A stretch of DNA of 64,000 bases from Bacteroidaceae bacterium. Its GTDB lineage: Bacteria > Bacteroidota > Bacteroidia > Bacteroidales > Bacteroidaceae. A program made the position numbers and the translations under genes. The stretch is from contig JAKSJB010000002.1 in the NCBI GenBank assembly GCA_024398475.1, positions 1-64,000 of the forward strand, in the 5' to 3' direction. Below the pieces are notes generated by a model. It did not search any database and was not told the origin of the DNA. It worked only from the letters and a program-made list of their open reading frames with translations. How positions within the stretch are numbered: the first letter of the stretch is position 1; every line of letters begins with the position of its first letter. Positions 1 through 64,000 of this stretch are shown here, one piece after another.

Positions 1-413
1 AGATAAATCTTCAGCCGTCGCAAGCGAAGATACTCAATCTTCGCCCTACTTAACTCCTGTCTCCTGACTGCTTTTCTACTAAAAGTTGAGTTCAGCGAAA
101 CTTGAAATTATTTTATTTCAGTAGTTTAGTAGTTTTGGAGTTAAAGGGAGTTAAAGGCTTTTGGTTACTTAACTCCTCAACTCCTGACTCCTGTCTACTA
201 TTATTATTTTGGTTTGCCTTGCAAAAATAACAAAAAAAAATCATATAAGCGAATGATTTTGAGGGTTTTGTGCGTATTTTTTCAGGAATCGTCTTAATCC
301 TATCAAGATTGACATCAAAACAAACAAAAATCCGCTGACTTTCAGTATTCATACTGATTGTCAGCGGGTTTTCTTTTCGGGTGATTTTGTCAAAAAGTCA
401 AAAAGTTAAAAAG
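1..413. other. Non-coding gap with short-word repeats
   Basis: No convincing gene is visible. The stretch is made of recurring words such as ACTCCTGACTCCTG, GGAGTTAAAGGGAGTTAA and, near its right end, AAAAGTTAAAAAGTTAA. The GAGTTAAAGGGAGTTAA word returns at about 5658-5674, so it belongs to a dispersed family of degenerate repeats. A strong hairpin at 332-366 is listed separately. A 79-codon minus-strand frame here runs out of that hairpin into the repeats and looks accidental. Confidence 0.6.
332..366 (-). terminator. Hairpin terminator after the fimbrillin-like gene
   Basis: The outer arms CCGCTGAC and GTCAGCGG pair over eight bases. After a 3x3 internal loop the inner arms CAGTA and TACTG pair as well. 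Read on the minus strand, the hairpin is followed by ATTTTTGTTTG, a fair U-run. It lies about 50 bases after the stop codon of the lipoprotein gene, so it most likely ends that transcript. A weaker T-run on the plus side means it may work in both directions. Confidence 0.65.
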
Positions 414-1733
414 TTAATAATAATACAATCGGAGAGAAAATGCAGGATACGAAAAATGACTTTTTATCTCAGTCCATGTTTGTTTACTGCAACCATTGTT
501 AGAAGCACCATCGCCACAATAAAAAGCATCGATTGTAGTTTTACTGCCACATAAAGCATACCAACCACTTTCACCAGTAAATTTGTTTTCGGAGTCAGAA
601 ACAACACCAGCGGCAGGGAAATATACTTTAACCATATCGGTCACATTAACTATATGACCAACATATTTTCCTTTGACAAACCACTTTTCAAAAGGATCAG
701 TATTATAATAAGGATCAAGAATATCATCAAATTCGTCACTAGACATAAGGGCCCATCCAGATTGAGTCTTATATTCTAAGCATTCTTCGCTACTCTTATA
801 GTCTCCATAGCATGCAGCATCTTTATCTTCACTTCCAGCACCATCAGTCATACTTGTTGCGCCTTCGTTCATTGCTGCAATAATGAATGGAATATTTGTA
901 AAACCAAAAATATTAAACTGTGCAAGAATTCCTACTCGGCCATCAATCATACCAACAGATCCAACAGGAGATTCATATGAAATCTCAGGATAACTAAAGT
1001 TGACTTCTTCCTTGAGTGTAAATGATGCCTTGGTAATCTTGCTGCGTTCGATTTTAAGTGAACCGCTTTTCAGTGTCTTCACACAAGTGCGGTATTCTGA
1101 GTCATAGAGTGTGATGACCACATTGGAATAGTTACCTTCAGGAAGTGCGAGGTTGAACACGATTTTGTCATCAAGTTGCGCCCATTCGAGGTCTTCACAA
1201 ACAAGTGTGTAAGGTTTTGCAAGCCCGGAAGCATTGAATGTGAAACCTGCAAGCTTATAAATTTCAGTACCCGGATTTGTAACTGTCAGTTGCAGCAGAC
1301 CTCCTACATTCCTGAAACTGAGAGGAGATATATTGCCGTCAGTAACTGTTGCAGTGGCAGTCATAGGGAAGTTCGAGATAGCACCTTCCTTATATACTTG
1401 CTTTGTAGGCACATTGCCGTCGGTTGTAGCGTAATAAGCAGTGTATGAGCCATCAGCAAGTGCAGTACCAGTGAACTTTGCTAAGGTTTTGCCCTCACCT
1501 TCAGTGAGTGTGAATTCCTTTCCGCCGATTGTGATCTTGTCGCTATCTGACCATACAACATCGTAAGCACCTTCGCCATCGTCTGCAAGTGCTGTACGTG
1601 TACCGGTTTCGGTCATGGCCATGACGGTGGTCTTTCCGTCTTTTACGTTATTGGGTGCTTCGTCTTCGCTTGAACATGCAGTAAAGCCGAATGCTACTGC
1701 GAGTGCTGCTATTGAAAATAATATTTTCTTCAT
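414..1733 (-). CDS. Fimbrillin-like surface lipoprotein
   Basis: This 439-residue protein starts with a lipoprotein signal peptide whose lipobox GFTAC places the acylated cysteine at residue 20, followed by SSEDEA. Residues from about 40 to 250 resemble the beta-rich fimbrillin/FimA-like family of Bacteroidales, including the VVWSDSDKITIGG segment. The C-terminal third (about 260-439) ends in FSLRLYYY and contains GWYALCGS, reminiscent of the paralogous surface modules found behind fimbrillin-like domains; that part of the call is weaker. It probably sits on the outer membrane as a fimbrial or adhesin subunit. A 44-codon peptide gene ends 19 bases before its start and both share one upstream promoter candidate. 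The exact fimbrial subfamily (stalk, tip or anchor) cannot be told. Confidence 0.75.
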   Translation of the reverse strand: MKKILFSIAALAVAFGFTACSSEDEAPNNVKDGKTTVMAMTETGTRTALADDGEGAYDVVWSDSDKITIGGKEFTLTEGEGKTLAKFTGTALADGSYTAYYATTDGNVPTKQVYKEGAISNFPMTATATVTDGNISPLSFRNVGGLLQLTVTNPGTEIYKLAGFTFNASGLAKPYTLVCEDLEWAQLDDKIVFNLALPEGNYSNVVITLYDSEYRTCVKTLKSGSLKIERSKITKASFTLKEEVNFSYPEISYESPVGSVGMIDGRVGILAQFNIFGFTNIPFIIAAMNEGATSMTDGAGSEDKDAACYGDYKSSEECLEYKTQSGWALMSSDEFDDILDPYYNTDPFEKWFVKGKYVGHIVNVTDMVKVYFPAAGVVSDSENKFTGESGWYALCGSKTTIDAFYCGDGASNNGCSKQTWTEIKSHFSYPAFSLRLYYY

Positions 1734-1752
1734 TGTCTGTTTCCTCCCTTGT

Positions 1753-1887
1753 TTATTCCCAGTTGTCTTCGCCGTAATCGTCAGTACTGATTCCTACTTT
1801 CTCTGTGCCTGATGCGCTAATGCTTAACAGACATTCACACTGTGTGCGTACCACCTTGATTGCAGGTGATAAATACTGTTTTTTCAT
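1753..1887 (-). CDS. Short peptide before the fimbrillin-like gene
   Basis: I place the start at the ATG that begins MKKQYLSPAIKVV, giving 44 residues. A longer frame with an upstream ATG would add a Lys-rich leader without homology value. The pattern of a basic Met-Lys-Lys start, a hydrophobic stretch (residues 8-22), a small-residue SISASG segment and an acidic end (DDYGEDNWE) fits a group of short Bacteroidales peptides often seen before fimbrillin-like or exported proteins. I recall that pattern but cannot name a family, and the function is unknown. It lies 19 bases upstream of the lipoprotein gene in the same direction, so the two are probably co-transcribed. It might instead act as a leader peptide. 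Confidence 0.55.
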   Translation of the reverse strand: MKKQYLSPAIKVVRTQCECLLSISASGTEKVGISTDDYGEDNWE

Positions 1888-2295
1888 TTTTGATTTTTTT
1901 TGTTTAGATTTGCAATTAATACTTATTGATCCTTTATTCCGCAATGCTAATGTAATTATTACTTTTTAATACCCTGAGCAATAAAAAGTTGCCCAGGATT
2001 TTGTCGTGTCAGATTTTTCACTTATCTTAGTGCTGCAATTAGAAATCAAGCAAAAAATCTGTATTGACATGGCAAAGGTACAAATAAAATCTGAGAAACT
2101 TACCTTTTGGAGGAATTTTTATGGTCATGGAGCATTTTGACTCCATGCTTTCATCCGTTATCGACTCTACACTGGGTCAGAGATGCGGCTGTATCAAAAA
2201 AGTCAATTTATTAAAAAGTTAATTTGTCAATTTTAATGTAGATTTGGAGTCAACTCAAACGCAAAACTACGGCACTCGTTGACTTGTAGGCTCAA
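1888..2295. other. Non-coding leader and spacer
   Basis: No gene is seen. The part next to the peptide gene is an AT-rich leader of about 185 bases that ends at a -7 box (2073-2080). Beyond it is a small hairpin, CATGGAG at 2126-2132 with CTCCATG at 2141-2147, without a U-run. Further right are copies of the AAAAAGTTAA and GTTGACTTGTAG words that also occur in other gaps of the first 6 kb. Confidence 0.5.
2073..2080 (-). promoter_or_regulatory. Bacteroidales -7 box, peptide/fimbrillin operon
   Basis: On the minus strand this reads TACCTTTG, an exact match to the TAnnTTTG -7 consensus. It lies 186 bases before the peptide gene. No clear TTTG -33 box is found at the normal distance, so the call rests on one element. 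Confidence 0.45.
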
Positions 2296-2337
2296 AAAAA
2301 CGCCACCTAAAGGAATATCCAATGGATGGCGCTTTTT
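2296..2337 (-). terminator. Terminator after clpB
   Basis: CGCCA at 2301-2305 pairs with TGGCG at 2327-2331, extended by five A-T pairs around one bulged base. On the minus strand the stem is followed by seven T residues. It starts directly after the clpB stop codon, so it should end the clpB transcript. Confidence 0.7.
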
Positions 2338-2338
2338 G

Positions 2339-4420
2339 TCAACTCCTGAACGTGCATCCGTTTTCGTTGGCATCGACTTCGATGGGTTTGGTTTTGTCGA
2401 TGGTACCGGCGAGGATGAGGCGTGAGAGTTCGTTGAGGAGGTGTTGCTGGATGGCTCGCTTTACCGGTCGTGCTCCGTAGGTTGGGTCGTAGCCCATGCG
2501 TGTGATGAAGGCTATGGCGGCGTCGGTGAAACTGATGGTTATTCCGTTTTCGCCGAGCATGTCTGCTACGGACTTTACCTGTAGTTCCACGATGCGGCGT
2601 ATTTCGCTTTCTGCGAGTGGCTGGAAGGTGATGATTTCGTCGATGCGGTTGAGGAACTCAGGGCGCATCACCTGACGGAGTTGCTCGGAGGTGAGGTTGC
2701 TGGTCATGATGACGATGGTGTTCTTGAAGTTCACGGTGCGTCCCTTGTTGTCGGTGAGCCGTCCGTCGTCGAGTACCTGCAGGAGTGTGTTGAACACGTC
2801 GGGGTGTGCTTTCTCTATCTCGTCGAAGAGTACCACGCTATAAGGCTTGCGGCGCACGGCTTCGGTAAGTTGTCCTCCTTCTTCGTATCCGATGTATCCG
2901 GGAGGTGCTCCGATGAGTCGGCTCACGCTGTACTTTTCCTGGTATTCGCTCATGTCGATTCGGGTCATCAGTCCTTCGTCGTTGAAGAGATAGTCGGCGA
3001 GTGCCTTTGCGAGTTCGGTCTTACCGACTCCGGTGGGTCCCATGAAGATGAAGGATCCGATTGGGCGGCGGGGGTCCTGCAGTCCAGCCCGGCTGCGGCG
3101 CACGGCATTGCTTACGGCGGCGATGGCTTCGTCCTGTCCGATGACGCGGCGGTGGAGTTCTTCCTCGAGGTGGAGGAGTTTGTCCTTCTCGCTCTGCTGC
3201 ATCTTGCTTACGGGGATGTGTGTCCAACGGCTTACTACGTCGGCTATGTCGTCGGCTGTTATCTCTTCGCGTATCATGCGGTCTTCTCCGCTGCCGAAGC
3301 GTGCTTCCTCGCGCTTCACGTCTTCCTCGATGGTCTTTATCCTGCCGTAGCGGATTTCGGCTACTCTGCCGTAGTTGCCTTCCCGTTCTGCCTTGTCGGC
3401 TTCGAAACGTAGTTGCTCTATCTGGGCGCGTGCCGACTGTATGCGGTCGGCTATCTGCTTTTCCTGCTGCCACTTTTCGTGGAGCCTGTCGTACTCGCAC
3501 TTGAGGGTGTCGATGATTTCGCCCAATTGTGCTGTCTTTTCCTTATCGCCTTCACGCTTGATAGCTGCCCTCTCGATTTCGAGTTGCTTGAGCCGGCGGC
3601 TGAGTTCGTCGATTTCCTCGGGTACTGAGTCGCGTTCCATTCGCAGACGGGCTGCTGCTTCGTCCATGAGGTCGATTGCCTTGTCGGGCAGGAATCGGTC
3701 GGTGATGTATCGGTTGCTCAGTTCTACGGCTGCTATGATGGCGTCGTCCATGATGCGTACCTTGTGGTGGGTTTCGTAGCGTTCCTTGAGTCCGCGCAGG
3801 ATGCTGATGCTGCTGAGGACGTCGGATTCATCGACCATGACGGTCTGGAACCGGCGTTCGAGTGCCTTGTCCTTCTCGAAGTACTTCTGGTATTCATCTA
3901 GTGTGGTGGCTCCTATGCTGCGCAGTTCGCCCCGTGCCAATGCTGGCTTGAGTATGTTTGCGGCATCCATGGCTCCTGATGTCTGTCCGGCTCCGACGAG
4001 GGTGTGGATTTCGTCGATGAAGAGGATTATCTCGCCGTTGCTTTCGGTGACGGCGTTGATGACTTTCTTCAGGCGTTCCTCGAATTCGCCCTGGTACTTG
4101 GCTCCGGCTATGAGGGCTCCCATGTCGAGCGAGTAGAGTTGCTTCTGACGGAGGTTTTCGGGTACGTCGCCCCGCAGGATTCGATGGGCAAGTCCTTCCA
4201 CTATGGCGGTCTTTCCGGTTCCGGGTTCTCCTATGAGTATTGGGTTGTTCTTTGTGCGGCGCGACAGTATCTGCAGCACTCGGCGTATTTCGTCGTCGCG
4301 CCCGATTACGGGATCGAGTTTTCCCTGGCGTGCGAGTTCCACAAGGTTCACGGCGTACATCTTCAGGGCTTCCATATTTTGGTTTTCGCCCGAATTCTGT
4401 GTTGGATTGTAAGTATTCAT
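2339..4420 (-). CDS. clpB: ClpB-type disaggregase lacking the N-domain
   Basis: ClpB is an ATP-driven hexamer that threads aggregated protein through its pore, working with DnaK, DnaJ and GrpE. This copy has 693 residues, against about 860 for the full-length form. The first nucleotide-binding domain begins near residue 20, with Walker A GEPGTGKT at 64-71 and Walker B at 131-137. The coiled-coil M-domain spans about 262-375. The second domain has GPTGVGKT at 461-468, pore loop GYIGYEE at 508-514, Walker B at 529-534 and RPEFLNR at 586-592. The roughly 150-residue N-terminal substrate-binding domain is absent. The DNA upstream is non-coding repeat, so this is not a missed start. The segment between MTSN and RPEFLNR is also about 15-20 residues shorter than usual. 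The M-domain makes ClpB far more likely than ClpC or ClpA. Confidence 0.88.
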
Positions 4421-4702
4421 ATTCTTAGTTTTTTGGAATTAACGATGATTCGAGATGTCGAGGATTCGAAGTATCGAAGATTCGAGTAGTCGACATTGCG
4501 TCCCTTTCCAAAAAATGTTCCTTGGTGTCTATCACGACAAATGAACATACAAAAAAGCCAAAATGTCATAGAAACAGTTGATTTTCATGACGTTCTGGCA
4601 GAAGAGCAGAAAAAACATTGGCTTTTTTGGAGTCAACGAGTCAACGATTTATCGATAATTCGATTTTTCGATATTTCGATGATTCGAATTCTCCTGCTCG
4701 CT
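4421..4702. repeat. Degenerate TTCGA-word and AGTCAACG repeats
   Basis: The gap between clpB and the SGNH gene holds no gene. At about 4446-4496 and 4650-4690 the sequence is built from variants of ATTCGA/ATCGA (for example GATTCGAAGTATCGAAGATT). These are partly self-complementary and could fold into cruciforms. Two head-to-tail AGTCAACG words at about 4632-4647 are the reverse complement of the unit used in the tandem array that follows. Confidence 0.6.
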
Positions 4703-4814
4703 TGTTGACTCGTAGACTTGTTGACTCGTTGACTTGTTGACTCGTTGACTTGTTGACTCGTAGACTCGTTGACTTGTTGACTCGTTGACTTGTTGACTCG
4801 TTGACTTGTAGATT
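4703..4814. repeat. Tandem array of an 8-base unit, 14 copies
   Basis: Fourteen uninterrupted 8-base units follow the pattern YGTTGACT, mostly alternating TGTTGACT and CGTTGACT. A few units read CGTAGACT and the last is the diverged TGTAGATT. The unit is not a multiple of three and no gene crosses it, so this is an intergenic minisatellite. Inverted copies lie 55-70 bases upstream. The array ends 28 bases beyond the 3' end of the SGNH hydrolase gene. Copy number could vary between strains by slippage. Confidence 0.85.
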
Positions 4815-4842
4815 CAGGAAGGTTAATGGCCTTCCTGCGAAT

Positions 4843-5616
4843 CTATCGCCTGACTTTCATGTCGCCGGGTGAGTGGTTCATGCGTTTCTTCCGGTCGTAT
4901 TGGCTTTTGCTGGTTTGCTTTTTATTGCGTTGTACTTTATTGTTCGTGCGTGCGTTATGGCGTGCGCGGGCATCGCGTATGATGCGCTGTGATATCCATT
5001 GGGCTATGAGTGTGGCTCCGTCTTCGTTGGGGTGTACTCCGTCCTGAAGGAGATGGACATAGGGTGCGAATTCGGTGTTAAGGTCTATCACGGACAGGTG
5101 CATTTCGCGTGCTACTTCACGGATGTAGGGTATGACTCCGTGGGTTATCACGCTGTCGTTGATTGCCCAGTTGGGGATGGTGCTTGGTATGGGCAGACAG
5201 AGATAGATTCTTGGATGGGTGGGCAGTTCCTGAAAACTGCGGACGAGTGTCCTGAGGTCGTCCTTGAAGGTGTCCTGATATTTCCAGTTCTGGGGCTTGG
5301 AGTCGTTGGTTCCCAACTTGATTGTCACGATGTTGGGTTGGAAAGCGAGTGCGTCCTTGTAGATCTGTTCTTTCATGTAGGGTACATCGCCCTTGTTCAT
5401 GAGGGTGCGTCCGCTGATGCCGAAATTTTCTACCTTATACCTGTCGCCGAGGAGGCGTCCGAGTACGGCGGGATAGGTGTCGTGGCTGCGGTCTGCGATT
5501 CCGTGTCCGTAGGTGATGCTGTTGCCGACACATGCTACGCGGATGGTGTCGGTCTGTGCTGATGCTGATACTGTGAGGATGGTCAGCAGGGCAATAATTG
5601 TAAAGATTCGAGTCAT
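4843..5616 (-). CDS. Secreted SGNH/GDSL-family hydrolase
   Basis: The 257-residue protein has a signal peptide ending near residue 20 (SASA before QTDT), so it acts in the periplasm or outside the cell. The SGNH blocks are clear: GNSIT at 31-35 with the nucleophile Ser33, glycine in NFGISGR at 65-71, GTND at 102-105, and DGVHPN at 192-197 supplying Asp192 and His195. The family contains esterases and lipases, including carbohydrate acetyl-esterases acting on plant polysaccharides. The substrate here cannot be read from sequence. The last 45 residues are very basic and low in complexity (RDARARHNARTNNK and similar), outside the catalytic fold. Both flanks carry the same short-word repeats, and no carbohydrate-use genes adjoin it. 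Confidence 0.82.
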   Translation of the reverse strand: MTRIFTIIALLTILTVSASAQTDTIRVACVGNSITYGHGIADRSHDTYPAVLGRLLGDRYKVENFGISGRTLMNKGDVPYMKEQIYKDALAFQPNIVTIKLGTNDSKPQNWKYQDTFKDDLRTLVRSFQELPTHPRIYLCLPIPSTIPNWAINDSVITHGVIPYIREVAREMHLSVIDLNTEFAPYVHLLQDGVHPNEDGATLIAQWISQRIIRDARARHNARTNNKVQRNKKQTSKSQYDRKKRMNHSPGDMKVRR

Positions 5617-5640
5617 AATAACTATATTTAACTATTTTCG

Positions 5641-5780
5641 GGAGTTTAGGAGTTGGGGAGTTAAAGGGAGTTAAGCATTTTAATGCTGTTGGCCATTGGG
5701 AGTCTTCGATGATTCGATTTATCGATTCTTCGAATTCGCTTGCTTGCTCGTCGACTTGTTGACTCGTCGACTTGTTGACT
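5641..5780. repeat. Second copy of the short-word repeats
   Basis: In order, this stretch holds GAGTTAAAGGGAGTTAAG-type words (about 5641-5676), a TTCGAT-word block (about 5703-5741), and four 8-base units CGTCGACT/TGTTGACT (5749-5780). The TTCGA-then-GTTGACT order and orientation match the repeat region on the other side of the SGNH gene. The rest of the gap, out to the aspS start, contains only promoter candidates. Confidence 0.7.
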
Positions 5781-5812
5781 TACAAAAGCCATTGTCTCCA
5801 TGATATCTGTTG

Positions 5813-5820
5813 CAAAAGTA
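5813..5820 (-). promoter_or_regulatory. -7 box candidate for the SGNH gene
   Basis: On the minus strand this reads TACTTTTG, matching TAnnTTTG. It lies about 200 bases before the hydrolase gene, so the leader RNA would include the repeat block. No good -33 element stands at the usual distance. Confidence 0.4.
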
Positions 5821-5979
5821 CGGATTTAATCTGACAATGCATTATTTTATTGCGGTTTTATTGTCGCGGCGGTTGTTTTTGGTATGCTTACGAATGCAAT
5901 TGGTGGATTAGCACGGGGGAAATGGGCTGAGATATTCAATTAATTGTGTTTTTCAGCCGATGTATTGTGAATTATTTAT

Positions 5980-5987
5980 TATCTTTG
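5980..5987 (+). promoter_or_regulatory. -7 box for aspS
   Basis: TATCTTTG matches the TAnnTTTG consensus 52 bases before the aspS start. The -33 element is poor. Confidence 0.5.
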
Positions 5988-6038
5988 CAAATTGAAGTAT
6001 TATGCAAGAAGCAGAACAATAACAAAAATATAAGGAAA

Positions 6039-7817
6039 ATGTACAGAACTCACACGTGCGGACAACTCCGCATTTCAGATGCCGGCTCTACAGTCACTTT
6101 GGCTGGATGGGTGCAGCGCACACGCAAGATGGGAGGTATGACTTTCGTTGACCTCCGCGACCGTTACGGTATTACTCAGTTAGTGTTCAACGAGGAACAG
6201 AATGCTGCTCTTTGTGCAGAGGCCAACAAACTCGGAAGGGAATATGTGATTCAGGTGACCGGTGTGGTGAACGAACGTTACAGCAAGAACGCCAACATGC
6301 CTACGGGTGACATAGAAATCATCGTAAGCGAACTGAACGTGCTCAACATGAGCGATACTCCTCCTTTCACTATTGAGGATAACTCGGACGGTGGTGATGA
6401 CCTTCGCATGAAGTACCGCTATCTGGATATACGCCGCAACCCGGTGCGCGAAAACCTTGAACTGCGCCACCGTATGTGTATTGAGGTGAGAAACTATCTC
6501 AGCAACCTCGGTTTTCTTGAGATTGAAACTCCGGTGCTCATCGGTTCTACTCCTGAGGGTGCACGCGACTTTGTGGTGCCTTCACGCATGAACCCCGGTC
6601 AGTTCTATGCTCTGCCTCAGTCGCCTCAGACGCTGAAGCAGTTGCTCATGGTGGCTGGTATTGACCGCTACTTCCAGATTGCTAAGTGTTTCCGCGACGA
6701 GGACCTGCGTGCTGACCGTCAGCCTGAATTTACTCAGATTGACTGCGAGATGTCGTTCGTGACTCAGGAGGACATCATTCAGACTTTCGAGGGTATGGCA
6801 AAGCACCTGTTCAAGGCTCTGCGCGGCGTGGATCTTACGGGTCCGTTCCTCCGTCTGCCTTGGCGCGAGGCTATGCGCCGGTTCGGAAGCGACAAGCCTG
6901 ACATGCGTTTCGGTATGGAATTCGTGGAACTGAAGAACGAGGACGGCAGCGAGAACTTCTTTGCCGACAAGGCTGGGTTTGCCGTATTCGACGAGGCTCA
7001 GTATGTGGGCGGTATCGTGGCTCCGGACTGTGCTGTCTATACCCGCAAGCAGATTGACCAACTCACAGAGTTCGTGAAGCGTCCTCAGGTGGGTGCAAAG
7101 GGTCTGGTTTATGCACGTGTTCAGGAGGACGGCAGCGTGAAGTCGAGCGTGGACAAGTTCTATACTCCAGAACAACTCGTGGAGATGAAGGAGAAGATGG
7201 GTGCCAAACCTGGTGACCTCATTCTCATCATTTCGGGTCCTGACGCCATGAAGGCACGCAAGCAACTCTGCGAACTACGTCTGGAAATGGCTGAACGACT
7301 GGGATTGCGCGACAAGAACAAGTTTGCGTTGCTCTGGGTTACTGAATTTCCTATGTTTGAATGGAGTGACGAGGAAAACCGACTGATGGCTATGCACCAT
7401 CCGTTCACTCATCCTATGGACGAGGATATCCCTATGCTCGATACTAATCCTGAGGCTGTACGTGCCGATGCCTACGACATGGTGTGCAACGGTATTGAAG
7501 TGGGCGGAGGTTCAATCCGTATCCACGACCCTAAACTGCAGGCCAAGATGTTTGAAATCCTTGGTTTTACTCCGGAAAAGGCTCAGGAGCAGTTTGGCTT
7601 CCTGATGAATGCTTTCAAGTTCGGTGCGCCTCCTCACGGCGGTCTTGCCTACGGTCTTGACAGATGGGTTAGTATCTTTGCAGGTCTTGACTCTATTCGC
7701 GACTGCATTGCTTTCCCTAAGAACAACTCGGGACGTGACGTGATGCTCGATGCTCCTTCATGTATCGACCAGAAGCAACTTGACGAACTTGAACTGGTGG
7801 TGAAGGTGAAGAACTGA
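6039..7817 (+). CDS. aspS: Aspartyl-tRNA synthetase
   Basis: This class II synthetase charges tRNA-Asp with aspartate in the cytoplasm. The 592-residue length is normal for the bacterial form with its inserted GAD domain. The N-terminal anticodon-binding OB-fold is visible ([20 protein letters not shown]). The catalytic core follows with [14 protein letters not shown], the motif 2 region [19 protein letters not shown], and the motif 3 region [10 protein letters not shown] near the end. I chose the ATG that starts MYRTHTCG because it matches the family N-terminus; 31 in-frame codons upstream lack homology and overlap the promoter. yidC follows 55 bases later. Confidence 0.97.
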
Positions 7818-7872
7818 GGGGTGAAGAGGACGCATTATTTATTAACTGACAAAAAAACAAAGGATAGGATAA

Positions 7873-9795
7873 ATGAAGATTGACAAGAATACCGTAATCG
7901 GACTTTTGCTGATGGTTGCCGTCATGTTCGGCTTCATGTGGTACCAGGGTACTACTGCCCAGAAGCGTCAGGCACAGCAACTGGCTCAGGCTCAGACTGA
8001 TGCCATTGCTCAGCAAAAGTCGGACAGCATCAGGAACATTGAGGAGGAAAAACAGGCGAGAAAGGTTCAGGAACAGTTGAGCGACTCTGCCAGCACGCTG
8101 TTTCAGGCACGTCAGAAGAACGAGGGACAGACTGTCATCGAGAACGAACTGCTGAAACTCACCATCAGCAACAAGGGCGGTCAGATCTGCCGCGCTGAAC
8201 TGAAGGACAAGTCTTACAAGAATCAGGAGGGCGGTCAGGTGGTTCTCTTTGACGGGGAATCGAACTTCAACTTGCTCTTCGACGGAAAGGAGGAGAACAT
8301 CACTACCGAGAATCTGTATTTCTCTCCTAAGTCGGCGGGAAAGAATGCCGTGACTATGTCGCTGCCTGTGGCTTCGGGTAACATCGAGATTGACTATTCG
8401 CTGATGCCTAATTCCTACATCGTGAAGATGGACATCAGGGCTAACGGTCTTTCGGGTTTCTTCTCTACGAAGACTAACAGTTTCGACATTGAGTGGTGTG
8501 AGAAGATGCGTCAGCAGGAAAAGGGGTTTGACTTTGAGAACAGGTACAGTACGATTACATGGCGTACTACTGACGACGATACTGACGAACTTTCTTCTGC
8601 CGGTGCAGACAAGGAGGAGGATGACTTTGACGACAACATGGAATGGGTGGCTTTCAAGACTCAGTTCTTCAGTCAGATTCTTATTGCCGACAAGGATTTT
8701 GCTCCGGATGAATTCTCCCAGAAGCAGTTCAAGCGCGATGCCAAGACTGGTTATCTCAAGGAATACAAGGCTAAGATGTCTACAGGATTCGACCCTTCGG
8801 GCAAGCAGGCTACTGCCCTGAAGATGTATCTGGGTCCTAACAAGTTCTCTACTCTGCGCGAAAACGAAAAGATGATGGGTGACGGACGTGACCTCGACCT
8901 CCAGAGTATCGTGTACCTGGGTTGGCCGCTCATCAAGTATATCAACCGTTTCTTCATGCTTTATCTCTTCGACTGGATGACTGGCTGGGGTATCAACATG
9001 GGATTGGTGCTCATTCTGCTCACGCTCATAATCAAGTGTACCGTGTATCCTCTCATGCGCAAGAGTTACCTCTCTTCTGCACGCATGCGTGTACTCAAGC
9101 CTAAGGTTGACGAGATTGCAAGGAAATATCCTAAGCAGGAGGATGCCATGCAGAAGCAGCAGGAGACTATGCAACTCTACAGCCAGTATGGGGTGAGTCC
9201 GATGGGTGGCTGTCTGCCTATGCTCATTCAGATGCCTATCTGGATTGCCCTGTTCAACTTTATCCCTAATGCCATAGAACTGAGGGGACAGTCGTTCCTC
9301 TGGGCTGACGACCTCTCTACTTACGATGACGTTATCAACTGGGGTACTCACGTGTGGGGAATCGGTGACCACCTGAGTCTCTTCTGCGTTCTCTGGTGTC
9401 TTTCTACTGTAGGTAATACATGGATTACCATGCGTCAGCAACGTGACACTATGACCGGCGAACAGGCTCAGCAGATGAAGATGATGCAATGGATGTCATA
9501 CATCATGCCGCTCATCTTCTTCTTCTCATTCAACGACTATTCTTCGGGGCTCAACCTCTATTATTTCTTCTCAGGTCTGCTTTCCATCCTCATGATGTGG
9601 TTCCTGCGCAAGACTACTGACGACGGCAAACTGCTTGCTCAGTTGGAAAAGCGCTATCAGGAACGCAAGGCAAGCGGAAGCGGTGTGAAGAAGGCTTCGT
9701 CGATGATGGGACGTCTGCAGGCTATGGCTGAAAAGCAGCAGGAAATGCTTCGCCAGCAGCAGGAAGAGCAGCAGCGACGACAGCAGAAAAGGTAG
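7873..9795 (+). CDS. yidC: Membrane protein insertase YidC
   Basis: YidC inserts and folds inner-membrane proteins, alone or with SecYEG. The 640-residue protein has the Gram-negative layout: an N-terminal membrane anchor (about residues 6-24), a large periplasmic beta-domain to about 350, and a C-terminal core of about five membrane segments containing MRKSYLSSARMRVLKPKVDE and the MGGCLPMLIQMPIWIALF region. The tail is rich in Gln, Arg and Lys (QQQEEQQRRQQKR), consistent with ribosome contact. It probably shares a transcript with aspS. A long open frame on the opposite strand is a compositional shadow of this gene. Confidence 0.97.
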   Translation: MKIDKNTVIGLLLMVAVMFGFMWYQGTTAQKRQAQQLAQAQTDAIAQQKSDSIRNIEEEKQARKVQEQLSDSASTLFQARQKNEGQTVIENELLKLTISNKGGQICRAELKDKSYKNQEGGQVVLFDGESNFNLLFDGKEENITTENLYFSPKSAGKNAVTMSLPVASGNIEIDYSLMPNSYIVKMDIRANGLSGFFSTKTNSFDIEWCEKMRQQEKGFDFENRYSTITWRTTDDDTDELSSAGADKEEDDFDDNMEWVAFKTQFFSQILIADKDFAPDEFSQKQFKRDAKTGYLKEYKAKMSTGFDPSGKQATALKMYLGPNKFSTLRENEKMMGDGRDLDLQSIVYLGWPLIKYINRFFMLYLFDWMTGWGINMGLVLILLTLIIKCTVYPLMRKSYLSSARMRVLKPKVDEIARKYPKQEDAMQKQQETMQLYSQYGVSPMGGCLPMLIQMPIWIALFNFIPNAIELRGQSFLWADDLSTYDDVINWGTHVWGIGDHLSLFCVLWCLSTVGNTWITMRQQRDTMTGEQAQQMKMMQWMSYIMPLIFFFSFNDYSSGLNLYYFFSGLLSILMMWFLRKTTDDGKLLAQLEKRYQERKASGSGVKKASSMMGRLQAMAEKQQEMLRQQQEEQQRRQQKR

Positions 9796-9854
9796 TATTT
9801 AAGGAACTGAGCAGGTCGTGTTCCTGCGGAAGTTGACAACATATAATCAATACA

Positions 9855-11993
9855 ATGAAAAAACTCGCAATTGCAATCGGATTGGCTTTGACTATTAGTA
9901 TGGATGCAAAGCAACTAACTCCGGAGGTGCTGTGGTCGATGGGCAGAATAGGCTCCTACGACATCAGCGCTGACGGTAAGAACGTAGTATACGGCGTAAG
10001 TTACTACAGTAAGGAAGATAACAAGAGCAGAAGTGTGGTAAAACTGACTTCTCTCAACAATACGGGTGCTACTGCTGTCCTCACGGATGAGGGCAGCAGC
10101 ATGTATTCTCCAAGATACATGAAAAACGGCACGAAGATTTCGTATCTCGCTGCGGACGTGGACGGTGTTACTCAACTGTGGATGATGAATGTGGATGGTT
10201 CGGAACGTACTCAGATTTCGTTCTTCGACAGGGATGTTGATGACTATTCTTTCTCTCCTGACGGACTGAGGGTTATCGTAGTTCACCAACTGAAGAGCGA
10301 CATTGCTGTCAGACAGAATGCCAAGGATATTTCAAAGGCTTCGGGTATGGTTGTCGGTGACCTCAACTACAGACATTGGGATGAGTGGGTTACGACGATG
10401 CCGCATCCGTTTGTGGCTGACGTAATTGACGGCCGCATCAGCAAGGAGGAGAAAGACCTTCTGGCTGGTACTTATTTCGAATGTCCAATGAAACCTTTCG
10501 GGGGTATCGAACAGTTGGCTTGGAGTCCTGACAGCAGGCAGATTGCCTATACCTGCCGCAAACTTACCGGACGCGACTATGCTACCAGTACTGATTCTGA
10601 TATTTATCTGTACGACATTATTACCGGCAGGACCCGCAACCTCTGCAAGCCTGAGGGTTATGTGCGTCCGGCTGTTGACTACAGTCTTTCGTTCAGGGAT
10701 CAGGCTGTAAACCATCAGGAGGGTGACCTCAACATGGGTTACGACATAAATCCTAAGTTTTCTGCAAACGGTAGGTTCGTTGCCTGGCAGAGTATGGAAC
10801 ATGACGGCTATGAAAGTGACCGCAACCGTCTGTGCATCTATGAACTGGCTACGGGCAGAAAGTTCTATGTGACTGAACAGTTTGACAGCAATGTTGACGA
10901 CTATTGTTGGGCAAATGACTCCAAGACGCTTTATTTCGTCGGTGTATGGCATGGTGAGACTCATGTTTATGCTACCAACCTGAAGGGAGATGTGAGGAAG
11001 ATTACGGAGGGACAGTATGACTATACTTCCGTGGTTCCGTGTGCCGGTCAACTTCTGTGTTCACGACAGTCTATGAAGGAATCGCCTGAACTGTTCCTCG
11101 TAAACCCCAAGAAGGGTTCTGTACAACAGGTAACGTTTGAGAACCAGAAGTTTCGTGATGAGGTGGAATGGGGTGACGTGATTCCTCATTGGTCGAGGAC
11201 TACGGACGGCAAGGATCTCCTTTCGTGGATAGTTCTGCCTCCTCATTTCGATGCCAGCAGGAAGTACCCTACCCTACTCTTCTGCGAGGGTGGTCCCCAG
11301 AGTCCTGTAAGTCAGTTCTGGAGTTATCGCTGGAACATGATGATAATGGCTGCCAACGGTTATGTGGTGGTTGCTCCTAACAGACGTGGCCTTCCTGGTT
11401 TCGGCAGTAAATGGAATGAGGATATCAGTACCAACTACGGAGGACAATGTATGGACGACTATCTAAGCGCCATCGACGATGCCTGCTCTACTCTCTCCTA
11501 TATTGACAGGGACAGGTTGGGATGTGTCGGCGCCAGTTTCGGCGGATTCAGCGTTTACTGGTTGGCGGGTCATCACAACAGGCGTTTCAAGTGTTTCATT
11601 GCTCACGACGGAATATACAATCTCGAACAGCAGTATGTCGAAACTGAAGAGGCGTGGTTTACCAACTGGGATTTGGGTGGTGCGCCTTGGCATCTGAACG
11701 GAAACACCAATGCCACAGCCGAACAGAGGGAGGCTATACGACGCAGTTATGCTGCTTCTCCTCACCGTTTCGTGGATAAGTGGAATACTCCTATTTTATG
11801 TATTCACGGTGAGAAGGACTTCCGTATCGTTGCTTCTCAGGCAATGGCGGCTTTCAATGCGGCTAAGTACAGGGGTATCGAGGCTGAACTGCTCATCTGT
11901 CCTGACGAGAACCATTGGGTGCTGAAACCTCAGAACGGTATTCTGTGGCAGCGTACTTACTTTGAGTGGCTCGACAGATGGCTGAAAGACTGA
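9855..11993 (+). CDS. S9 dipeptidyl peptidase, DPP5-like
   Basis: The 712-residue protein has an N-terminal beta-propeller and a C-terminal alpha/beta-hydrolase domain. The triad is Ser561 in GASFGGF, Asp655 in HGEKDF and His687 in DENHW. Segments such as RHWDEWVTTMPHPFVAD, GGPQSPVSQFWS and SFGGFSVYWLAGHH closely resemble dipeptidyl peptidase 5 of Porphyromonas gingivalis as I remember it. That enzyme is periplasmic and releases dipeptides from oligopeptides. The N-terminus (KKLAIAIGLALTISMDAK) looks like a short export signal. Two transporters follow in the same direction, including a POT peptide transporter. This context supports a role in peptide catabolism. Confidence 0.9.
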   Translation: MKKLAIAIGLALTISMDAKQLTPEVLWSMGRIGSYDISADGKNVVYGVSYYSKEDNKSRSVVKLTSLNNTGATAVLTDEGSSMYSPRYMKNGTKISYLAADVDGVTQLWMMNVDGSERTQISFFDRDVDDYSFSPDGLRVIVVHQLKSDIAVRQNAKDISKASGMVVGDLNYRHWDEWVTTMPHPFVADVIDGRISKEEKDLLAGTYFECPMKPFGGIEQLAWSPDSRQIAYTCRKLTGRDYATSTDSDIYLYDIITGRTRNLCKPEGYVRPAVDYSLSFRDQAVNHQEGDLNMGYDINPKFSANGRFVAWQSMEHDGYESDRNRLCIYELATGRKFYVTEQFDSNVDDYCWANDSKTLYFVGVWHGETHVYATNLKGDVRKITEGQYDYTSVVPCAGQLLCSRQSMKESPELFLVNPKKGSVQQVTFENQKFRDEVEWGDVIPHWSRTTDGKDLLSWIVLPPHFDASRKYPTLLFCEGGPQSPVSQFWSYRWNMMIMAANGYVVVAPNRRGLPGFGSKWNEDISTNYGGQCMDDYLSAIDDACSTLSYIDRDRLGCVGASFGGFSVYWLAGHHNRRFKCFIAHDGIYNLEQQYVETEEAWFTNWDLGGAPWHLNGNTNATAEQREAIRRSYAASPHRFVDKWNTPILCIHGEKDFRIVASQAMAAFNAAKYRGIEAELLICPDENHWVLKPQNGILWQRTYFEWLDRWLKD

Positions 11994-12046
11994 AATTAAT
12001 AATATCATTTTTACTAAACAATTAATACTGATTACCTTTTTATATC

Positions 12047-13420
12047 ATGACTGAAATATTAAGACAGAAACTGAGTGACTCTAAGGCTGCCCGCTGGACG
12101 GCGTTGTGCATTGTATCCATTACAATGATGTTTGCATACTTCTTCACCGATGTTATGTCGCCGCTGGAACCTCTGCTTACGGCTGCATTGGGTGATGAAA
12201 ACGGATTGGGACTTGGATGGTCTTCTTCCGAATATGGATGGTTCTCCGGTGCCTACGGATTGATGAACGTTTATCTTCTCCTTCTTTTCTTCGGAGGTAT
12301 TATCCTTGATAAGTTCGGCATCCGATTTACGGGTATGGCTTCCACGGTCCTGATGTTCCTTGGAGCAGCAATCAAGTGGTATGCCGTTGCCAACAAGTTC
12401 GACAGTACGATATGGGTTCCGTTCGGAGGCGATGTTCAGATGCAAGTGGCTCTTGCCGGACTGGGGTTTGCCATTTTCGGCGTCGGTTCGGAAATCGCCG
12501 GTATTACCGTGAGCAAAGTTATCGCAAAATGGTTTACCGGTCATGAATTGGCTTTGGCCATGGGTGTCCAGGTGGCTTTGGCACGTGTCGGAACGGCTGT
12601 GGCTCTTGCGGTTTCTCTTCCTTTATCACGTGCATGGGGAGGTGTAAGTGCTTCGGTTGGTCTCGGTGCTGTATGTCTTTGTATCGGTGTCGTTTCGTTC
12701 ATCGTATATAACATCATGGACAAGAAGGAAGACGCTACTGCTACTGCTTCTGAAGACGGTCAGGAAGATGGCTTCAAGTTCAGCGACCTCAGTATTCTGT
12801 TCACCAACAGGGGGTTCTGGTATATCACCATTCTCTGTCTCATGTTCTATGCAGGAGTTTTCCCTTTCCTCAAGTTTGCTACCAAACTCATGATTTTCAA
12901 ATATGGGGTGTCACCGGATCTGGCTGGACTTATTCCTGCAATGCTACCTTTCGGTACGATATTCCTCACTCCGTTCTTCGGTGGCATTTACGATAAGTAT
13001 GGCAAGGGTGCCACTTTGATGATTATCGGTTCTGTGCTGCTTACTGTCGTTCACGTAATCTTTGCGCTTCCGGTAAGCAGCGTTGCACTTGCCATTGCCG
13101 TCATGATTGTTCTCGGTATCGCTTTCGGACTTGTTCCGTCTGCCATGTGGCCTTCTGTTCCGAAGATTATTCCTATGAAACTGCTTGGAACTGCATACGC
13201 CGTCATCTTCTATATTCAGAACATCGGTCTTTCCATGGTTCCTATGTGGATTGGTGCTGTCAACGAGAAGAATACTGATGCGGAAGGTGTAATCGATTAC
13301 ACGGAGTCTATGACCATCTTTGCCGGATTCGGAGTTGTGGCTATCATCATTGCTTATCTGCTTCTTCTTGAAGACAGGAAGAAAGGCTACGGACTTGAAA
13401 AAGCAAATATTCAGAAATAA
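12047..13420 (+). CDS. MFS transporter, possibly dipeptide carrier
   Basis: This 457-residue protein has about 12 hydrophobic segments and the MFS loop signature GGIILDKFGIRFTG after helix 2, with a related GGIYDKYGKGA in the second half. Within the superfamily it resembles the group that includes nitrate-like carriers and the eukaryotic MFSD1, for which dipeptide transport has been described. The substrate is inferred mostly from its place between a dipeptidyl peptidase and a POT peptide transporter, with gaps of 53 and 38 bases. It sits in the inner membrane. Another small solute remains possible. Confidence 0.72.
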   Translation: MTEILRQKLSDSKAARWTALCIVSITMMFAYFFTDVMSPLEPLLTAALGDENGLGLGWSSSEYGWFSGAYGLMNVYLLLLFFGGIILDKFGIRFTGMASTVLMFLGAAIKWYAVANKFDSTIWVPFGGDVQMQVALAGLGFAIFGVGSEIAGITVSKVIAKWFTGHELALAMGVQVALARVGTAVALAVSLPLSRAWGGVSASVGLGAVCLCIGVVSFIVYNIMDKKEDATATASEDGQEDGFKFSDLSILFTNRGFWYITILCLMFYAGVFPFLKFATKLMIFKYGVSPDLAGLIPAMLPFGTIFLTPFFGGIYDKYGKGATLMIIGSVLLTVVHVIFALPVSSVALAIAVMIVLGIAFGLVPSAMWPSVPKIIPMKLLGTAYAVIFYIQNIGLSMVPMWIGAVNEKNTDAEGVIDYTESMTIFAGFGVVAIIIAYLLLLEDRKKGYGLEKANIQK

Positions 13421-13458
13421 ATATTACTAACAACCTATAATCAAATCACACAATCATT

Positions 13459-15012
13459 ATGTTTGAAGGACAACCAAAAGGCTTATATGCTCTTGCATTG
13501 GCCAATACGGGAGAACGTTTCGGCTACTACACTATGTTAGCCATTTTCACTTTGTTTATGCAGGCAAAATTCGGTTGGGACGAAGGTCAGGCCGGACTTG
13601 TCTATGCTATTTTCCTTGCCGTAGTTTATTTTTCTCCTTTATTCGGAGGTATGCTTGCCGACAAAATCGGTTATGGAAAATGTGTCACCATCGGTTTTGC
13701 CGTCATGTTTCTAGGCTACCTTGGATTGGCTGTTCCTACTGGTTCTGACGCTATCGGTGAGGCTGTAATGTATGCAGGACTTACACTTGTGTCACTCGGT
13801 ACCGGACTGTTCAAGGGCAACCTGCAGGTACTTGTGGGCAACCTCTACGATGACCCTCAGTATTCTTCACGGCGTGATTCTGCTTTCTCTCTCTTTTACA
13901 TGGCTATCAACATCGGTGCCATGTTCGCACCTTCTATGGCTAAGTGGATTACCAACCAGTACCTCGGCAACTATGGATTCGTATATGATGCTGCCAACCA
14001 GGACCCAGAATATCTCAAGGCTCTCTACGGTGCATACGGACTTTGCTTCGGCGTTGCCTGCGTGTCGCTGATTATCTCTGCCGCAATTTATTTTGCATGC
14101 CGCAATTGGTTCAGGCATGCTGACGTTACCGTGACCAAAGCCAAGGATTCTGACGGTGCCAATGTTGAGCAACTCACTCCTAAGCAGACAAAGGACCGTA
14201 TCGTGGCATTGCTGCTCGTGTTTGCCGTAGTGATATTCTTCTGGATGGCATTCCATCAGAATGGTTCTGCCCTCACTTTCTTTGCTAAGAAATATACTAA
14301 CCTTACGGTAGAAGGTGGCATGCGTATCGGTTTCAACATTTTCAGTCTTGCTCTTATTGCGCTGGCTGTCTACACCGGATTCAGTACCTTCCAGGCTAAG
14401 AAGAGCCATACTCGCATCATCTGCGGAATAGTAACTGTTATCGCTCTTGCCGGTGCTTATTCATGCTACGCAATCATGGACAACCCTACCGCTGCCCAAC
14501 CATCAGACTTCCAGCAATTCAACCCATTCTTCGTGGTTGCACTCACGCCGTTCAGTATGGCTTTCTTCGGTGCTCTTGAAAAGAACGGCAAAGGTATCAG
14601 CGCTCCTTCCCGTATTGCGTGGGGTATGCTTATCGCGGCTTTGGGATTCGGTGTAATCTCTATGGCTTCTTCCGACCTTACTTCACCAATGGATCTCGGT
14701 GACGGAACGCAGAGTATTCTCTCTCCTTCATGGCTTATTTCCACTTATTTCACTCTGACAATAGCAGAACTGCTGCTCTCTCCTATGGGTATTTCATTTG
14801 TCAGCAAGGTGGCTCCTCCTAAATACAAGGGTATGATGATGGGTGGATGGTTTGTCGCTACAGCAATCGGTAACTACCTCAGTTCCATTCCTTCACAGTT
14901 ATGGAACAAGATTCCACTCATGTATAACTGGGGAATCCTTATTGCTCTCTGTCTCATTAGTGCCCTCGTAATGTTCGCACTTCTGAAGAAACTCAACAAG
15001 ATGACGGCATAA
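13459..15012 (+). CDS. POT-family proton/peptide symporter
   Basis: The 517-residue protein has the layout of proton-dependent oligopeptide transporters, which take up di- and tripeptides across the inner membrane with protons. The helix 1 motif reads NTGERFGYY, where the classical form is ExxERFxYY, so the first acidic residue of the proton-coupling motif is Asn here. The GTGLFKGNLQVLVG segment and DSAFSLFYMAINIGAM match the PTR2 signature region. It follows a DPP5-like peptidase and an MFS carrier. The three likely form one peptide-assimilation transcript. The dehydratase gene downstream starts 41 bases later. Confidence 0.88.
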   Translation: MFEGQPKGLYALALANTGERFGYYTMLAIFTLFMQAKFGWDEGQAGLVYAIFLAVVYFSPLFGGMLADKIGYGKCVTIGFAVMFLGYLGLAVPTGSDAIGEAVMYAGLTLVSLGTGLFKGNLQVLVGNLYDDPQYSSRRDSAFSLFYMAINIGAMFAPSMAKWITNQYLGNYGFVYDAANQDPEYLKALYGAYGLCFGVACVSLIISAAIYFACRNWFRHADVTVTKAKDSDGANVEQLTPKQTKDRIVALLLVFAVVIFFWMAFHQNGSALTFFAKKYTNLTVEGGMRIGFNIFSLALIALAVYTGFSTFQAKKSHTRIICGIVTVIALAGAYSCYAIMDNPTAAQPSDFQQFNPFFVVALTPFSMAFFGALEKNGKGISAPSRIAWGMLIAALGFGVISMASSDLTSPMDLGDGTQSILSPSWLISTYFTLTIAELLLSPMGISFVSKVAPPKYKGMMMGGWFVATAIGNYLSSIPSQLWNKIPLMYNWGILIALCLISALVMFALLKKLNKMTA

Positions 15013-15053
15013 CTCCATTTCAGATTATTATATTAGGTGACCGGGGCAAAGGC

Positions 15054-16034
15054 ATGAAACAGATTATTTCAGACGACATCAGATGGTATGAAGAACATCA
15101 GGTAAAGGTTAGCAATCTGAACCTTCATATCGACGGAGCCGAGGAAATATCCCGCTTGCTTCTGCCCCGGTCACGTTATGCTCACAAGGGTACATGCGGA
15201 CATGCCCTGCTCGTTTCTGGTATTCCCGGTATTGCGGGATGCGCCATCCTTGCCGGCAGAGCCTGTATGCGTGGAGGTGTGGGCAAACTGACTGTAATGA
15301 CTGCTCGGGAGAATATTCCTGTATTGCAATGTTCGGTACCCGAAGCAATCGTAATGACTCCGTCTGTTCTCAGCAAACAGACTTACATTGATTTTATCAG
15401 CAATACATTTAAGGCTGTGGGGATTGGTCCCGGTATCGGTACTGACATGCAGTCCACTACCCTATTGAAAGACATTCTTCAAGCCACGGATTCTCCAATG
15501 GTCATTGATGCTGATGCGCTGACTATTCTTGCAGCCAACCGTGAACTGCTGCAACTCATCCCTGAAGGTAGTATTCTTACGCCTCACCTGTTGGAACTGC
15601 AACGGTTAATCGGTACTACCGGCAACGTGAGCGAACGACTGGAAAAGACTCGCAGGTTGGCTCTCACCCTCAAGATAAACATTGTGGTCAAGGGGGCTTA
15701 TTCTGCCATAGTTCTGTCTGACGGCAGCATCCATGTCAACACTTCGGGCAATCCTGGTATGGCTACTGCTGGAAGCGGTGACGTTCTGACCGGCATCATT
15801 CTCTCTCTTCTCGCTCAGGGTTATCCTTCAGCCAATGCCATCCGTCTCGGCGTATTTCTCCATGGTCTTGCCGGGGATATTGCTGCTGAAAAAGGCTGTA
15901 TCTTCAGCCTCATCGCCAGCGACATCGTTGATAACATAGGATTTGCCTACAATAGGTTGATATGTCTGCAAAAGGATGACAAGCCGTCTCTCCTAAATGA
16001 TAGTGAACCCGGGATGAATAATTCTCCCGAATAG
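15054..16034 (+). CDS. nnrD: ADP/ATP-dependent NAD(P)HX dehydratase
   Basis: The enzyme repairs hydrated NADH and NADPH, using ATP or ADP. The ribokinase-like dehydratase domain is complete: KGTCGHALLVSG near residue 44, GIGPGIGTD, VIDADALT, LTPHLLE, VVKGAYS and the catalytic region AGSGDVLTGI. In most bacteria this domain is fused behind an NAD(P)HX epimerase domain (about 500 residues in total). Here the protein has 326 residues and only about 40 residues precede the dehydratase. The first residues (IISDDIRWYEEHQV) faintly recall the start of the fused form, as if the epimerase had been deleted in frame. The next element is the cobalamin riboswitch. Confidence 0.88.
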   Translation: MKQIISDDIRWYEEHQVKVSNLNLHIDGAEEISRLLLPRSRYAHKGTCGHALLVSGIPGIAGCAILAGRACMRGGVGKLTVMTARENIPVLQCSVPEAIVMTPSVLSKQTYIDFISNTFKAVGIGPGIGTDMQSTTLLKDILQATDSPMVIDADALTILAANRELLQLIPEGSILTPHLLELQRLIGTTGNVSERLEKTRRLALTLKINIVVKGAYSAIVLSDGSIHVNTSGNPGMATAGSGDVLTGIILSLLAQGYPSANAIRLGVFLHGLAGDIAAEKGCIFSLIASDIVDNIGFAYNRLICLQKDDKPSLLNDSEPGMNNSPE

Positions 16035-16178
16035 ATATTGTCACTCTATAGGGAGTCAGTAACAGGTCAGTTATGAGTCTATTATAAGTCAGTATCGTTA
16101 GCGTTCTATAAAACACGCCGGTTTTCCTTTCTTTTGTGTTTTTTCTTTTTTTGTGTTATCATTTTTTGCCTTTTTTGT
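16035..16178. other. Spacer before the riboswitch promoter
   Basis: No gene is seen. The sequence holds loosely repeated GTCAGTA/GTCAGTTATGAGTC words just after nnrD, then a T-rich stretch leading into the promoter. No clear terminator for nnrD is present. Confidence 0.4.
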
Positions 16179-16208
16179 TTTGCCTGTCAAATATTTTGCT
16201 TACCTTTG
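16179..16208 (+). promoter_or_regulatory. Promoter of the B12-uptake operon
   Basis: TTTG at 16179-16182 and TACCTTTG at 16201-16208 are separated by 18 bases, a good fit to the Bacteroidales -33/-7 arrangement. Transcription would begin close to the first base-paired arm of the aptamer (16214), which supports both calls. Confidence 0.7.
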
Positions 16209-16213
16209 CAGCC

Positions 16214-16385
16214 GTTATCGGTTTCCAAGCGAATCTTTCGCAAGGAATAATATGGAATCCGGTGAGAATCCGGAACAGTACCTGCTGCTGTAAGTTCCTA
16301 TTAATAGTCATTATATAATGTCACTGTTTTCTTTGGAAAATGGGAAGGCATAATGACCGGAACAAGTCAGAAAACATGCCGTAAC
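16214..16385 (+). promoter_or_regulatory. Adenosylcobalamin riboswitch aptamer
   Basis: The conserved core of the cobalamin aptamer is readable in order: GGAATCCGGTGAGAATCCGG, CTGCTGCTGTAA, TCACTG, TGGGAAGGC, and the B12 box AAGTCAGAAAACATGCC at 16364-16380. GTTATCGG (16214-16221) can pair with CCGTAAC (16379-16385), with one bulge, to close the P1 helix. The downstream gene is a BtuB-like receptor, the expected target. Ligand binding should repress the operon. Confidence 0.92.
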
Positions 16386-16509
16386 AAAGTTAATATTTTG
16401 TCGAACCTGCAGGATCATGGGTTTATGGCATATCTTTTCTGCGCAAGCATGTCTTTCGTACTTATTCCGACTTTACTTCTGTCGGCTGAACGACGCTAAA
16501 GATTATAGA

Positions 16510-16558
16510 TACCATTCATACCATACCGAAAGGTTCAAGTATGAATGGTAATTTTTTT
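16510..16558 (+). terminator. Riboswitch expression platform (intrinsic terminator)
   Basis: TACCATTCATAC (16510-16521) and GTATGAATGGTA (16539-16550) form a perfect 12-pair stem, with an inner ACC-GAAA-GGT hairpin in the loop, directly followed by seven T residues (16552-16558). It lies between the aptamer and the receptor gene, so it is the likely attenuator that stops transcription when cobalamin is bound. One possible start codon of the receptor (16541) sits inside its 3' arm. Confidence 0.85.
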
Positions 16559-16561
16559 GTA

Positions 16562-18562
16562 ATGCGATTGACAGGATTATTGATTGCGGAATTACTTCTT
16601 ATTATACCATCATTATTGTGCGATGCTGCTTCTTTTAATGCAACTGCTATCCGCAATGATTATTATGGTATAGCAGAGGACTCGGTCAGAGGTATTGCTG
16701 ATTCGACTCATCACATTGATGAAGTTGTTGTTACTGCGACTCGTAAAGTGGCGCTGGCTACTGCACAGACGTTGAGCGGAAAGGTACTGCAGGGACTTTC
16801 ATCCACATCGGTGGCTGATGCGCTGAAATACTTTGCAGGTGTACAGATTAAGGATTATGGGGGGCTTGGTGGACTCAAGACCATCAACGTACGCTCCCTA
16901 GGTGCTCAGCATGTTGGGGTGTTTCTGGACGGAGTACGTATCACAAATGCACAAAACGGTACGGTTGACCTCGGTAAATATTCCCTGTCTACCCTTGAAG
17001 CCATTTCCCTTTATAATGCCAATAAACTGGACAACTGCCAGAGTGCGTCCGAGTATGCTTCCGGGGCTACTGTCTATATGAATACACGTAAACCTGTAAG
17101 TGACTCGCTTTCTTTACAGGCAAGGATTGCTTCCTTCCACACATACGGAGGTAAGCTAAATGCACAGTTCTGCCGTAAAGGATGGTCGGGTTTCATTGAT
17201 GGTGAGTATCTTGACTCCAAGAGTGATTATCCTTTTAGGTACAAATCGCAGTATGAGGACACAGTCGGAGTAAGGGCCAATTCCGACATCCGGTATTATC
17301 GCATCGAAGGAGCATTGTTCCACAATGATTTCTCTTCACATATCTATTATTATGTTTCTGAACGCGGATGCCCTGGTGGTGTTGTGCGCCGACTGTCTGA
17401 CAAATACGACAATGTTGGGCGCGAATGGGATCGTGATTTCTTTGTACAGGCATCCTACGACCATACGTTTTCCAGTTTTCACCGCATTAAGGCTACAGGT
17501 AAATATACGCATGAATATCTGCGGTACTGCACCGACTATCCTGAGAACCAAAATACCGCTAAGGTAAACAACCACTACTGGCAGGACGATGTCTACGCTG
17601 CCCTATCGTACAACATCAACCCATACAGGTGGTTGGGAGTGACCGTAGGGTATGATGTCCGTTACTCAAAACTCGATGCCGACCTCAAGGCATTCAAGGG
17701 GGTTGAGCGTACTGACCAAAAGGCGGTGGCTTCGCTGATGCTGTCGTGGAAGGGATTCAATGCTGCCGTCTCTGAACTTTTCCAACACTACAAGGATCAT
17801 ACCTGGACGAACGTGGGTGCGGCCAAACCATTGCAGAAATTCACTCCAACGGTTTCGCTTGCCTACTCCCACGGCAACCTTACCGGACGCATCTGGTACA
17901 AGAAGATTTTCCGCGCTCCGACTCTCAATGACCTTTATTACACTCAGGCAGGAAACAGAAACCTGAAACCTGAATATACGAAACAATGGAATGTGGGTGT
18001 AGAATATCATCTGAACCCAAGGAATTGGAATCTGTCGGCTCAGGTTGACTTGTATGAGAACAGGATTACTGACAGAATTGTATGTCTGCCAATGAAGGGT
18101 ACTTATACGTGGTCGATGCTCAACTACGGCTACACTTTCTGTCAAGGCATGAATGCCAACATCTCTGCCAAATGGAAGCATGGGGAACGGTTTGCTTCAT
18201 TCGTTACTTCTTTCACGCTGCAGGATGACCGCAACCGTACAAACCCAGACGACCCCGACACCTACAATCAGCCAATATGTTATTCTCCACGGTTCTCCTG
18301 CGGCATTACGGCATCAGCGGGATGGAGGTGGCTTACCCTCACGATTTCTGACCTGCATGTCAGCAAGCGCATGTGGTCGTATGCCGACACGGAAGATATG
18401 CTCAAGCCATACGACAATATCGACATAAAGCTCAATGCCACATTTGCCCATATTGGTTTCACACTTGAAATGCTTGATGCGCTCGATGAGCAGTACGAGA
18501 TGATTCAGCGATACCCAATGCCAGGACGGAACTATAAATTCACACTTACTTATTCATTATAA
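16562..18562 (+). CDS. btuB: TonB-dependent cobalamin receptor, BtuB-like
   Basis: This outer-membrane barrel takes up a ligand using TonB energy. The plug begins with the TonB-box-like IDEVVVTATRK and contains VADALKYFAGVQIKDYGG and VGVFLDGVRITNAQNG; the rest is barrel, ending in a beta-strand with aromatic spacing (YKFTLTYSL). I start at the ATG of MRLTGLLIAELLLIIP, which gives a clean signal peptide. An ATG 21 bases upstream lies inside the attenuator stem and would encode part of the U-run (NGNFFV). Cobalamin as ligand is inferred from the riboswitch. The beta-propeller gene follows after 25 bases. Its length of 666 residues is normal for BtuB relatives. Confidence 0.87.
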   Translation: MRLTGLLIAELLLIIPSLLCDAASFNATAIRNDYYGIAEDSVRGIADSTHHIDEVVVTATRKVALATAQTLSGKVLQGLSSTSVADALKYFAGVQIKDYGGLGGLKTINVRSLGAQHVGVFLDGVRITNAQNGTVDLGKYSLSTLEAISLYNANKLDNCQSASEYASGATVYMNTRKPVSDSLSLQARIASFHTYGGKLNAQFCRKGWSGFIDGEYLDSKSDYPFRYKSQYEDTVGVRANSDIRYYRIEGALFHNDFSSHIYYYVSERGCPGGVVRRLSDKYDNVGREWDRDFFVQASYDHTFSSFHRIKATGKYTHEYLRYCTDYPENQNTAKVNNHYWQDDVYAALSYNINPYRWLGVTVGYDVRYSKLDADLKAFKGVERTDQKAVASLMLSWKGFNAAVSELFQHYKDHTWTNVGAAKPLQKFTPTVSLAYSHGNLTGRIWYKKIFRAPTLNDLYYTQAGNRNLKPEYTKQWNVGVEYHLNPRNWNLSAQVDLYENRITDRIVCLPMKGTYTWSMLNYGYTFCQGMNANISAKWKHGERFASFVTSFTLQDDRNRTNPDDPDTYNQPICYSPRFSCGITASAGWRWLTLTISDLHVSKRMWSYADTEDMLKPYDNIDIKLNATFAHIGFTLEMLDALDEQYEMIQRYPMPGRNYKFTLTYSL

Positions 18563-18587
18563 GTGGGTTCAATAAACATACATTTTT

Positions 18588-19850
18588 ATGAAACATTTTA
18601 TCACAGGATTCATTTTGTGCTTCTGCACACTATTGTGTAAAGGGCAGGAACGCCTGATTATCCTCAACGAAGGTAACTGGCAATCAAACAATGCGCGTAT
18701 CAGCTATTTCGAAGATGGAGTGGTTGTATCGAACAAGTGGTTTGAAGAGAAAAACGGCTACGGTATCGGTGACACGCCCAACGACATAATACAGGTTGGG
18801 CCTAACCTCATCGCCATTGCCATAAACTGGTCGAACATCATCCAGTACATCACCACCGAAGGCATTGCTGTTGCTGCAACGGAAGATGTTCCGAACAACC
18901 GCAAACTTGCTACTGACGGGAAGTATCTCTACATCACATCATATGCCCATGAATGTCTGACCGTCAATGGCTTTTGGAGTTGTGAGAAGGGGTTTGTGGC
19001 TAAAATAAATCTCGAGACGTTCAAGGTGGAGCAATGCTGCGAAGTGGGATGGGAACCTGAGGGCATCGCTTATTATGGCGGCTTCCTGTTCATCGCAAAT
19101 ACCGGCGGCTATGCTTTTCAGGAAGATCATGACTACGAAACCACGGTTAGTATCGTTGACGCTTCGACCATGAAGGAAGTCAGGACAATCGATACGGGGG
19201 TCATCAACCTTTACGGCAAGATGTCGCAGTCTGGGCAGTACCTATGTATCAATTCACCAGGCGACTACTACGACGTTCCAGCCAAGTCCATCATATTTGA
19301 CTGTGAGAAAGCACTTACTTCCGACAATTGCTTCTTCGTCATCGACAAACCAGCCACATACAACTGTACTGACCGCGAAGGCAGGTTTTTCGCCATTGGT
19401 TCGTCGTTCAGCTACTACACATACGAATACCAGTTCAACACTATGACCATTGACCCACGAGTGCTGTTTGCATCTGACGGTGCAGAAGGCATCAGTTATA
19501 CTCTTCCGGGAACTGTGGCTGATGACATCCGCACCAAACTATCCTCCCCTTACGGCATCTATGTCAATCCGTACAGTGGCTACATCTATGCTACCGATGC
19601 CAACGGCGACTTCAATTCTCCGGGACGGCTGCACCAGTGGACTCCGACGGGTGAATACATCGACAATTACAAGATATACATCAATCCTGCCCATTTCCTT
19701 GCCTTGGGCAATTGGGTGCCTGCAACAGTGGATAACATTGCACACCCTGCCACCCGTAACACTTGTTCGTTCAATCTTCAGGGTATTGCCATAGGACAAG
19801 GCTGCAAGGGTGTCATCCTTTCCGGAGGTAAAAAGTATTTACGAAATTAA
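18588..19850 (+). CDS. BtuG-like beta-propeller surface protein
   Basis: The 420-residue protein carries repeated propeller-type blades and opens with LIILNEGNW and GIGDTPNDI, the pattern of the DUF5074/YncE-like family. In Bacteroides thetaiotaomicron, BtuG, a seven-bladed propeller encoded next to btuB, binds cobalamin very tightly at the cell surface. Position and riboswitch control make this the equivalent candidate. The signal region (MKHFITGFILCFCTLLCKGQ) has cysteines, but LLCK is not a standard lipobox because Leu stands where Gly or Ala is expected. Cleavage near KGQ by signal peptidase I is more likely, so membrane anchoring is unclear. Whether it binds cobamide is inference. Confidence 0.72.
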   Translation: MKHFITGFILCFCTLLCKGQERLIILNEGNWQSNNARISYFEDGVVVSNKWFEEKNGYGIGDTPNDIIQVGPNLIAIAINWSNIIQYITTEGIAVAATEDVPNNRKLATDGKYLYITSYAHECLTVNGFWSCEKGFVAKINLETFKVEQCCEVGWEPEGIAYYGGFLFIANTGGYAFQEDHDYETTVSIVDASTMKEVRTIDTGVINLYGKMSQSGQYLCINSPGDYYDVPAKSIIFDCEKALTSDNCFFVIDKPATYNCTDREGRFFAIGSSFSYYTYEYQFNTMTIDPRVLFASDGAEGISYTLPGTVADDIRTKLSSPYGIYVNPYSGYIYATDANGDFNSPGRLHQWTPTGEYIDNYKIYINPAHFLALGNWVPATVDNIAHPATRNTCSFNLQGIAIGQGCKGVILSGGKKYLRN

Positions 19851-19896
19851 TCACATATAATTTATTCATTCATTAATTATTAATTATTAATCATTT

Positions 19897-22155
19897 ATGA
19901 AAAGACAGATTCTTATTTTCAGCGTCCTGATGATGACATTGTGCAGCCATGCCGTAAATGTCTCCATTAAGATGAACTCAGTCTCAACCTCCATTATTCT
20001 GGTTGAGAAGTCAACAAACGACACTATCAATGTGGATGCACCCGACCAGTCGTTCACATATCAGCTCGACCTTAAGCCTGCAACCTACACACTGACAGGT
20101 GTCAACAAGGATGGTGCAACTCTTCAAGGTACAATTGAACTGACTGTTACCGATGAAGCCGAACAGTCGTTCATCATCTGGACAGTACAGTCAATCAAGG
20201 CTACCAACTCGGGGTGGGTGTATGGCGAAGACTACACCATCGAAGAACTCAGTTGCCGTACACGCGAAGGAAAGACTATCCCTGTCACATTGGGCGACGG
20301 TACTGCACCCGGCACAAAAGCTTGCCTTATCCTCAACGGAGGAAGTTTCAACTGCACACTCCGTCCTTCAGCCGCACACCAGGCTGAAGGCTATGTCGAT
20401 GCATACGCAAGCGCTACTGTGACTGGCAACACCAGCAGTTCCTCGGCCATTCCTATGAGCGGCATGTTCACTGTTGATTTCCCTGCCGATGCCCACTGCA
20501 TGGTATTCCGCAAACTCGGAGGTACACTCGGTTCTGGTTCCATTCACTATGTGCCGTTCGTCTCCATCACACCAACCGATTCTGTATCAGGCAAAGAGAC
20601 ATTCCGACTGGCAGAAGGCGGCACATACAGTTACCGTCTGTGGAAAGAGGGCAAACGCACCAAAGCCGGCACATTCGTGTTTTATCAGGGCTCAGCATAC
20701 GATGGCAAGATATGGGATGAAACTTGTGATGGATTCAGTCATATAACCTTCACGGATGACGACCTCAGTGAAAGCAGCAAATACTTCAATCACAGCACAG
20801 CCGACAACAACAAGTCAAACGTGGCAAATATCCTGCTCAACATCAACGAGCGTGGTCATCTGCGTATGAAGTCAGGACAGACAAAGAACTTGCTGGCACA
20901 GCGTGACTGGCAGCTCACCAATTCGCAGACAGCCAACTACTTCATCGAACCTGATTACCACTACACCGTACTCGATATGGACGGTAATCCAGGATGTGAC
21001 ATAATCAGCATTGACAATGCCAACACTTCCATCAGCCCTTGGGCCACGCTCCATGCCAACAAGGCTGGTTCTGCAATAGTTCTCGTCAGTTACGATGCCA
21101 TGCACCTCACACAATGGGCACGCAGCGGAAGCGGCAATGATAAAAAGCCATACACGATGAAGGAAAGCGATTTCTGCTTCGGTGCCGACTGGAGTGCCTG
21201 CTGGGGAGAGAATACAGGTGTGTTTGTAGTGACTGTTGATGACAGCGAAACGGCGGTTCAGCCAAACATGACAATCAACGAGGCATACAACGCCGAAACC
21301 ATGAAGAATGCTGGCAAGTATGTGGATGCAGAACACGACTGCTTCTATTATCTTAATGGCGAGGATGGTTATCACTACACATTTGCTCCCGTTGACGCTG
21401 CATCCGTGGAAATTGCCTATCCTCAACTTACCGACGTCACGGCTTCATACAGTGGATTCACCCCAGTAGAGGTGAATGCCGACGGCACATATACACTGAT
21501 ACTGAAACACGGCCGTCAGATAGTACGAATCACAGGCAACGACGGAGGCATCGCCTATCAGGTACTTACAGCAAAGGAGTGCACACGTACCATCAGCAAC
21601 CTGACCCACGATGACGGGAAGTTCTATCCTGGCGACGAAATAGCAATACAGTACGACGGACTTTTCCACCCAGCCAACAAAATGTCTGGCATATACAACA
21701 TGAGTGCCTACATCACCTACAATGGTGTGCCTACAGGAACGGAACTCATACTCGGATCCAATCAGTATGCCTTTGGCGGTACTCCAAAGGCTCAGTGTGT
21801 AAAGACAACGATCCCTGACACTTGGGAACCTGGAACGCCATTCGTCCTGAATGATGGTGTAATTCAAGTCACGGGATTCGGTGACCCAATCGGCAATCAC
21901 CGTTTTATTGATAAGGTTGCAGGACGAAGCCCTAACTTCACAGCAATCGCTCACAAGACCTATTTCGGTGCAATTCCAGATATAAACATAGAAATCTCCG
22001 AACCCGACGAAACCGTTTCCATAACTCTGCCATGTAGCAATACATCGGGAACTATACACTACGACCTCATGGGTCGCCACACTTCAGACAGGAGCAAAGG
22101 CATACATGTCATCAGAATGCAAGATGGCAGTTTAAGAAAGGTTCTCATCAAATAA
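19897..22155 (+). CDS. Large secreted protein of B12 operon, unknown
   Basis: I do not recognise this 752-residue protein. It has a signal peptide (cleavage near SHA, residue 19) and a long, beta-rich, Thr/Ser/Asn/Gly-rich body without visible enzyme motifs. Its last 35 residues (YDLMGRHTSDRSKGIHVIRM and the lysine-containing end KVLIK) resemble the C-terminal sorting tail of type IX secretion substrates. Residues 75-320 may hold two or three Ig-like domains (for example TFRLAEGGTYSYRLWKEG), and MTINEAYNAETM begins a second half. It is the last gene of the riboswitch-controlled operon, 46 bases after the propeller gene, and a terminator follows. A role in binding or presenting cobamide at the surface is plausible but inferred only from context. 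Confidence 0.7.
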   Translation: MKRQILIFSVLMMTLCSHAVNVSIKMNSVSTSIILVEKSTNDTINVDAPDQSFTYQLDLKPATYTLTGVNKDGATLQGTIELTVTDEAEQSFIIWTVQSIKATNSGWVYGEDYTIEELSCRTREGKTIPVTLGDGTAPGTKACLILNGGSFNCTLRPSAAHQAEGYVDAYASATVTGNTSSSSAIPMSGMFTVDFPADAHCMVFRKLGGTLGSGSIHYVPFVSITPTDSVSGKETFRLAEGGTYSYRLWKEGKRTKAGTFVFYQGSAYDGKIWDETCDGFSHITFTDDDLSESSKYFNHSTADNNKSNVANILLNINERGHLRMKSGQTKNLLAQRDWQLTNSQTANYFIEPDYHYTVLDMDGNPGCDIISIDNANTSISPWATLHANKAGSAIVLVSYDAMHLTQWARSGSGNDKKPYTMKESDFCFGADWSACWGENTGVFVVTVDDSETAVQPNMTINEAYNAETMKNAGKYVDAEHDCFYYLNGEDGYHYTFAPVDAASVEIAYPQLTDVTASYSGFTPVEVNADGTYTLILKHGRQIVRITGNDGGIAYQVLTAKECTRTISNLTHDDGKFYPGDEIAIQYDGLFHPANKMSGIYNMSAYITYNGVPTGTELILGSNQYAFGGTPKAQCVKTTIPDTWEPGTPFVLNDGVIQVTGFGDPIGNHRFIDKVAGRSPNFTAIAHKTYFGAIPDINIEISEPDETVSITLPCSNTSGTIHYDLMGRHTSDRSKGIHVIRMQDGSLRKVLIK

Positions 22156-22195
22156 GTTATCTTTATAAGCCAAATAATAATTAGTTTGAAAGAGG

Positions 22196-22226
22196 AAAGG
22201 GGTGTGCCGTGATGGCACGCCCCTTT
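22196..22226 (+). terminator. Terminator between B12 operon and valS
   Basis: AAAGGGGTGTGCC and GGCACGCCCCTTT form a 13-pair stem (one G-T pair) with the five-base loop GTGAT. It lies between two convergent genes, 40 bases after the last gene of the B12 operon and about 30 bases beyond the valS stop. Both sides have only short U-runs, so it probably acts in both directions. Confidence 0.8.
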
Positions 22227-22254
22227 CTGCTTATTTCGTAATGAAACGATTGAT

Positions 22255-24888
22255 TTATTTCTTCAATGCCGAGATGGATTGGCGAAGTGCGTCAATCTTT
22301 GTTTGGGCATCGGAGAGTTTCTTGCGTTCGAGTTCTACTACCTGTGCAGGTGCATTGTTTACGAACTTCTCGTTGGAGAGTTTCTTCTGAATGCCAGCCA
22401 TGAATCCTTCAAGACGTGTGATTTCTGTTTCCATTTTTTTGATTTCGGCGTCTGTATCAATGAGATTGCCAAGTGGGATGGCGTATTCCTGTGTGCCTAC
22501 GAGGAAGGTCATAGAGCCTTCACTCTTCTCGCTTACATTCTTTACCTCACAGAGATTTGCCATTTTGGCTGCCAATGTTGCAAGCGGCAGCACGGTTCCT
22601 TCGGCTAACTCGAGTATGAGCGGTTCCTTTGGTGCGATGTTCTTCTGATTGCGAATTGCACGTACTCCTGCTACTACCTGTTTCATTTCTTCTACCTGTG
22701 CAAGCAGTCGGCGGTCTGTTTCGGTTGGTGCATCCAGATGAAGTGTTTGGTTCATGATACTCTTGCAGTCTTCCATGTCATCGCTATTGATGACCTGCCA
22801 GAGTTCTTCTGTAATGAACGGCATGAATGGATGCAATATCTTCATCAGTATATCAAAGAAACGGAGTGTTGCCTTATATGTTTCTGCATCTATCGGCTGC
22901 TGATATGCCGGCTTAATCATCTCTAGGTACCATCCGGAAAACTCGTCGGTAAAAAGTTTAAATGCAGTCATAAGTGCTTCTGAAAGACGGTACTTTGAAT
23001 AGAGGTCTTCTATTTCTGACATTGCCTCCTTCAGTTTGGCTTCGAACCATTGTACGGCTGGAGCGTTATCGGCTGTCTGCTTTGCGTTTTTGGCTGTCTG
23101 CCATCCCTGAACAAGACGGAAGGCATTCCAAATCTTATTGCAGAAGGCTGAACCCTGTTGACAGAGTGATTCGTCGAACAGGATGTCGTTACCGGCAGGT
23201 GCTGAGAGAAGCATTCCCATACGAACTCCGTCGGCTCCGAACTTATCAATCAACATGAGTGGGTCTGGTGAATTACCAAGACTTTTGGACATTTTGCGTC
23301 CAAGTTTGTCACGCACAATTCCTGTAAAATAAACATTCCTGAACGGCATTTTGCCTATGTATTCGTATCCTGCCATTATCATGCGGGCTACCCAAAAGAA
23401 GATGATGTCCGGACCTGTGACAAGCGTGGTCGTTGGATAGTAGTACTGTATTTCCTCGTTGCCTGGATTGTTGATTCCATCAAAAAGGGAGATTGGCCAC
23501 AGCCATGATGAGAACCATGTGTCGAGTGCGTCTTCGTCTTGCTTGAGGTCGGTCATACTGAGTGATGTATTGCCGGTCTTTTCTATGGCTAAGCGAAGTG
23601 CGTCTTCTGATGTTTCGGCTACTACGAATCCTCCTTCTGGGAGATAGTATGCCGGAATTCTATGTCCCCACCATAACTGACGGCTTATACACCAATCCTT
23701 GATGTTTTCAAGCCAATTGCGGTACGTAACCTTATATTTTGTAGGATAGAATCGAATTTCATCGTTCATTACAGGTGGAAGTGCAATGTCGGCGAAATGC
23801 TTCATCTTGAGGAACCATTGCATTGAGAGTTTTGGTTCGATTGGCACTCCTGTACGTTCAGAACAGCCAACCTTATTGGTATAGTCCTCTACTTTCTCCA
23901 GAAGATTTGCGTCAGCAAGGTCTTTTTCTATCTGACGACGTACATCGAAACGATCCATTCCAACATACATTCCTGCTGCTTCGGAAATCGTGCCGTTGTC
24001 GTTGAAGATATCAATGGTTGGAAGGTTGTACTTGTCACCAAGCATATAGTCGTTGACATCGTGTGCCGGAGTGACCTTAAGGCATCCTGTTCCAAATTCT
24101 ATATCTACGTATTCGTCCTCTATGACTGGAATGACACGACCAACAAGAGGCACGATGACTTTCTTACCTTTGAGCCACTGGTTCTTTGGGTCATTTGGGT
24201 TGATACACATCGCAGTATCGCCCATGATGGTTTCAGGACGGGTTGTGGCTACTACTGCATAGCGGTCTTCGCCTTCCACGTAATAACGAAGGTAGTATAG
24301 TTTACTGTGTTCTTCCTTGTATATTACTTCCTCATCAGAAAGTGCTGTAAGTGCCTTTGGATCCCAATTGACCATACGTACACCTCGGTAGATGAGTCCT
24401 TTGTTATAGAGGTCACAAAATACCTTGATGACACTTTTACTGCGGTCTTCGTCCATTGTGAAGGCTGTACGGTCCCAATCACAACTTGCTCCGAGACGGC
24501 GAAGCTGCTTCAGAATGATACCACCATGTTCGTGTGTCCAATCCCAGGCATGCGTCAAGAACTGTTCGCGTGTGAGGTCGGTCTTCTTAATGCCATGTTG
24601 AGCCAAACGGTTTACGACCTTTGCTTCTGTTGCTATGGATGCATGGTCGGTACCAGGTACCCAACATGCATTCTTGCCATCAAGACGTGCCTTTCGGACA
24701 AGGATGTCTTGAATGGTGTTGTTGAGCATGTGTCCCATGTGAAGTACACCAGTTACGTTTGGTGGTGGTATCACTATTGTGTAGGGTTCACGACCATCGG
24801 GCTTGGAACTGAAGAGTTTATTCTCCTCCCAATACTTGTACCATTTGCTTTCTACCTCTGAAGGGTTATATTTCGAAGCTAATTCCAT
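22255..24888 (-). CDS. valS: Valyl-tRNA synthetase
   Basis: This class I synthetase charges tRNA-Val and edits mischarged threonine. The HIGH-type motif appears as HMGH in [14 protein letters not shown] and the KMSKS motif in [14 protein letters not shown]. The C-terminal coiled coil that binds tRNA is present ([20 protein letters not shown] onward). I start at the ATG of [20 protein letters not shown], the normal family beginning, giving 877 residues. An in-frame ATG 37 codons upstream adds non-homologous sequence across the promoter. It is a single gene, convergent with the B12 operon and divergent from the amidase gene. Confidence 0.97.
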
Positions 24889-24933
24889 ATTATTATTGTA
24901 ATTATTGTTAATGCGTGGTTTGAAAACAGTGTG

Positions 24934-24941
24934 CAAAGTTA
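24934..24941 (-). promoter_or_regulatory. -7 box for valS
   Basis: On the minus strand this reads TAACTTTG, an exact TAnnTTTG match, 45 bases before the valS start. It lies in the 235-base gap shared with the divergent amidase gene. Confidence 0.55.
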
Positions 24942-25058
24942 GTAAAAAGTTTTCATTCTTCGCGCGCACGCGTTTAATTAATAAGGAGAAATTCTCCAAA
25001 AGGAGTTATTATTATAACAAAATTTCGGTTTTTAGTTTCCTTTTTCATCAAAAAGCCG

Positions 25059-25066
25059 TATCTTTG
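25059..25066 (+). promoter_or_regulatory. -7 box for the amidase gene
   Basis: TATCTTTG matches the -7 consensus 57 bases before the amidase start. The T-rich stretch about 20 bases upstream could serve as a loose -33 element. Confidence 0.55.
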
Positions 25067-25123
25067 CATTGATTATGTGCAGAAATGCGCTGACTCAATT
25101 GAAATGGAACTAATTATTGCAGA

Positions 25124-26473
25124 ATGTACTTAAGACGTTTATATATACTGATATTTTCATTATTAATGGCAACAGCCAGCATACTGGCACAGAACGAAAA
25201 GTTTGTGGTGGTACTTGATGCCGGGCATGGCGGACATGATGCTGGAGCTGTGGGAAGGCCTACCACGAATAGGGAGAAGGACATCAACCTTGCCATTACA
25301 CTAAAAATAGGAAAGTTATTGGAACAGAACTGTCCGGACGTGAAGGTTCTGTACACCCGCAATACTGACGTATTCGTGACTCTCGGCGGCAGGGCCGACA
25401 TTGCAAACAAGGCCAAGGCCGATCTCTTTGTAAGCATTCATACCAATGCTATTGAACGAAATCCCGCACGCCAACCTCTCGGAGTACAGTCGTACACGTT
25501 AAGTCTTAAGACAGTTGGGACGAACCTCGAAGTGGAAAAAAGAGAGAATTCCGTTATTCAGTTTGAAGCTGACGGCGAACAGAAATACAGTTTTGCAAAC
25601 CCTAATTCCAGCGAATCGGATATTATGTTCGAACTGATGCAGGACAGGGACATGCAGGAATCCGTAAACTTTGCGAAACTGGCACAGGAAGAGATGGTAC
25701 ACAGCGGGGGACGAAAGGACATGGGTGTCCTGCAGGCAAACCTTGCGGTGCTGAGACTTACCTACATGCCATCCGTACTAATTGAAGTTGGATTCATCAG
25801 CACCCCTTCCGAAGAAGCATTCCTCATGTCGGACGAAGGTAGGACAGTAATGGCTCAGTCTATATATAACGCGATTGCTCGATACAAGACGCAGCATACC
25901 GGACGGATGTCTAACCTAGAAAAGATTGACTTCAAGGCCGTGCAGCAGCAAGTTGATCAGAGATTAGAACAGCAACAGAAGCAGATGACTGAAGGAACGC
26001 AGGAACAGTCTGCCAAGCAACAACCTGCATCTGCGACGGTAAATCAGGGCACAACTCCTACCGTAAAACCTGCAACGACAACTCCCACAAAACCTGCTGA
26101 GACTCCTAATGTAGTACAATATTCCACAACGGGAAAGCAAAACACGACTAGTGGGGAATCCAAAGTCATGCCTATACCTTCTCCTTTAATTGTAGGAGGT
26201 CCTTCACGCCCTATTTTCAAAATTCAATTGTTTGCATCATCGAAGGAATATGCTCCAGGAAGTCCTCAATTCAAGGGGCTGAAGGCTGACCACGATTTTG
26301 ACGGAAGCCTTCATAAATACACTTATGGTGCAACAACTGACTACAATGAGATACTACGACTGAAAAGGGAGATTGCAGACAAGTTCCCTGATGTTTACAT
26401 CATTGCATTGAAGGATGGGGTCAGAATACAATTGAACGACGCAATCAAGGAATGGAGAAAATTTCAAAAATAA
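25124..26473 (+). CDS. N-acetylmuramoyl-L-alanine amidase
   Basis: The 449-residue protein has a signal peptide (ending SILAQ) and a zinc-dependent Amidase_3 domain. The metal and catalytic segments are readable: DAGHGGHDAGA, the Glu in NREKDIN, SIHTNA and LIEVGFIS. It cleaves the bond between muramic acid and the peptide stem, mainly during daughter-cell separation. After a Gln/Thr/Pro-rich linker (about residues 265-350) the last 80 residues (IFKIQLFASS onward) look like a SPOR-type peptidoglycan-binding domain. The MCE gene follows after 48 bases and may be co-transcribed. Confidence 0.9.
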   Translation: MYLRRLYILIFSLLMATASILAQNEKFVVVLDAGHGGHDAGAVGRPTTNREKDINLAITLKIGKLLEQNCPDVKVLYTRNTDVFVTLGGRADIANKAKADLFVSIHTNAIERNPARQPLGVQSYTLSLKTVGTNLEVEKRENSVIQFEADGEQKYSFANPNSSESDIMFELMQDRDMQESVNFAKLAQEEMVHSGGRKDMGVLQANLAVLRLTYMPSVLIEVGFISTPSEEAFLMSDEGRTVMAQSIYNAIARYKTQHTGRMSNLEKIDFKAVQQQVDQRLEQQQKQMTEGTQEQSAKQQPASATVNQGTTPTVKPATTTPTKPAETPNVVQYSTTGKQNTTSGESKVMPIPSPLIVGGPSRPIFKIQLFASSKEYAPGSPQFKGLKADHDFDGSLHKYTYGATTDYNEILRLKREIADKFPDVYIIALKDGVRIQLNDAIKEWRKFQK

Positions 26474-26521
26474 ACTACGAACCACTTTTTTTCAACATAA
26501 GATTTTTACAACACCAATTCT

Positions 26522-27427
26522 ATGAAGACAAAGGAAATAAAACTTGCAATTACTGCAATCATATCTATAGTAATTCTATATTTGGGCATCATATTTCTGA
26601 AAGGTTTGAAATTGTTCAGTACTGATAACATCTATTATATAGAGATGAAGGATGTAGGTGGACTGTCAAAATCCGGAGAAGTCACATCTAAAGGTATGGC
26701 TGTGGGGCAAGTTAAGGATATACAGTACAATGCAGAGAGTCAAATGCTCACGGTCGCAGTGGAACTAAACGAAGGGTTAACTCCTACCGTTGGGAGCTAT
26801 GCTACTATTACGAAGGAAATGCTCGGAGCCCCAAAACTCAACATCGTTATGGGTGACAACCCAAAAGCTCTCATCTCACGCGGCGACACAATACCCGGTA
26901 CGTCCGGTTCCGACCTAATGACTGTTGCCGGAAATATGCTTCCACAGATTCAGGCCATAATTCCAAAGCTTGATTCAATTCTTACTGCAGTCAACATTCT
27001 CGTGAATGACCCTGCTATTAAATCTTCACTTGAGAATCTTGAATATGCCAGTAATAATCTGAAAGCCACAACTGACGGTATCAATTCCTTACTTACCACC
27101 AACGTTCCACAGTTGATGTCTAAAGCCAACAGTATCTGTAACAACCTACAGGAAACCACATCACGAATCAACAGTATTGACATCAACGGAATTGCCGACA
27201 ATGCCAACACAGCCATGATCAATGCAAACAAGACGATGGACAATATTCAAGTATTTACCAACCAACTGAACAACCCGAATTCTTCTATAGGTAAGTTCAT
27301 GAACGATGACAAAATCTACAATCACATTGATTCCACGGCCCTCAATGCCTCCCGTCTTCTTGAAGATTTAAGACTTAATCCTAAGCGATATGTACACTTC
27401 TCTATATTCGGGAAAAAAGACAGATAA
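26522..27427 (+). CDS. MCE/MlaD-family lipid-transport protein
   Basis: The 301-residue protein has one N-terminal membrane helix (about residues 8-28) followed by an MCE domain including VGGLSKSGEVTSKGMAVGQV. MlaD-type proteins form hexameric rings that move phospholipids between the inner and outer membranes with an ABC transporter. The rest is helical, rich in Asn and Ser, and may form the tube or coiled-coil part (NGIADNANTAMINANKTMD). No ABC ATPase or permease genes adjoin it, so the partner must be elsewhere. The ending FSIFGKKDR is compact. The gene follows the amidase, suggesting an envelope operon. Confidence 0.83.
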   Translation: MKTKEIKLAITAIISIVILYLGIIFLKGLKLFSTDNIYYIEMKDVGGLSKSGEVTSKGMAVGQVKDIQYNAESQMLTVAVELNEGLTPTVGSYATITKEMLGAPKLNIVMGDNPKALISRGDTIPGTSGSDLMTVAGNMLPQIQAIIPKLDSILTAVNILVNDPAIKSSLENLEYASNNLKATTDGINSLLTTNVPQLMSKANSICNNLQETTSRINSIDINGIADNANTAMINANKTMDNIQVFTNQLNNPNSSIGKFMNDDKIYNHIDSTALNASRLLEDLRLNPKRYVHFSIFGKKDR

Positions 27428-27769
27428 AAAGCCATTAAATAAATACCATTAAAATAATCAAAAATTACAGAGCGCTTGTATGTATAAAAGTAAACACTTA
27501 ACAATTCAATGAAATAGGCTCATTTTTACAAATCGAATTATAGCATTTCACATCATTTAACTATCAAAAATGCTTGAAAAACAGCACCGTTATTTCACAC
27601 AGTCACAAACACGAAACTATATCTTTACAAATGTGTAAATAACTGACATTTTCCGACTTACATCATACGATAAAAATTCCATTAAAAATTGAGTTTTGCT
27701 ATTCCAAAAAGATGTCGTACCTTTGCAACGTAGGAATTAAAATGTTAGCTTAATACTTCAAGATTTAAG
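27428..27769 (+). promoter_or_regulatory. AT-rich leader with dnaA promoter
   Basis: The gap holds no gene. Its best element is a promoter: TTTG at 27695-27698 and TACCTTTG at 27718-27725 with exactly 19 bases between, 44 bases before the dnaA start. The upstream part is AT-rich with words such as GTTATTTCACACAG and TGTGTAAATAAC. These come near to a DnaA box (TTATNCACA), but none is an exact match and there is no box cluster, so I do not call an origin here. Confidence 0.7.
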
Positions 27770-29155
27770 ATGAATACAGAGTTGATAGAAATGTGGGGTG
27801 AATGCGTCCGAATAATCCGCGACAATATTACTCAAGAGCAGTTTGACACAATCTTTGCCTGTATTAAACCAAAATCATTTGACAATAATCAACTGATATT
27901 GGAAGTACCTAGTAAATTTGTATGCGAATTTATCGAAGAGCACTACCTAGACTTAATGCGCAAGGTTATCACAAGAGTCTATGGAAAGAATGTCCAGTTA
28001 GGATACATCGTTAACTCAGGACAGAATGCCAAGAATTATTCAGACAGCAACTCACATAATCACGAACAGCCAACGAGCGACAGTACAAATGCTTCAAGCA
28101 AGTCTATCGCTCACAATCCAGAAGAGTTAGATTCACAACTCTTCCCACGCTACACTTTTGATAGTTTCATCGAAGGTGACAGCAATAGGCTTGTGCGCTC
28201 TGTAGGAATGTCTATCGCTGAAAATCCAGCAAGGACATTCAATCCTCTATTCATATTCGGTCCGTCTGGATGCGGAAAGACCCATGTGCTTAATGCCATT
28301 GGTTGGGCGGTAAAGGAACAGCACCCTACCCTTCGTGTACTTTACTTATCGGCACATTTGTTCACCTTGCAATACACCAATGCCGCAAGAGAGAACAAAG
28401 TGAATGATTTCATAAACTTCTACCAGACAATCGATGTATTGCTGCTGGACGATGTTCATGAACTGTCTGGTAAGTCGAAGACTCAGAATGCTTTCTTCCA
28501 CATCTTCAATCACCTCCGTCTAAACAACAAGCAAATTGTACTTACGTCAGATAGACCACCAATTGAAATCAATGACCTTGAAGAAAGACTGCTCACTCGA
28601 TTCAAATGGGGACTTCAAGCGGAAATTCTTAAACCAAACAAGACACTATGCCGTGCCATCATCAATAATAAGGTAAAAAAAGAATCATTGCCTATTCCTG
28701 CAAATGTTTGCAACTACATTGCCGAAAAGGTAAACGGCAGCGTAAGAGATATCGAGGGGGTCATCAATTCACTTATGGCTTACTCCGTTGTATACAGGTG
28801 CGACATTTCCATGAAATTAGCGGATCAGGTATTGCCAAAATTTATTCATATCGAAAATGCTCCCATCACTGTAGATGATGTCAAGAAACGGATTTGCAAG
28901 CAGTTTAACATCACCGAAGCAGAACTTACATCCCAAAGCAGAAGACAGCCACTCGCCCAAACCCGTCATATCGCAATTTATCTGGCAAGCAAACTAACCG
29001 GGCTATCCAATTCCCAAATCGGAGAAGACATGGGTGGACGAAGTCATGCAACAGTAAACAATTCTATCAGTGTTATTAAAAATCTATGTGAAACAAATCC
29101 TTCATTCACAAAACAACTTAATGAAATTGAAGAACGCATAGTCCACAACCTATAG
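27770..29155 (+). CDS. dnaA: Chromosomal replication initiator DnaA
   Basis: DnaA binds origin DNA and melts it to start replication. The 461-residue protein has the N-terminal DnaB-interaction domain, a Ser/Asn-rich linker (about 85-120), an AAA+ domain with Walker A GPSGCGKT at 164-171 and Walker B LLLDDVHE, the LEERLLTRFKWGL arginine-finger region, and a C-terminal helix-turn-helix domain. The DNA-binding signature reads GGRSHATV at 422-429, whereas the familiar form is GGRDHTTV, so the residue matching the base-contacting Asp is Ser425. No dnaN, recF or rpmH lies next to it. It is transcribed alone, from its own promoter to its own terminator. Confidence 0.96.
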   Translation: MNTELIEMWGECVRIIRDNITQEQFDTIFACIKPKSFDNNQLILEVPSKFVCEFIEEHYLDLMRKVITRVYGKNVQLGYIVNSGQNAKNYSDSNSHNHEQPTSDSTNASSKSIAHNPEELDSQLFPRYTFDSFIEGDSNRLVRSVGMSIAENPARTFNPLFIFGPSGCGKTHVLNAIGWAVKEQHPTLRVLYLSAHLFTLQYTNAARENKVNDFINFYQTIDVLLLDDVHELSGKSKTQNAFFHIFNHLRLNNKQIVLTSDRPPIEINDLEERLLTRFKWGLQAEILKPNKTLCRAIINNKVKKESLPIPANVCNYIAEKVNGSVRDIEGVINSLMAYSVVYRCDISMKLADQVLPKFIHIENAPITVDDVKKRICKQFNITEAELTSQSRRQPLAQTRHIAIYLASKLTGLSNSQIGEDMGGRSHATVNNSISVIKNLCETNPSFTKQLNEIEERIVHNL

Positions 29156-29215
29156 TCACATATTAATAGAAATCCACATTAATATTCCATTTATTACATA
29201 TCATTTACGGACAAG

Positions 29216-29253
29216 AAAAACAAGAGTTACAAGTTAGTAGCTCTTGTTTTTTT
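29216..29253 (+). terminator. Terminator after dnaA
   Basis: AAAAACAAGAG pairs with CTCTTGTTTTT across a 14-base loop, and the T-run extends to seven. It lies 60 bases after the dnaA stop codon and has the usual form of an intrinsic terminator. Confidence 0.88.
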
Positions 29254-29562
29254 GCAACAAATTTCACCAATTGCCATCTTCGACTTTACATTTTGGAAAA
29301 CTTTTTATTATCGTCAAAAAAGTTATTTTACTGGTTATCAATATATTACGAATAGAAACTGGAAAACTTTTAAAAAAATACCAAATTATTTGTTGTAAAA
29401 TTTGGTTATTTCAAATAAGAGTCGTAGATTTGCAGACGATATCATAATCGAAGTACCTAATAACATTTTATTCGTGTGTAAACGAATTTTTCCTACAACC
29501 AAGTGAGTTACCAAATACTTACTCTTTATCTTTACAATAATAATAAAACATATAAATAGAAA
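29254..29562 (+). promoter_or_regulatory. Promoter, palindrome and leader of nrdJ
   Basis: No gene is seen. TTTG at 29401-29404 and TAGATTTG at 29425-29432, 20 bases apart, form a good Bacteroidales promoter. An inverted repeat, ACCAAATT at 29380-29387 with AATTTGGT at 29399-29406, overlaps the -33 box and is well placed to be a repressor or activator site. It does not resemble the NrdR box that I know. The leader from the promoter to the start codon is about 125 bases long. Confidence 0.65.
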
Positions 29563-32106
29563 ATGCCTACAATGGAAACAAAAACTTTCACTTATGAAGA
29601 AGCATTTGATGCCTCATTAAAGTACTTTGATGGTGACGAGTTGGCTGCAAGGGTTTGGGTCAACAAGTATGCCATGAAGGACTCTTTTGGTAAGATTTAC
29701 GAGCAATCTCCGACTGACATGCACTGGAGAATTGCCAACGAAATTGCACGCATTGAGAATCAGTACGAGAATCCAATGTCTGCTCAGGAAGTATTTGACT
29801 TACTCGACCATTTCCGATATATTGTGCCTGCCGGAAGTCCTATGACAGGAATCGGAAATGATCATCAGGTTGCTTCACTTAGCAATTGCTTTGTCATCGG
29901 TCTTAACGGACAGGCTGACAGTTATGGTGCAATCATCAAAATAGACGAAGAGCAAGTACAGCTCATGAAACGCCGTGGAGGTGTAGGTCATGACCTTTCA
30001 CACATTCGTCCTAAAGGGACGCCTGTAAAGAACTCAGCACTTACATCTACAGGACTTGTTCCTTTCATGGAGCGTTATAGCAATTCAACACGTGAAGTAG
30101 CCCAAGACGGACGTCGCGGAGCCTTGATGCTTTCTGTATCGATCAAGCATCCAGACAGCGAATCTTTTATCGATGCCAAAATGACCGAAGGAAAAGTTAC
30201 TGGTGCAAACGTAAGCGTACGTATCACTGACGATTTCATGAATGCAGCAATCAACGGGCAACAGTTCACACAACAATACCCTATCGACAGCGATGCTCCA
30301 ACAACTATCAAGAAAGTTGACGCAAGCGATATATGGAAGAAGATTGTTCACAATGCATGGAAAAGCGCAGAACCAGGTGTATTGTTCTGGGACACCATCA
30401 TCAAGGAATCTGTACCAGATTGTTATGCAGATCTTGGTTACAAGACAATTTCAACAAACCCATGCGGTGAAATTCCTCTCTGTCCTTACGATAGCTGCCG
30501 CTTGCTCGCCATCAACCTTTATAGTTATGTAGACAATCCATTCACTGCTGCTGCTCAGTTCAATTTTGACAAATTCCGCAAACACGTCAGATTTGCCCAA
30601 CGAATTATGGACGACATCATCGACCTTGAGTTGGAGAAAATACGTCTCATCCAAGCAAAGGTTAACAGCGACCCTGAAAGCGATGAAATCAAGCAAAGCG
30701 AGCGTCATCTTTGGGAAAAGATTTACGATAAGAGCAAGAAAGGTCGACGTACCGGTGTGGGAATCACTGCAGAAGGCGACATGCTTGCCGCTCTCGGTCT
30801 TACATATGGAACTCCTGAGGCCACATATTTCTCAACTGAGATTCATAAAACTATTGCAGTGGAAGCATACCGCAGTTCAGTACAGATGGCAAAGGAGCGA
30901 GGTCACTTCGATGTATATGATGCAGAAAGAGAGAAGAACAACCCATTTGTAAACCGCATCAAGAGTGTTGATCCTCAACTCTATGAGGAGATGACAAAAT
31001 ATGGAAGAAGAAATATTGCATGTCTGACTATTGCCCCTACGGGAACGACTAGTCTCATGACTCAGACTACTTCTGGTATTGAACCAGTATTCCTTCCAGT
31101 ATACACACGTCGTCGCAAGGTTAATCCTAATGACACGAATGCACATGTAGACTATGTTGACGAAACAGGCGACTCGTTTGAAGAATATCTGGTTTACCAT
31201 CCTAAGTTCCTAACTTGGATGAAAGTCAATGGATATGACACAAACAAGAAATACTCGCAGACAGAAATTACTGAACTCGTACAAAAGTCACCATATTATA
31301 AAGCTACGGCTAACGACGTGAACTGGCTCGAGAAGGTTAAAATGCAGGGAGCTATCCAAAAATGGGTTGACCACTCTATTTCAGTTACGATTAACCTTCC
31401 GGCTGATGTAAGTGAAGAACTTGTAAATCAGTTATACATCGAAGCCTGGAAGAGTGGTTGTAAGGGATGTACGGTTTATCGCGACGGAAGCCGAAGCGGT
31501 GTTCTTGTATCAACGAAAAAGGAAGAGAAGAAGGAATGCGACTGTCCACCGCCAAGAGTTACAGAAGTACGTCCAAAAAGCCTTGAATGTGACGTCGTAC
31601 GTTTCCAAAACAACAAAGAGAAATGGGTTGCGTTCGTAGGCCTACTAGATGGCTATCCTTACGAAATCTTTACCGGTGTACTCGATGATGAGGATGGTAT
31701 TGCACTGCCAAAGACTGTAACAAGAGGTCACATAATTAAGAATGTCGACGATGAAGGCAACAAGCGTTATGACTTCCAATTTGAAAATCGCCGTGGTTAC
31801 AAGACTACAATAGAAGGTCTGTCTGAACGTTTCAACAAGGAATACTGGAACTATGCAAAACTTATCAGCGGCGTACTCCGTTATCGCATGCCTCTCATCA
31901 ATGTCATCAAATTAGTTGGTTCACTTCAACTTGAGAGCGAAAGTATCAATACATGGAAAAATGGTGTCGAACGTGCATTGAAGAAATATGTACAGGATGG
32001 CACAAAGGTTACCGGTCAGACCTGTCCTAACTGCCATCATGAAACACTCGTATATCAGGAAGGCTGCCTTATCTGCACAAACTGCGGTCATTCACGTTGC
32101 GGATAG
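29563..32106 (+). CDS. nrdJ: B12-dependent (class II) ribonucleotide reductase
   Basis: This enzyme makes deoxyribonucleotides using adenosylcobalamin as the radical source, so it needs no separate radical subunit and works with or without oxygen. The 847 residues contain the substrate-site cysteine in LSNC (Cys109), the active-site NPCGEIPL with Cys301 and Glu303, the TIAPTGTTSLM loop region, and a C-terminal CPNC...CTNCGHSRCG zinc-ribbon and redox tail that recycles the active-site disulfide. A second ATG three codons in would give almost the same product. The cobalamin uptake operon lies 7 kb upstream. folB follows after 25 bases. Confidence 0.93.
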   Translation: MPTMETKTFTYEEAFDASLKYFDGDELAARVWVNKYAMKDSFGKIYEQSPTDMHWRIANEIARIENQYENPMSAQEVFDLLDHFRYIVPAGSPMTGIGNDHQVASLSNCFVIGLNGQADSYGAIIKIDEEQVQLMKRRGGVGHDLSHIRPKGTPVKNSALTSTGLVPFMERYSNSTREVAQDGRRGALMLSVSIKHPDSESFIDAKMTEGKVTGANVSVRITDDFMNAAINGQQFTQQYPIDSDAPTTIKKVDASDIWKKIVHNAWKSAEPGVLFWDTIIKESVPDCYADLGYKTISTNPCGEIPLCPYDSCRLLAINLYSYVDNPFTAAAQFNFDKFRKHVRFAQRIMDDIIDLELEKIRLIQAKVNSDPESDEIKQSERHLWEKIYDKSKKGRRTGVGITAEGDMLAALGLTYGTPEATYFSTEIHKTIAVEAYRSSVQMAKERGHFDVYDAEREKNNPFVNRIKSVDPQLYEEMTKYGRRNIACLTIAPTGTTSLMTQTTSGIEPVFLPVYTRRRKVNPNDTNAHVDYVDETGDSFEEYLVYHPKFLTWMKVNGYDTNKKYSQTEITELVQKSPYYKATANDVNWLEKVKMQGAIQKWVDHSISVTINLPADVSEELVNQLYIEAWKSGCKGCTVYRDGSRSGVLVSTKKEEKKECDCPPPRVTEVRPKSLECDVVRFQNNKEKWVAFVGLLDGYPYEIFTGVLDDEDGIALPKTVTRGHIIKNVDDEGNKRYDFQFENRRGYKTTIEGLSERFNKEYWNYAKLISGVLRYRMPLINVIKLVGSLQLESESINTWKNGVERALKKYVQDGTKVTGQTCPNCHHETLVYQEGCLICTNCGHSRCG

Positions 32107-32131
32107 GAATAGGAATACAACACAGGAACAA

Positions 32132-32497
32132 ATGACTATATTATTAAACAGCATTCGGATTTATGCCTACCACGGTGTATTTCCGCAGGAACAGGTAGTC
32201 GGAGATTGGTACACAATCAATCTCCGGCTCATTGTTACTGACGAAACAGCCACAGAAACAGACAACATCAGCGACACGATAAACTATGCCAAAGTATTTA
32301 ATGTGGTAAAAACTGAAATGTCTCTCAAATCCAAACTAATAGAGCATGTATGTGGAAGAATCATAACACGGTTATTCCACCAATTTCCTTCTATTGATAC
32401 AATCAGTATTTCAATAGTAAAGCAAAACCCACCTATTAACGGAGCAAATACTGGAGGATGCGGCATAGAACTCACTAAAAGGAATCCAAAACTCTAA
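32132..32497 (+). CDS. folB: Dihydroneopterin aldolase
   Basis: The 121-residue protein matches the small FolB family, which converts dihydroneopterin to 6-hydroxymethyl-dihydropterin in folate synthesis and forms an octameric ring. The start IRIYAYHGVFPQEQVVGDWY contains the usual YHG followed by a downstream Glu. Near the end, IVKQNPPI followed by GGCGIEL fits the family, including the conserved Lys. I chose the ATG beginning MTILLNSIRI; the longer frame upstream overlaps nrdJ and has no matching sequence. It lies 25 bases after nrdJ and 8 bases before a TonB-dependent receptor gene, so all three may share a transcript. Confidence 0.88.
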   Translation: MTILLNSIRIYAYHGVFPQEQVVGDWYTINLRLIVTDETATETDNISDTINYAKVFNVVKTEMSLKSKLIEHVCGRIITRLFHQFPSIDTISISIVKQNPPINGANTGGCGIELTKRNPKL

Positions 32498-32505
32498 TTT
32501 TACAA

Positions 32506-34563
32506 ATGAGACACGTACTGGCTATTCTAACGCTACTATTTTCCGCAAGCACTTCTTTTTCCAAAAACATATCACATTCTATTAATGTGAACAGGAACTC
32601 CACCTTAAAAATCGGTTCAATAGACCCTACTTCTATAATCCACGAAGACCAGTCCCCAATAAACACCTGCAACGGAAACACCACAAATTCATCCACCAGT
32701 CAAGAAATTAATGTAATAATAGATTCAACATTGACTGGCAGAAAAAAAGATTTTACAATAAGTGAGGTTGTAGTTACCGGAACACGCCACAACACCGAAT
32801 CACGATTCATTCCAAACACCATTACACAAGTCAGTCGCGGAAAGTTATCTGAAAGTCATGATTTTTCAGTAATCCCCACTACCGTAGATCTGACTCCTGG
32901 ACTTTTCACTACGTCACGTGGTATACTCGGTTTCGGAGTTCATGCCAATGGAGCCGGAAGTATGAGAATCCGCGGTATGGGTGGAACATCACGTCTGCTA
33001 GTTCTAATAGACGGACAGCCACAGTTTGCAGGACTAATGTCGCACCCTATTCCAGATATGTATCAGACGATGATGACAGAGAAGGTAGAAATACTACGCG
33101 GTCCATCCTCACTCTATTACGGAAGTAACGCAATGGGAGGAGTTATCAACATCATATCACGAAAGATGGTCACAGATGGTTTTAAGACCGAAATCGATCT
33201 TCAAGGCGGCAGTTATGGTACTACTCAAGCGCAAGTCACAAGTCGTATTAAAGTCAACAAACTTTCTGGGATAGTTGGTATCCAGCACCAACAGACTGAC
33301 GGGCACCGAAAAAACAGCGAATTCAGACAAACAGCTGGATTCTTAAAAATAAACTACAAACTTTCATACAAATGGGATATTGCGGCAGACCTCAACATCA
33401 CACATATTCAAACATCCAATCCCGGACCAGAATACGCACCTCTATTCGACAATGACTATAAGATTACGCGTGGACTTACCTCTGTGCAACTTTCCGATAA
33501 TTTTGGATGGACCAATGGAGCATTTCGTTTTTTCTTCGATTGGGGGCACCATAACATTGACGACGGTACCACAGATTTTACATCCTTACCTACAGAACGA
33601 CTATACCTTCATAACGACTACATCACGGGATTCAACCTTTTCCAAACTGCACGACTCTTTTCAGGCAACCGTTCTACATTCGGAATTGAATTTCAAAATT
33701 ATGGAGGAAGTGCATGGAATAAAGACAAGGCTACTGGTTCCAAAACATATCTCATGAAAGATGAAGAAGGGAACATTGTACATAATCAACATGTAAACGA
33801 CATTGCTGCATACATCGACTTGCACCAAGCCATTATCAATTGGTTGACACTAGATGCGGGCATACGAATAGACCATCATTCTACAATCGGCACCGAATGG
33901 ATTCCTCAGGTAGGAATTATTTTCCACACATCACCTTTTAACGATATAAAGGCACTCATAAGCAAGGGTTTCCGCAATCCAACGATAAAAGATCTGTACA
34001 TGTTTGCGGCTTCTTCTACGGATTTACACCCTGAAAGAGTGATGAACTATGAGATAGCATTATCCGGGTCCAGCGAAATAGGGTTCAACTATGGAGCCAA
34101 CATTTTTTACATGGAAGGTTGCAACATAATCAACACAGTAAGAACTGACGGCAAGCCACGTAACATCAACACAGGTAACTTTTATCATTGGGGCATTGAA
34201 ATTAATGGAAGCTATAGAATCAATGAGTTTTGGGGCATTGATGCTAACTATAGTTTTCTACACATGCATACACCTCTCGAAGGTTCACCAGAGCACAAGA
34301 CATACATAGGGGCCACCTACAAATATCACAGTCTTACAATTCGTCCATCTTTACTATGTATCAATCACCTACCTCTATCTGACGGCAAAGACTGCGACAT
34401 GGAGGACTATGCCCTACTCAACCTATCCACTTCATACAATCTCAACACGCACATTCAATTATTTGTCAACGGAGAGAATCTTTTTAGTCAGCACTATCAG
34501 ACATATGCAGGTTTTTACATGCCACGTGCAACAATCATAAGTGGAATCCGAATTAATCTTTGA
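32506..34563 (+). CDS. TonB-dependent outer-membrane receptor
   Basis: The 685-residue protein has a signal peptide (about residues 1-20), an N-terminal extension of about 65 residues rich in Asn, Thr and Ser, a TonB-box-like ISEVVVTGTRH near residue 85, and a plug with VEILRGPSSLYYGSNAMGGV. A beta-barrel follows, with FRNPTIKDLYMFA and the C-terminal strand typical of siderophore and metal receptors. The ligand is unknown: no riboswitch, regulator or surface lipoprotein gene adjoins it. It is not closely similar in its extracellular parts to the BtuB-like receptor in this window. It sits in a tight run (8 bases after folB), which is odd for a receptor. Confidence 0.85.
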   Translation: MRHVLAILTLLFSASTSFSKNISHSINVNRNSTLKIGSIDPTSIIHEDQSPINTCNGNTTNSSTSQEINVIIDSTLTGRKKDFTISEVVVTGTRHNTESRFIPNTITQVSRGKLSESHDFSVIPTTVDLTPGLFTTSRGILGFGVHANGAGSMRIRGMGGTSRLLVLIDGQPQFAGLMSHPIPDMYQTMMTEKVEILRGPSSLYYGSNAMGGVINIISRKMVTDGFKTEIDLQGGSYGTTQAQVTSRIKVNKLSGIVGIQHQQTDGHRKNSEFRQTAGFLKINYKLSYKWDIAADLNITHIQTSNPGPEYAPLFDNDYKITRGLTSVQLSDNFGWTNGAFRFFFDWGHHNIDDGTTDFTSLPTERLYLHNDYITGFNLFQTARLFSGNRSTFGIEFQNYGGSAWNKDKATGSKTYLMKDEEGNIVHNQHVNDIAAYIDLHQAIINWLTLDAGIRIDHHSTIGTEWIPQVGIIFHTSPFNDIKALISKGFRNPTIKDLYMFAASSTDLHPERVMNYEIALSGSSEIGFNYGANIFYMEGCNIINTVRTDGKPRNINTGNFYHWGIEINGSYRINEFWGIDANYSFLHMHTPLEGSPEHKTYIGATYKYHSLTIRPSLLCINHLPLSDGKDCDMEDYALLNLSTSYNLNTHIQLFVNGENLFSQHYQTYAGFYMPRATIISGIRINL

Positions 34564-34667
34564 TAAATATTCGTTACATATGTGACAATCTGTCCGAACA
34601 GAAATTCCTGTATCAATTGGCACAAGATTTGTACACTAATACATCGGAATTCAAAAAAACATATTAT

Positions 34668-35246
34668 ATGAAAGAAGAAAACAAGAAACAAGAGATTGAG
34701 GTAGAAGAAGGGAACGATGCATTCTCTGACTCTCAATCCGTCAGCAACGAGACTGAGCAGGCATGCGATCCAGAGGTGGAAGAAGAAACTGCAGAATCAT
34801 TACTTGAGAAGGCCAAGACCGAAATAGCGGAACTCAAGGATAAGAATTTACGACAAATGGCAGAATTTGACAATTATCGTAAACGTGTGTTGAAGGAAAA
34901 AGCAGACTTAATACTCAATGGAGGAGAAAAGGTTTTGACTGAAATTCTACCAATCATTGATGACTTGGAACGTGCAGAACAAGGGATGGAACATATGACT
35001 GAAGTAAATGCTGTAAAAGAAGGGGTAGAACTTATCATCGAGAAATTTATGAAATTCATGAAAAGCCAAGGTGTTGAGCCAATAGACACAAAGGACAAGG
35101 ATTTCGATGTTAACTACCACGAAGCAATTACTATGATTCCTGCACCTGCGCCAGAAATGAAGGGCAAGGTTATTGACTGCATCAGCAAAGGCTACACGCT
35201 CAACGAAAAAGTAATACGTTACGCAAAAGTCGTAGTTGGAGAATAA
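34668..35246 (+). CDS. grpE: Nucleotide exchange factor GrpE
   Basis: GrpE releases ADP from DnaK during chaperone cycling. I start at MKEENKKQEIEVEEG, giving 192 residues; the longer frame runs back through the receptor's end without homology. The acidic N-terminal tail (to about 50), the long coiled coil (ESLLEKAKTEIAELKDKNLR), and the C-terminal beta-domain with VNYHEAITM and GYTLNEKVIRYAKVVV are all typical. dnaJ starts 6 bases after its stop, so the two are translated from one message. No dnaK gene is in this window. Confidence 0.95.
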   Translation: MKEENKKQEIEVEEGNDAFSDSQSVSNETEQACDPEVEEETAESLLEKAKTEIAELKDKNLRQMAEFDNYRKRVLKEKADLILNGGEKVLTEILPIIDDLERAEQGMEHMTEVNAVKEGVELIIEKFMKFMKSQGVEPIDTKDKDFDVNYHEAITMIPAPAPEMKGKVIDCISKGYTLNEKVIRYAKVVVGE

Positions 35247-35252
35247 CGGTTT

Positions 35253-36395
35253 ATGGCAAAAAAAGACTACTATGAAGTGCTTGGAGTCGAGAAGACAGCA
35301 AGCGCAGACGAAATTAAGCGTGCCTATAAGAAAATGGCAATTCAATATCACCCGGACAGAAATCCCGGTGATAAGGAAGCTGAAACAAAATTCAAGGAAG
35401 CGGCCGAAGCATACGACGTACTGAGAGATCCAGACAAACGACAGCGTTACGACCAATTCGGTCCAGATGCATTCAATGGTTCCGGCAGTTACGGAGGTCA
35501 AGGAATGGACATGAACGACATTTTCTCGATGTTTGGTGACATATTCGGTGGTTTTGGGGGATTCGGTGGTTTTGGGGGCGAAAGCCGTAGAAATCTAAAA
35601 TACAAAGGACAGGACCAACGTTTCAAAGTAGAACTGACCCTCAAGGAAATTGTCAATGGCACAACCAAAAAATTCAAACTGAAAAAACATGTTCAATGTA
35701 GCCATTGCCATGGAAGTGGCAGCAGCGACGGCAAAGAAACGACATGCCCAACGTGCAACGGAACAGGATATGTTATACGCCAGCAACAGAGTTTTTTCGG
35801 CACCATGCGTTCACAAAGTCCATGTCCTAGTTGTCACGGCGAAGGTAAAATTATCAAAAACAAATGTCAACACTGTATGGGTGAAGGCATTGAAATGGGG
35901 GAAGAGATTGTAGAAGTAAATTTCCCTGCCGGCATGGTTGAAGGCATGGTATTAAATGTGCCTGGCAAAGGCGGTGCAGGAAGACGCAACGGTGAAAACG
36001 GCGATCTTCAGATTATTATAAAGGAAGTCAAAGACAATGAACTCATTCGGGATGGAAACGACTTAATCTACAACCTGATGATTTCTGTTCCGCAGGCAAT
36101 CTTAGGAGGACAAATACAAGTTCCTACTGTTGAAGGCAAGACTACAATCACAATACAGCCAGGAACACAACCAGACACCCTTCTACGCCTTAAAGGTAAG
36201 GGTATTCCTGAAGTACAAGGATACAACAAAGGTACTAGAGGTGATGAAATTATTAAAGTAAGTATCTACATTCCCGAATCACTGAACCGTGAGGAAAAGG
36301 AAATGATACAATCAATACAAAACAGTGATAATTTCATTCCTACTGACAGCATCAAGGAAAAACTCAAGAGAAAATTCCGTTCATACTTCAATTAA
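35253..36395 (+). CDS. dnaJ: Co-chaperone DnaJ
   Basis: DnaJ delivers unfolded proteins to DnaK and stimulates its ATPase. The 380 residues contain a J-domain with the HPD motif (YHPDRNPG), a Gly/Phe-rich linker ([11 protein letters not shown]), four zinc-binding repeats ([32 protein letters not shown]) and the C-terminal substrate-binding domain. It is therefore a full type I DnaJ. It lies 6 bases after grpE. folC begins 19 bases further on. Confidence 0.97.
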
Positions 36396-36414
36396 TTATT
36401 AGCATCTTATTCCA

Positions 36415-37677
36415 GTGTCATATAAAGACTACACAAACTATCTGTTTTCACAAGTTCCAATGTTTCAAAACGTAGGAAAGGATGCCTACAAGGAAGGGCT
36501 TGAGAACACAAACATTTTGGATGAACATTTTGGACATCCACACAGGAAATTCCACACTATACACGTTGCAGGCACCAATGGCAAAGGGTCCTGCTCTCAT
36601 ACAATTGCATCGGTTTTGCAGGAAGCCGGATATAAGGTCGGGCTTTTTACATCCCCACATCTTGTTGATTTTCGCGAACGAATACGCATCAACGGCAAGA
36701 TGATTTCGGAAAAATACATCATGGATTTCATTGACGAAGAAAAAAAATTCTTCGAGCCATTGCACCCAACTTTTTTTGAGCTTACTACAGCAATGGCTTT
36801 TAAATGGTTTGCAGAACAAGGCATTGACGTTGCCGTAATTGAGGTTGGACTTGGTGGAAGATTAGATTGCACCAACATTATCAATCCAGACCTAAGCATC
36901 ATTACAAACATCAGTTTTGATCATACTTCACTTCTAGGAGACACACTTAGCAAGATAGCAAGTGAAAAAGCAGGAATCATCAAGTACAGGACTCCTGTGA
37001 TAATAGGAGAACGACACCATGAAACTCAAGGAGTGTTCATTGCTACAGCGTATTCACAAAAGAGTAAAATTATTTTTGCAGAAGATAAGTCTTTTGAAAC
37101 CGAAAAATACGAGTTCGAGCTACAAGGACTTTATCAGAAGAAAAATCTGAAGACGATTCTTACTGCTCTCTTTGAAATGAAAGATCATATACCTTATTAT
37201 AATAAAATTTCAGAAAGCGACATAAAGCATGGACTGCAAAAGGTGACTGAGAATACAGGATTGTCTGGTCGCTGGCAGACATTGAAAAAAAAGCCTCTCA
37301 CGATATGCGACACAGGTCATAATGTCGGCGGGTTTCAATTTTTATCTCAACAAATAGTGGAACAGCCCTGTAAACTGCGACGTATTGTTTTTGGGATGGT
37401 CAACGACAAGGATATAAATGGTGTATTGGCCCTATTGCCGAAGAATGCCATATATTACTTCACACAAGCAAGTGTACGCAGAGCCATGCCGGCTGAAGAA
37501 CTAAAGAAAGCAGCCCATAAGTACAGACTTTCCGGCAACTGTTTTCCCAATGTCAGGACGGCATATGTGCAGGCCCAAAAAGACGCAGATAAAGATGATT
37601 TCATCTTTGTTGGCGGAAGTAGCTTTATCGTTGCAGATCTACTTACTTTTCTTGGATTGCCAGATAGCAAACAATAG
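36415..37677 (+). CDS. folC: Folylpolyglutamate/dihydrofolate synthase
   Basis: This Mur-ligase-type enzyme adds glutamate to folates and, in bacteria, often also makes dihydrofolate from dihydropteroate. The P-loop GTNGKGSCSHT and the FTSPHLVDFRERIRING segment are diagnostic, as are LGGRLDCTN and the C-terminal GGSSFIVADLL. The start is a GTG (reading SYKDYTNYLFSQVPMF), chosen because the family begins with this YxxxxxYLxSQxPMF pattern; the next ATG would cut 15 residues. The length of 420 is normal. Together with folB 4 kb upstream it shows two folate steps in this run of genes. Confidence 0.93.
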   Translation: MSYKDYTNYLFSQVPMFQNVGKDAYKEGLENTNILDEHFGHPHRKFHTIHVAGTNGKGSCSHTIASVLQEAGYKVGLFTSPHLVDFRERIRINGKMISEKYIMDFIDEEKKFFEPLHPTFFELTTAMAFKWFAEQGIDVAVIEVGLGGRLDCTNIINPDLSIITNISFDHTSLLGDTLSKIASEKAGIIKYRTPVIIGERHHETQGVFIATAYSQKSKIIFAEDKSFETEKYEFELQGLYQKKNLKTILTALFEMKDHIPYYNKISESDIKHGLQKVTENTGLSGRWQTLKKKPLTICDTGHNVGGFQFLSQQIVEQPCKLRRIVFGMVNDKDINGVLALLPKNAIYYFTQASVRRAMPAEELKKAAHKYRLSGNCFPNVRTAYVQAQKDADKDDFIFVGGSSFIVADLLTFLGLPDSKQ

Positions 37678-37734
37678 ATAAATTCCATTTTTCTCATTAA
37701 AATTAAGAAAATATCAAATAAACGTGCAAAAATA

Positions 37735-37766
37735 TTTGCATGTATGCGAAAAATTCGTTTTATTTG
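37735..37766 (+). promoter_or_regulatory. Promoter for galM-galK
   Basis: TTTG at 37735-37738 and TTTATTTG at 37759-37766 are 20 bases apart. The -7 box misses one base of TAnnTTTG. The galM start lies 76 bases downstream. Confidence 0.5.
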
Positions 37767-37842
37767 CAATAGATTTTAATCACGCAAATACAAACAACCA
37801 ATCCATCTATACCGAAACGGATACCTAAAACTTTTACCAAAT

Positions 37843-38931
37843 ATGAACGAGATTCCAACAGAAACATTATCGGGCTTGAAGAGAGAAGACTTTATGATAG
37901 AGCTTCAAGGCAAGTCCGTTGATTTATTTTTTCTTCGAAATAGTGCTGGCAACGAGGTAGCAATAACCAATTATGCCGGTGCTATTGTTGCTATTATGGT
38001 ACCTGACCGTAATGGAAAATATGCAAATGTTATCCAAGGACACGATAGTATCAAAGCAAAGCTTAGTTCTCCTGAAATATTTCTCAGCACACTGATCGGA
38101 AGGTATGGCAACCGTATATGTCAAGGGAAATTTACGCTTGATGGCAAGGAATATACACTTGCCCAGAACGATGGTGAAAACTCTCTTCACGGAGGACCAA
38201 CAGGTTTCCATGCAAGGGTTTGGGATGCTGAACAGTTAGATACACAGACGCTTAAGCTAAATTATGTTGCTGAGGATATGGAAGAAGGGTTTCCTGGAAA
38301 ACTCAACGTGGAAGTCATATATACCTGGACAGATTGTAACGAACTGAAGATTGACTACAAGGCCACCACAGATAAAAAGACCATAGTAAATCTCACCAAT
38401 CATGGCTACTTTGCATTGGCGGGACTTGCTAACCCTACTCCTACTATTGAAGATACAATCTGTGAAATAAATGCAGACCATTATATTCCAGTAGATGAGA
38501 CTTGCATTCCACTCGGAACCATAGATTCCGTAGAAGGCACACCATTTGATTTTCGCAATCCAAAGGCGATCGGTAAGGATATTGATGCTCCCGGTAACGC
38601 TCAGATGAAGAACGGAGCAGGTTATGACCATTGCTACGTTCTTAATAAAAAGGAAGAAGGAGAACTTTCCTTTGCAGCAAGAATATATGAACCAAACAGC
38701 GGTCGAATGATGGAAGTCTACACAACAGAACCCGGCATGCAAATGTATACGAACAACTGGGGAGAAGGACATGAAGGCACACTCGGAGCAACATATCCCC
38801 GTCGTAGCGCAATCTGTTTTGAAGCCCAGCACTTCCCAGACAGCCCTAACCGTCCATATTTTCCGAGCACAGTACTTTGTCCCGGTGAAGTCTATACCCA
38901 AACAACCATATATAAATTCTGTGTAAGATAG
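37843..38931 (+). CDS. galM: Galactose mutarotase (aldose 1-epimerase)
   Basis: The enzyme interconverts alpha and beta anomers of galactose and other aldoses so that galactokinase receives its substrate. The 362-residue protein shows the family markers NSLHGGPTGFHARVW, the catalytic His in TNHGYFAL and the Glu in TTEPGMQMYTNNW. It has no signal peptide, so it is cytoplasmic, unlike the lipoprotein relative 2.5 kb downstream. galK follows after 54 bases and shares its direction. The pair ends at a strong terminator. Confidence 0.93.
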   Translation: MNEIPTETLSGLKREDFMIELQGKSVDLFFLRNSAGNEVAITNYAGAIVAIMVPDRNGKYANVIQGHDSIKAKLSSPEIFLSTLIGRYGNRICQGKFTLDGKEYTLAQNDGENSLHGGPTGFHARVWDAEQLDTQTLKLNYVAEDMEEGFPGKLNVEVIYTWTDCNELKIDYKATTDKKTIVNLTNHGYFALAGLANPTPTIEDTICEINADHYIPVDETCIPLGTIDSVEGTPFDFRNPKAIGKDIDAPGNAQMKNGAGYDHCYVLNKKEEGELSFAARIYEPNSGRMMEVYTTEPGMQMYTNNWGEGHEGTLGATYPRRSAICFEAQHFPDSPNRPYFPSTVLCPGEVYTQTTIYKFCVR

Positions 38932-38985
38932 CATTGATACTTTTTTATTAACAATCATTTATAAACCACTAAAACCTAATAGATT

Positions 38986-40146
38986 ATGAAACTTACAATC
39001 GACGATGTAAGAAGTCGCTTCATTAAGCACTTCAATGGAACTACAGGAACAGTTTACACAGCTCCTGGACGTATTAACTTGATTGGTGAGCACACTGACT
39101 ATAACGGAGGATTCGTATTTCCAGGAGCAGTTGAGCAAGGTATTATTGCTGAAATAAAGCCTAACGGTACGCGTATGATACGCGCATACAGCATTGACCT
39201 TAAGGATTATTATGAATTCTCACTAGATGATGACAAAGGTCCACGTGCCTCACATTTCCGCTATATTTTTGGAGTTGCTAAGGAAATGATAAAACTCGGA
39301 GTGAAAGTAGAAGGTTTTGACGCAGCATTTGCAGGTGATGTTCCTCAAGGTAGCGGTATGAGTTCAAGCGCCGCCCTCGAAAGTTGCTTTGCTTATGCCC
39401 TCAATGATTTATTCGGAGGGAACATTGACCTTATGACACTAGCCAAGGTTGGATTGAATACAGAACATGAATACCTCGGGATAAAATGCGGCATCATGGA
39501 CCAGTTCGCTTCCCTTCACGGGAAAAAGAACAATCTTATGAGACTTGACTGTCGCAGTGGAGAATTCCAATATTTCCCTTGGCTTGCAAAAGACTACAAA
39601 CTTGTTCTCGTTAACTCATGCGTCAAGCATACATTGGTAGGTAGTCCCTATAATGACCGCCGTAACAGTTGTGAAAATGTTGTTAATGCAATTAAGTCTT
39701 TTAAGCCAGAAGCAGAATCTCTTCGCGACTGCACAGAAGAAGACTTGGAAAATGTAGCAGACAAAGTTAGCGAAACAGACTTCAAACGTGCTAAGTTCGT
39801 TTTAGGAGAAATCAATCGAGTACTTGCTGTCAGTGATGCTCTTGAAAAAGAGGATTATGAGACCGTGGGAGAAAAAATGTATGAAACACATGACGGTCTT
39901 AGCAAGGACTACGAAGTTAGTTGTGAAGAACTAGATTTCCTTGTTGACATAGCACGGGATTGCGGTGTATCTGGTTCACGCATAATGGGCGGAGGATTTG
40001 GTGGATGTACAATCAACCTTGTTCAAAAAGATCTCTATCGCAACTTTATTGATAAAGTCAAGGAACAGTATAATGCTAAATTTAACACTGAATGCAAGAT
40101 TATTGACGTTGTAATCGGAGACGGAGCACGTAAACTTAGCGATTGA
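38986..40146 (+). CDS. galK: Galactokinase
   Basis: GalK phosphorylates alpha-galactose to galactose 1-phosphate, the first committed Leloir step. The 386-residue protein has the GHMP-kinase signature set: APGRINLIGEHTDYNGGFVF with the galactokinase-specific segment, the ATP loop PQGSGMSSSAALE, and GSRIMGGGFGGCTINL near the C-terminus. The gene follows galM directly. galT and galE are not in the window. A hairpin terminator stands 21 bases after the stop codon. Confidence 0.97.
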   Translation: MKLTIDDVRSRFIKHFNGTTGTVYTAPGRINLIGEHTDYNGGFVFPGAVEQGIIAEIKPNGTRMIRAYSIDLKDYYEFSLDDDKGPRASHFRYIFGVAKEMIKLGVKVEGFDAAFAGDVPQGSGMSSSAALESCFAYALNDLFGGNIDLMTLAKVGLNTEHEYLGIKCGIMDQFASLHGKKNNLMRLDCRSGEFQYFPWLAKDYKLVLVNSCVKHTLVGSPYNDRRNSCENVVNAIKSFKPEAESLRDCTEEDLENVADKVSETDFKRAKFVLGEINRVLAVSDALEKEDYETVGEKMYETHDGLSKDYEVSCEELDFLVDIARDCGVSGSRIMGGGFGGCTINLVQKDLYRNFIDKVKEQYNAKFNTECKIIDVVIGDGARKLSD

Positions 40147-40167
40147 TCTCTAAACAGGAACAGGACA

Positions 40168-40205
40168 AAAGACCTACAGTTATCTCTACTGCAGGTCTTT
40201 TTTTT
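40168..40205 (+). terminator. Terminator after galK
   Basis: AAAGACCTACAGT pairs with ACTGCAGGTCTTT (one A-C mismatch) across the seven-base loop TATCTCT, followed by a run of T residues. It separates the galactose pair from the arabinose set. Confidence 0.9.
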
Positions 40206-40301
40206 CGTTCATTAAGATAGCATTCAAGCTATAATATGAATATATGTTACCCAACGAGCATCTTTTTTAATTAAATTCTTTAATATGTCGATTTTTTTTA
40301 G

Positions 40302-40309
40302 TAAGTTTG
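40302..40309 (+). promoter_or_regulatory. -7 box for the arabinose set
   Basis: TAAGTTTG is an exact TAnnTTTG match 111 bases before the lipoprotein epimerase gene. The -33 region is poor (TTTA). The space between promoter and start could hold operator sites, but I saw no clear palindrome. Confidence 0.5.
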
Positions 40310-40419
40310 CACGGTTAATTGGGCATGAAATGTTTTCATTTTTAGCGAGACATATACACTCCCATGATTTAGGCATTCAAACAGAATCACAATATTCACT
40401 AAAAACAATCAAAAAAAAC

Positions 40420-41598
40420 ATGAAAACCTTCAAATCAATCCTTGTTGCTACTGCAACAGCAGCACTTATCAGTGCATGTGCTTCACAGTCAACAAACGAG
40501 AATGCAGAAGTTACAGCATCAGGTCTTAACCCACAGGATTTCGACACAACTTATGTTGATTCTCTTAAGGGCGAAAAGGAAGTTTCCCTCTACACCCTTA
40601 CAAACAAGAACGGCATGGAAGTATGTATTACCAACTTTGGTGGACGAATTGTCAGCATCATGGTTCCGGATAAAGACGGTAATCTTCAAGACGTAGTTCT
40701 TGGTTTCGACAAGGCTGCAGACTATTTTCCACAGAATAACGCATCTGATTTCGGTGCAGCTATCGGACGTTATGCTAACCGAATCAACCAAGGTCAGATT
40801 ACAGTAAATGACTCAACAATACAATTGCCACAGAACAATTTCGGACACTGTCTCCACGGAGGTCCTTCAGGATGGCAATACCAGGTATACGACTTGGTTG
40901 AGGTAAACGAAAGCGAACTTACTCTCAAAATGATAAGTCCTGACGGTGATAACAATTTCCCTGGAGAAGTTACTGCAACTGTAAAATATACGCTTGACGA
41001 TGAAAACGGTCTGTCTATCAACTACAGTGCAACTACAGACAAGGAAACTGTCATAAACATGACAAACCACTCATACTTCAACCTCAACGGTGATCCTTCT
41101 CAGAAGATTACGAACCACATACTCACAATCAATGCTGACGGCTACACTCCTGTTGACTCTACATATATGACAACCGGAGAAATTGCACTAGTAGAAGGTA
41201 CCCCTATGGATTTCCGTACAGGAAAGGAAGTCGGTGCAGACATTGACAACTTCGAGTTCGAGCAAATTAAGAACGGTAACGGATTCGATCACAACTGGGT
41301 ATTGAACACAAAGGGTGACACATCCACACCTGCAGTTACCGTTACATGTCCAACTACCGGAATCAAGCTTGAAGTATTCACTAACGAGCCTGGTATTCAA
41401 GTCTATTCAGGAAATTTCCTTGATGGAACTGTCACTGGCAAAAAGGGGATAACATATCAGCAACGCGTTGGTCTCTGCCTCGAATCCCAGAAATATCCGG
41501 ACTCACCAAACAAGCAATGGGCAGAATCAAATGCATGGCTCAAGCCTGGTGAAGAATATACTAGTTTCTGCAAATTTAAATTCTCCTTGGCAGAATAG
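40420..41598 (+). CDS. Aldose 1-epimerase lipoprotein
   Basis: I start at MKTFKSILVATATAALISAC, whose lipobox ISAC places the acylated Cys at residue 20. An upstream in-frame ATG would bury the signal peptide behind 45 residues. The mature 372-residue part is a mutarotase with GHCLHGGPSGWQYQVY, the catalytic His in TNHSYFNL and the Glu in TNEPGIQVYSG. It is exported and lipid-anchored, so it should equilibrate sugar anomers outside the cytoplasm before uptake. In Bacteroides a related epimerase gene (araM) heads the arabinose cluster, followed by a symporter as here. The preference for arabinose rather than galactose is inferred from order only. Confidence 0.88.
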   Translation: MKTFKSILVATATAALISACASQSTNENAEVTASGLNPQDFDTTYVDSLKGEKEVSLYTLTNKNGMEVCITNFGGRIVSIMVPDKDGNLQDVVLGFDKAADYFPQNNASDFGAAIGRYANRINQGQITVNDSTIQLPQNNFGHCLHGGPSGWQYQVYDLVEVNESELTLKMISPDGDNNFPGEVTATVKYTLDDENGLSINYSATTDKETVINMTNHSYFNLNGDPSQKITNHILTINADGYTPVDSTYMTTGEIALVEGTPMDFRTGKEVGADIDNFEFEQIKNGNGFDHNWVLNTKGDTSTPAVTVTCPTTGIKLEVFTNEPGIQVYSGNFLDGTVTGKKGITYQQRVGLCLESQKYPDSPNKQWAESNAWLKPGEEYTSFCKFKFSLAE

Positions 41599-41612
41599 AT
41601 TTAGGAAAAATG

Positions 41613-41659
41613 GCACAAGGACTCTATGTAGCACATTGCAAGTAGAGTCCTTTCGTGCG
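41613..41659 (+). terminator. Hairpin between epimerase and symporter genes
   Basis: AAGGACTCTA pairs with TAGAGTCCTT, extended outward by GCAC with GTGC around a small bulge. There is no long U-run, so it may be a partial terminator or an RNA-stabilising hairpin inside the operon, not a full stop. Confidence 0.6.
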
Positions 41660-41721
41660 AAAAGTAATAAAAAGACACGGAAACCATTAAACATTAAACA
41701 ATTAAATAATCAACAAATCAA

Positions 41722-43665
41722 ATGAACGTATTAGAAGCATTAAAAAACAACGGTTTTGAGACTATTGACTATGTTGTGGTTCTCATCTATGTTGTACTGC
41801 TCGTGGGTCTTGGTCTTTTCCTCTCACGTAGCAAAAAAGGCGAAGAGAAATCTTCAAACGACTACTTTCTCGCAGGTAACACATTAACATGGTGGGCTGT
41901 CGGTGCATCACTCATCGCTGCCAACATTTCAGCAGAACAATTTATCGGCATGTCCGGTTCTGCTTATGTATCCGGTATTGCAATGGCAGCATACGAACTT
42001 GAAGCTGCTCTCGCCCTTATCATCGTAGGTAAGTTTCTCTTACCATTGATGATTAAGAAGAACGTGTTTACTATTCCTCAGTTCCTTTCAGAACGCTACA
42101 ATTGGGGTGTAGGTCTCGCATTCTCTATTTTCTGGTTGTTCCTCTACGTATTTATCAACCTTACGTCTGTTGCATGGCTCGGTGCTCTTGCAATCAAGCA
42201 GATTCTCGGTCTCCCTACTGTAGCAGGCAGCATACTCGGAATGGATGTCGATATGACACTTCTCGTAATCATTCTGATTCTTTTCGTGATTGCTGGTGTC
42301 TATTCAATCTACGGAGGTCTTGCTTCTGTTGCATGGACAGACGTTATGCAGGTTACATTCCTCGTAGGTGGTGGTCTTATCACTGCATACTTCGCACTCG
42401 ACTTTATAGCAAGTCAACTCAACATCGATGGAGGAGCACTTGGAGCACTTGGCAAGATTTACAGTGAACTGGGAGAAATAGAAGCAGACAAGCACTTCAA
42501 CCTGGTTGTAAGCCGCAACACTGAAATAGCAAATATCACCGACGACCCTTACTTTGACATTCCTGGTATCGTCGTTATCGTTGGCGCACTTTGGCTTACA
42601 AACCTCGGTTACTGGGGATTCAACCAGTATATAATTCAAAAGGGTCTTGCTGCAAAGTCACTTGACGAAGCAAAGAAAGGTATGGTATTCGCAGGATTCC
42701 TCAAGATATTGATTCCTTTCATCGTTTGTATTCCAGGTGTTTGTGCATACTATATCGTAAACAAGCATCCTGAACTCTACGAACAGCTTCTCAGCGGTGG
42801 TGCTACAGGTATCGAACGTTCAGACGACGCATATCCATTCCTTATCCACCACTTCACTCCTACTGTAATCAAGGGTCTTGCATTTGCAGCACTCGCAGCA
42901 GCAGTTATTTCTTCACTTGCATCAATGTTCAACTCAACTTCTACAATATTCACGATGGATATCTACAAGAAGTTCCTGAATAAGGACGCAACAGACAAGA
43001 AACTCCTCACTATAGGTCGTATCACTTCACTTTCTGCTCTTGTAATTGCCCTCATTGCTGTATATCCTATCATGGGTGGTGCAGACCAGGCATTCCAGGT
43101 AATTCAGGAATATTCAGGTTTCGTATATCCTGGTATCGTTACAATCTTCGGTCTTGGACTTCTTTGGAAGCGTTCAAGTGGTACAGCAGCAGTAGTTGCA
43201 GCAATTGGCACATTCGTATTCTCAATTATCTTCAAGTTTGCATTGCCTGAGGTTCCATTCCTCATCCGTATGGGTTATGTATTCCTCTGTCTCGTTGTAC
43301 TCTTCATCAGTATTTCTATGTGCAGTAAGAAGACAAAGCCTGCAGAAGAACTCGCTGCAGACGTTGTAAAGAAGCAACTCAAGTGGTCAACTATCATGCT
43401 TGTACTCTCTGTTGCAACATTTGTTGCAGGTATTTTCATGATGTTCGACGAGAACTGTCGCAACTATGGTGCTGAGACAATATTCTTCCTCACTGTAATG
43501 TTCTTCGTTCTCTTCTGGTATCTCCGTTCAAATGCAAAGGACAAGGTAGAAGACGAAAAGTCTATCGGTGTGGATATTGCAATATTCAAGACCAATACCA
43601 CTTTCAACGTAGGTGCTATCGGCATAATCGTTATTCTTGCAATTCTCTACATTTGTCTCTGGTAA
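41722..43665 (+). CDS. Sodium/sugar symporter (SSS family)
   Basis: The 647-residue inner-membrane protein has about 14 hydrophobic helices and the SGLT-type signatures NISAEQFIGMSGSAYVSG near residue 72 and AAVISSLASMFNSTSTIFTMD in the core. It couples sugar uptake to sodium. It lies in the arabinose gene set at the position of araP in Bacteroides, so arabinose is the likely substrate; galactose or glucose cannot be excluded given galM and galK nearby. Hairpins stand on both sides of the gene and may set its expression apart from its neighbours. Confidence 0.88.
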   Translation: MNVLEALKNNGFETIDYVVVLIYVVLLVGLGLFLSRSKKGEEKSSNDYFLAGNTLTWWAVGASLIAANISAEQFIGMSGSAYVSGIAMAAYELEAALALIIVGKFLLPLMIKKNVFTIPQFLSERYNWGVGLAFSIFWLFLYVFINLTSVAWLGALAIKQILGLPTVAGSILGMDVDMTLLVIILILFVIAGVYSIYGGLASVAWTDVMQVTFLVGGGLITAYFALDFIASQLNIDGGALGALGKIYSELGEIEADKHFNLVVSRNTEIANITDDPYFDIPGIVVIVGALWLTNLGYWGFNQYIIQKGLAAKSLDEAKKGMVFAGFLKILIPFIVCIPGVCAYYIVNKHPELYEQLLSGGATGIERSDDAYPFLIHHFTPTVIKGLAFAALAAAVISSLASMFNSTSTIFTMDIYKKFLNKDATDKKLLTIGRITSLSALVIALIAVYPIMGGADQAFQVIQEYSGFVYPGIVTIFGLGLLWKRSSGTAAVVAAIGTFVFSIIFKFALPEVPFLIRMGYVFLCLVVLFISISMCSKKTKPAEELAADVVKKQLKWSTIMLVLSVATFVAGIFMMFDENCRNYGAETIFFLTVMFFVLFWYLRSNAKDKVEDEKSIGVDIAIFKTNTTFNVGAIGIIVILAILYICLW

Positions 43666-43678
43666 CAGAATGTATCTC

Positions 43679-43714
43679 AAGGGTTACGCCCATTTTAATA
43701 TGGACGTAACCCTT
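43679..43714 (+). terminator. Hairpin between symporter and araD
   Basis: AAGGGTTACGCCCAT pairs with ATGGACGTAACCCTT over 15 positions with one mismatch and a short TTTAAT loop. Only TTT follows, so leaky termination or protection of the upstream message is as likely as a full stop. Confidence 0.65.
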
Positions 43715-43768
43715 TACAACTAACATCAATTATCACTACCAAAAATTACTCAAGTTTAAACTAAAGCT

Positions 43769-44479
43769 ATGTTAGAAGAACTCAAGCAAAAAGTATTCAA
43801 GGCAAACCTCGACCTCGTAAAACAAGGTCTGGTTATTTTCACATGGGGAAATGTAAGCGGTATCGACCGTGAAAAAGGGCTCGTAGTCATCAAGCCTTCG
43901 GGAGTCAGCTACGATGAGATGAAAGCCGAAGACATGGTAGTAGTTGACCTTAATACGGGCAAGGTTGTTGAAGGCAATCTTAATCCTTCATCCGACACCC
44001 CAACACACCTCGTACTATATAAAGCATTCCCAAATATACAAGGAGTGGTTCATACACACTCGACTTACGCAACAGCCTTTGCTCAGGCAGGTCGCGACAT
44101 TCCTAATATCGGTACTACACATGCCGATTACTTCTACAAGGATATTCCATGTACTCGTGACATGAACGAGACAGAAGTAAAGGGACAATATGAATTGGAA
44201 ACCGGAAACGTCATTGTTGACGAAATACTAAATATAAGAAAAATCAATCCTGACCATACTCCAGCAGTGTTGGTCAAGAATCACGGTCCCTTCTCATGGG
44301 GAACCTCTCCTGACAATGCAGTTTACAATGCAAAAGTAATGGAACAATGTGCAAAGATGGCATTCGTTGCCTTCTCAGTAAATCCTGAGTTGACGATGAA
44401 TCCACTTCTTATAGAGAAGCACTACATGCGCAAACATGGACCTAATGCATACTATGGTCAAAAAGGTCAGAAACATTAA
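43769..44479 (+). CDS. araD: L-ribulose-5-phosphate 4-epimerase
   Basis: AraD converts L-ribulose 5-phosphate to D-xylulose 5-phosphate, linking arabinose to the pentose phosphate pathway. The 236-residue protein belongs to the class II aldolase family. The zinc ligands are His95 and His97 in VVHTHSTYA and His172 in [22 protein letters not shown] fits the epimerase subgroup. araA follows 108 bases later, with no terminator between. Confidence 0.95.
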
Positions 44480-44587
44480 TTTTTGATATAAGTCGTTTGA
44501 AGATTTAAAGTATTCCAAAATAGGCGTAATACTGTATCTGACGAATGTAAACAAATAGAATAATAATCAAATAAAATCTACAAAACA

Positions 44588-46126
44588 ATGAAAGCATTTG
44601 AAAATTTGGAATTATGGTGGGTAACTGGTGCACAGTTACTTTACGGAGGTGATGCAGTCATCGCAGTTGACGCACACTCAAAAGAAATGGTAGCAGGTCT
44701 TAATGACTCAGGAAATATTCCAGTCAAAGTAGTATATAAAGGAACAGCTAATTCTTCCAACGAAGTTGAAGATATCATGAAAGCTGCGAATAATGATGCG
44801 AAATGTGTTGGTATTATCACTTGGATGCACACATTCTCACCTGCAAAGATGTGGATAAAGGGACTTCAGGCACTTCAAAAGCCATTACTACACTTTCATA
44901 CTCAATACAACGCAGAAATTCCATGGGGAACAATTGACATGGACTTCATGAACCTAAACCAAAGTGCGCACGGAGATATCGAATTTGGTCATATTTGCAC
45001 ACGCATGCGCGTACCTAGAAAAGTAGTTGTTGGCTATTGGAAAAGCGAAGAAGCCCAAAAGAAGATTGCAGTATGGGCACGTGTTGCAGCAGGTGTTGCT
45101 GATGCAAAGAACGTACGTTGCCTTATGTTCGGTATGAACATGAACAATGTAGCAGTTACTGATGGTGACCGTGTAGAATTCGAGCAGCGTCTCGGCTACC
45201 ACGTTGACTACTATCCAGTATCATCACTCATGGACTATTTCAAGAAAGTTACAGATACTGAAGCAGATGAACTTGTTGAAGAATACAAGAAACTCTATAC
45301 AATCAAGATAGACGAATCAGGGGAAGAAGTGTATTGGGAAAAGGTTAAGAATTCTGCAAAGGCAGAAATTGCACTCCGCCGTGTACTCAAGGATGAAGGC
45401 GCAACTGCATTCACTACCAATTTTGACGACCTCGGTGATGCAGACATCGATGATCCTAACTTTGTTGGATTTGACCAAATTCCAGGACTTGCATCACAGC
45501 GTCTTATGGCAGAAGGTATCGGATTTGGTGCTGAAGGCGACTGGAAAACAGCCTGTCTCTATCGCACACTCTGGATTATGAACCAAGGACTTTCAAAGGG
45601 ATGTTCATTCCTTGAAGACTATACTCTCAACTTTGCTTCTGATTGCACTTCAAGTCTCCAAAGCCACATGCTCGAGATTTGTCCACTCATTGCAACCGAC
45701 AAGCCAAAACTTGAAGTTCATTTCCTTGGTATAGGTATCCGCAAGCAACAGACAGCACGTCTTGTATTCACATCAAAGACAGGTTATGGAATCAAAGCTA
45801 CAATCGTAGATCTCGGCAATAGATTCCGTCTCATAGCAAGCGAAGTAGAATGCATCGAACCAAAAGCAATGCCAAAACTCCCAGTAGCATCTGCACTTTG
45901 GGTACCACAGCCAACATTTGAAATCGGAGCAGGAGCATGGATTCTTGCAGGAGGTACACACCATAGTGCATTCTCTTACGACATCACAGCCGAATATTGG
46001 GAAGACTTTGCGGAAATCACAGGTATAGAGTTCATCAACATTGACAAGAACACCACTATCACCGGTTTCAAGAACCAGTTGCGTAACAACGAAGTATATT
46101 ACATGTTGAATAAGGCTTTGAAATAA
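44588..46126 (+). CDS. araA: L-arabinose isomerase
   Basis: AraA isomerises L-arabinose to L-ribulose using a divalent metal. The 512-residue length and the opening FENLELWWVTGAQLLYGGDA are characteristic, as are the segments GEGDWKTACLYR-like (AEGDWKTACLY here) and WILAGGTHHSAFSYDI near the end, which holds catalytic His residues. The stop codon is 2 bases before the araB start, so the two are translationally linked. The protein is cytoplasmic. Confidence 0.96.
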   Translation: MKAFENLELWWVTGAQLLYGGDAVIAVDAHSKEMVAGLNDSGNIPVKVVYKGTANSSNEVEDIMKAANNDAKCVGIITWMHTFSPAKMWIKGLQALQKPLLHFHTQYNAEIPWGTIDMDFMNLNQSAHGDIEFGHICTRMRVPRKVVVGYWKSEEAQKKIAVWARVAAGVADAKNVRCLMFGMNMNNVAVTDGDRVEFEQRLGYHVDYYPVSSLMDYFKKVTDTEADELVEEYKKLYTIKIDESGEEVYWEKVKNSAKAEIALRRVLKDEGATAFTTNFDDLGDADIDDPNFVGFDQIPGLASQRLMAEGIGFGAEGDWKTACLYRTLWIMNQGLSKGCSFLEDYTLNFASDCTSSLQSHMLEICPLIATDKPKLEVHFLGIGIRKQQTARLVFTSKTGYGIKATIVDLGNRFRLIASEVECIEPKAMPKLPVASALWVPQPTFEIGAGAWILAGGTHHSAFSYDITAEYWEDFAEITGIEFINIDKNTTITGFKNQLRNNEVYYMLNKALK

Positions 46127-46128
46127 AT

Positions 46129-47724
46129 ATGAATTCACAAGATACTATTCAAGCAGGCAAAGCCGTCCTTGGTATTGAATTTGGTTCAACACGAATAAAA
46201 GCCGTACTCATTGACCAGGACAACAATCCAATCGCACAAGGAAGTCACGAATGGGAAAATCAGTTGGTAGATGGTCTTTGGACATACAGTATCGACGCCA
46301 TATGGAACGGACTTCAGGATTGTTATGCCGACCTTCGCAAAAATGTGAAAGGACAATACAATTGCGAGATTGAGACACTTGCAGCCATCGGCATCAGCGC
46401 CATGATGCATGGTTACATGGCATTCAACAAGAATCAGGAAATACTCGTACCTTTCCGTACATGGAGAAACACCAATACCGGACAGGCAGCAGCAGAACTC
46501 TCCAAACTGTTCAACTACAACATACCTCTCCGCTGGAGCATTTCACATCTTTACCAATGTATCCTCAACAACGATGAGCATGTAAAGGACATAGATTTCC
46601 AAACCACACTTGCCGGATACATTCATTGGCAACTCACCGGTAAGAAAGTTATTGGTGTAGGAGATGCATCAGGTATGATTCCTGTTGATCCTAAGACAAA
46701 GACTTACGATGCATCAATGGTTGAGAAGTTTGACAAACTCATTGCACCAAAGGAATATGGATGGAAACTCCTTGACATTTTCCCAGAAGTACTTGTCGCC
46801 GGTGAAAATGCAGGTATCCTCACAGAAGAAGGCGCAAGGAAACTCGACGTTTCCGGAAATCTCAAAGCAGGTATTCCTCTTTGTCCTCCAGAAGGCGATG
46901 CCGGTACAGGAATGGTTGCCACAAATGCCGTTAAGCAGCGTACAGGTAATGTTTCATGCGGAACATCATCTTTCTCAATGATTGTTTTGGAGAAAGAGTT
47001 ATCAAAGCCATACGAGATGCTTGATATGGTAACTACTCCAAACGGAAGCCTCGTAGCAATGGTACACTGTAACAACTGTACTTCAGATATTAACGCATGG
47101 GCAAAGATATTCAAGGAATATCAGGAACTTCTTGGAGTACCGGTAAATATGGGACAACTCTACACTACCCTATTCAATGAAGCAGCAAAAGGTGACGCTG
47201 ACTGTGGAGGTCTTGTCTCCTTCAACTACATTTCAGGCGAACCAGTAACAGGTCTTATGGACGGTCGTCCACTTGTAGTACGTTCAGCCAACGACAAGTT
47301 TACATTGGCAAATTTCATGCGTGCACATCTATATGGAGCAATAGGAGTACTGAAACTTGGAAATGACATCTTGTTCAAGGAAGAGAATGTAAAGGTTGAC
47401 CGCATAACCGGACACGGTGGATATTTCACAACACCAATAGTAGGACAGAAAATGCTGGCAGCAGCACTCAATTCACCTATTTCATGCATGTCAACGGCAG
47501 GCGAAGGTGGAGCATGGGGAATTGCCCTGCTTGCTGCTTACGTAGTCAACAACGCAAAAGGGCTTGACCTGCCTGATTACCTTGATCAAGTTGTATTTGC
47601 AGGAAACACAGGTACAAGTGTCGATCCAGATCCAAATGACGTTGCAGGTTTCAATCAGTATATTGAGAACTATAAGTCATGCCTTGCTATCGAACAATCA
47701 GCAGTAGCAAACAAGAAAGCATAA
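46129..47724 (+). CDS. araB: L-ribulokinase (FGGY family)
   Basis: The 531-residue FGGY sugar kinase has the N-terminal phosphate-binding segment GIEFGSTRIKAVLID, a catalytic-loop region PEGDAGTGMVATNAV and the C-terminal ATP-site segment MSTAGEGGAWGIALLAAY. Placed between araA and transketolase it should phosphorylate L-ribulose. Related Bacteroides proteins are sometimes labelled xylulokinase, so the specificity comes from the operon, not from the sequence alone. It starts 2 bases after araA. Confidence 0.88.
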   Translation: MNSQDTIQAGKAVLGIEFGSTRIKAVLIDQDNNPIAQGSHEWENQLVDGLWTYSIDAIWNGLQDCYADLRKNVKGQYNCEIETLAAIGISAMMHGYMAFNKNQEILVPFRTWRNTNTGQAAAELSKLFNYNIPLRWSISHLYQCILNNDEHVKDIDFQTTLAGYIHWQLTGKKVIGVGDASGMIPVDPKTKTYDASMVEKFDKLIAPKEYGWKLLDIFPEVLVAGENAGILTEEGARKLDVSGNLKAGIPLCPPEGDAGTGMVATNAVKQRTGNVSCGTSSFSMIVLEKELSKPYEMLDMVTTPNGSLVAMVHCNNCTSDINAWAKIFKEYQELLGVPVNMGQLYTTLFNEAAKGDADCGGLVSFNYISGEPVTGLMDGRPLVVRSANDKFTLANFMRAHLYGAIGVLKLGNDILFKEENVKVDRITGHGGYFTTPIVGQKMLAAALNSPISCMSTAGEGGAWGIALLAAYVVNNAKGLDLPDYLDQVVFAGNTGTSVDPDPNDVAGFNQYIENYKSCLAIEQSAVANKKA

Positions 47725-47778
47725 TCAACTGCAATATTATTTAGCAAACAAATTGTATAACAAATAAACAAGGACGAA

Positions 47779-49806
47779 ATGAAAAATCAAATTAGTGTAT
47801 TGAACCATGCAGCAGACAACATTCGAATTCTCGCTGCATCAATGGTAGAAAAGGCAAAGTCTGGTCACCCAGGCGGTGCTATGGGTGGAGCCGACTTCAT
47901 CAATGTTTTGTATTCTGAGTACCTCAACTATGACCCAGAAAACCCAACATGGGTAGGTCGTGACCGCTTCTTCCTCGATCCAGGTCACATGGCACCAATG
48001 CTCTATTCTCAACTTGCACTCATCGGCAAGTACTCACTTGCTGAATTGGCACAACTTCGTCAATGGGGTTCACCTACAACCGGTCACCCTGAATTTGAAA
48101 TTGAACGTGGTGTAGAAAACACATCAGGTCCACTTGGCCAGGGTCATGTTTATGCAATCGGTGCAGCAATCGCAGCAAAATTCCTCGCTGCCCACACTGG
48201 CAACCCTACATTTGCAAAGGAAACAGTATATGCCTACATTTCTGATGGTGGCGTAGAAGAGGAAATCAGTCAAGGCGGTGCTCGTGTTGCAGGAATTCTC
48301 GGCCTCGACAACCTCGTTATGTTCTACGATTCAAACGACATTCAGCTCTCAACTGAGACAAAGGTCGTCATGAACGAAGACACAGCAGCCAAATACCGTG
48401 CACTTGGATGGGAAGTAAAGGAAATCTGTGGTAATGATGCACAGCAATGTCGCGAAGCCATCGAATGGGCAAAGGGAGTTCAGGGCAAACCTGCACTCAT
48501 AATTGGTAAGTGTATCATGGGTAAGGGCGCACGCAAGGAAGACGGTTCTTCTTACGAAGCAAACTGCAAGACACACGGAGCGCCACTCGGTGGTGATGCA
48601 TATCGCAACACAATCGTAAATCTCGGAGGTAACCCAGACGATCCATTCCAGATTTTCGACGATGTGAAAAACATGTATGCACAGCGTGCTGCAGAACTCA
48701 AGGACATCTGCGCAACTCGTTATGCAGAAGAGAAGGCATGGGCTGCCGCAAATCCAGAAAAGGCAGCACAACAGGATGAATGGTTCAGCGGAAAGGCACC
48801 AAAAGTTGACTGGTCAGCAGTTCAGCAGAAGGCAAATGATGCAACTCGTAGTGCAAGTGCAGCAGTACTCAGCGTACTCGCTCAGCAAGTACCAAACATG
48901 ATTTGTGCATCAGCCGATCTCTCCAATTCAGATAAGACAGACGGTTTCTTGAAGAAGACAACTTCATTTGCAGCCAACGATTTCTCTGGAGCATTCTTCC
49001 AGGCAGGAGTTGCCGAACTTACAATGGCATGCTGCTGCATCGGTATGGCACTTCACGGAGGTGTAATCCCAGCATGTGGTACATTCTTCGTATTCTCCGA
49101 CTATATGAAACCAGCCGTACGTATGGCTGCCCTTATGGAACTCCCTGTTAAATTCATCTGGACACACGATGCATTCCGTGTAGGAGAAGATGGTCCTACT
49201 CACGAACCAGTTGAACAGGAAGCACAAATCCGTCTTATGGAGAAACTCCAGAACCACAGCGGTAAGAACTCAATGCTCGTACTCCGTCCTGCAGATGCAA
49301 AGGAAACAACAGCAGCATGGCAACTAGCAATGGAGAACACATCAACACCATCAGCACTCATCCTTTCACGCCAGAACATCAACGACCTTCCAGAAGGCAA
49401 TGACTATAGCCAGGCAGCAAAGGGAGCATACATCGTAGCCGGCAGCGATGCCAACCCTGACGTCGTATGTGTTGCCAGCGGTTCAGAAGTATCAACACTC
49501 GTTGCAGGAGCAGAACTTCTGCGTGCAGAAGGTGTCAAGATACGCATTGTAAGTGTACCATCAGAAGGATTGTTCTGCACACAGTCAAGCGAATACAAGC
49601 AGTCAGTAGTTCCTGCAGGAGCAAAGGTATTCGGTATGACAGCCGGACTTCCAGTAAACCTACAGGGATTCCTCATCGGAGCAGCACCAGAATCAAAGAT
49701 ATGGGGTCTCAACTCATTCGGATTCTCTGCACCATATAAGGTACTCGATGAGAAACTCGGTTACACCGCTCAGAACGTTTACGAACAGGTTAAGTCAATG
49801 TTGTAA
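47779..49806 (+). CDS. tkt: Transketolase
   Basis: Transketolase moves two-carbon units between pentose phosphates and other sugar phosphates, with thiamine diphosphate. The 675-residue protein shows the N-terminal KSGHPGGAMGGADF, the cofactor motif beginning ISDGGVEEEISQGG, and the second domain with GVAELTMACCCIGMALHGG and WTHDAFRVGEDGPTHEPVEQ. The usual GDG of the cofactor motif reads SDGG here. As the last gene of the arabinose set it handles the xylulose 5-phosphate made by AraD. A strong terminator follows. Confidence 0.96.
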   Translation: MKNQISVLNHAADNIRILAASMVEKAKSGHPGGAMGGADFINVLYSEYLNYDPENPTWVGRDRFFLDPGHMAPMLYSQLALIGKYSLAELAQLRQWGSPTTGHPEFEIERGVENTSGPLGQGHVYAIGAAIAAKFLAAHTGNPTFAKETVYAYISDGGVEEEISQGGARVAGILGLDNLVMFYDSNDIQLSTETKVVMNEDTAAKYRALGWEVKEICGNDAQQCREAIEWAKGVQGKPALIIGKCIMGKGARKEDGSSYEANCKTHGAPLGGDAYRNTIVNLGGNPDDPFQIFDDVKNMYAQRAAELKDICATRYAEEKAWAAANPEKAAQQDEWFSGKAPKVDWSAVQQKANDATRSASAAVLSVLAQQVPNMICASADLSNSDKTDGFLKKTTSFAANDFSGAFFQAGVAELTMACCCIGMALHGGVIPACGTFFVFSDYMKPAVRMAALMELPVKFIWTHDAFRVGEDGPTHEPVEQEAQIRLMEKLQNHSGKNSMLVLRPADAKETTAAWQLAMENTSTPSALILSRQNINDLPEGNDYSQAAKGAYIVAGSDANPDVVCVASGSEVSTLVAGAELLRAEGVKIRIVSVPSEGLFCTQSSEYKQSVVPAGAKVFGMTAGLPVNLQGFLIGAAPESKIWGLNSFGFSAPYKVLDEKLGYTAQNVYEQVKSML

Positions 49807-49834
49807 GACAAGACCTAAAAAATACAGTAATCGC

Positions 49835-49873
49835 AAAAAGGGCGTTCACGTTATCCAGTGAACGTCCTTTTTT
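49835..49873 (+). terminator. Terminator after tkt
   Basis: AAAAAGGGCGTTCAC pairs with GTGAACGTCCTTTTT (one G-T pair) across a short loop, followed by T residues. It ends the arabinose set. Confidence 0.92.
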
Positions 49874-49950
49874 CATTATCAACCATAGACAGAGAACTCT
49901 TCATATGTAAAAATCCGGCAGCAATAAGTAACCTTATCAAATATTATTCG

Positions 49951-49958
49951 TAATTTTG
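49951..49958 (+). promoter_or_regulatory. -7 box for fucP-azlCD
   Basis: TAATTTTG is an exact TAnnTTTG match 111 bases before the fucP-like gene. No good -33 box is seen. Confidence 0.5.
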
Positions 49959-50069
49959 CACCTACAATCAACAACAGAACAATAGTTCAGTACAACCTCA
50001 ATAATCACAGATAGTTCACTAGACAATAGACGATATCATAACCAGAATACCAAAAACTCATAACCATAT

Positions 50070-51350
50070 ATGAAAACAATCGAAAAGAAGAATCTCGTGG
50101 CATTCATACTAGTCACATCCCTATTCTTTCTATGGGGGATTGCCAACAACATGACAGACACAATACTCAGTGCCTTCAAGCGCATCATGTCGATGACAGA
50201 CACCCAGACATCACTCATACAATTTGCCTTCTACGGCAGTTATTTCTGCTTTGCTCTCCCCGCAGCACTCTACATACGCCGCCACAGTTACAAGAGCGGA
50301 GTGATATTCGGGTTGTTGCTCTACTCCATAGGAGCCATACTCTTCTTTCCTGCAGCCAAGACAGCATCCTATACATTCTATCTCATAGCCATATACATCC
50401 TAGCCGGAGGATGTTCCATACTTGAAACCACAGCCAATCCCTACATCATGCTCATGGGATCGCCACAGACAGCCACACGCCGTCTCAACATAGCACAGGC
50501 ATTCAATCCACTGGGAAGCATCACCGGCATTCTGCTCAGTCAGTACTTCATACTTGGAGAATTACAAGGTTATTCCGCAGAAGAACGCGCTGCCATGCCA
50601 ACCTCTCAGTTGGAAGCAATCCAGGCACACGAGTTGGGAGCCGTAACCGGAACATACATGACACTCGGCTTTGTACTGCTCGTCATCATGGCAGTAATGC
50701 TGATGGTAAAGATGCCACTCGGCAGCGATCGTTCATCCCTTACAGACAGTATTCCAACCGTCTTCCGCCGTCTTTTCAGCAACAGGAAATACACATGGGG
50801 AGTCATTGCACAGTTTTTCTACGTAGGTGCCCAGATAGGAGTATGGTCCTTTACCATACGAATCGCCATGCAGGAGTTAGGCATCAGCGAAGCCGATGGA
50901 GCCGACATATACCTAGCCACCATAATATGCTTCAGCATATCACGCTTCATCTACACCGCACTCATGAAGTACATACGTCCAAGCAAACTCCTTCTCTTCG
51001 GCAGTATCATGTCAGCCCTTTGCTGTCTCACAGTAGCAATGGCAGAAGGTACAGGTTGGACACTCGTCATATTCCTCATACTCATCAGCACCTTCATGGC
51101 ACTCATGTTTCCGACCATCTACGGCATAGCCCTTGGAAGCATTACACAAGGTGAACATCCGTCCGACAGCACCATCGGAGCCTCAGGCCTCATCATGGCA
51201 ATCCTCGGCGGAGCCATCATCACCCCACTCCAGGCAATGGTATCCGACAGCATCAGTATCTACACATCCTACCTCATACCGATGCTTTGTTTCCTCGTCA
51301 TCATGGGTTATTCCATCTACGCAATAAAAACAGAACACGTCACACGATGA
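50070..51350 (+). CDS. FucP/GluP-type sugar:proton symporter
   Basis: This 426-residue MFS protein has 12 predicted helices and the FucP-family signatures FFLWGIANNMTDTILSAFK in helix 1 and GGCSILETTANPYIMLMG around helix 4, followed by RRLNIAQAFNPLGSITG. The family imports L-fucose, glucose or galactose with protons. The substrate cannot be fixed: no fucose genes are nearby, and galactose and arabinose genes precede it. Its last codon overlaps the azlC start (ATGA), so it is translationally coupled to an amino-acid exporter pair. Confidence 0.88.
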   Translation: MKTIEKKNLVAFILVTSLFFLWGIANNMTDTILSAFKRIMSMTDTQTSLIQFAFYGSYFCFALPAALYIRRHSYKSGVIFGLLLYSIGAILFFPAAKTASYTFYLIAIYILAGGCSILETTANPYIMLMGSPQTATRRLNIAQAFNPLGSITGILLSQYFILGELQGYSAEERAAMPTSQLEAIQAHELGAVTGTYMTLGFVLLVIMAVMLMVKMPLGSDRSSLTDSIPTVFRRLFSNRKYTWGVIAQFFYVGAQIGVWSFTIRIAMQELGISEADGADIYLATIICFSISRFIYTALMKYIRPSKLLLFGSIMSALCCLTVAMAEGTGWTLVIFLILISTFMALMFPTIYGIALGSITQGEHPSDSTIGASGLIMAILGGAIITPLQAMVSDSISIYTSYLIPMLCFLVIMGYSIYAIKTEHVTR

Positions 51351-52054
51351 ACAACGACATAAGGAAAGGCATGCGCGACGGTATCCCCATTGCGTTAGGC
51401 TACTTTGCAGTAGCCTTCTCACTCGGAATCATCGCAAAGAAAGCAGGGTTGCTTCCGTGGGAAGGAGCCCTCTGCAGTTTCTTCACCCGAGCATCAGCCG
51501 GTGAATACGGAGTCTATACCCTCGTAGCCGTCAACGCCACCTATGCCGAAGTCATCGGAATGTGTATAGTCACCAATCTACGCTACATACTCATGAGTAC
51601 GGCACTCACCCAAAAATTTTCATCCCAGACATCAATTCTCCGCCGCATACTTACTGCCTGCTGTGTCACCGACGAAATATTCGGTATCTCCATAGCCTAT
51701 CCAGGACCACTAGCCACAGCATACACATATTCCGCAGCCATCGTTTCCGGAATCATGTGGGCAGCAGGATGTGCATGTGGCATCATTGCAGGAAACATAC
51801 TGCCAACCAACATGATTTCCGCACTCAGCGTAGCACTCTACGGCATGTTCATCGCCATAATCATACCACCTGCACGCCGCGACAAGGCAGTACTAATAGC
51901 CATTGCCGTCAGTTTTCTTCTCAGTTTTCTGTGCAGCACCATGCCCCTCATCTCCACCCTCAGTTCAGGACTTCGCACCATACTGCTCACCATTCTCATC
52001 TCAGCCCTTGCTGCAGTAATACGCCCACGAAAGGAGGCAGACGATGAACAATAA
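51347..52054 (+). CDS. azlC: AzlC-family branched-chain amino acid exporter
   Basis: I start at the ATG overlapping the fucP stop, giving 235 residues beginning MNNDIRKGMRDGIPIALGY. The family pairs a larger subunit (AzlC) with a small one (AzlD) to export branched-chain amino acids. The hydrophobic helices, the GIPIALGYFAVAFSLGIIA opening and SAGEYGVYTLVAVNATY fit this. The gene overlaps azlD by 11 bases, which supports the pair. Confidence 0.88.
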   Translation: MNNDIRKGMRDGIPIALGYFAVAFSLGIIAKKAGLLPWEGALCSFFTRASAGEYGVYTLVAVNATYAEVIGMCIVTNLRYILMSTALTQKFSSQTSILRRILTACCVTDEIFGISIAYPGPLATAYTYSAAIVSGIMWAAGCACGIIAGNILPTNMISALSVALYGMFIAIIIPPARRDKAVLIAIAVSFLLSFLCSTMPLISTLSSGLRTILLTILISALAAVIRPRKEADDEQ

Positions 52055-52346
52055 CACATTAATCTACATTCTGCTCTCCATAGCAGTCACCAACCTCATA
52101 CGCGTGTTGCCAATGCTACTCATACGCCGCCGCATCCGCAACCGATTTATACGCAGTTTCCTCTACTACGTCCCGTACGTCACACTTGCCGTCATGACCT
52201 TCCCCGCCATAACCGAAGCCACAACCACCCCACTCGCCGGATGCGCCGCACTTCTAATCGGCATACTCTCGGCATGGCGCGGATTTGGCCTTTTCCCAGT
52301 ATCCATCATCTGCTGCCTCGTAGTCTTCATAGCAGAATTATTTTAA
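52044..52346 (+). CDS. azlD: AzlD-family small exporter subunit
   Basis: The 100-residue protein has three or four membrane helices and the AzlD pattern: an N-terminal helix ending in VTNLIRVLPMLL, then FLYYVPYVTLAVMTFPAI, where family members read YVPxAVLxAxxxP. It should form the exporter with AzlC, whose gene it overlaps by 11 bases. It is the last gene of the three-gene unit, and a terminator lies about 50 bases on. Confidence 0.87.
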   Translation: MNNNTLIYILLSIAVTNLIRVLPMLLIRRRIRNRFIRSFLYYVPYVTLAVMTFPAITEATTTPLAGCAALLIGILSAWRGFGLFPVSIICCLVVFIAELF

Positions 52347-52397
52347 CCCAAATCAATCATTTCGGGGTTAAGCACCCATAACGCAACAAACACAAAA

Positions 52398-52429
52398 AAG
52401 CCTCTTATGAATTTCTTCAAAAGAGGCTT
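52398..52429 (-). terminator. Terminator between azlD and asnS
   Basis: AAGCCTCTT and AAGAGGCTT form a perfect nine-pair stem. On the minus strand it is followed by TTTTGTG, fitting the end of asnS. It may also stop the azlCD transcript from the other side. Confidence 0.78.
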
Positions 52430-52459
52430 GTTATCTGAATAAAGCCCTATTTCTCAATC

Positions 52460-53863
52460 TTAGAACTCAGCAGTCTTAGGAGTACGAGGGAACGGAATAA
52501 CATCACGGATGTTCTGCATACCAGTAACGAAAAGTATGAGACGTTCGAAACCAAGTCCAAATCCACCGTGAGGACAACTTCCGTACTTGCGTGTATCGAG
52601 ATACCACCACATATCCTTCATTGGAATATTCATCTCATCAATACGCTTCATAAGTTTTTCGTAACTTTCTTCACGAACACTTCCGCCGATTATTTCGCCA
52701 ATCTGAGGGAAAAGCACGTCAGTACCCTGAACCGTCTTTCCGTCTTCATTCTGCTTCATATAAAATGCCTTGATATCCTTAGGATAGTCAATCATGATGA
52801 CAGGCTTCTTGAAATGTTCCTCCACGAGATAACGCTCATGTTCACTGGCAAGATCGCAACCCCAGGAAACAGGGAACTCAAACTTCCTGCCGTTCTTCAC
52901 GGCATCTTCGAGAATTCTGATACCTTCAGTATAAGGCAGACGCACGAAATCCGTACTTACCACACCCTTCAGACGTTCGATAAGTCCGTTGTCAATCATC
53001 TTGTTGAGGAATTCAAGATCATCCTGACAATTGTCGAGAGCCCACTGGACACAGTACTTGATAAACTCTTCCTCAAGATCCATAAGGTCAGGAAGGTCAA
53101 TGAAGCAAACCTCAGGTTCAATCATCCAGAACTCAGCCAAGTGGCGTGGAGTATTACTGTTTTCAGCACGGAAAGTAGGGCCGAAAGTATAAATCTGTCC
53201 GAGTGCAGTAGCACCAAGTTCACCTTCGAGTTGTCCACTGACAGTGAGGGAAGTCATCTTGCCGAAGAAGTCGTCAGAATAGATAATCTGTCCGTTTTCA
53301 TCCTTCTTGAGATCATAGAGGTTCTTCGTAGTAACCTGGAACATCTCGCCGGCACCCTCACAGTCGCTAGCCGTAATGAGAGGAGTGTGGAAATAATAGA
53401 AACCCTTGTCATGGAAGAACTTGTGAATAGCAATAGCCATATTGTGACGAATGCGGAACACAGCACCGAATGTATTAGTACGCAGACGCATATGAGCATG
53501 CTGACGCATATATTCCATCGTCTGTCCCTTCTTCTGCATTGGATAGTCAGCAGGGCAATCGCCGAGCACTTCAATTTCAGAAGCCTGAACCTCAACGTTC
53601 TGTCCTGAGCCAATACTCTGAACCATTTCACCCACAACACTCAGGCAAGCACCAGTAGTGATGAGTTTCATCATTTCAGGGTCAAACTTCTCTACATCGG
53701 CAACGACCTGTACGTTCTTGATTGTCGAGCCGTCATTGAGTGCAATGAAGTTCACAGCCTTAGAGCCACGCTTCGTACGCACCCAACCCTTTACGCAAAC
53801 CTGTGAACCATAATCCTCACGTTTCAGCAGGTCAACTATCTTTGTTCTACGAATCTTTTCCAT
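52460..53863 (-). CDS. asnS: Asparaginyl-tRNA synthetase
   Basis: The class II enzyme charges tRNA-Asn. The 467 residues carry an N-terminal OB-fold ([20 protein letters not shown]), the catalytic motif region [20 protein letters not shown], and motif 3 [16 protein letters not shown] at the end. [16 protein letters not shown] is the form typical of AsnRS rather than AspRS, and aspS is elsewhere in the window. It is the last gene of a minus-strand run that begins at dnaX. Confidence 0.97.
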
Positions 53864-53981
53864 TTCTATCTACAGCCTTACCAAGTACCCCACCCTAATA
53901 ATAAGGAACCTGTTTCAGGCAGATTTGTTATTTAGTTATTTATATAATATCCAAAATGTTTCGATATCATTCTACAAAGCA

Positions 53982-55331
53982 TCAATCCTGAGTGTTCATG
54001 TAAAGCATTGACACTTCCTGCTGAGTAAGGAATCGCCAGTCACCACGCTTCAAGCCCTTCTTGGTAAGACCAGCAAAGAGCACACGGTCGAGTTTGAGAA
54101 CCCTGTAACCGAGAGATTCAAATATACGGCGTACGATACGGTTCTTTCCAGAATGTATTTCAATACCCACCTGCTTGCGGTCAGTTTCACTTGCAAAACT
54201 GATAGCATCTGCATGGATAGGACCATCGTCAAGAGTGATACCCTCAGCAATCTTCTGCAAGTCGCTCGAAGCACAGTTTTTATCGAGAGTCACATGATAA
54301 ATCTTCTTCTTCAGGAACTTAGGATGAGTCAGTTTTGAAGCCAATTCACCGTCGTTTGTAAAGAGGAGTACACCAGTAGTATTACGGTCGAGACGGCCGA
54401 CAGGATAAATCCTTTCCTTACAGCAATCCTTCACGAGATCCATAACCGTCTTGCGAGCTTGAGGATCATCACTGGTAGTAACATAATCCTTAGGTTTGTT
54501 AAGAATCACGTAAACCTTCTTCTCAAGACTTACGAGTTGGTCATGGAAATGTATTTCATCCGTACGCATAACCTTTGTACCAAGTTCAGTAACAACCTCA
54601 CCGTTTACACGTACCACACCTGCCTGAATGAATTCATCAGCCTCTCGGCGTGAGCAAATACCAGCATTGGCAAGGAACTTGTTGAGACGAAGAGGAGCAT
54701 TAGGATCAGCAAGCATCTCCTGATATTCAATCTGCTTCTTGTGGCTGTACTTTGAATTAGGGTTGTAGTCACCACCCTGACGCTGACGCTTCTGGAAACC
54801 GCCACGGTTATTATTGTAGCCACCACGGTTGTTATTGTAGCCACCCTGCTGACCATAGCCACCACGGTTGTTGTTATATCCACCACGATTGTTGTTGTAA
54901 CCACCACGGTTGTTATTGTAGCCACCCTGCTGATAACCACCTTCACCACCCTGCTGACCGTAGCCACCACGGTTGTTATTGTATCCACCACGGTTGTTGT
55001 TATAACCGCCACGCTGCTGATAGCCACCTTCACCACCCTGCTGACCGTAGCCACCACGGTTGTTGTTATATCCGCCACGGTTGTTGTAACCGCCCCTGTT
55101 GTTATTGTAGCCGCCCTGCTGATAGCCATTGTTCTGACGGCCGTAACCACCTCGGTTATATCCGCCCTGCTGACGCTGTTCGCCGCCATTGCTACCTCCG
55201 TCAAATCCCTGAGGACGGAATGCACTTTCTCCTTGATTGCCATTGGCACTATAAGCACGTTCTACGCGACTGAAGCGCTGACGTGGTCGTTTTTCGCCGG
55301 CATTAGATTGTTGCCAATTTTCGTTTTCCAT
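53982..55331 (-). CDS. rRNA pseudouridine synthase with Gly/Asn-rich tail
   Basis: The catalytic half is an RsuA/RluB/RluE-type enzyme that turns a uridine of ribosomal RNA into pseudouridine. An S4 RNA-binding domain starts near residue 214 (LRLNKFLANAGICSRREADE). The catalytic Asp315 lies in YPVGRLDRNTTG, and KNRIVRRIFESLGY follows. RluB-type specificity is the likeliest. The N-terminal 200 residues are disordered: a basic segment, then about 120 residues of repeats such as GGYNNNRGGYGQQGG with about nine NNNRGGY units. That part resembles RGG RNA-binding regions and is about 150 residues longer than the tails of ordinary RluB proteins. purB lies 125 bases upstream. Confidence 0.9.
   Translation of the reverse strand: MENENWQQSNAGEKRPRQRFSRVERAYSANGNQGESAFRPQGFDGGSNGGEQRQQGGYNRGGYGRQNNGYQQGGYNNNRGGYNNRGGYNNNRGGYGQQGGEGGYQQRGGYNNNRGGYNNNRGGYGQQGGEGGYQQGGYNNNRGGYNNNRGGYNNNRGGYGQQGGYNNNRGGYNNNRGGFQKRQRQGGDYNPNSKYSHKKQIEYQEMLADPNAPLRLNKFLANAGICSRREADEFIQAGVVRVNGEVVTELGTKVMRTDEIHFHDQLVSLEKKVYVILNKPKDYVTTSDDPQARKTVMDLVKDCCKERIYPVGRLDRNTTGVLLFTNDGELASKLTHPKFLKKKIYHVTLDKNCASSDLQKIAEGITLDDGPIHADAISFASETDRKQVGIEIHSGKNRIVRRIFESLGYRVLKLDRVLFAGLTKKGLKRGDWRFLTQQEVSMLYMNTQD
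54795..55166. repeat. Coding tandem repeat (GGYNNNRGGY)
   Basis: In-frame repeats of about 21-24 bases encode GGYNNNR units inside the pseudouridine synthase gene (residues 56-179). The plus strand shows alternating CCACCACGGTTGTTATTG and related variants, with a larger GYGQQGGEGGYQQ period also repeated. All units are multiples of three, so copy-number change would keep the frame. Confidence 0.88.
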
Positions 55332-55456
55332 AAAATAATTAATTGTGTTGTTTGTTTTTAATTTGTTATTTATTCACATAAATGATTTTTATTCTTTATT
55401 CACATAAATAAGTTTCATACGAATAATAGCCGTCTATTTCATTTATACATTATTTA

Positions 55457-56794
55457 CTACATTCCCACATAAGTATGAGGAGTGATTGCACGGAGTTCAT
55501 CCTTCACGGATTCACTCACGTCAAGACCATCAATAAATTCCCTGATACTCTGTTCTGTGATTGCAGAATTAGTACGGGTCAAAGCCTTCAAAGCCTCATA
55601 AGGATGAGGATAAGCCTCACGGCGCAGAATCGTCTGAATACCCTCAGCACATACTGCCCAGCAGTTGTCGAGGTCACGGTTGATTGCATTTTCGTTGAGC
55701 AACAGTTTGCGCAAGCCCTTCAGCGTACTCTGGAGAGCGATGAGCATGTGTCCCATAGGAACACCCACATTACGTAGAACCGTAGAGTCAGTAAGGTCAC
55801 GCTGCAGACGCGATACAGGCAATTTTGTTGCCAAGTGCTGCAGAATGGCATTGGCAATACCGAGGTTACCTTCCGAATTCTCAAAGTCAATAGGATTCAC
55901 CTTGTGCGGCATTGCACTCGAACCAACCTCACCGGCCTTAATCTTCTGCTTGAAGTACTCCATTGAAACATACATCCAGAAGTCACGGTCAAGGTCGATG
56001 ATGATAGTATTGATACGCGCCATTGCATCAAAAACAGCAGCAAGGTTGTCGTAGTTGCTTATCTGAGTTGTCCACTGTTCACGCTGCAAACCGAGGTTAT
56101 CCTTCACGAAAGAATTGCCGAAAGCCTTCCAGTCAACATTAGGATAAGCAATATGGTGAGCATTGTAGTTACCGGTAGCACCACCGAACTTAGCAGTAAG
56201 CGTGCACGACTTCAGTTGGTTGAACTGTTCAGTCAGACGGTAAACATAAACCATGATTTCCTTACCCAGACGAGTAGGAGAAGCAGGTTGTCCGTGAGTC
56301 TTGGCAAGCATAGGAATATCCTTCCATTCCTCAGCATATTCAGTAAGTTGGTCGATAAGTTCCTTCAGCATAGGATTATACACCTCATTCAAGGCATCCT
56401 TGATAGAAAGCGGAACGCTGGTGTTGTTGATATCCTGACTGGTCAAACCGAAATGGATAAACTCCTTATATGCCTCAAGACCACCTATCTGGTCAAACTT
56501 CTCCTTGATGAAATACTCCACAGCCTTAACGTCGTGGTTTGTAACCTTCTCAATGTCCTTCACGCGCTGAGCATCCTCCTCCGAGAAATTACGGTAAATG
56601 TCGCGGAGAGTATCCTGAACCTTCTCAACATCGAAGATTCCGAGGAACTTTGTCAAAGCGATGAAATACTCAACTTCAACACGTACTCTGTACTTGATGA
56701 GTGCGTATTCAGAAAAAAACTGTGATAATGACTGTGTTTTGCTACCGTAACGACCATCTATCGGTGAAACGGCTGTAAGATTTGTAAGATTCAT
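55457..56794 (-). CDS. purB: Adenylosuccinate lyase
   Basis: PurB catalyses two steps of purine synthesis: release of fumarate from SAICAR and from adenylosuccinate. The 445-residue protein contains TSQDINNTSVPL, AKTHGQPASPTRLGKE and the superfamily signature GSSAMPHKVNPIDFEN with the catalytic Ser. NLTAVSPIDGRYGS at the start is typical of the E. coli-like subgroup. It is part of a minus-strand run with a membrane-protein gene 125 bases upstream. Confidence 0.96.
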   Translation of the reverse strand: MNLTNLTAVSPIDGRYGSKTQSLSQFFSEYALIKYRVRVEVEYFIALTKFLGIFDVEKVQDTLRDIYRNFSEEDAQRVKDIEKVTNHDVKAVEYFIKEKFDQIGGLEAYKEFIHFGLTSQDINNTSVPLSIKDALNEVYNPMLKELIDQLTEYAEEWKDIPMLAKTHGQPASPTRLGKEIMVYVYRLTEQFNQLKSCTLTAKFGGATGNYNAHHIAYPNVDWKAFGNSFVKDNLGLQREQWTTQISNYDNLAAVFDAMARINTIIIDLDRDFWMYVSMEYFKQKIKAGEVGSSAMPHKVNPIDFENSEGNLGIANAILQHLATKLPVSRLQRDLTDSTVLRNVGVPMGHMLIALQSTLKGLRKLLLNENAINRDLDNCWAVCAEGIQTILRREAYPHPYEALKALTRTNSAITEQSIREFIDGLDVSESVKDELRAITPHTYVGM

Positions 56795-56919
56795 TGATAC
56801 TTATTGATTTCTTTGTGTTTCAAATTTCTGTTTTCAGAATCAGTTCAATCTGATTTTCTCTATTTTCGCTTTTCTGATAAATTCCTTGATAATCCGTCAC
56901 ATCCACGCTCCGCAGGAAA

Positions 56920-57345
56920 TTACAGCTTGTCCTGCCTGTTCTTCAACTCCAACGACTCTTTCTTAAGTTCCGATGAAATGCGGAAAGTCGTGTAAACCTC
57001 CAACACCACAAAGATAAAGAAAGGAAGCAACCAAGCCGAAGCCGTGGAACGAACCACATAGTCAAACACCTCAATACCATTCAGACGGTCGTAGAAAAAC
57101 ATGAGCAACGCAGCAATCAAGGCAAAAACCACTCCAATATTCTGCTGCACATACAATCTGCGCAGTACCACATCCCCGTTCTTTCCCTCATGCTCCGAGA
57201 ACAGTCGTCCGGTAGCAAAGAGCAATGCGCCGAGTGCGAAAATGAATCTGCTGCCGACCCAACCGGTAATCCATACAGCAGCACCTGCTATTATCAATAT
57301 CTCTCCCGAGACAACGATGATTTCCATCAGTTTCTGTTTACTCAT
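56920..57345 (-). CDS. Small membrane protein of unknown function
   Basis: The 141-residue protein shows four hydrophobic segments (about residues 8-26, 32-45, 68-84, 98-118) and a charged C-terminal end (SSELKKESLELKNRQDKL). No catalytic motif is seen and I cannot assign a family. Its place between divIC/ftsB and purB recalls a conserved Bacteroidales arrangement, but this is memory rather than evidence. The divIC/ftsB-like gene ends 65 bases upstream. The product is probably an inner-membrane protein. Confidence 0.7.
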   Translation of the reverse strand: MSKQKLMEIIVVSGEILIIAGAAVWITGWVGSRFIFALGALLFATGRLFSEHEGKNGDVVLRRLYVQQNIGVVFALIAALLMFFYDRLNGIEVFDYVVRSTASAWLLPFFIFVVLEVYTTFRISSELKKESLELKNRQDKL

Positions 57346-57410
57346 TTATCTCTCTGTAATTGTTTCTATCAGTCAGCATTGCGCTGTCATTCCAATCATC
57401 ACAGACAGCC

Positions 57411-57701
57411 TTAGTCTTCCATCACGAAGACATCCTCGTCTGTCGATCTCATATAATATCTTTCGTGAGCGACGCGCTTCACAGCCTCCGGATCACTATT
57501 AAGTCTATCCAATTGTTGCTTATCGCGGACATACCTCTCCTCCTGTGATTGGATTTGAGATTGCAAGTCCGAAATTTCACGTTTCTGAGCCATTCGCCTA
57601 ACCAGACAATGGTCACCCACCAATCCTATCAGGACAGCAAACACAGCAAACGCTATGAAGTACTTGTATTTCAACAGATAATGACTTATTGGATGATTCA
57701 T
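57411..57701 (-). CDS. DivIC/FtsB-family septum protein
   Basis: The 96-residue protein has one membrane helix (about residues 14-31) followed by a coiled coil (EISDLQSQIQSQEERYVRD) and a C-terminal segment with RVAHERYYMRSTDEDVFVM. This layout is that of FtsB/DivIC, which bridges FtsQ and FtsL in the division complex. The ERYYMR sequence matches the family's conserved AREKyYMk-like motif. It lies 57 bases downstream of dnaX in the same direction. Confidence 0.87.
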   Translation of the reverse strand: MNHPISHYLLKYKYFIAFAVFAVLIGLVGDHCLVRRMAQKREISDLQSQIQSQEERYVRDKQQLDRLNSDPEAVKRVAHERYYMRSTDEDVFVMED

Positions 57702-57758
57702 CTACCGGTTTTTGTGAATTTGGGTGCGAAGTTAATGATAAAAACTAAAATAACCAAA

Positions 57759-59531
57759 TTAAATCAACTCAAGATTCAATTCTTTCACAAGTTTTCTGAA
57801 AGCAGGATTGATTTCCTGCATCTTTGCAAATTGCTGTGAGCGAGACAGTATCACAGGAGCCTCCTTGCGTTCACGCAGTCGGGCAGCAATTTTCAACTGT
57901 CCGTTATCCAGTTTTTTTCTAATATACGGAATCGCCTGCAACAGCATTTTTTCAATCGAAGCCATCACAATCGGATTGTCGGCAACCACCTCAAACGCCA
58001 GTTCGTCCACCCTCTGCGGTTTCAGGGCACCCATACGGGCAGCCATCGCCACGTCATCCTTAGCCAAAATCTGAGCGAACTCCCTCCAGGCAGTTTCCAA
58101 AGCCATTTGGTCAATAGGAGCATTACCCAGTTCCATAGGTTTTCCACCATTGGCATCACCGCCATTTCCGCCATCACCGCCATTTCCCTTCATACCCGCC
58201 ATCTGCATTTCAGTAATAGACATACCCTGCATTCTCGGGCGCAATATCGTGGCAGACGGATCAGAAGGCCTGTCATTCTTAGCAGCAGCAACCTGCCGTA
58301 CAGCAACATCAGTATCATTCACCCGAGCCTTTACAGCCGGCTTGGTGTCATGAGCAACCTTTTCAACATCCAGTCGCTCAAATATCGGTTTAAGTATTCT
58401 GCTCTTAGGGCTACGCCCCGAAGAGGGAACATCATCAGCAGCCAGCTGCGCAATCTCAATCAAGGTAATCTCCACCAGAAGCCTGCGGTTCTGACTCATC
58501 TTGTAGTTAATGTCGCAATCCGTACACTTCCTGATAGCAGCATACAGGAACTGAGGCTTGCACCTCTGAGCCTGTTCACTATATTTCTTCCTCACGGCAT
58601 CACTCGCCTCAATCAGCGGAAGCGTCTGAGCATCGCGGCTCATCATCAGGTTTCTCAGGTGACTGTTCAATCCACCCACGAAATGACTAGCCTCAAAACC
58701 CCTGTTCAGAATATCGTTGAACGTAGTCATCACCTTCGGAATATCCCCACCGAGGAAATAATCCACCAGATTGAAGTAATACTCACAGTCAAGCACATTC
58801 AGATTCCTGATTGTCTGCTCATAAGTAATGTTTCCGTTACAGAAAGCAGCCACCTGGTCGAATATCGACAAAGCATCACGCATACCACCGTCAGCCTTTT
58901 CCGCAATCACGTTCAAGGCAGCAGGTTCAGCCGTAATACCCTCCTTCTCGGCAACCCCCATGAGATGATTCACGATGTCGTTCACCCCCATGCGGTTGAA
59001 GTCATAAATCTGACAACGGCTCAGGATCGTAGGCAGCAACTTATGCTTTTCAGTCGTAGCAAGAATAAAAATCACATAGTGAGGCGGCTCCTCCAGCGTC
59101 TTCAGGAAAGCATTGAATGCAGCAGCAGAAAGCATGTGAACCTCATCGATAATAAACACCTTATACTTACCCACCTGAGGCGGAATATGCGTCTGTTCGA
59201 TGAGCAACTTCATCTCCTCAATACCATTGTTTGATGCAGCATCCAGTTCATGAATGTTGAGCGAACGCTGTTCAGCAAACGCACGGCACGACTCACATTC
59301 ACCGCAAGCCTCACCGTCCGCACCCGGATTCATGCAGTTAATCGTCTTGGCAAAGATTCTCGCACACGTAGTCTTACCCACCCCACGAGGGCCACAGAAC
59401 AGATAAGCATGCGCCAGATGCCCGTTCCTAATCGAATTTTTCAAGGTATCCGTCAGCGCACTCTGTCCCACGACATTGTCAAAACTCGCAGGACGGTACT
59501 TTCTGGCCGATACTATATAATCGTTATCCAT
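57759..59531 (-). CDS. dnaX: DNA polymerase III gamma/tau subunit
   Basis: DnaX is the clamp-loader ATPase that joins polymerase cores. I start at MDNDYIVSARKYRPASFDNV, the usual beginning; 26 upstream codons have no homology and cross the promoter region. The 590-residue protein has Walker A GPRGVGKT at 47-54, zinc-binding cysteines 66, 76, 79 and 82, and DEVH at 129-132. A Gly/Asn-rich linker (GGDGGNGGDANGG) precedes the C-terminal domain at about 475-590, whose tau-type function is uncertain. It heads the minus-strand run that continues to asnS. Confidence 0.95.
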   Translation of the reverse strand: MDNDYIVSARKYRPASFDNVVGQSALTDTLKNSIRNGHLAHAYLFCGPRGVGKTTCARIFAKTINCMNPGADGEACGECESCRAFAEQRSLNIHELDAASNNGIEEMKLLIEQTHIPPQVGKYKVFIIDEVHMLSAAAFNAFLKTLEEPPHYVIFILATTEKHKLLPTILSRCQIYDFNRMGVNDIVNHLMGVAEKEGITAEPAALNVIAEKADGGMRDALSIFDQVAAFCNGNITYEQTIRNLNVLDCEYYFNLVDYFLGGDIPKVMTTFNDILNRGFEASHFVGGLNSHLRNLMMSRDAQTLPLIEASDAVRKKYSEQAQRCKPQFLYAAIRKCTDCDINYKMSQNRRLLVEITLIEIAQLAADDVPSSGRSPKSRILKPIFERLDVEKVAHDTKPAVKARVNDTDVAVRQVAAAKNDRPSDPSATILRPRMQGMSITEMQMAGMKGNGGDGGNGGDANGGKPMELGNAPIDQMALETAWREFAQILAKDDVAMAARMGALKPQRVDELAFEVVADNPIVMASIEKMLLQAIPYIRKKLDNGQLKIAARLRERKEAPVILSRSQQFAKMQEINPAFRKLVKELNLELI

Positions 59532-59680
59532 AAATACAAAATTCAGTTGCAAATCATTTTCCGTGCGAAGATACAAATAAATAATGAAACACACGCACCA
59601 ATACCCCAACTTTTATTCCACAAAAAGAAAAATTTCCACAATTTTCATTGTTACAGATATGAAATGTCAGGGAATTTATA

Positions 59681-59688
59681 TAAATTTG
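59681..59688 (+). promoter_or_regulatory. -7 box for the 87-residue gene and mnmE
   Basis: TAAATTTG matches the -7 consensus, 30 bases before the start of the small gene, in the gap shared with the divergent dnaX gene. The -33 region is unclear. Confidence 0.55.
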
Positions 59689-59718
59689 CAGAACTAATAA
59701 CAAAAACAATTTACGACT

Positions 59719-59982
59719 ATGGCAAACAAGCGTTCAGTAAAGAAGAGCCTCGGCTACATCATGAGCGACCTCTTCACCGCAACAATCTTCTCAGCAGCAC
59801 AGGAAAAGGCAAACAAGGAAAAGGCATCGGAACTACAGGAAAAGATACTCAAGGTATATTCCGATTTCAACTCTCGTCTCAGCAACTACGAGCGCAGGAA
59901 TGCCAAAGCATTCTTCAAGCAGTTCAAGACAGAAATCAATGCCGAAATCGAAGCAATCATCAACGGTATTGAAGAAATCTAA
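59719..59982 (+). CDS. Conserved-looking 87-residue protein
   Basis: The protein MANKRSVKKSLGYIMSDLFT... is mostly helical with a basic start and an acidic end (EINAEIEAIINGIEEI). It has no signal peptide, membrane helix or cysteine. A good -7 box precedes it, codon use matches its neighbours and mnmE begins 40 bases after it, so it is a real gene. I recall similar short proteins in Bacteroidales genomes but cannot name a function. It could be a small cytoplasmic helical-bundle protein. The tyrosine and phenylalanine pattern gives no catalytic hint. Confidence 0.72.
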   Translation: MANKRSVKKSLGYIMSDLFTATIFSAAQEKANKEKASELQEKILKVYSDFNSRLSNYERRNAKAFFKQFKTEINAEIEAIINGIEEI

Positions 59983-60022
59983 GACCAACTCCCGATATTT
60001 ATCATAAACACAAATATACCAA

Positions 60023-61306
60023 ATGTCAACCATTTGTGCCAATTCCACAGCCAGTGGCGGAGCCATTGGACTTATCCGCGTGTCAGGCAGCGAAGCCCTG
60101 GGCATCGCAGATAAAGTGTTCCGCAACCCACACGGCCACACACTTTCATCAGCCAAAGGCTATACCGCCCGTTACGGAACAATAGAAGGCGACATCGATG
60201 ATGTAGTGGCACTCGTCTATCGGGCACCCCACAGTTACACAGGCGAAGACGTCGTGGAAATCATGTGCCATGGTTCGGCATACATCCAGCAAGCAATAAT
60301 CGAGTTGCTCATCCAGAACGGATGCCGGTTTGCCCAACCCGGAGAATTCACCCGCAGAGCATTCCTCAACGGCAAGATGGATCTGAGTCAGGCAGAAGCC
60401 GTAGCCGACCTCATCAGTTCGTCCAACAAGGCAACCCACCGAATGGCAGTCAGTCAGATGCGCGGCGACTTCAGCACCAAACTCCGCGGATTGCGCGAGC
60501 AACTCCTGCAGATGACCACCCTACTTGAACTCGAGATAGACTTCTCCGAAGAAGACGTAGAATTTGCCGACCGTCAGAAACTGCTCGAATTGGCAAAAGG
60601 CGTCGATTCCACCATATCAGTACTCGTCGATTCGTTCCGTGCAGGAAACGCCATCAGAAACGGAATCCCAGTAGCCATCGTAGGAGAACCCAACGTAGGC
60701 AAATCCACCCTGCTCAACCGTCTTCTCCACGATGACCGCGCCATCGTAAGTGAAGTACGAGGCACCACACGCGACACCATCGAAGACACCATTACCATAG
60801 CCGACACCCTCTTCCGATTTATCGACACAGCCGGAATCCACGAAACCGACGACCTCGTAGAATCCATGGGCATCGAACGCACCATGCAGAAAGTACGTGA
60901 GGCACAGATAATCATCATGATGAAAGAGCCGGGAGTGAACTACCCCGACATCACAACCACCGCCGACCAGCACGTCATACACATAGAAAACAAGACAGAA
61001 GGATTTCAGGCACTCAGCGGCATCGGTATAGAAACCCTTGAACAGCAACTGACCGACATCGCCCACACCATTCAGCAGACAGATTCCGACATCATAGTCA
61101 CCAACCTCCGCCACGTAGAAGCCCTCCGTCAGGCATTACAGGCAATACGCAAGGTAGAGAACCAACTCACCGACACCTACACCACCGGCGACATCATAGC
61201 CCTCGACCTCCACCAATGCATCGACTATCTAGCCGAAATCACAGGCGACGTCACCTCCGACGACACCCTCCACTCCATCTTCAGGAATTTCTGCATCGGC
61301 AAGTAA
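60023..61306 (+). CDS. mnmE: tRNA modification GTPase MnmE
   Basis: MnmE works with MnmG to add the carboxymethylaminomethyl group to wobble uridine 34 of some tRNAs. The N-terminal formyl-THF domain (SGGAIGLIRVSG), helical domain, G1 GEPNVGKST at 221-229, G2 GTTRD and G3 DTAG are present, as is the C-terminal CIGK whose Cys takes part in catalysis. At 427 residues it is about 25-30 shorter than usual. The loss falls in the GTPase domain between G3 and G5, and the G4 motif reads NKTE (323-326) instead of NKxD. Guanine specificity may therefore be altered. The first and last domains look complete. Confidence 0.94.
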   Translation: MSTICANSTASGGAIGLIRVSGSEALGIADKVFRNPHGHTLSSAKGYTARYGTIEGDIDDVVALVYRAPHSYTGEDVVEIMCHGSAYIQQAIIELLIQNGCRFAQPGEFTRRAFLNGKMDLSQAEAVADLISSSNKATHRMAVSQMRGDFSTKLRGLREQLLQMTTLLELEIDFSEEDVEFADRQKLLELAKGVDSTISVLVDSFRAGNAIRNGIPVAIVGEPNVGKSTLLNRLLHDDRAIVSEVRGTTRDTIEDTITIADTLFRFIDTAGIHETDDLVESMGIERTMQKVREAQIIIMMKEPGVNYPDITTTADQHVIHIENKTEGFQALSGIGIETLEQQLTDIAHTIQQTDSDIIVTNLRHVEALRQALQAIRKVENQLTDTYTTGDIIALDLHQCIDYLAEITGDVTSDDTLHSIFRNFCIGK

Positions 61307-61455
61307 CTTATAACTACCTGTGTATCAATAGGTTATATATTTCTGTTAAGTATTTTTAACAGTTAATAATTATATGATTGCGTTGCTATTATTTGCTTGA
61401 TAATCAATATTGTATAATTCTACATCAATAGTTTTTCTGGTAAATCTAACTCCAT

Positions 61456-61488
61456 AAATTACACTTTCCACGTAAGAAAGTGTAATTT
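61456..61488 (+). terminator. Hairpin downstream of mnmE
   Basis: AAATTACACTTTC and GAAAGTGTAATTT form a perfect 13-pair stem with the loop CACGTAA, followed by T and A residues. It lies 150 bases after mnmE and before the accessory genes. It may terminate mnmE transcription or mark the left border of the inserted stretch. The U-run is short. Confidence 0.6.
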
Positions 61489-61541
61489 TATTGCTATAGA
61501 ATGCAACTTGTTTTTACCCTAGTTTACACGTCACAATGTGT

Positions 61542-61581
61542 TAAATTTGATTATTGACATATATTGTTGCATCGTTATATT
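61542..61581 (+). promoter_or_regulatory. Promoter candidates for the HTH-integrase pair
   Basis: Two alternatives overlap. TAAATTTG at 61542-61549 is a Bacteroidales -7 box. TTGACA at 61554-61559 with TATATT at 61576-61581 (16-base gap) is a classical sigma-70-like promoter, rare in this phylum. Either would lie just before the gene starting at 61597. The surrounding 290-base gap is AT-rich and otherwise empty apart from the hairpin at 61456-61488. Confidence 0.4.
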
Positions 61582-61596
61582 ATATGACTCGCACTA

Positions 61597-62211
61597 ATGC
61601 GAACAAATAATATGACAAACAATTTTATTAAACACTTCTATGATCCATACGATAGTTTGGATGTAGGATGGAAGTTAGTAATCGATAAAGGTTACTTATC
61701 CATAGCAGAAGCGGCTACTCTTTCGGGATTCAGCCGGCAGTACTTATACAAATTACAGAAACGTGGTGTTATTAATTCACAGCCAAATGAGCATGGGCAT
61801 TCTGTTATCAAATGGAGACATTTTGTCAAATGGTATTCTTCGTTACCATCAACTCCCACCTCACCAATTGGTTATGCAAGTCTGTCTTTGAGTGAACTTA
61901 TAAGATATACTGGCATGAGCAGATGTTGGGTTCTAAAATTTGCATCCAGATACAACATTCCTTCTTATTACGTAGGCAGACACAGGCGTTTTTGCAAAAC
62001 TACCTGCATTGAGGTATGGAATCTTGAAAGAATCAAAATAAAACCATGGGTAACTATTGAAGAATGTATCACTATCTCCGAATTACCTCCAGTTAGTATT
62101 TATTGGGCAATAGCGAAAAGTAGAATACGTGTAAAGCATACGGGCAACGTTATTCTATATTCGAGAAAGGATATAATGGATTTAGCAAAAAAGGAGGTTG
62201 AGTATGTCTAG
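61597..62211 (+). CDS. Triple helix-turn-helix, excisionase-like protein
   Basis: The 204-residue protein consists of three similar segments, each like the HTH_17/MerR-type domain of excisionases. They begin YLSIAEAATLSGFSRQYLYK (about residues 29-80), ASLSLSELIRYTGMSRCWVL (about 93-145) and WVTIEECITISELPPVSIYW (about 150-200). Ordinary excisionases carry one such domain. It probably binds DNA at several adjacent sites and directs or restrains the recombinase whose gene overlaps its end. Low GC content and different codon use set it apart from mnmE. An ATG five codons in is an alternative start. The function is inferred. Confidence 0.75.
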   Translation: MRTNNMTNNFIKHFYDPYDSLDVGWKLVIDKGYLSIAEAATLSGFSRQYLYKLQKRGVINSQPNEHGHSVIKWRHFVKWYSSLPSTPTSPIGYASLSLSELIRYTGMSRCWVLKFASRYNIPSYYVGRHRRFCKTTCIEVWNLERIKIKPWVTIEECITISELPPVSIYWAIAKSRIRVKHTGNVILYSRKDIMDLAKKEVEYV

Positions 62212-63304
62212 AGTAAAGCTAAGTTATAAGTCAATAGCAAAAGGTAAGATGAAATCCATCTATCTTGAATATAATCCATCAGTTAAAGATTCACGAGGTA
62301 AAAGAGTCAGATACGAGTGTCTAAATCTTGAGATATATTCAAATCCGAATACAGAAACTCAGATTGAATATAACAGAACTATCGAAGATATAGCCGAAAG
62401 AATCAGATGCGAAAGGTATATAAAACTGGTTCAGCATGATTTTTCATTCTTACCGAAAGCTAGACTTGATGAAGATTTTCTTGAATATTTCAGAATCAAT
62501 GGTGATTGTCATGGGGCTAAGTACAAAAGTAGCAGACTTCATTTCGAACAGTTTTGTGATGGTAAATGCTACTTCAAAGACATCAATGCCAGCTTATGTG
62601 ACCGATTTCGCTTATATCTGCTTCGCGGAAAGGGATTGTATCATAAGAACGACAGACTGTCCAGAAACACTGCGTCGTCTTACTTCAATGCCTTCTTAGG
62701 TATTGTGCAGTTCGCCTATAAAGACAATATTTTGCCAGAGGACTTCTCTACCATGGTAGACAGAATAACATGGGATCACAATACAAAGAAAGAGTATCTT
62801 ACAACAAGCGAGATAAAACAGTTATCTAGTACTAACTATGAAGATTGTCGAGAACTTTACGAAGCTGGACTATTTTCTATATACACAGGTCTAAGAAGAA
62901 GCGATATTTTAGCATTACGCTGGGAGAACATAATATTCGAAAGAGGGCGAAAAGCATACATAAGTATTACAATGCAAAAAACTGGTACTCATGTTCAGCT
63001 CCCTTTGTCCATACAAGCAGTAAAAATACTGGGGAGTCATAAAAATAGAGGAAAGGTGTTCCCTAACTTAACTGCCACTCTAATTACTACCCATATAGAT
63101 AAATGGATTAGGAAAGCAAAGATAAATAAGCACATTACGTTTCATTGTTTTAGACACACTTTTGCTATGCAACTATTAAACAAGGGAATTGACATATATA
63201 CTATTGCGGCTCTTCTGGGCCATAAACAAGTAGCAAGTACACAGAACTATGCCAAAATAACACCAGAAAGAGTACTCGAAGCCATATTTAAGATGGACAA
63301 ATAA
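62204..63304 (+). CDS. Tyrosine recombinase (integrase)
   Basis: The 366-residue protein has an N-terminal arm and SAM-like DNA-binding domain (to about 185) and a catalytic domain with all expected residues: Arg231 in TGLRRSD, Lys259 in QKTG, His314 and Arg317 in HCFRHTF, His340 in LLGHKQ, and the nucleophile Tyr349 in TQNYAKI. It should therefore be active. I chose the ATG at 62204 because a strong AGGAGG lies 6 bases upstream; a TTG two codons earlier is an alternative. Strong Shine-Dalgarno sites are unusual in this phylum. The gene overlaps the HTH gene by 8 bases. Target site and element size are unknown. Confidence 0.93.
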   Translation: MSRVKLSYKSIAKGKMKSIYLEYNPSVKDSRGKRVRYECLNLEIYSNPNTETQIEYNRTIEDIAERIRCERYIKLVQHDFSFLPKARLDEDFLEYFRINGDCHGAKYKSSRLHFEQFCDGKCYFKDINASLCDRFRLYLLRGKGLYHKNDRLSRNTASSYFNAFLGIVQFAYKDNILPEDFSTMVDRITWDHNTKKEYLTTSEIKQLSSTNYEDCRELYEAGLFSIYTGLRRSDILALRWENIIFERGRKAYISITMQKTGTHVQLPLSIQAVKILGSHKNRGKVFPNLTATLITTHIDKWIRKAKINKHITFHCFRHTFAMQLLNKGIDIYTIAALLGHKQVASTQNYAKITPERVLEAIFKMDK

Positions 63305-63323
63305 TAACTTTTGACTACAAAAA

Positions 63324-63356
63324 AGATTGTTTCAACATTCTGATGGTTGATTCAAT
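63324..63356 (+). terminator. Terminator candidate after the integrase
   Basis: GATTG at 63324-63328 pairs with CAATC at 63352-63356, with a further inner CAAC/GTTG stem after a mismatch. TCTTTTG follows. This is a moderate hairpin about 20 bases after the integrase stop codon. Confidence 0.5.
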
Positions 63357-63500
63357 CTCTTTTGTAATTTCCCTATAACTGTTTTATATATGACACGAAA
63401 ACAAGAAACAAAACGCACAAAAACCACCTATAACAGGACGCTAACGCATTTTTTTTTGAGTTTACCGCCCTACTATCGCTTGTTTTTCGATTTATTTTAT

Positions 63501-63508
63501 TAAATTTG
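63501..63508 (+). promoter_or_regulatory. -7 box for the ATPase gene
   Basis: TAAATTTG matches the consensus, 25 bases before the ATPase start. A TTG at 63480-63482 lies 18 bases upstream and could act as a short -33 element. Confidence 0.6.
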
Positions 63509-63533
63509 CAACCAAAATCAGAATAAAGGTAAT

Positions 63534-64000
63534 ATGGCTTACAAAAGTACAATCATCGGCAGAAAGCATGAACAAGACATACTTTCAAAATGCATCGAAT
63601 CTGATAAAGCAGAATTTATAGCTGTTTATGGACGAAGACGTATTGGAAAAACTTTCCTTGTAAAACAATTCTTTTCAGAGTCTTTCGATTTCTATGCAAC
63701 AGGTGTATATAAGATTTCACGATCCGAGCAACTGAAACTTTGGCAAGAACAACTTGCTAAATATAGCGGAGTAAAAAGGACAAAGCCCAAAGATTGGTTT
63801 GAGGCTTTCAGTCAATTGCGTGAATACATTGATACTGTTTGCGAAAAGGAGAAAATAGTAATATTCATAGATGAACTTCCATGGCTTGACACCCCGAAAT
63901 CTGGTTTCATACGTGCACTTGAATTGTTTTGGAATGGGTGGGCTGCAGAACGACGTGGTTTAAAATTAGTTGTATGTGGCAGTGCAACGACATGGATGAC
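63534..64000 (+). CDS. AAA-type ATPase, cut by the window end
   Basis: The first 155 residues are visible, from MAYKSTIIGRKHEQDILSKC. Walker A is GRRRIGKT at 33-40 and Walker B is IVIFIDE at 108-114, followed by LPWLD. This matches the ATPase_2-like group of stand-alone ATP-binding proteins that often occurs in many copies in Prevotella and relatives, usually with a C-terminal nuclease-like or DUF234 region that would lie beyond this window. Its cellular role is not known. It has its own -7 box, so it may not belong to the HTH-integrase pair. Confidence 0.82.
   Translation, partial: MAYKSTIIGRKHEQDILSKCIESDKAEFIAVYGRRRIGKTFLVKQFFSESFDFYATGVYKISRSEQLKLWQEQLAKYSGVKRTKPKDWFEAFSQLREYIDTVCEKEKIVIFIDELPWLDTPKSGFIRALELFWNGWAAERRGLKLVVCGSATTWM

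Follow-up and report, generated by a model that had tools for sequence, protein, structure and literature searches.

Competition for vitamin B12 shapes gut communities, and BtuG, BtuH and BtuJ have each revealed another way of holding B12 at the cell surface. In the window, i.e., the whole 64,000-nucleotide stretch of Bacteroidaceae DNA that was analyzed, a cobalamin riboswitch was followed by a BtuB-like gene, a BtuG-like gene and a third gene that closes the operon, which raised the question of what this last gene product contributes. The sequence-only reading of the locus had described a promoter, riboswitch and terminator ahead of three genes and a final terminator, and had proposed that an unrecognised third member forms a third layer of cobamide capture. 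The source genome (2.27 Mb, 79.6% complete) was close to Candidatus Equicola faecalis.

The layout proved to be real, with both terminators and the gene order confirmed (Table 1). The aptamer matched the full RF00174 model (positions 1–189 of 189) with 89.5 bits against a gathering score of 31.5 bits, and this match, the sole Rfam match within the window, was confirmed by a genome-wide scan. A comparison with the related Equicola locus L009 showed that the −7 box of the putative promoter was kept; sigma-70 promoter scans of the region were at chance level and uninformative. The hairpin of the riboswitch terminator (about −20.7 kcal/mol) was near-identical in L009, whereas the sequence immediately 5' of the terminator diverged. 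The 3' arm of this hairpin (16510–16550) overlaps the first ATG, at 16541, so that btuB may instead be translated from the ATG at 16562. Judging from this anatomy and from Bacteroides reporters, plentiful intracellular cobamide would allow the riboswitch to permit the terminator and thereby turn the operon off, and scarce cobamide would allow the operon to be transcribed. The three same-strand genes were separated by only 25 (btuB/btuG) and 46 (btuG/third gene) bases. In L009, a group II intron RNA match (RF02001, 6374–6552) was located directly behind the operon.

Table 1. Positions of the features in the window and of the second BtuB-BtuG locus of the source genome
Feature	Position	Strand	Remarks
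Putative Bacteroidetes-type promoter	16179-16208	+	TTTG 16179-16182; −7 box TACCTTTG 16201-16208; consensus match only
Cobalamin riboswitch aptamer (RF00174)	16202-16397	+	89.5 bits, E 8.2e-21
Riboswitch intrinsic terminator	16510-16558	+	12-bp stem 16510-16521/16539-16550, seven-T run 16552-16558
BtuB-like gene	16541-18562	+	673 aa; start possibly 16562
BtuG-like propeller gene	18588-19850	+	420 aa
Third gene	19897-22155	+	752 aa; final gene in operon
Operon intrinsic terminator	22194-22228	+	16 pairs, about −34 kcal/mol
Second BtuB-BtuG locus	G000 contig C23, 46.5-50.0 kb (L091 2466-5762)	−	own riboswitch

The first protein had TonB plug and barrel domains in Pfam, and its best solved relative was the B12 transporter BtuB1 of Bacteroides thetaiotaomicron (8blw_A, E 9e-78). 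The second protein, whose gene adjoins btuB, matched solved BtuG structures (8ptd/8blw_B) with an E value of 1e-15; the propeller recognized by the sequence-only reading was thus upheld, but its DUF5074 label was not, being merely a sub-threshold Pfam match (E 0.015). No lipobox was matched in this propeller, which had a type IX-like C-terminal tail instead, and because of the missing lipobox we named it BtuG-like rather than BtuG. BtuB would serve as the TonB-dependent outer-membrane transporter, and BtuG as its cobamide-binding lid. The same genome contained a second cobalamin riboswitch, which headed a two-gene BtuB-BtuG locus without the third gene, and the BtuG of that locus had a lipobox. 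At most of the Prevotella-group loci L058–L086, BtuG-like propellers had type IX-like tails and no lipobox, and the lipobox was retained in the BtuG of the more distant loci L013, L016, L074 and L081. Together, the RF00174, BtuB1 and BtuG matches supported the earlier proposal that the three genes form a riboswitch-controlled cobamide (vitamin B12) uptake unit, here of a Candidatus Equicola-like member of the Bacteroidales. One 900-aa frame of the genome had a B12-binding domain above the Pfam cut-off, which implied at least one likely cobamide-dependent enzyme in need of supply.

The third protein consisted of a signal peptide, an N-terminal beta domain, an Ig-like core (about residues 184–704) and a type IX-like tail. 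Nothing in Pfam or NCBIfam matched it above the cut-off, and searches of the PDB with the single sequence and with a profile gave no convincing relative. Matches of DUF4988, LIC10280 and MORN to the propeller or the third protein were weak or below curated cut-offs and were discarded. AlphaFold2 models of middling confidence (pLDDT 69 for the whole protein and 72 for residues 184–704) showed a succession of Ig-like beta domains. When folds were searched with the whole model and with the 184–704 segment, all matches were generic (Ig-like, S-layer or adhesin folds, Z < 8); no known cobamide-binding fold was among them, a result that excludes nothing. In the core, mean column identity was 59% among 10 sequences from several families, and 97 positions were kept in at least 95% of 42 family sequences. 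The conservation peaked at approximately residues 430–700, where the motifs DAExD, YQVxTAK, HPxxK and GxHR were found, as would be expected of a surface binding a ligand or a protein.

The type IX-like tail ascribed to this protein was plausible. The tails of five orthologs (L013–L017) were above the cut-off of Por_Secre_tail, but the tail of the window protein itself scored below the type IX tail models of Pfam and NCBIfam. The T9SS translocon component SprA was encoded in the source genome (E 9e-216). Besides the third protein, a profile of the tail matched BtuG and roughly 20 further ORFs in this genome (E at most 1e-3); a tail common to so many unrelated proteins speaks for export only. 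The third protein would be exported by its signal peptide and then very probably by the type IX system, like the BtuG-like protein of the window, and is therefore likely to be located at the cell surface.

Among the genomes of the same family-level group, 35 of 399 gave family matches, and among those of the order, 7 of 393; the source genome is included in both counts, as are a few matches that were partial or restricted to the tail. In a phylum-wide sample of 395 genomes, the family occurred in the source genome only. Profile matches in G010, G415, G428 and G589 covered positions 704–751, i.e., the tail alone, and did not represent family members. Nine further loci, belonging to horse, rumen, termite and other Bacteroidales, were obtained by scanning GTDB contigs, with the host sources taken from record titles and isolate names, and the searches as sampled found the family in Bacteroidales only. 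Because of its rarity even in its own family-level group, the third family is not considered essential to BtuBG function. No description of the family was found in the literature searched, from which subscription papers were mostly out of reach.

Where the family occurred, it was tied to B12 genes. At 43 of the 45 family loci, a btuB, btuG, btuH-domain or DUF4465 gene was directly upstream of the third gene or fused to it, and of the 32 loci at which 4.5 kb or more of upstream DNA was available, 31 had a same-strand cobalamin riboswitch and 30 had btuB. At the surveyed loci, the third gene closed the run of B12 genes. These 45 loci are related by descent and do not represent independent events, but several families and deep branches of the tree are covered by them. 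The homologs were thus found mostly together with btuB and cobalamin riboswitches and not away from them, as the proposal of a third member of the unit implied. At locus L016, a second riboswitch and a second btuB started right after the third gene (6963–7597), an arrangement that suggests tandem cobamide operons. In a report on the B12 transcriptome of Xylanibacter ruminicola, two of four riboswitches were not upstream of genes annotated as cobalamin-transport- or synthesis-like (PMC11575231).

The association extended to protein fusion. DUF4465, the BtuJ domain, belongs to a family experimentally shown to bind B12 (PMC12751083; PMC13398666), and at 28 of the 45 loci it was fused to the third-family core or encoded by the gene directly upstream, in up to three copies. 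Locus L006 (G011) contained, in order, a riboswitch, BtuB, BtuG, a BtuH-domain protein of 363 aa (8blw_B, E 7e-49; 7biz, E 1e-24) and a protein of 1494 aa, the first 700 residues of which were third family and the C-terminus of which was DUF4465 (E 3e-35). In the fused DUF4465, the stretch INSTNY resembles the described MNTPSY binding loop at the level of sequence. DUF4465 was present on both sides of the core within one protein in L083 (8267–12241, two copies) and L085 (8342–13039, three copies), and L078 had three copies behind the core. Upstream of BtuG, L010 (398–6841) encoded a protein of 2147 aa in which DUF4465 and BNR-associated N-terminal domains were present. Other long forms carried GLUG-like regions or Listeria-Bacteroides repeats. 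Matches of the BtuHc profile to the C-termini of long forms were to the common sorting tail only, not to a B12-binding domain. The proteins of the window and L009 were short forms that ended after the core, without DUF4465, and DUF4465 was not found anywhere in the source genome at its 79.6% completeness. In the tree, these two were nested among long forms, which makes it probable that an ancestor of both had lost the extension.

From the riboswitch, the BtuB1 and BtuG matches, the linkage at 45 loci, the DUF4465 fusions and the conserved core, we concluded, with a probability of roughly 0.8, that the third protein is a T9SS-exported accessory of cobamide capture that is expressed with BtuB and BtuG under B12 shortage. 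Gene order, regulatory element, conserved association and DUF4465 fusion were observed; a surface location, binding and a direct role in capture are inferred. The short forms without DUF4465, the absence of a match to a B12-binding fold, the rarity of the family and the two-gene BtuB-BtuG locus of the same genome count against the conclusion. In most relatives, the core would act as a carrier or platform for the B12-binding DUF4465, present either in the same protein or as the product of a neighbouring gene; in the window and in Equicola, it would act without DUF4465, most likely by binding cobamide or by docking to BtuB-BtuG and handing the ligand over. We tentatively consider that the core, of 520 residues, is a T9SS-exported cobamide-binding module of its own, unrelated in sequence to BtuG, BtuH and BtuJ, which replaced the lost BtuH and DUF4465 layers in Equicola; the odds are against this stronger form.

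Rather unlikely is the explanation that the core is a mere scaffold or spacer presenting DUF4465, the BtuH domain or BtuG, and that the window copy is a degenerate leftover with little function of its own. Strings of Ig-like domains are common spacers, the window operon has neither DUF4465 nor BtuH-domain genes, and the nesting of the window and L009 proteins among long forms points to a probable loss of the extension. However, the conserved part of the family is the core and not the extension, the window and L009 proteins were both intact and 93% identical over their full length without signs of decay, and in the short forms from termite gut, too, the core persists as a protein of its own next to DUF4465. 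A different task within the same regulon, such as the release of surface material or vesicles without contact to cobamide, is improbable. Its model is B. thetaiotaomicron BtuL (BT_1955), a protein without cobalamin binding that causes vesicles to be released early (PMC12751083). At 696–735 aa, BtuL is similar in size to the third protein and is likewise a large accessory of a riboswitch-controlled btu operon. Identity with BtuL was rejected, since the hhalign probability against Bacteroides proteins at the BtuL position was 2.8%, and BtuL is a lipoprotein encoded between btuG and btuH, whereas the third protein has a type IX-like tail, is encoded last and is often fused to a B12-binding domain. 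Although Ig-like multidomain folds weakly resemble adhesins and SusE-like glycan binders, a passenger surface protein of this kind lying merely behind the operon is hardly credible, given that the linkage holds across several families with highly diverged cores (43 of 45 loci) and that the core is also fused directly to DUF4465.

The third protein is thus very probably an overlooked part of B12 capture in Bacteroidales, and its family, absent from the libraries used, is nevertheless tied to cobamide operons of gut, rumen and termite Bacteroidales. If the core binds cobamide, it would represent one more binding module; a platform role would explain how lid and traps are assembled without lipid anchors in type IX exporters. 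A further layer of capture as such is not new, since BtuH, BtuJ and BtuK are already known beyond BtuB and BtuG in Bacteroides. What was borne out is the unrecognised third member, a conserved family without a name in Pfam or NCBIfam which, as far as sequence comparison goes, is not BtuH, BtuJ or BtuL.

Among these, BtuH (7biz, PMC8941943) is likewise an accessory in btuB operons and is a surface protein, and in several relatives a gene for the BtuH C-terminal domain was located between btuG and the third gene; the third protein had no sequence match to BtuH (7biz), and that of the window matched its own profile only. Cobamide operon 1 of B. thetaiotaomicron (BtuB1-BtuGH-BtuJ1) shares the cobalamin riboswitch, the BtuB1-type receptor and the BtuG propeller with the window, and the BtuH domain and DUF4465 with the relatives of the window; the window operon differs in having neither of the latter two, and the third family was absent from the Bacteroides loci inspected. 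Bacteroides BtuG is a lipoprotein, whereas the BtuG-like protein of the window lacks a lipobox and has a T9SS-like tail at its C-terminus. BtuJ/DUF4465 (IPR027828, PF14717) differs from the third family, the core of which is not PF14717, and Pfam assigned no PF14717 to the window protein; BtuJ/DUF4465 proteins are often targeted to the T9SS, as is also likely for the third family.
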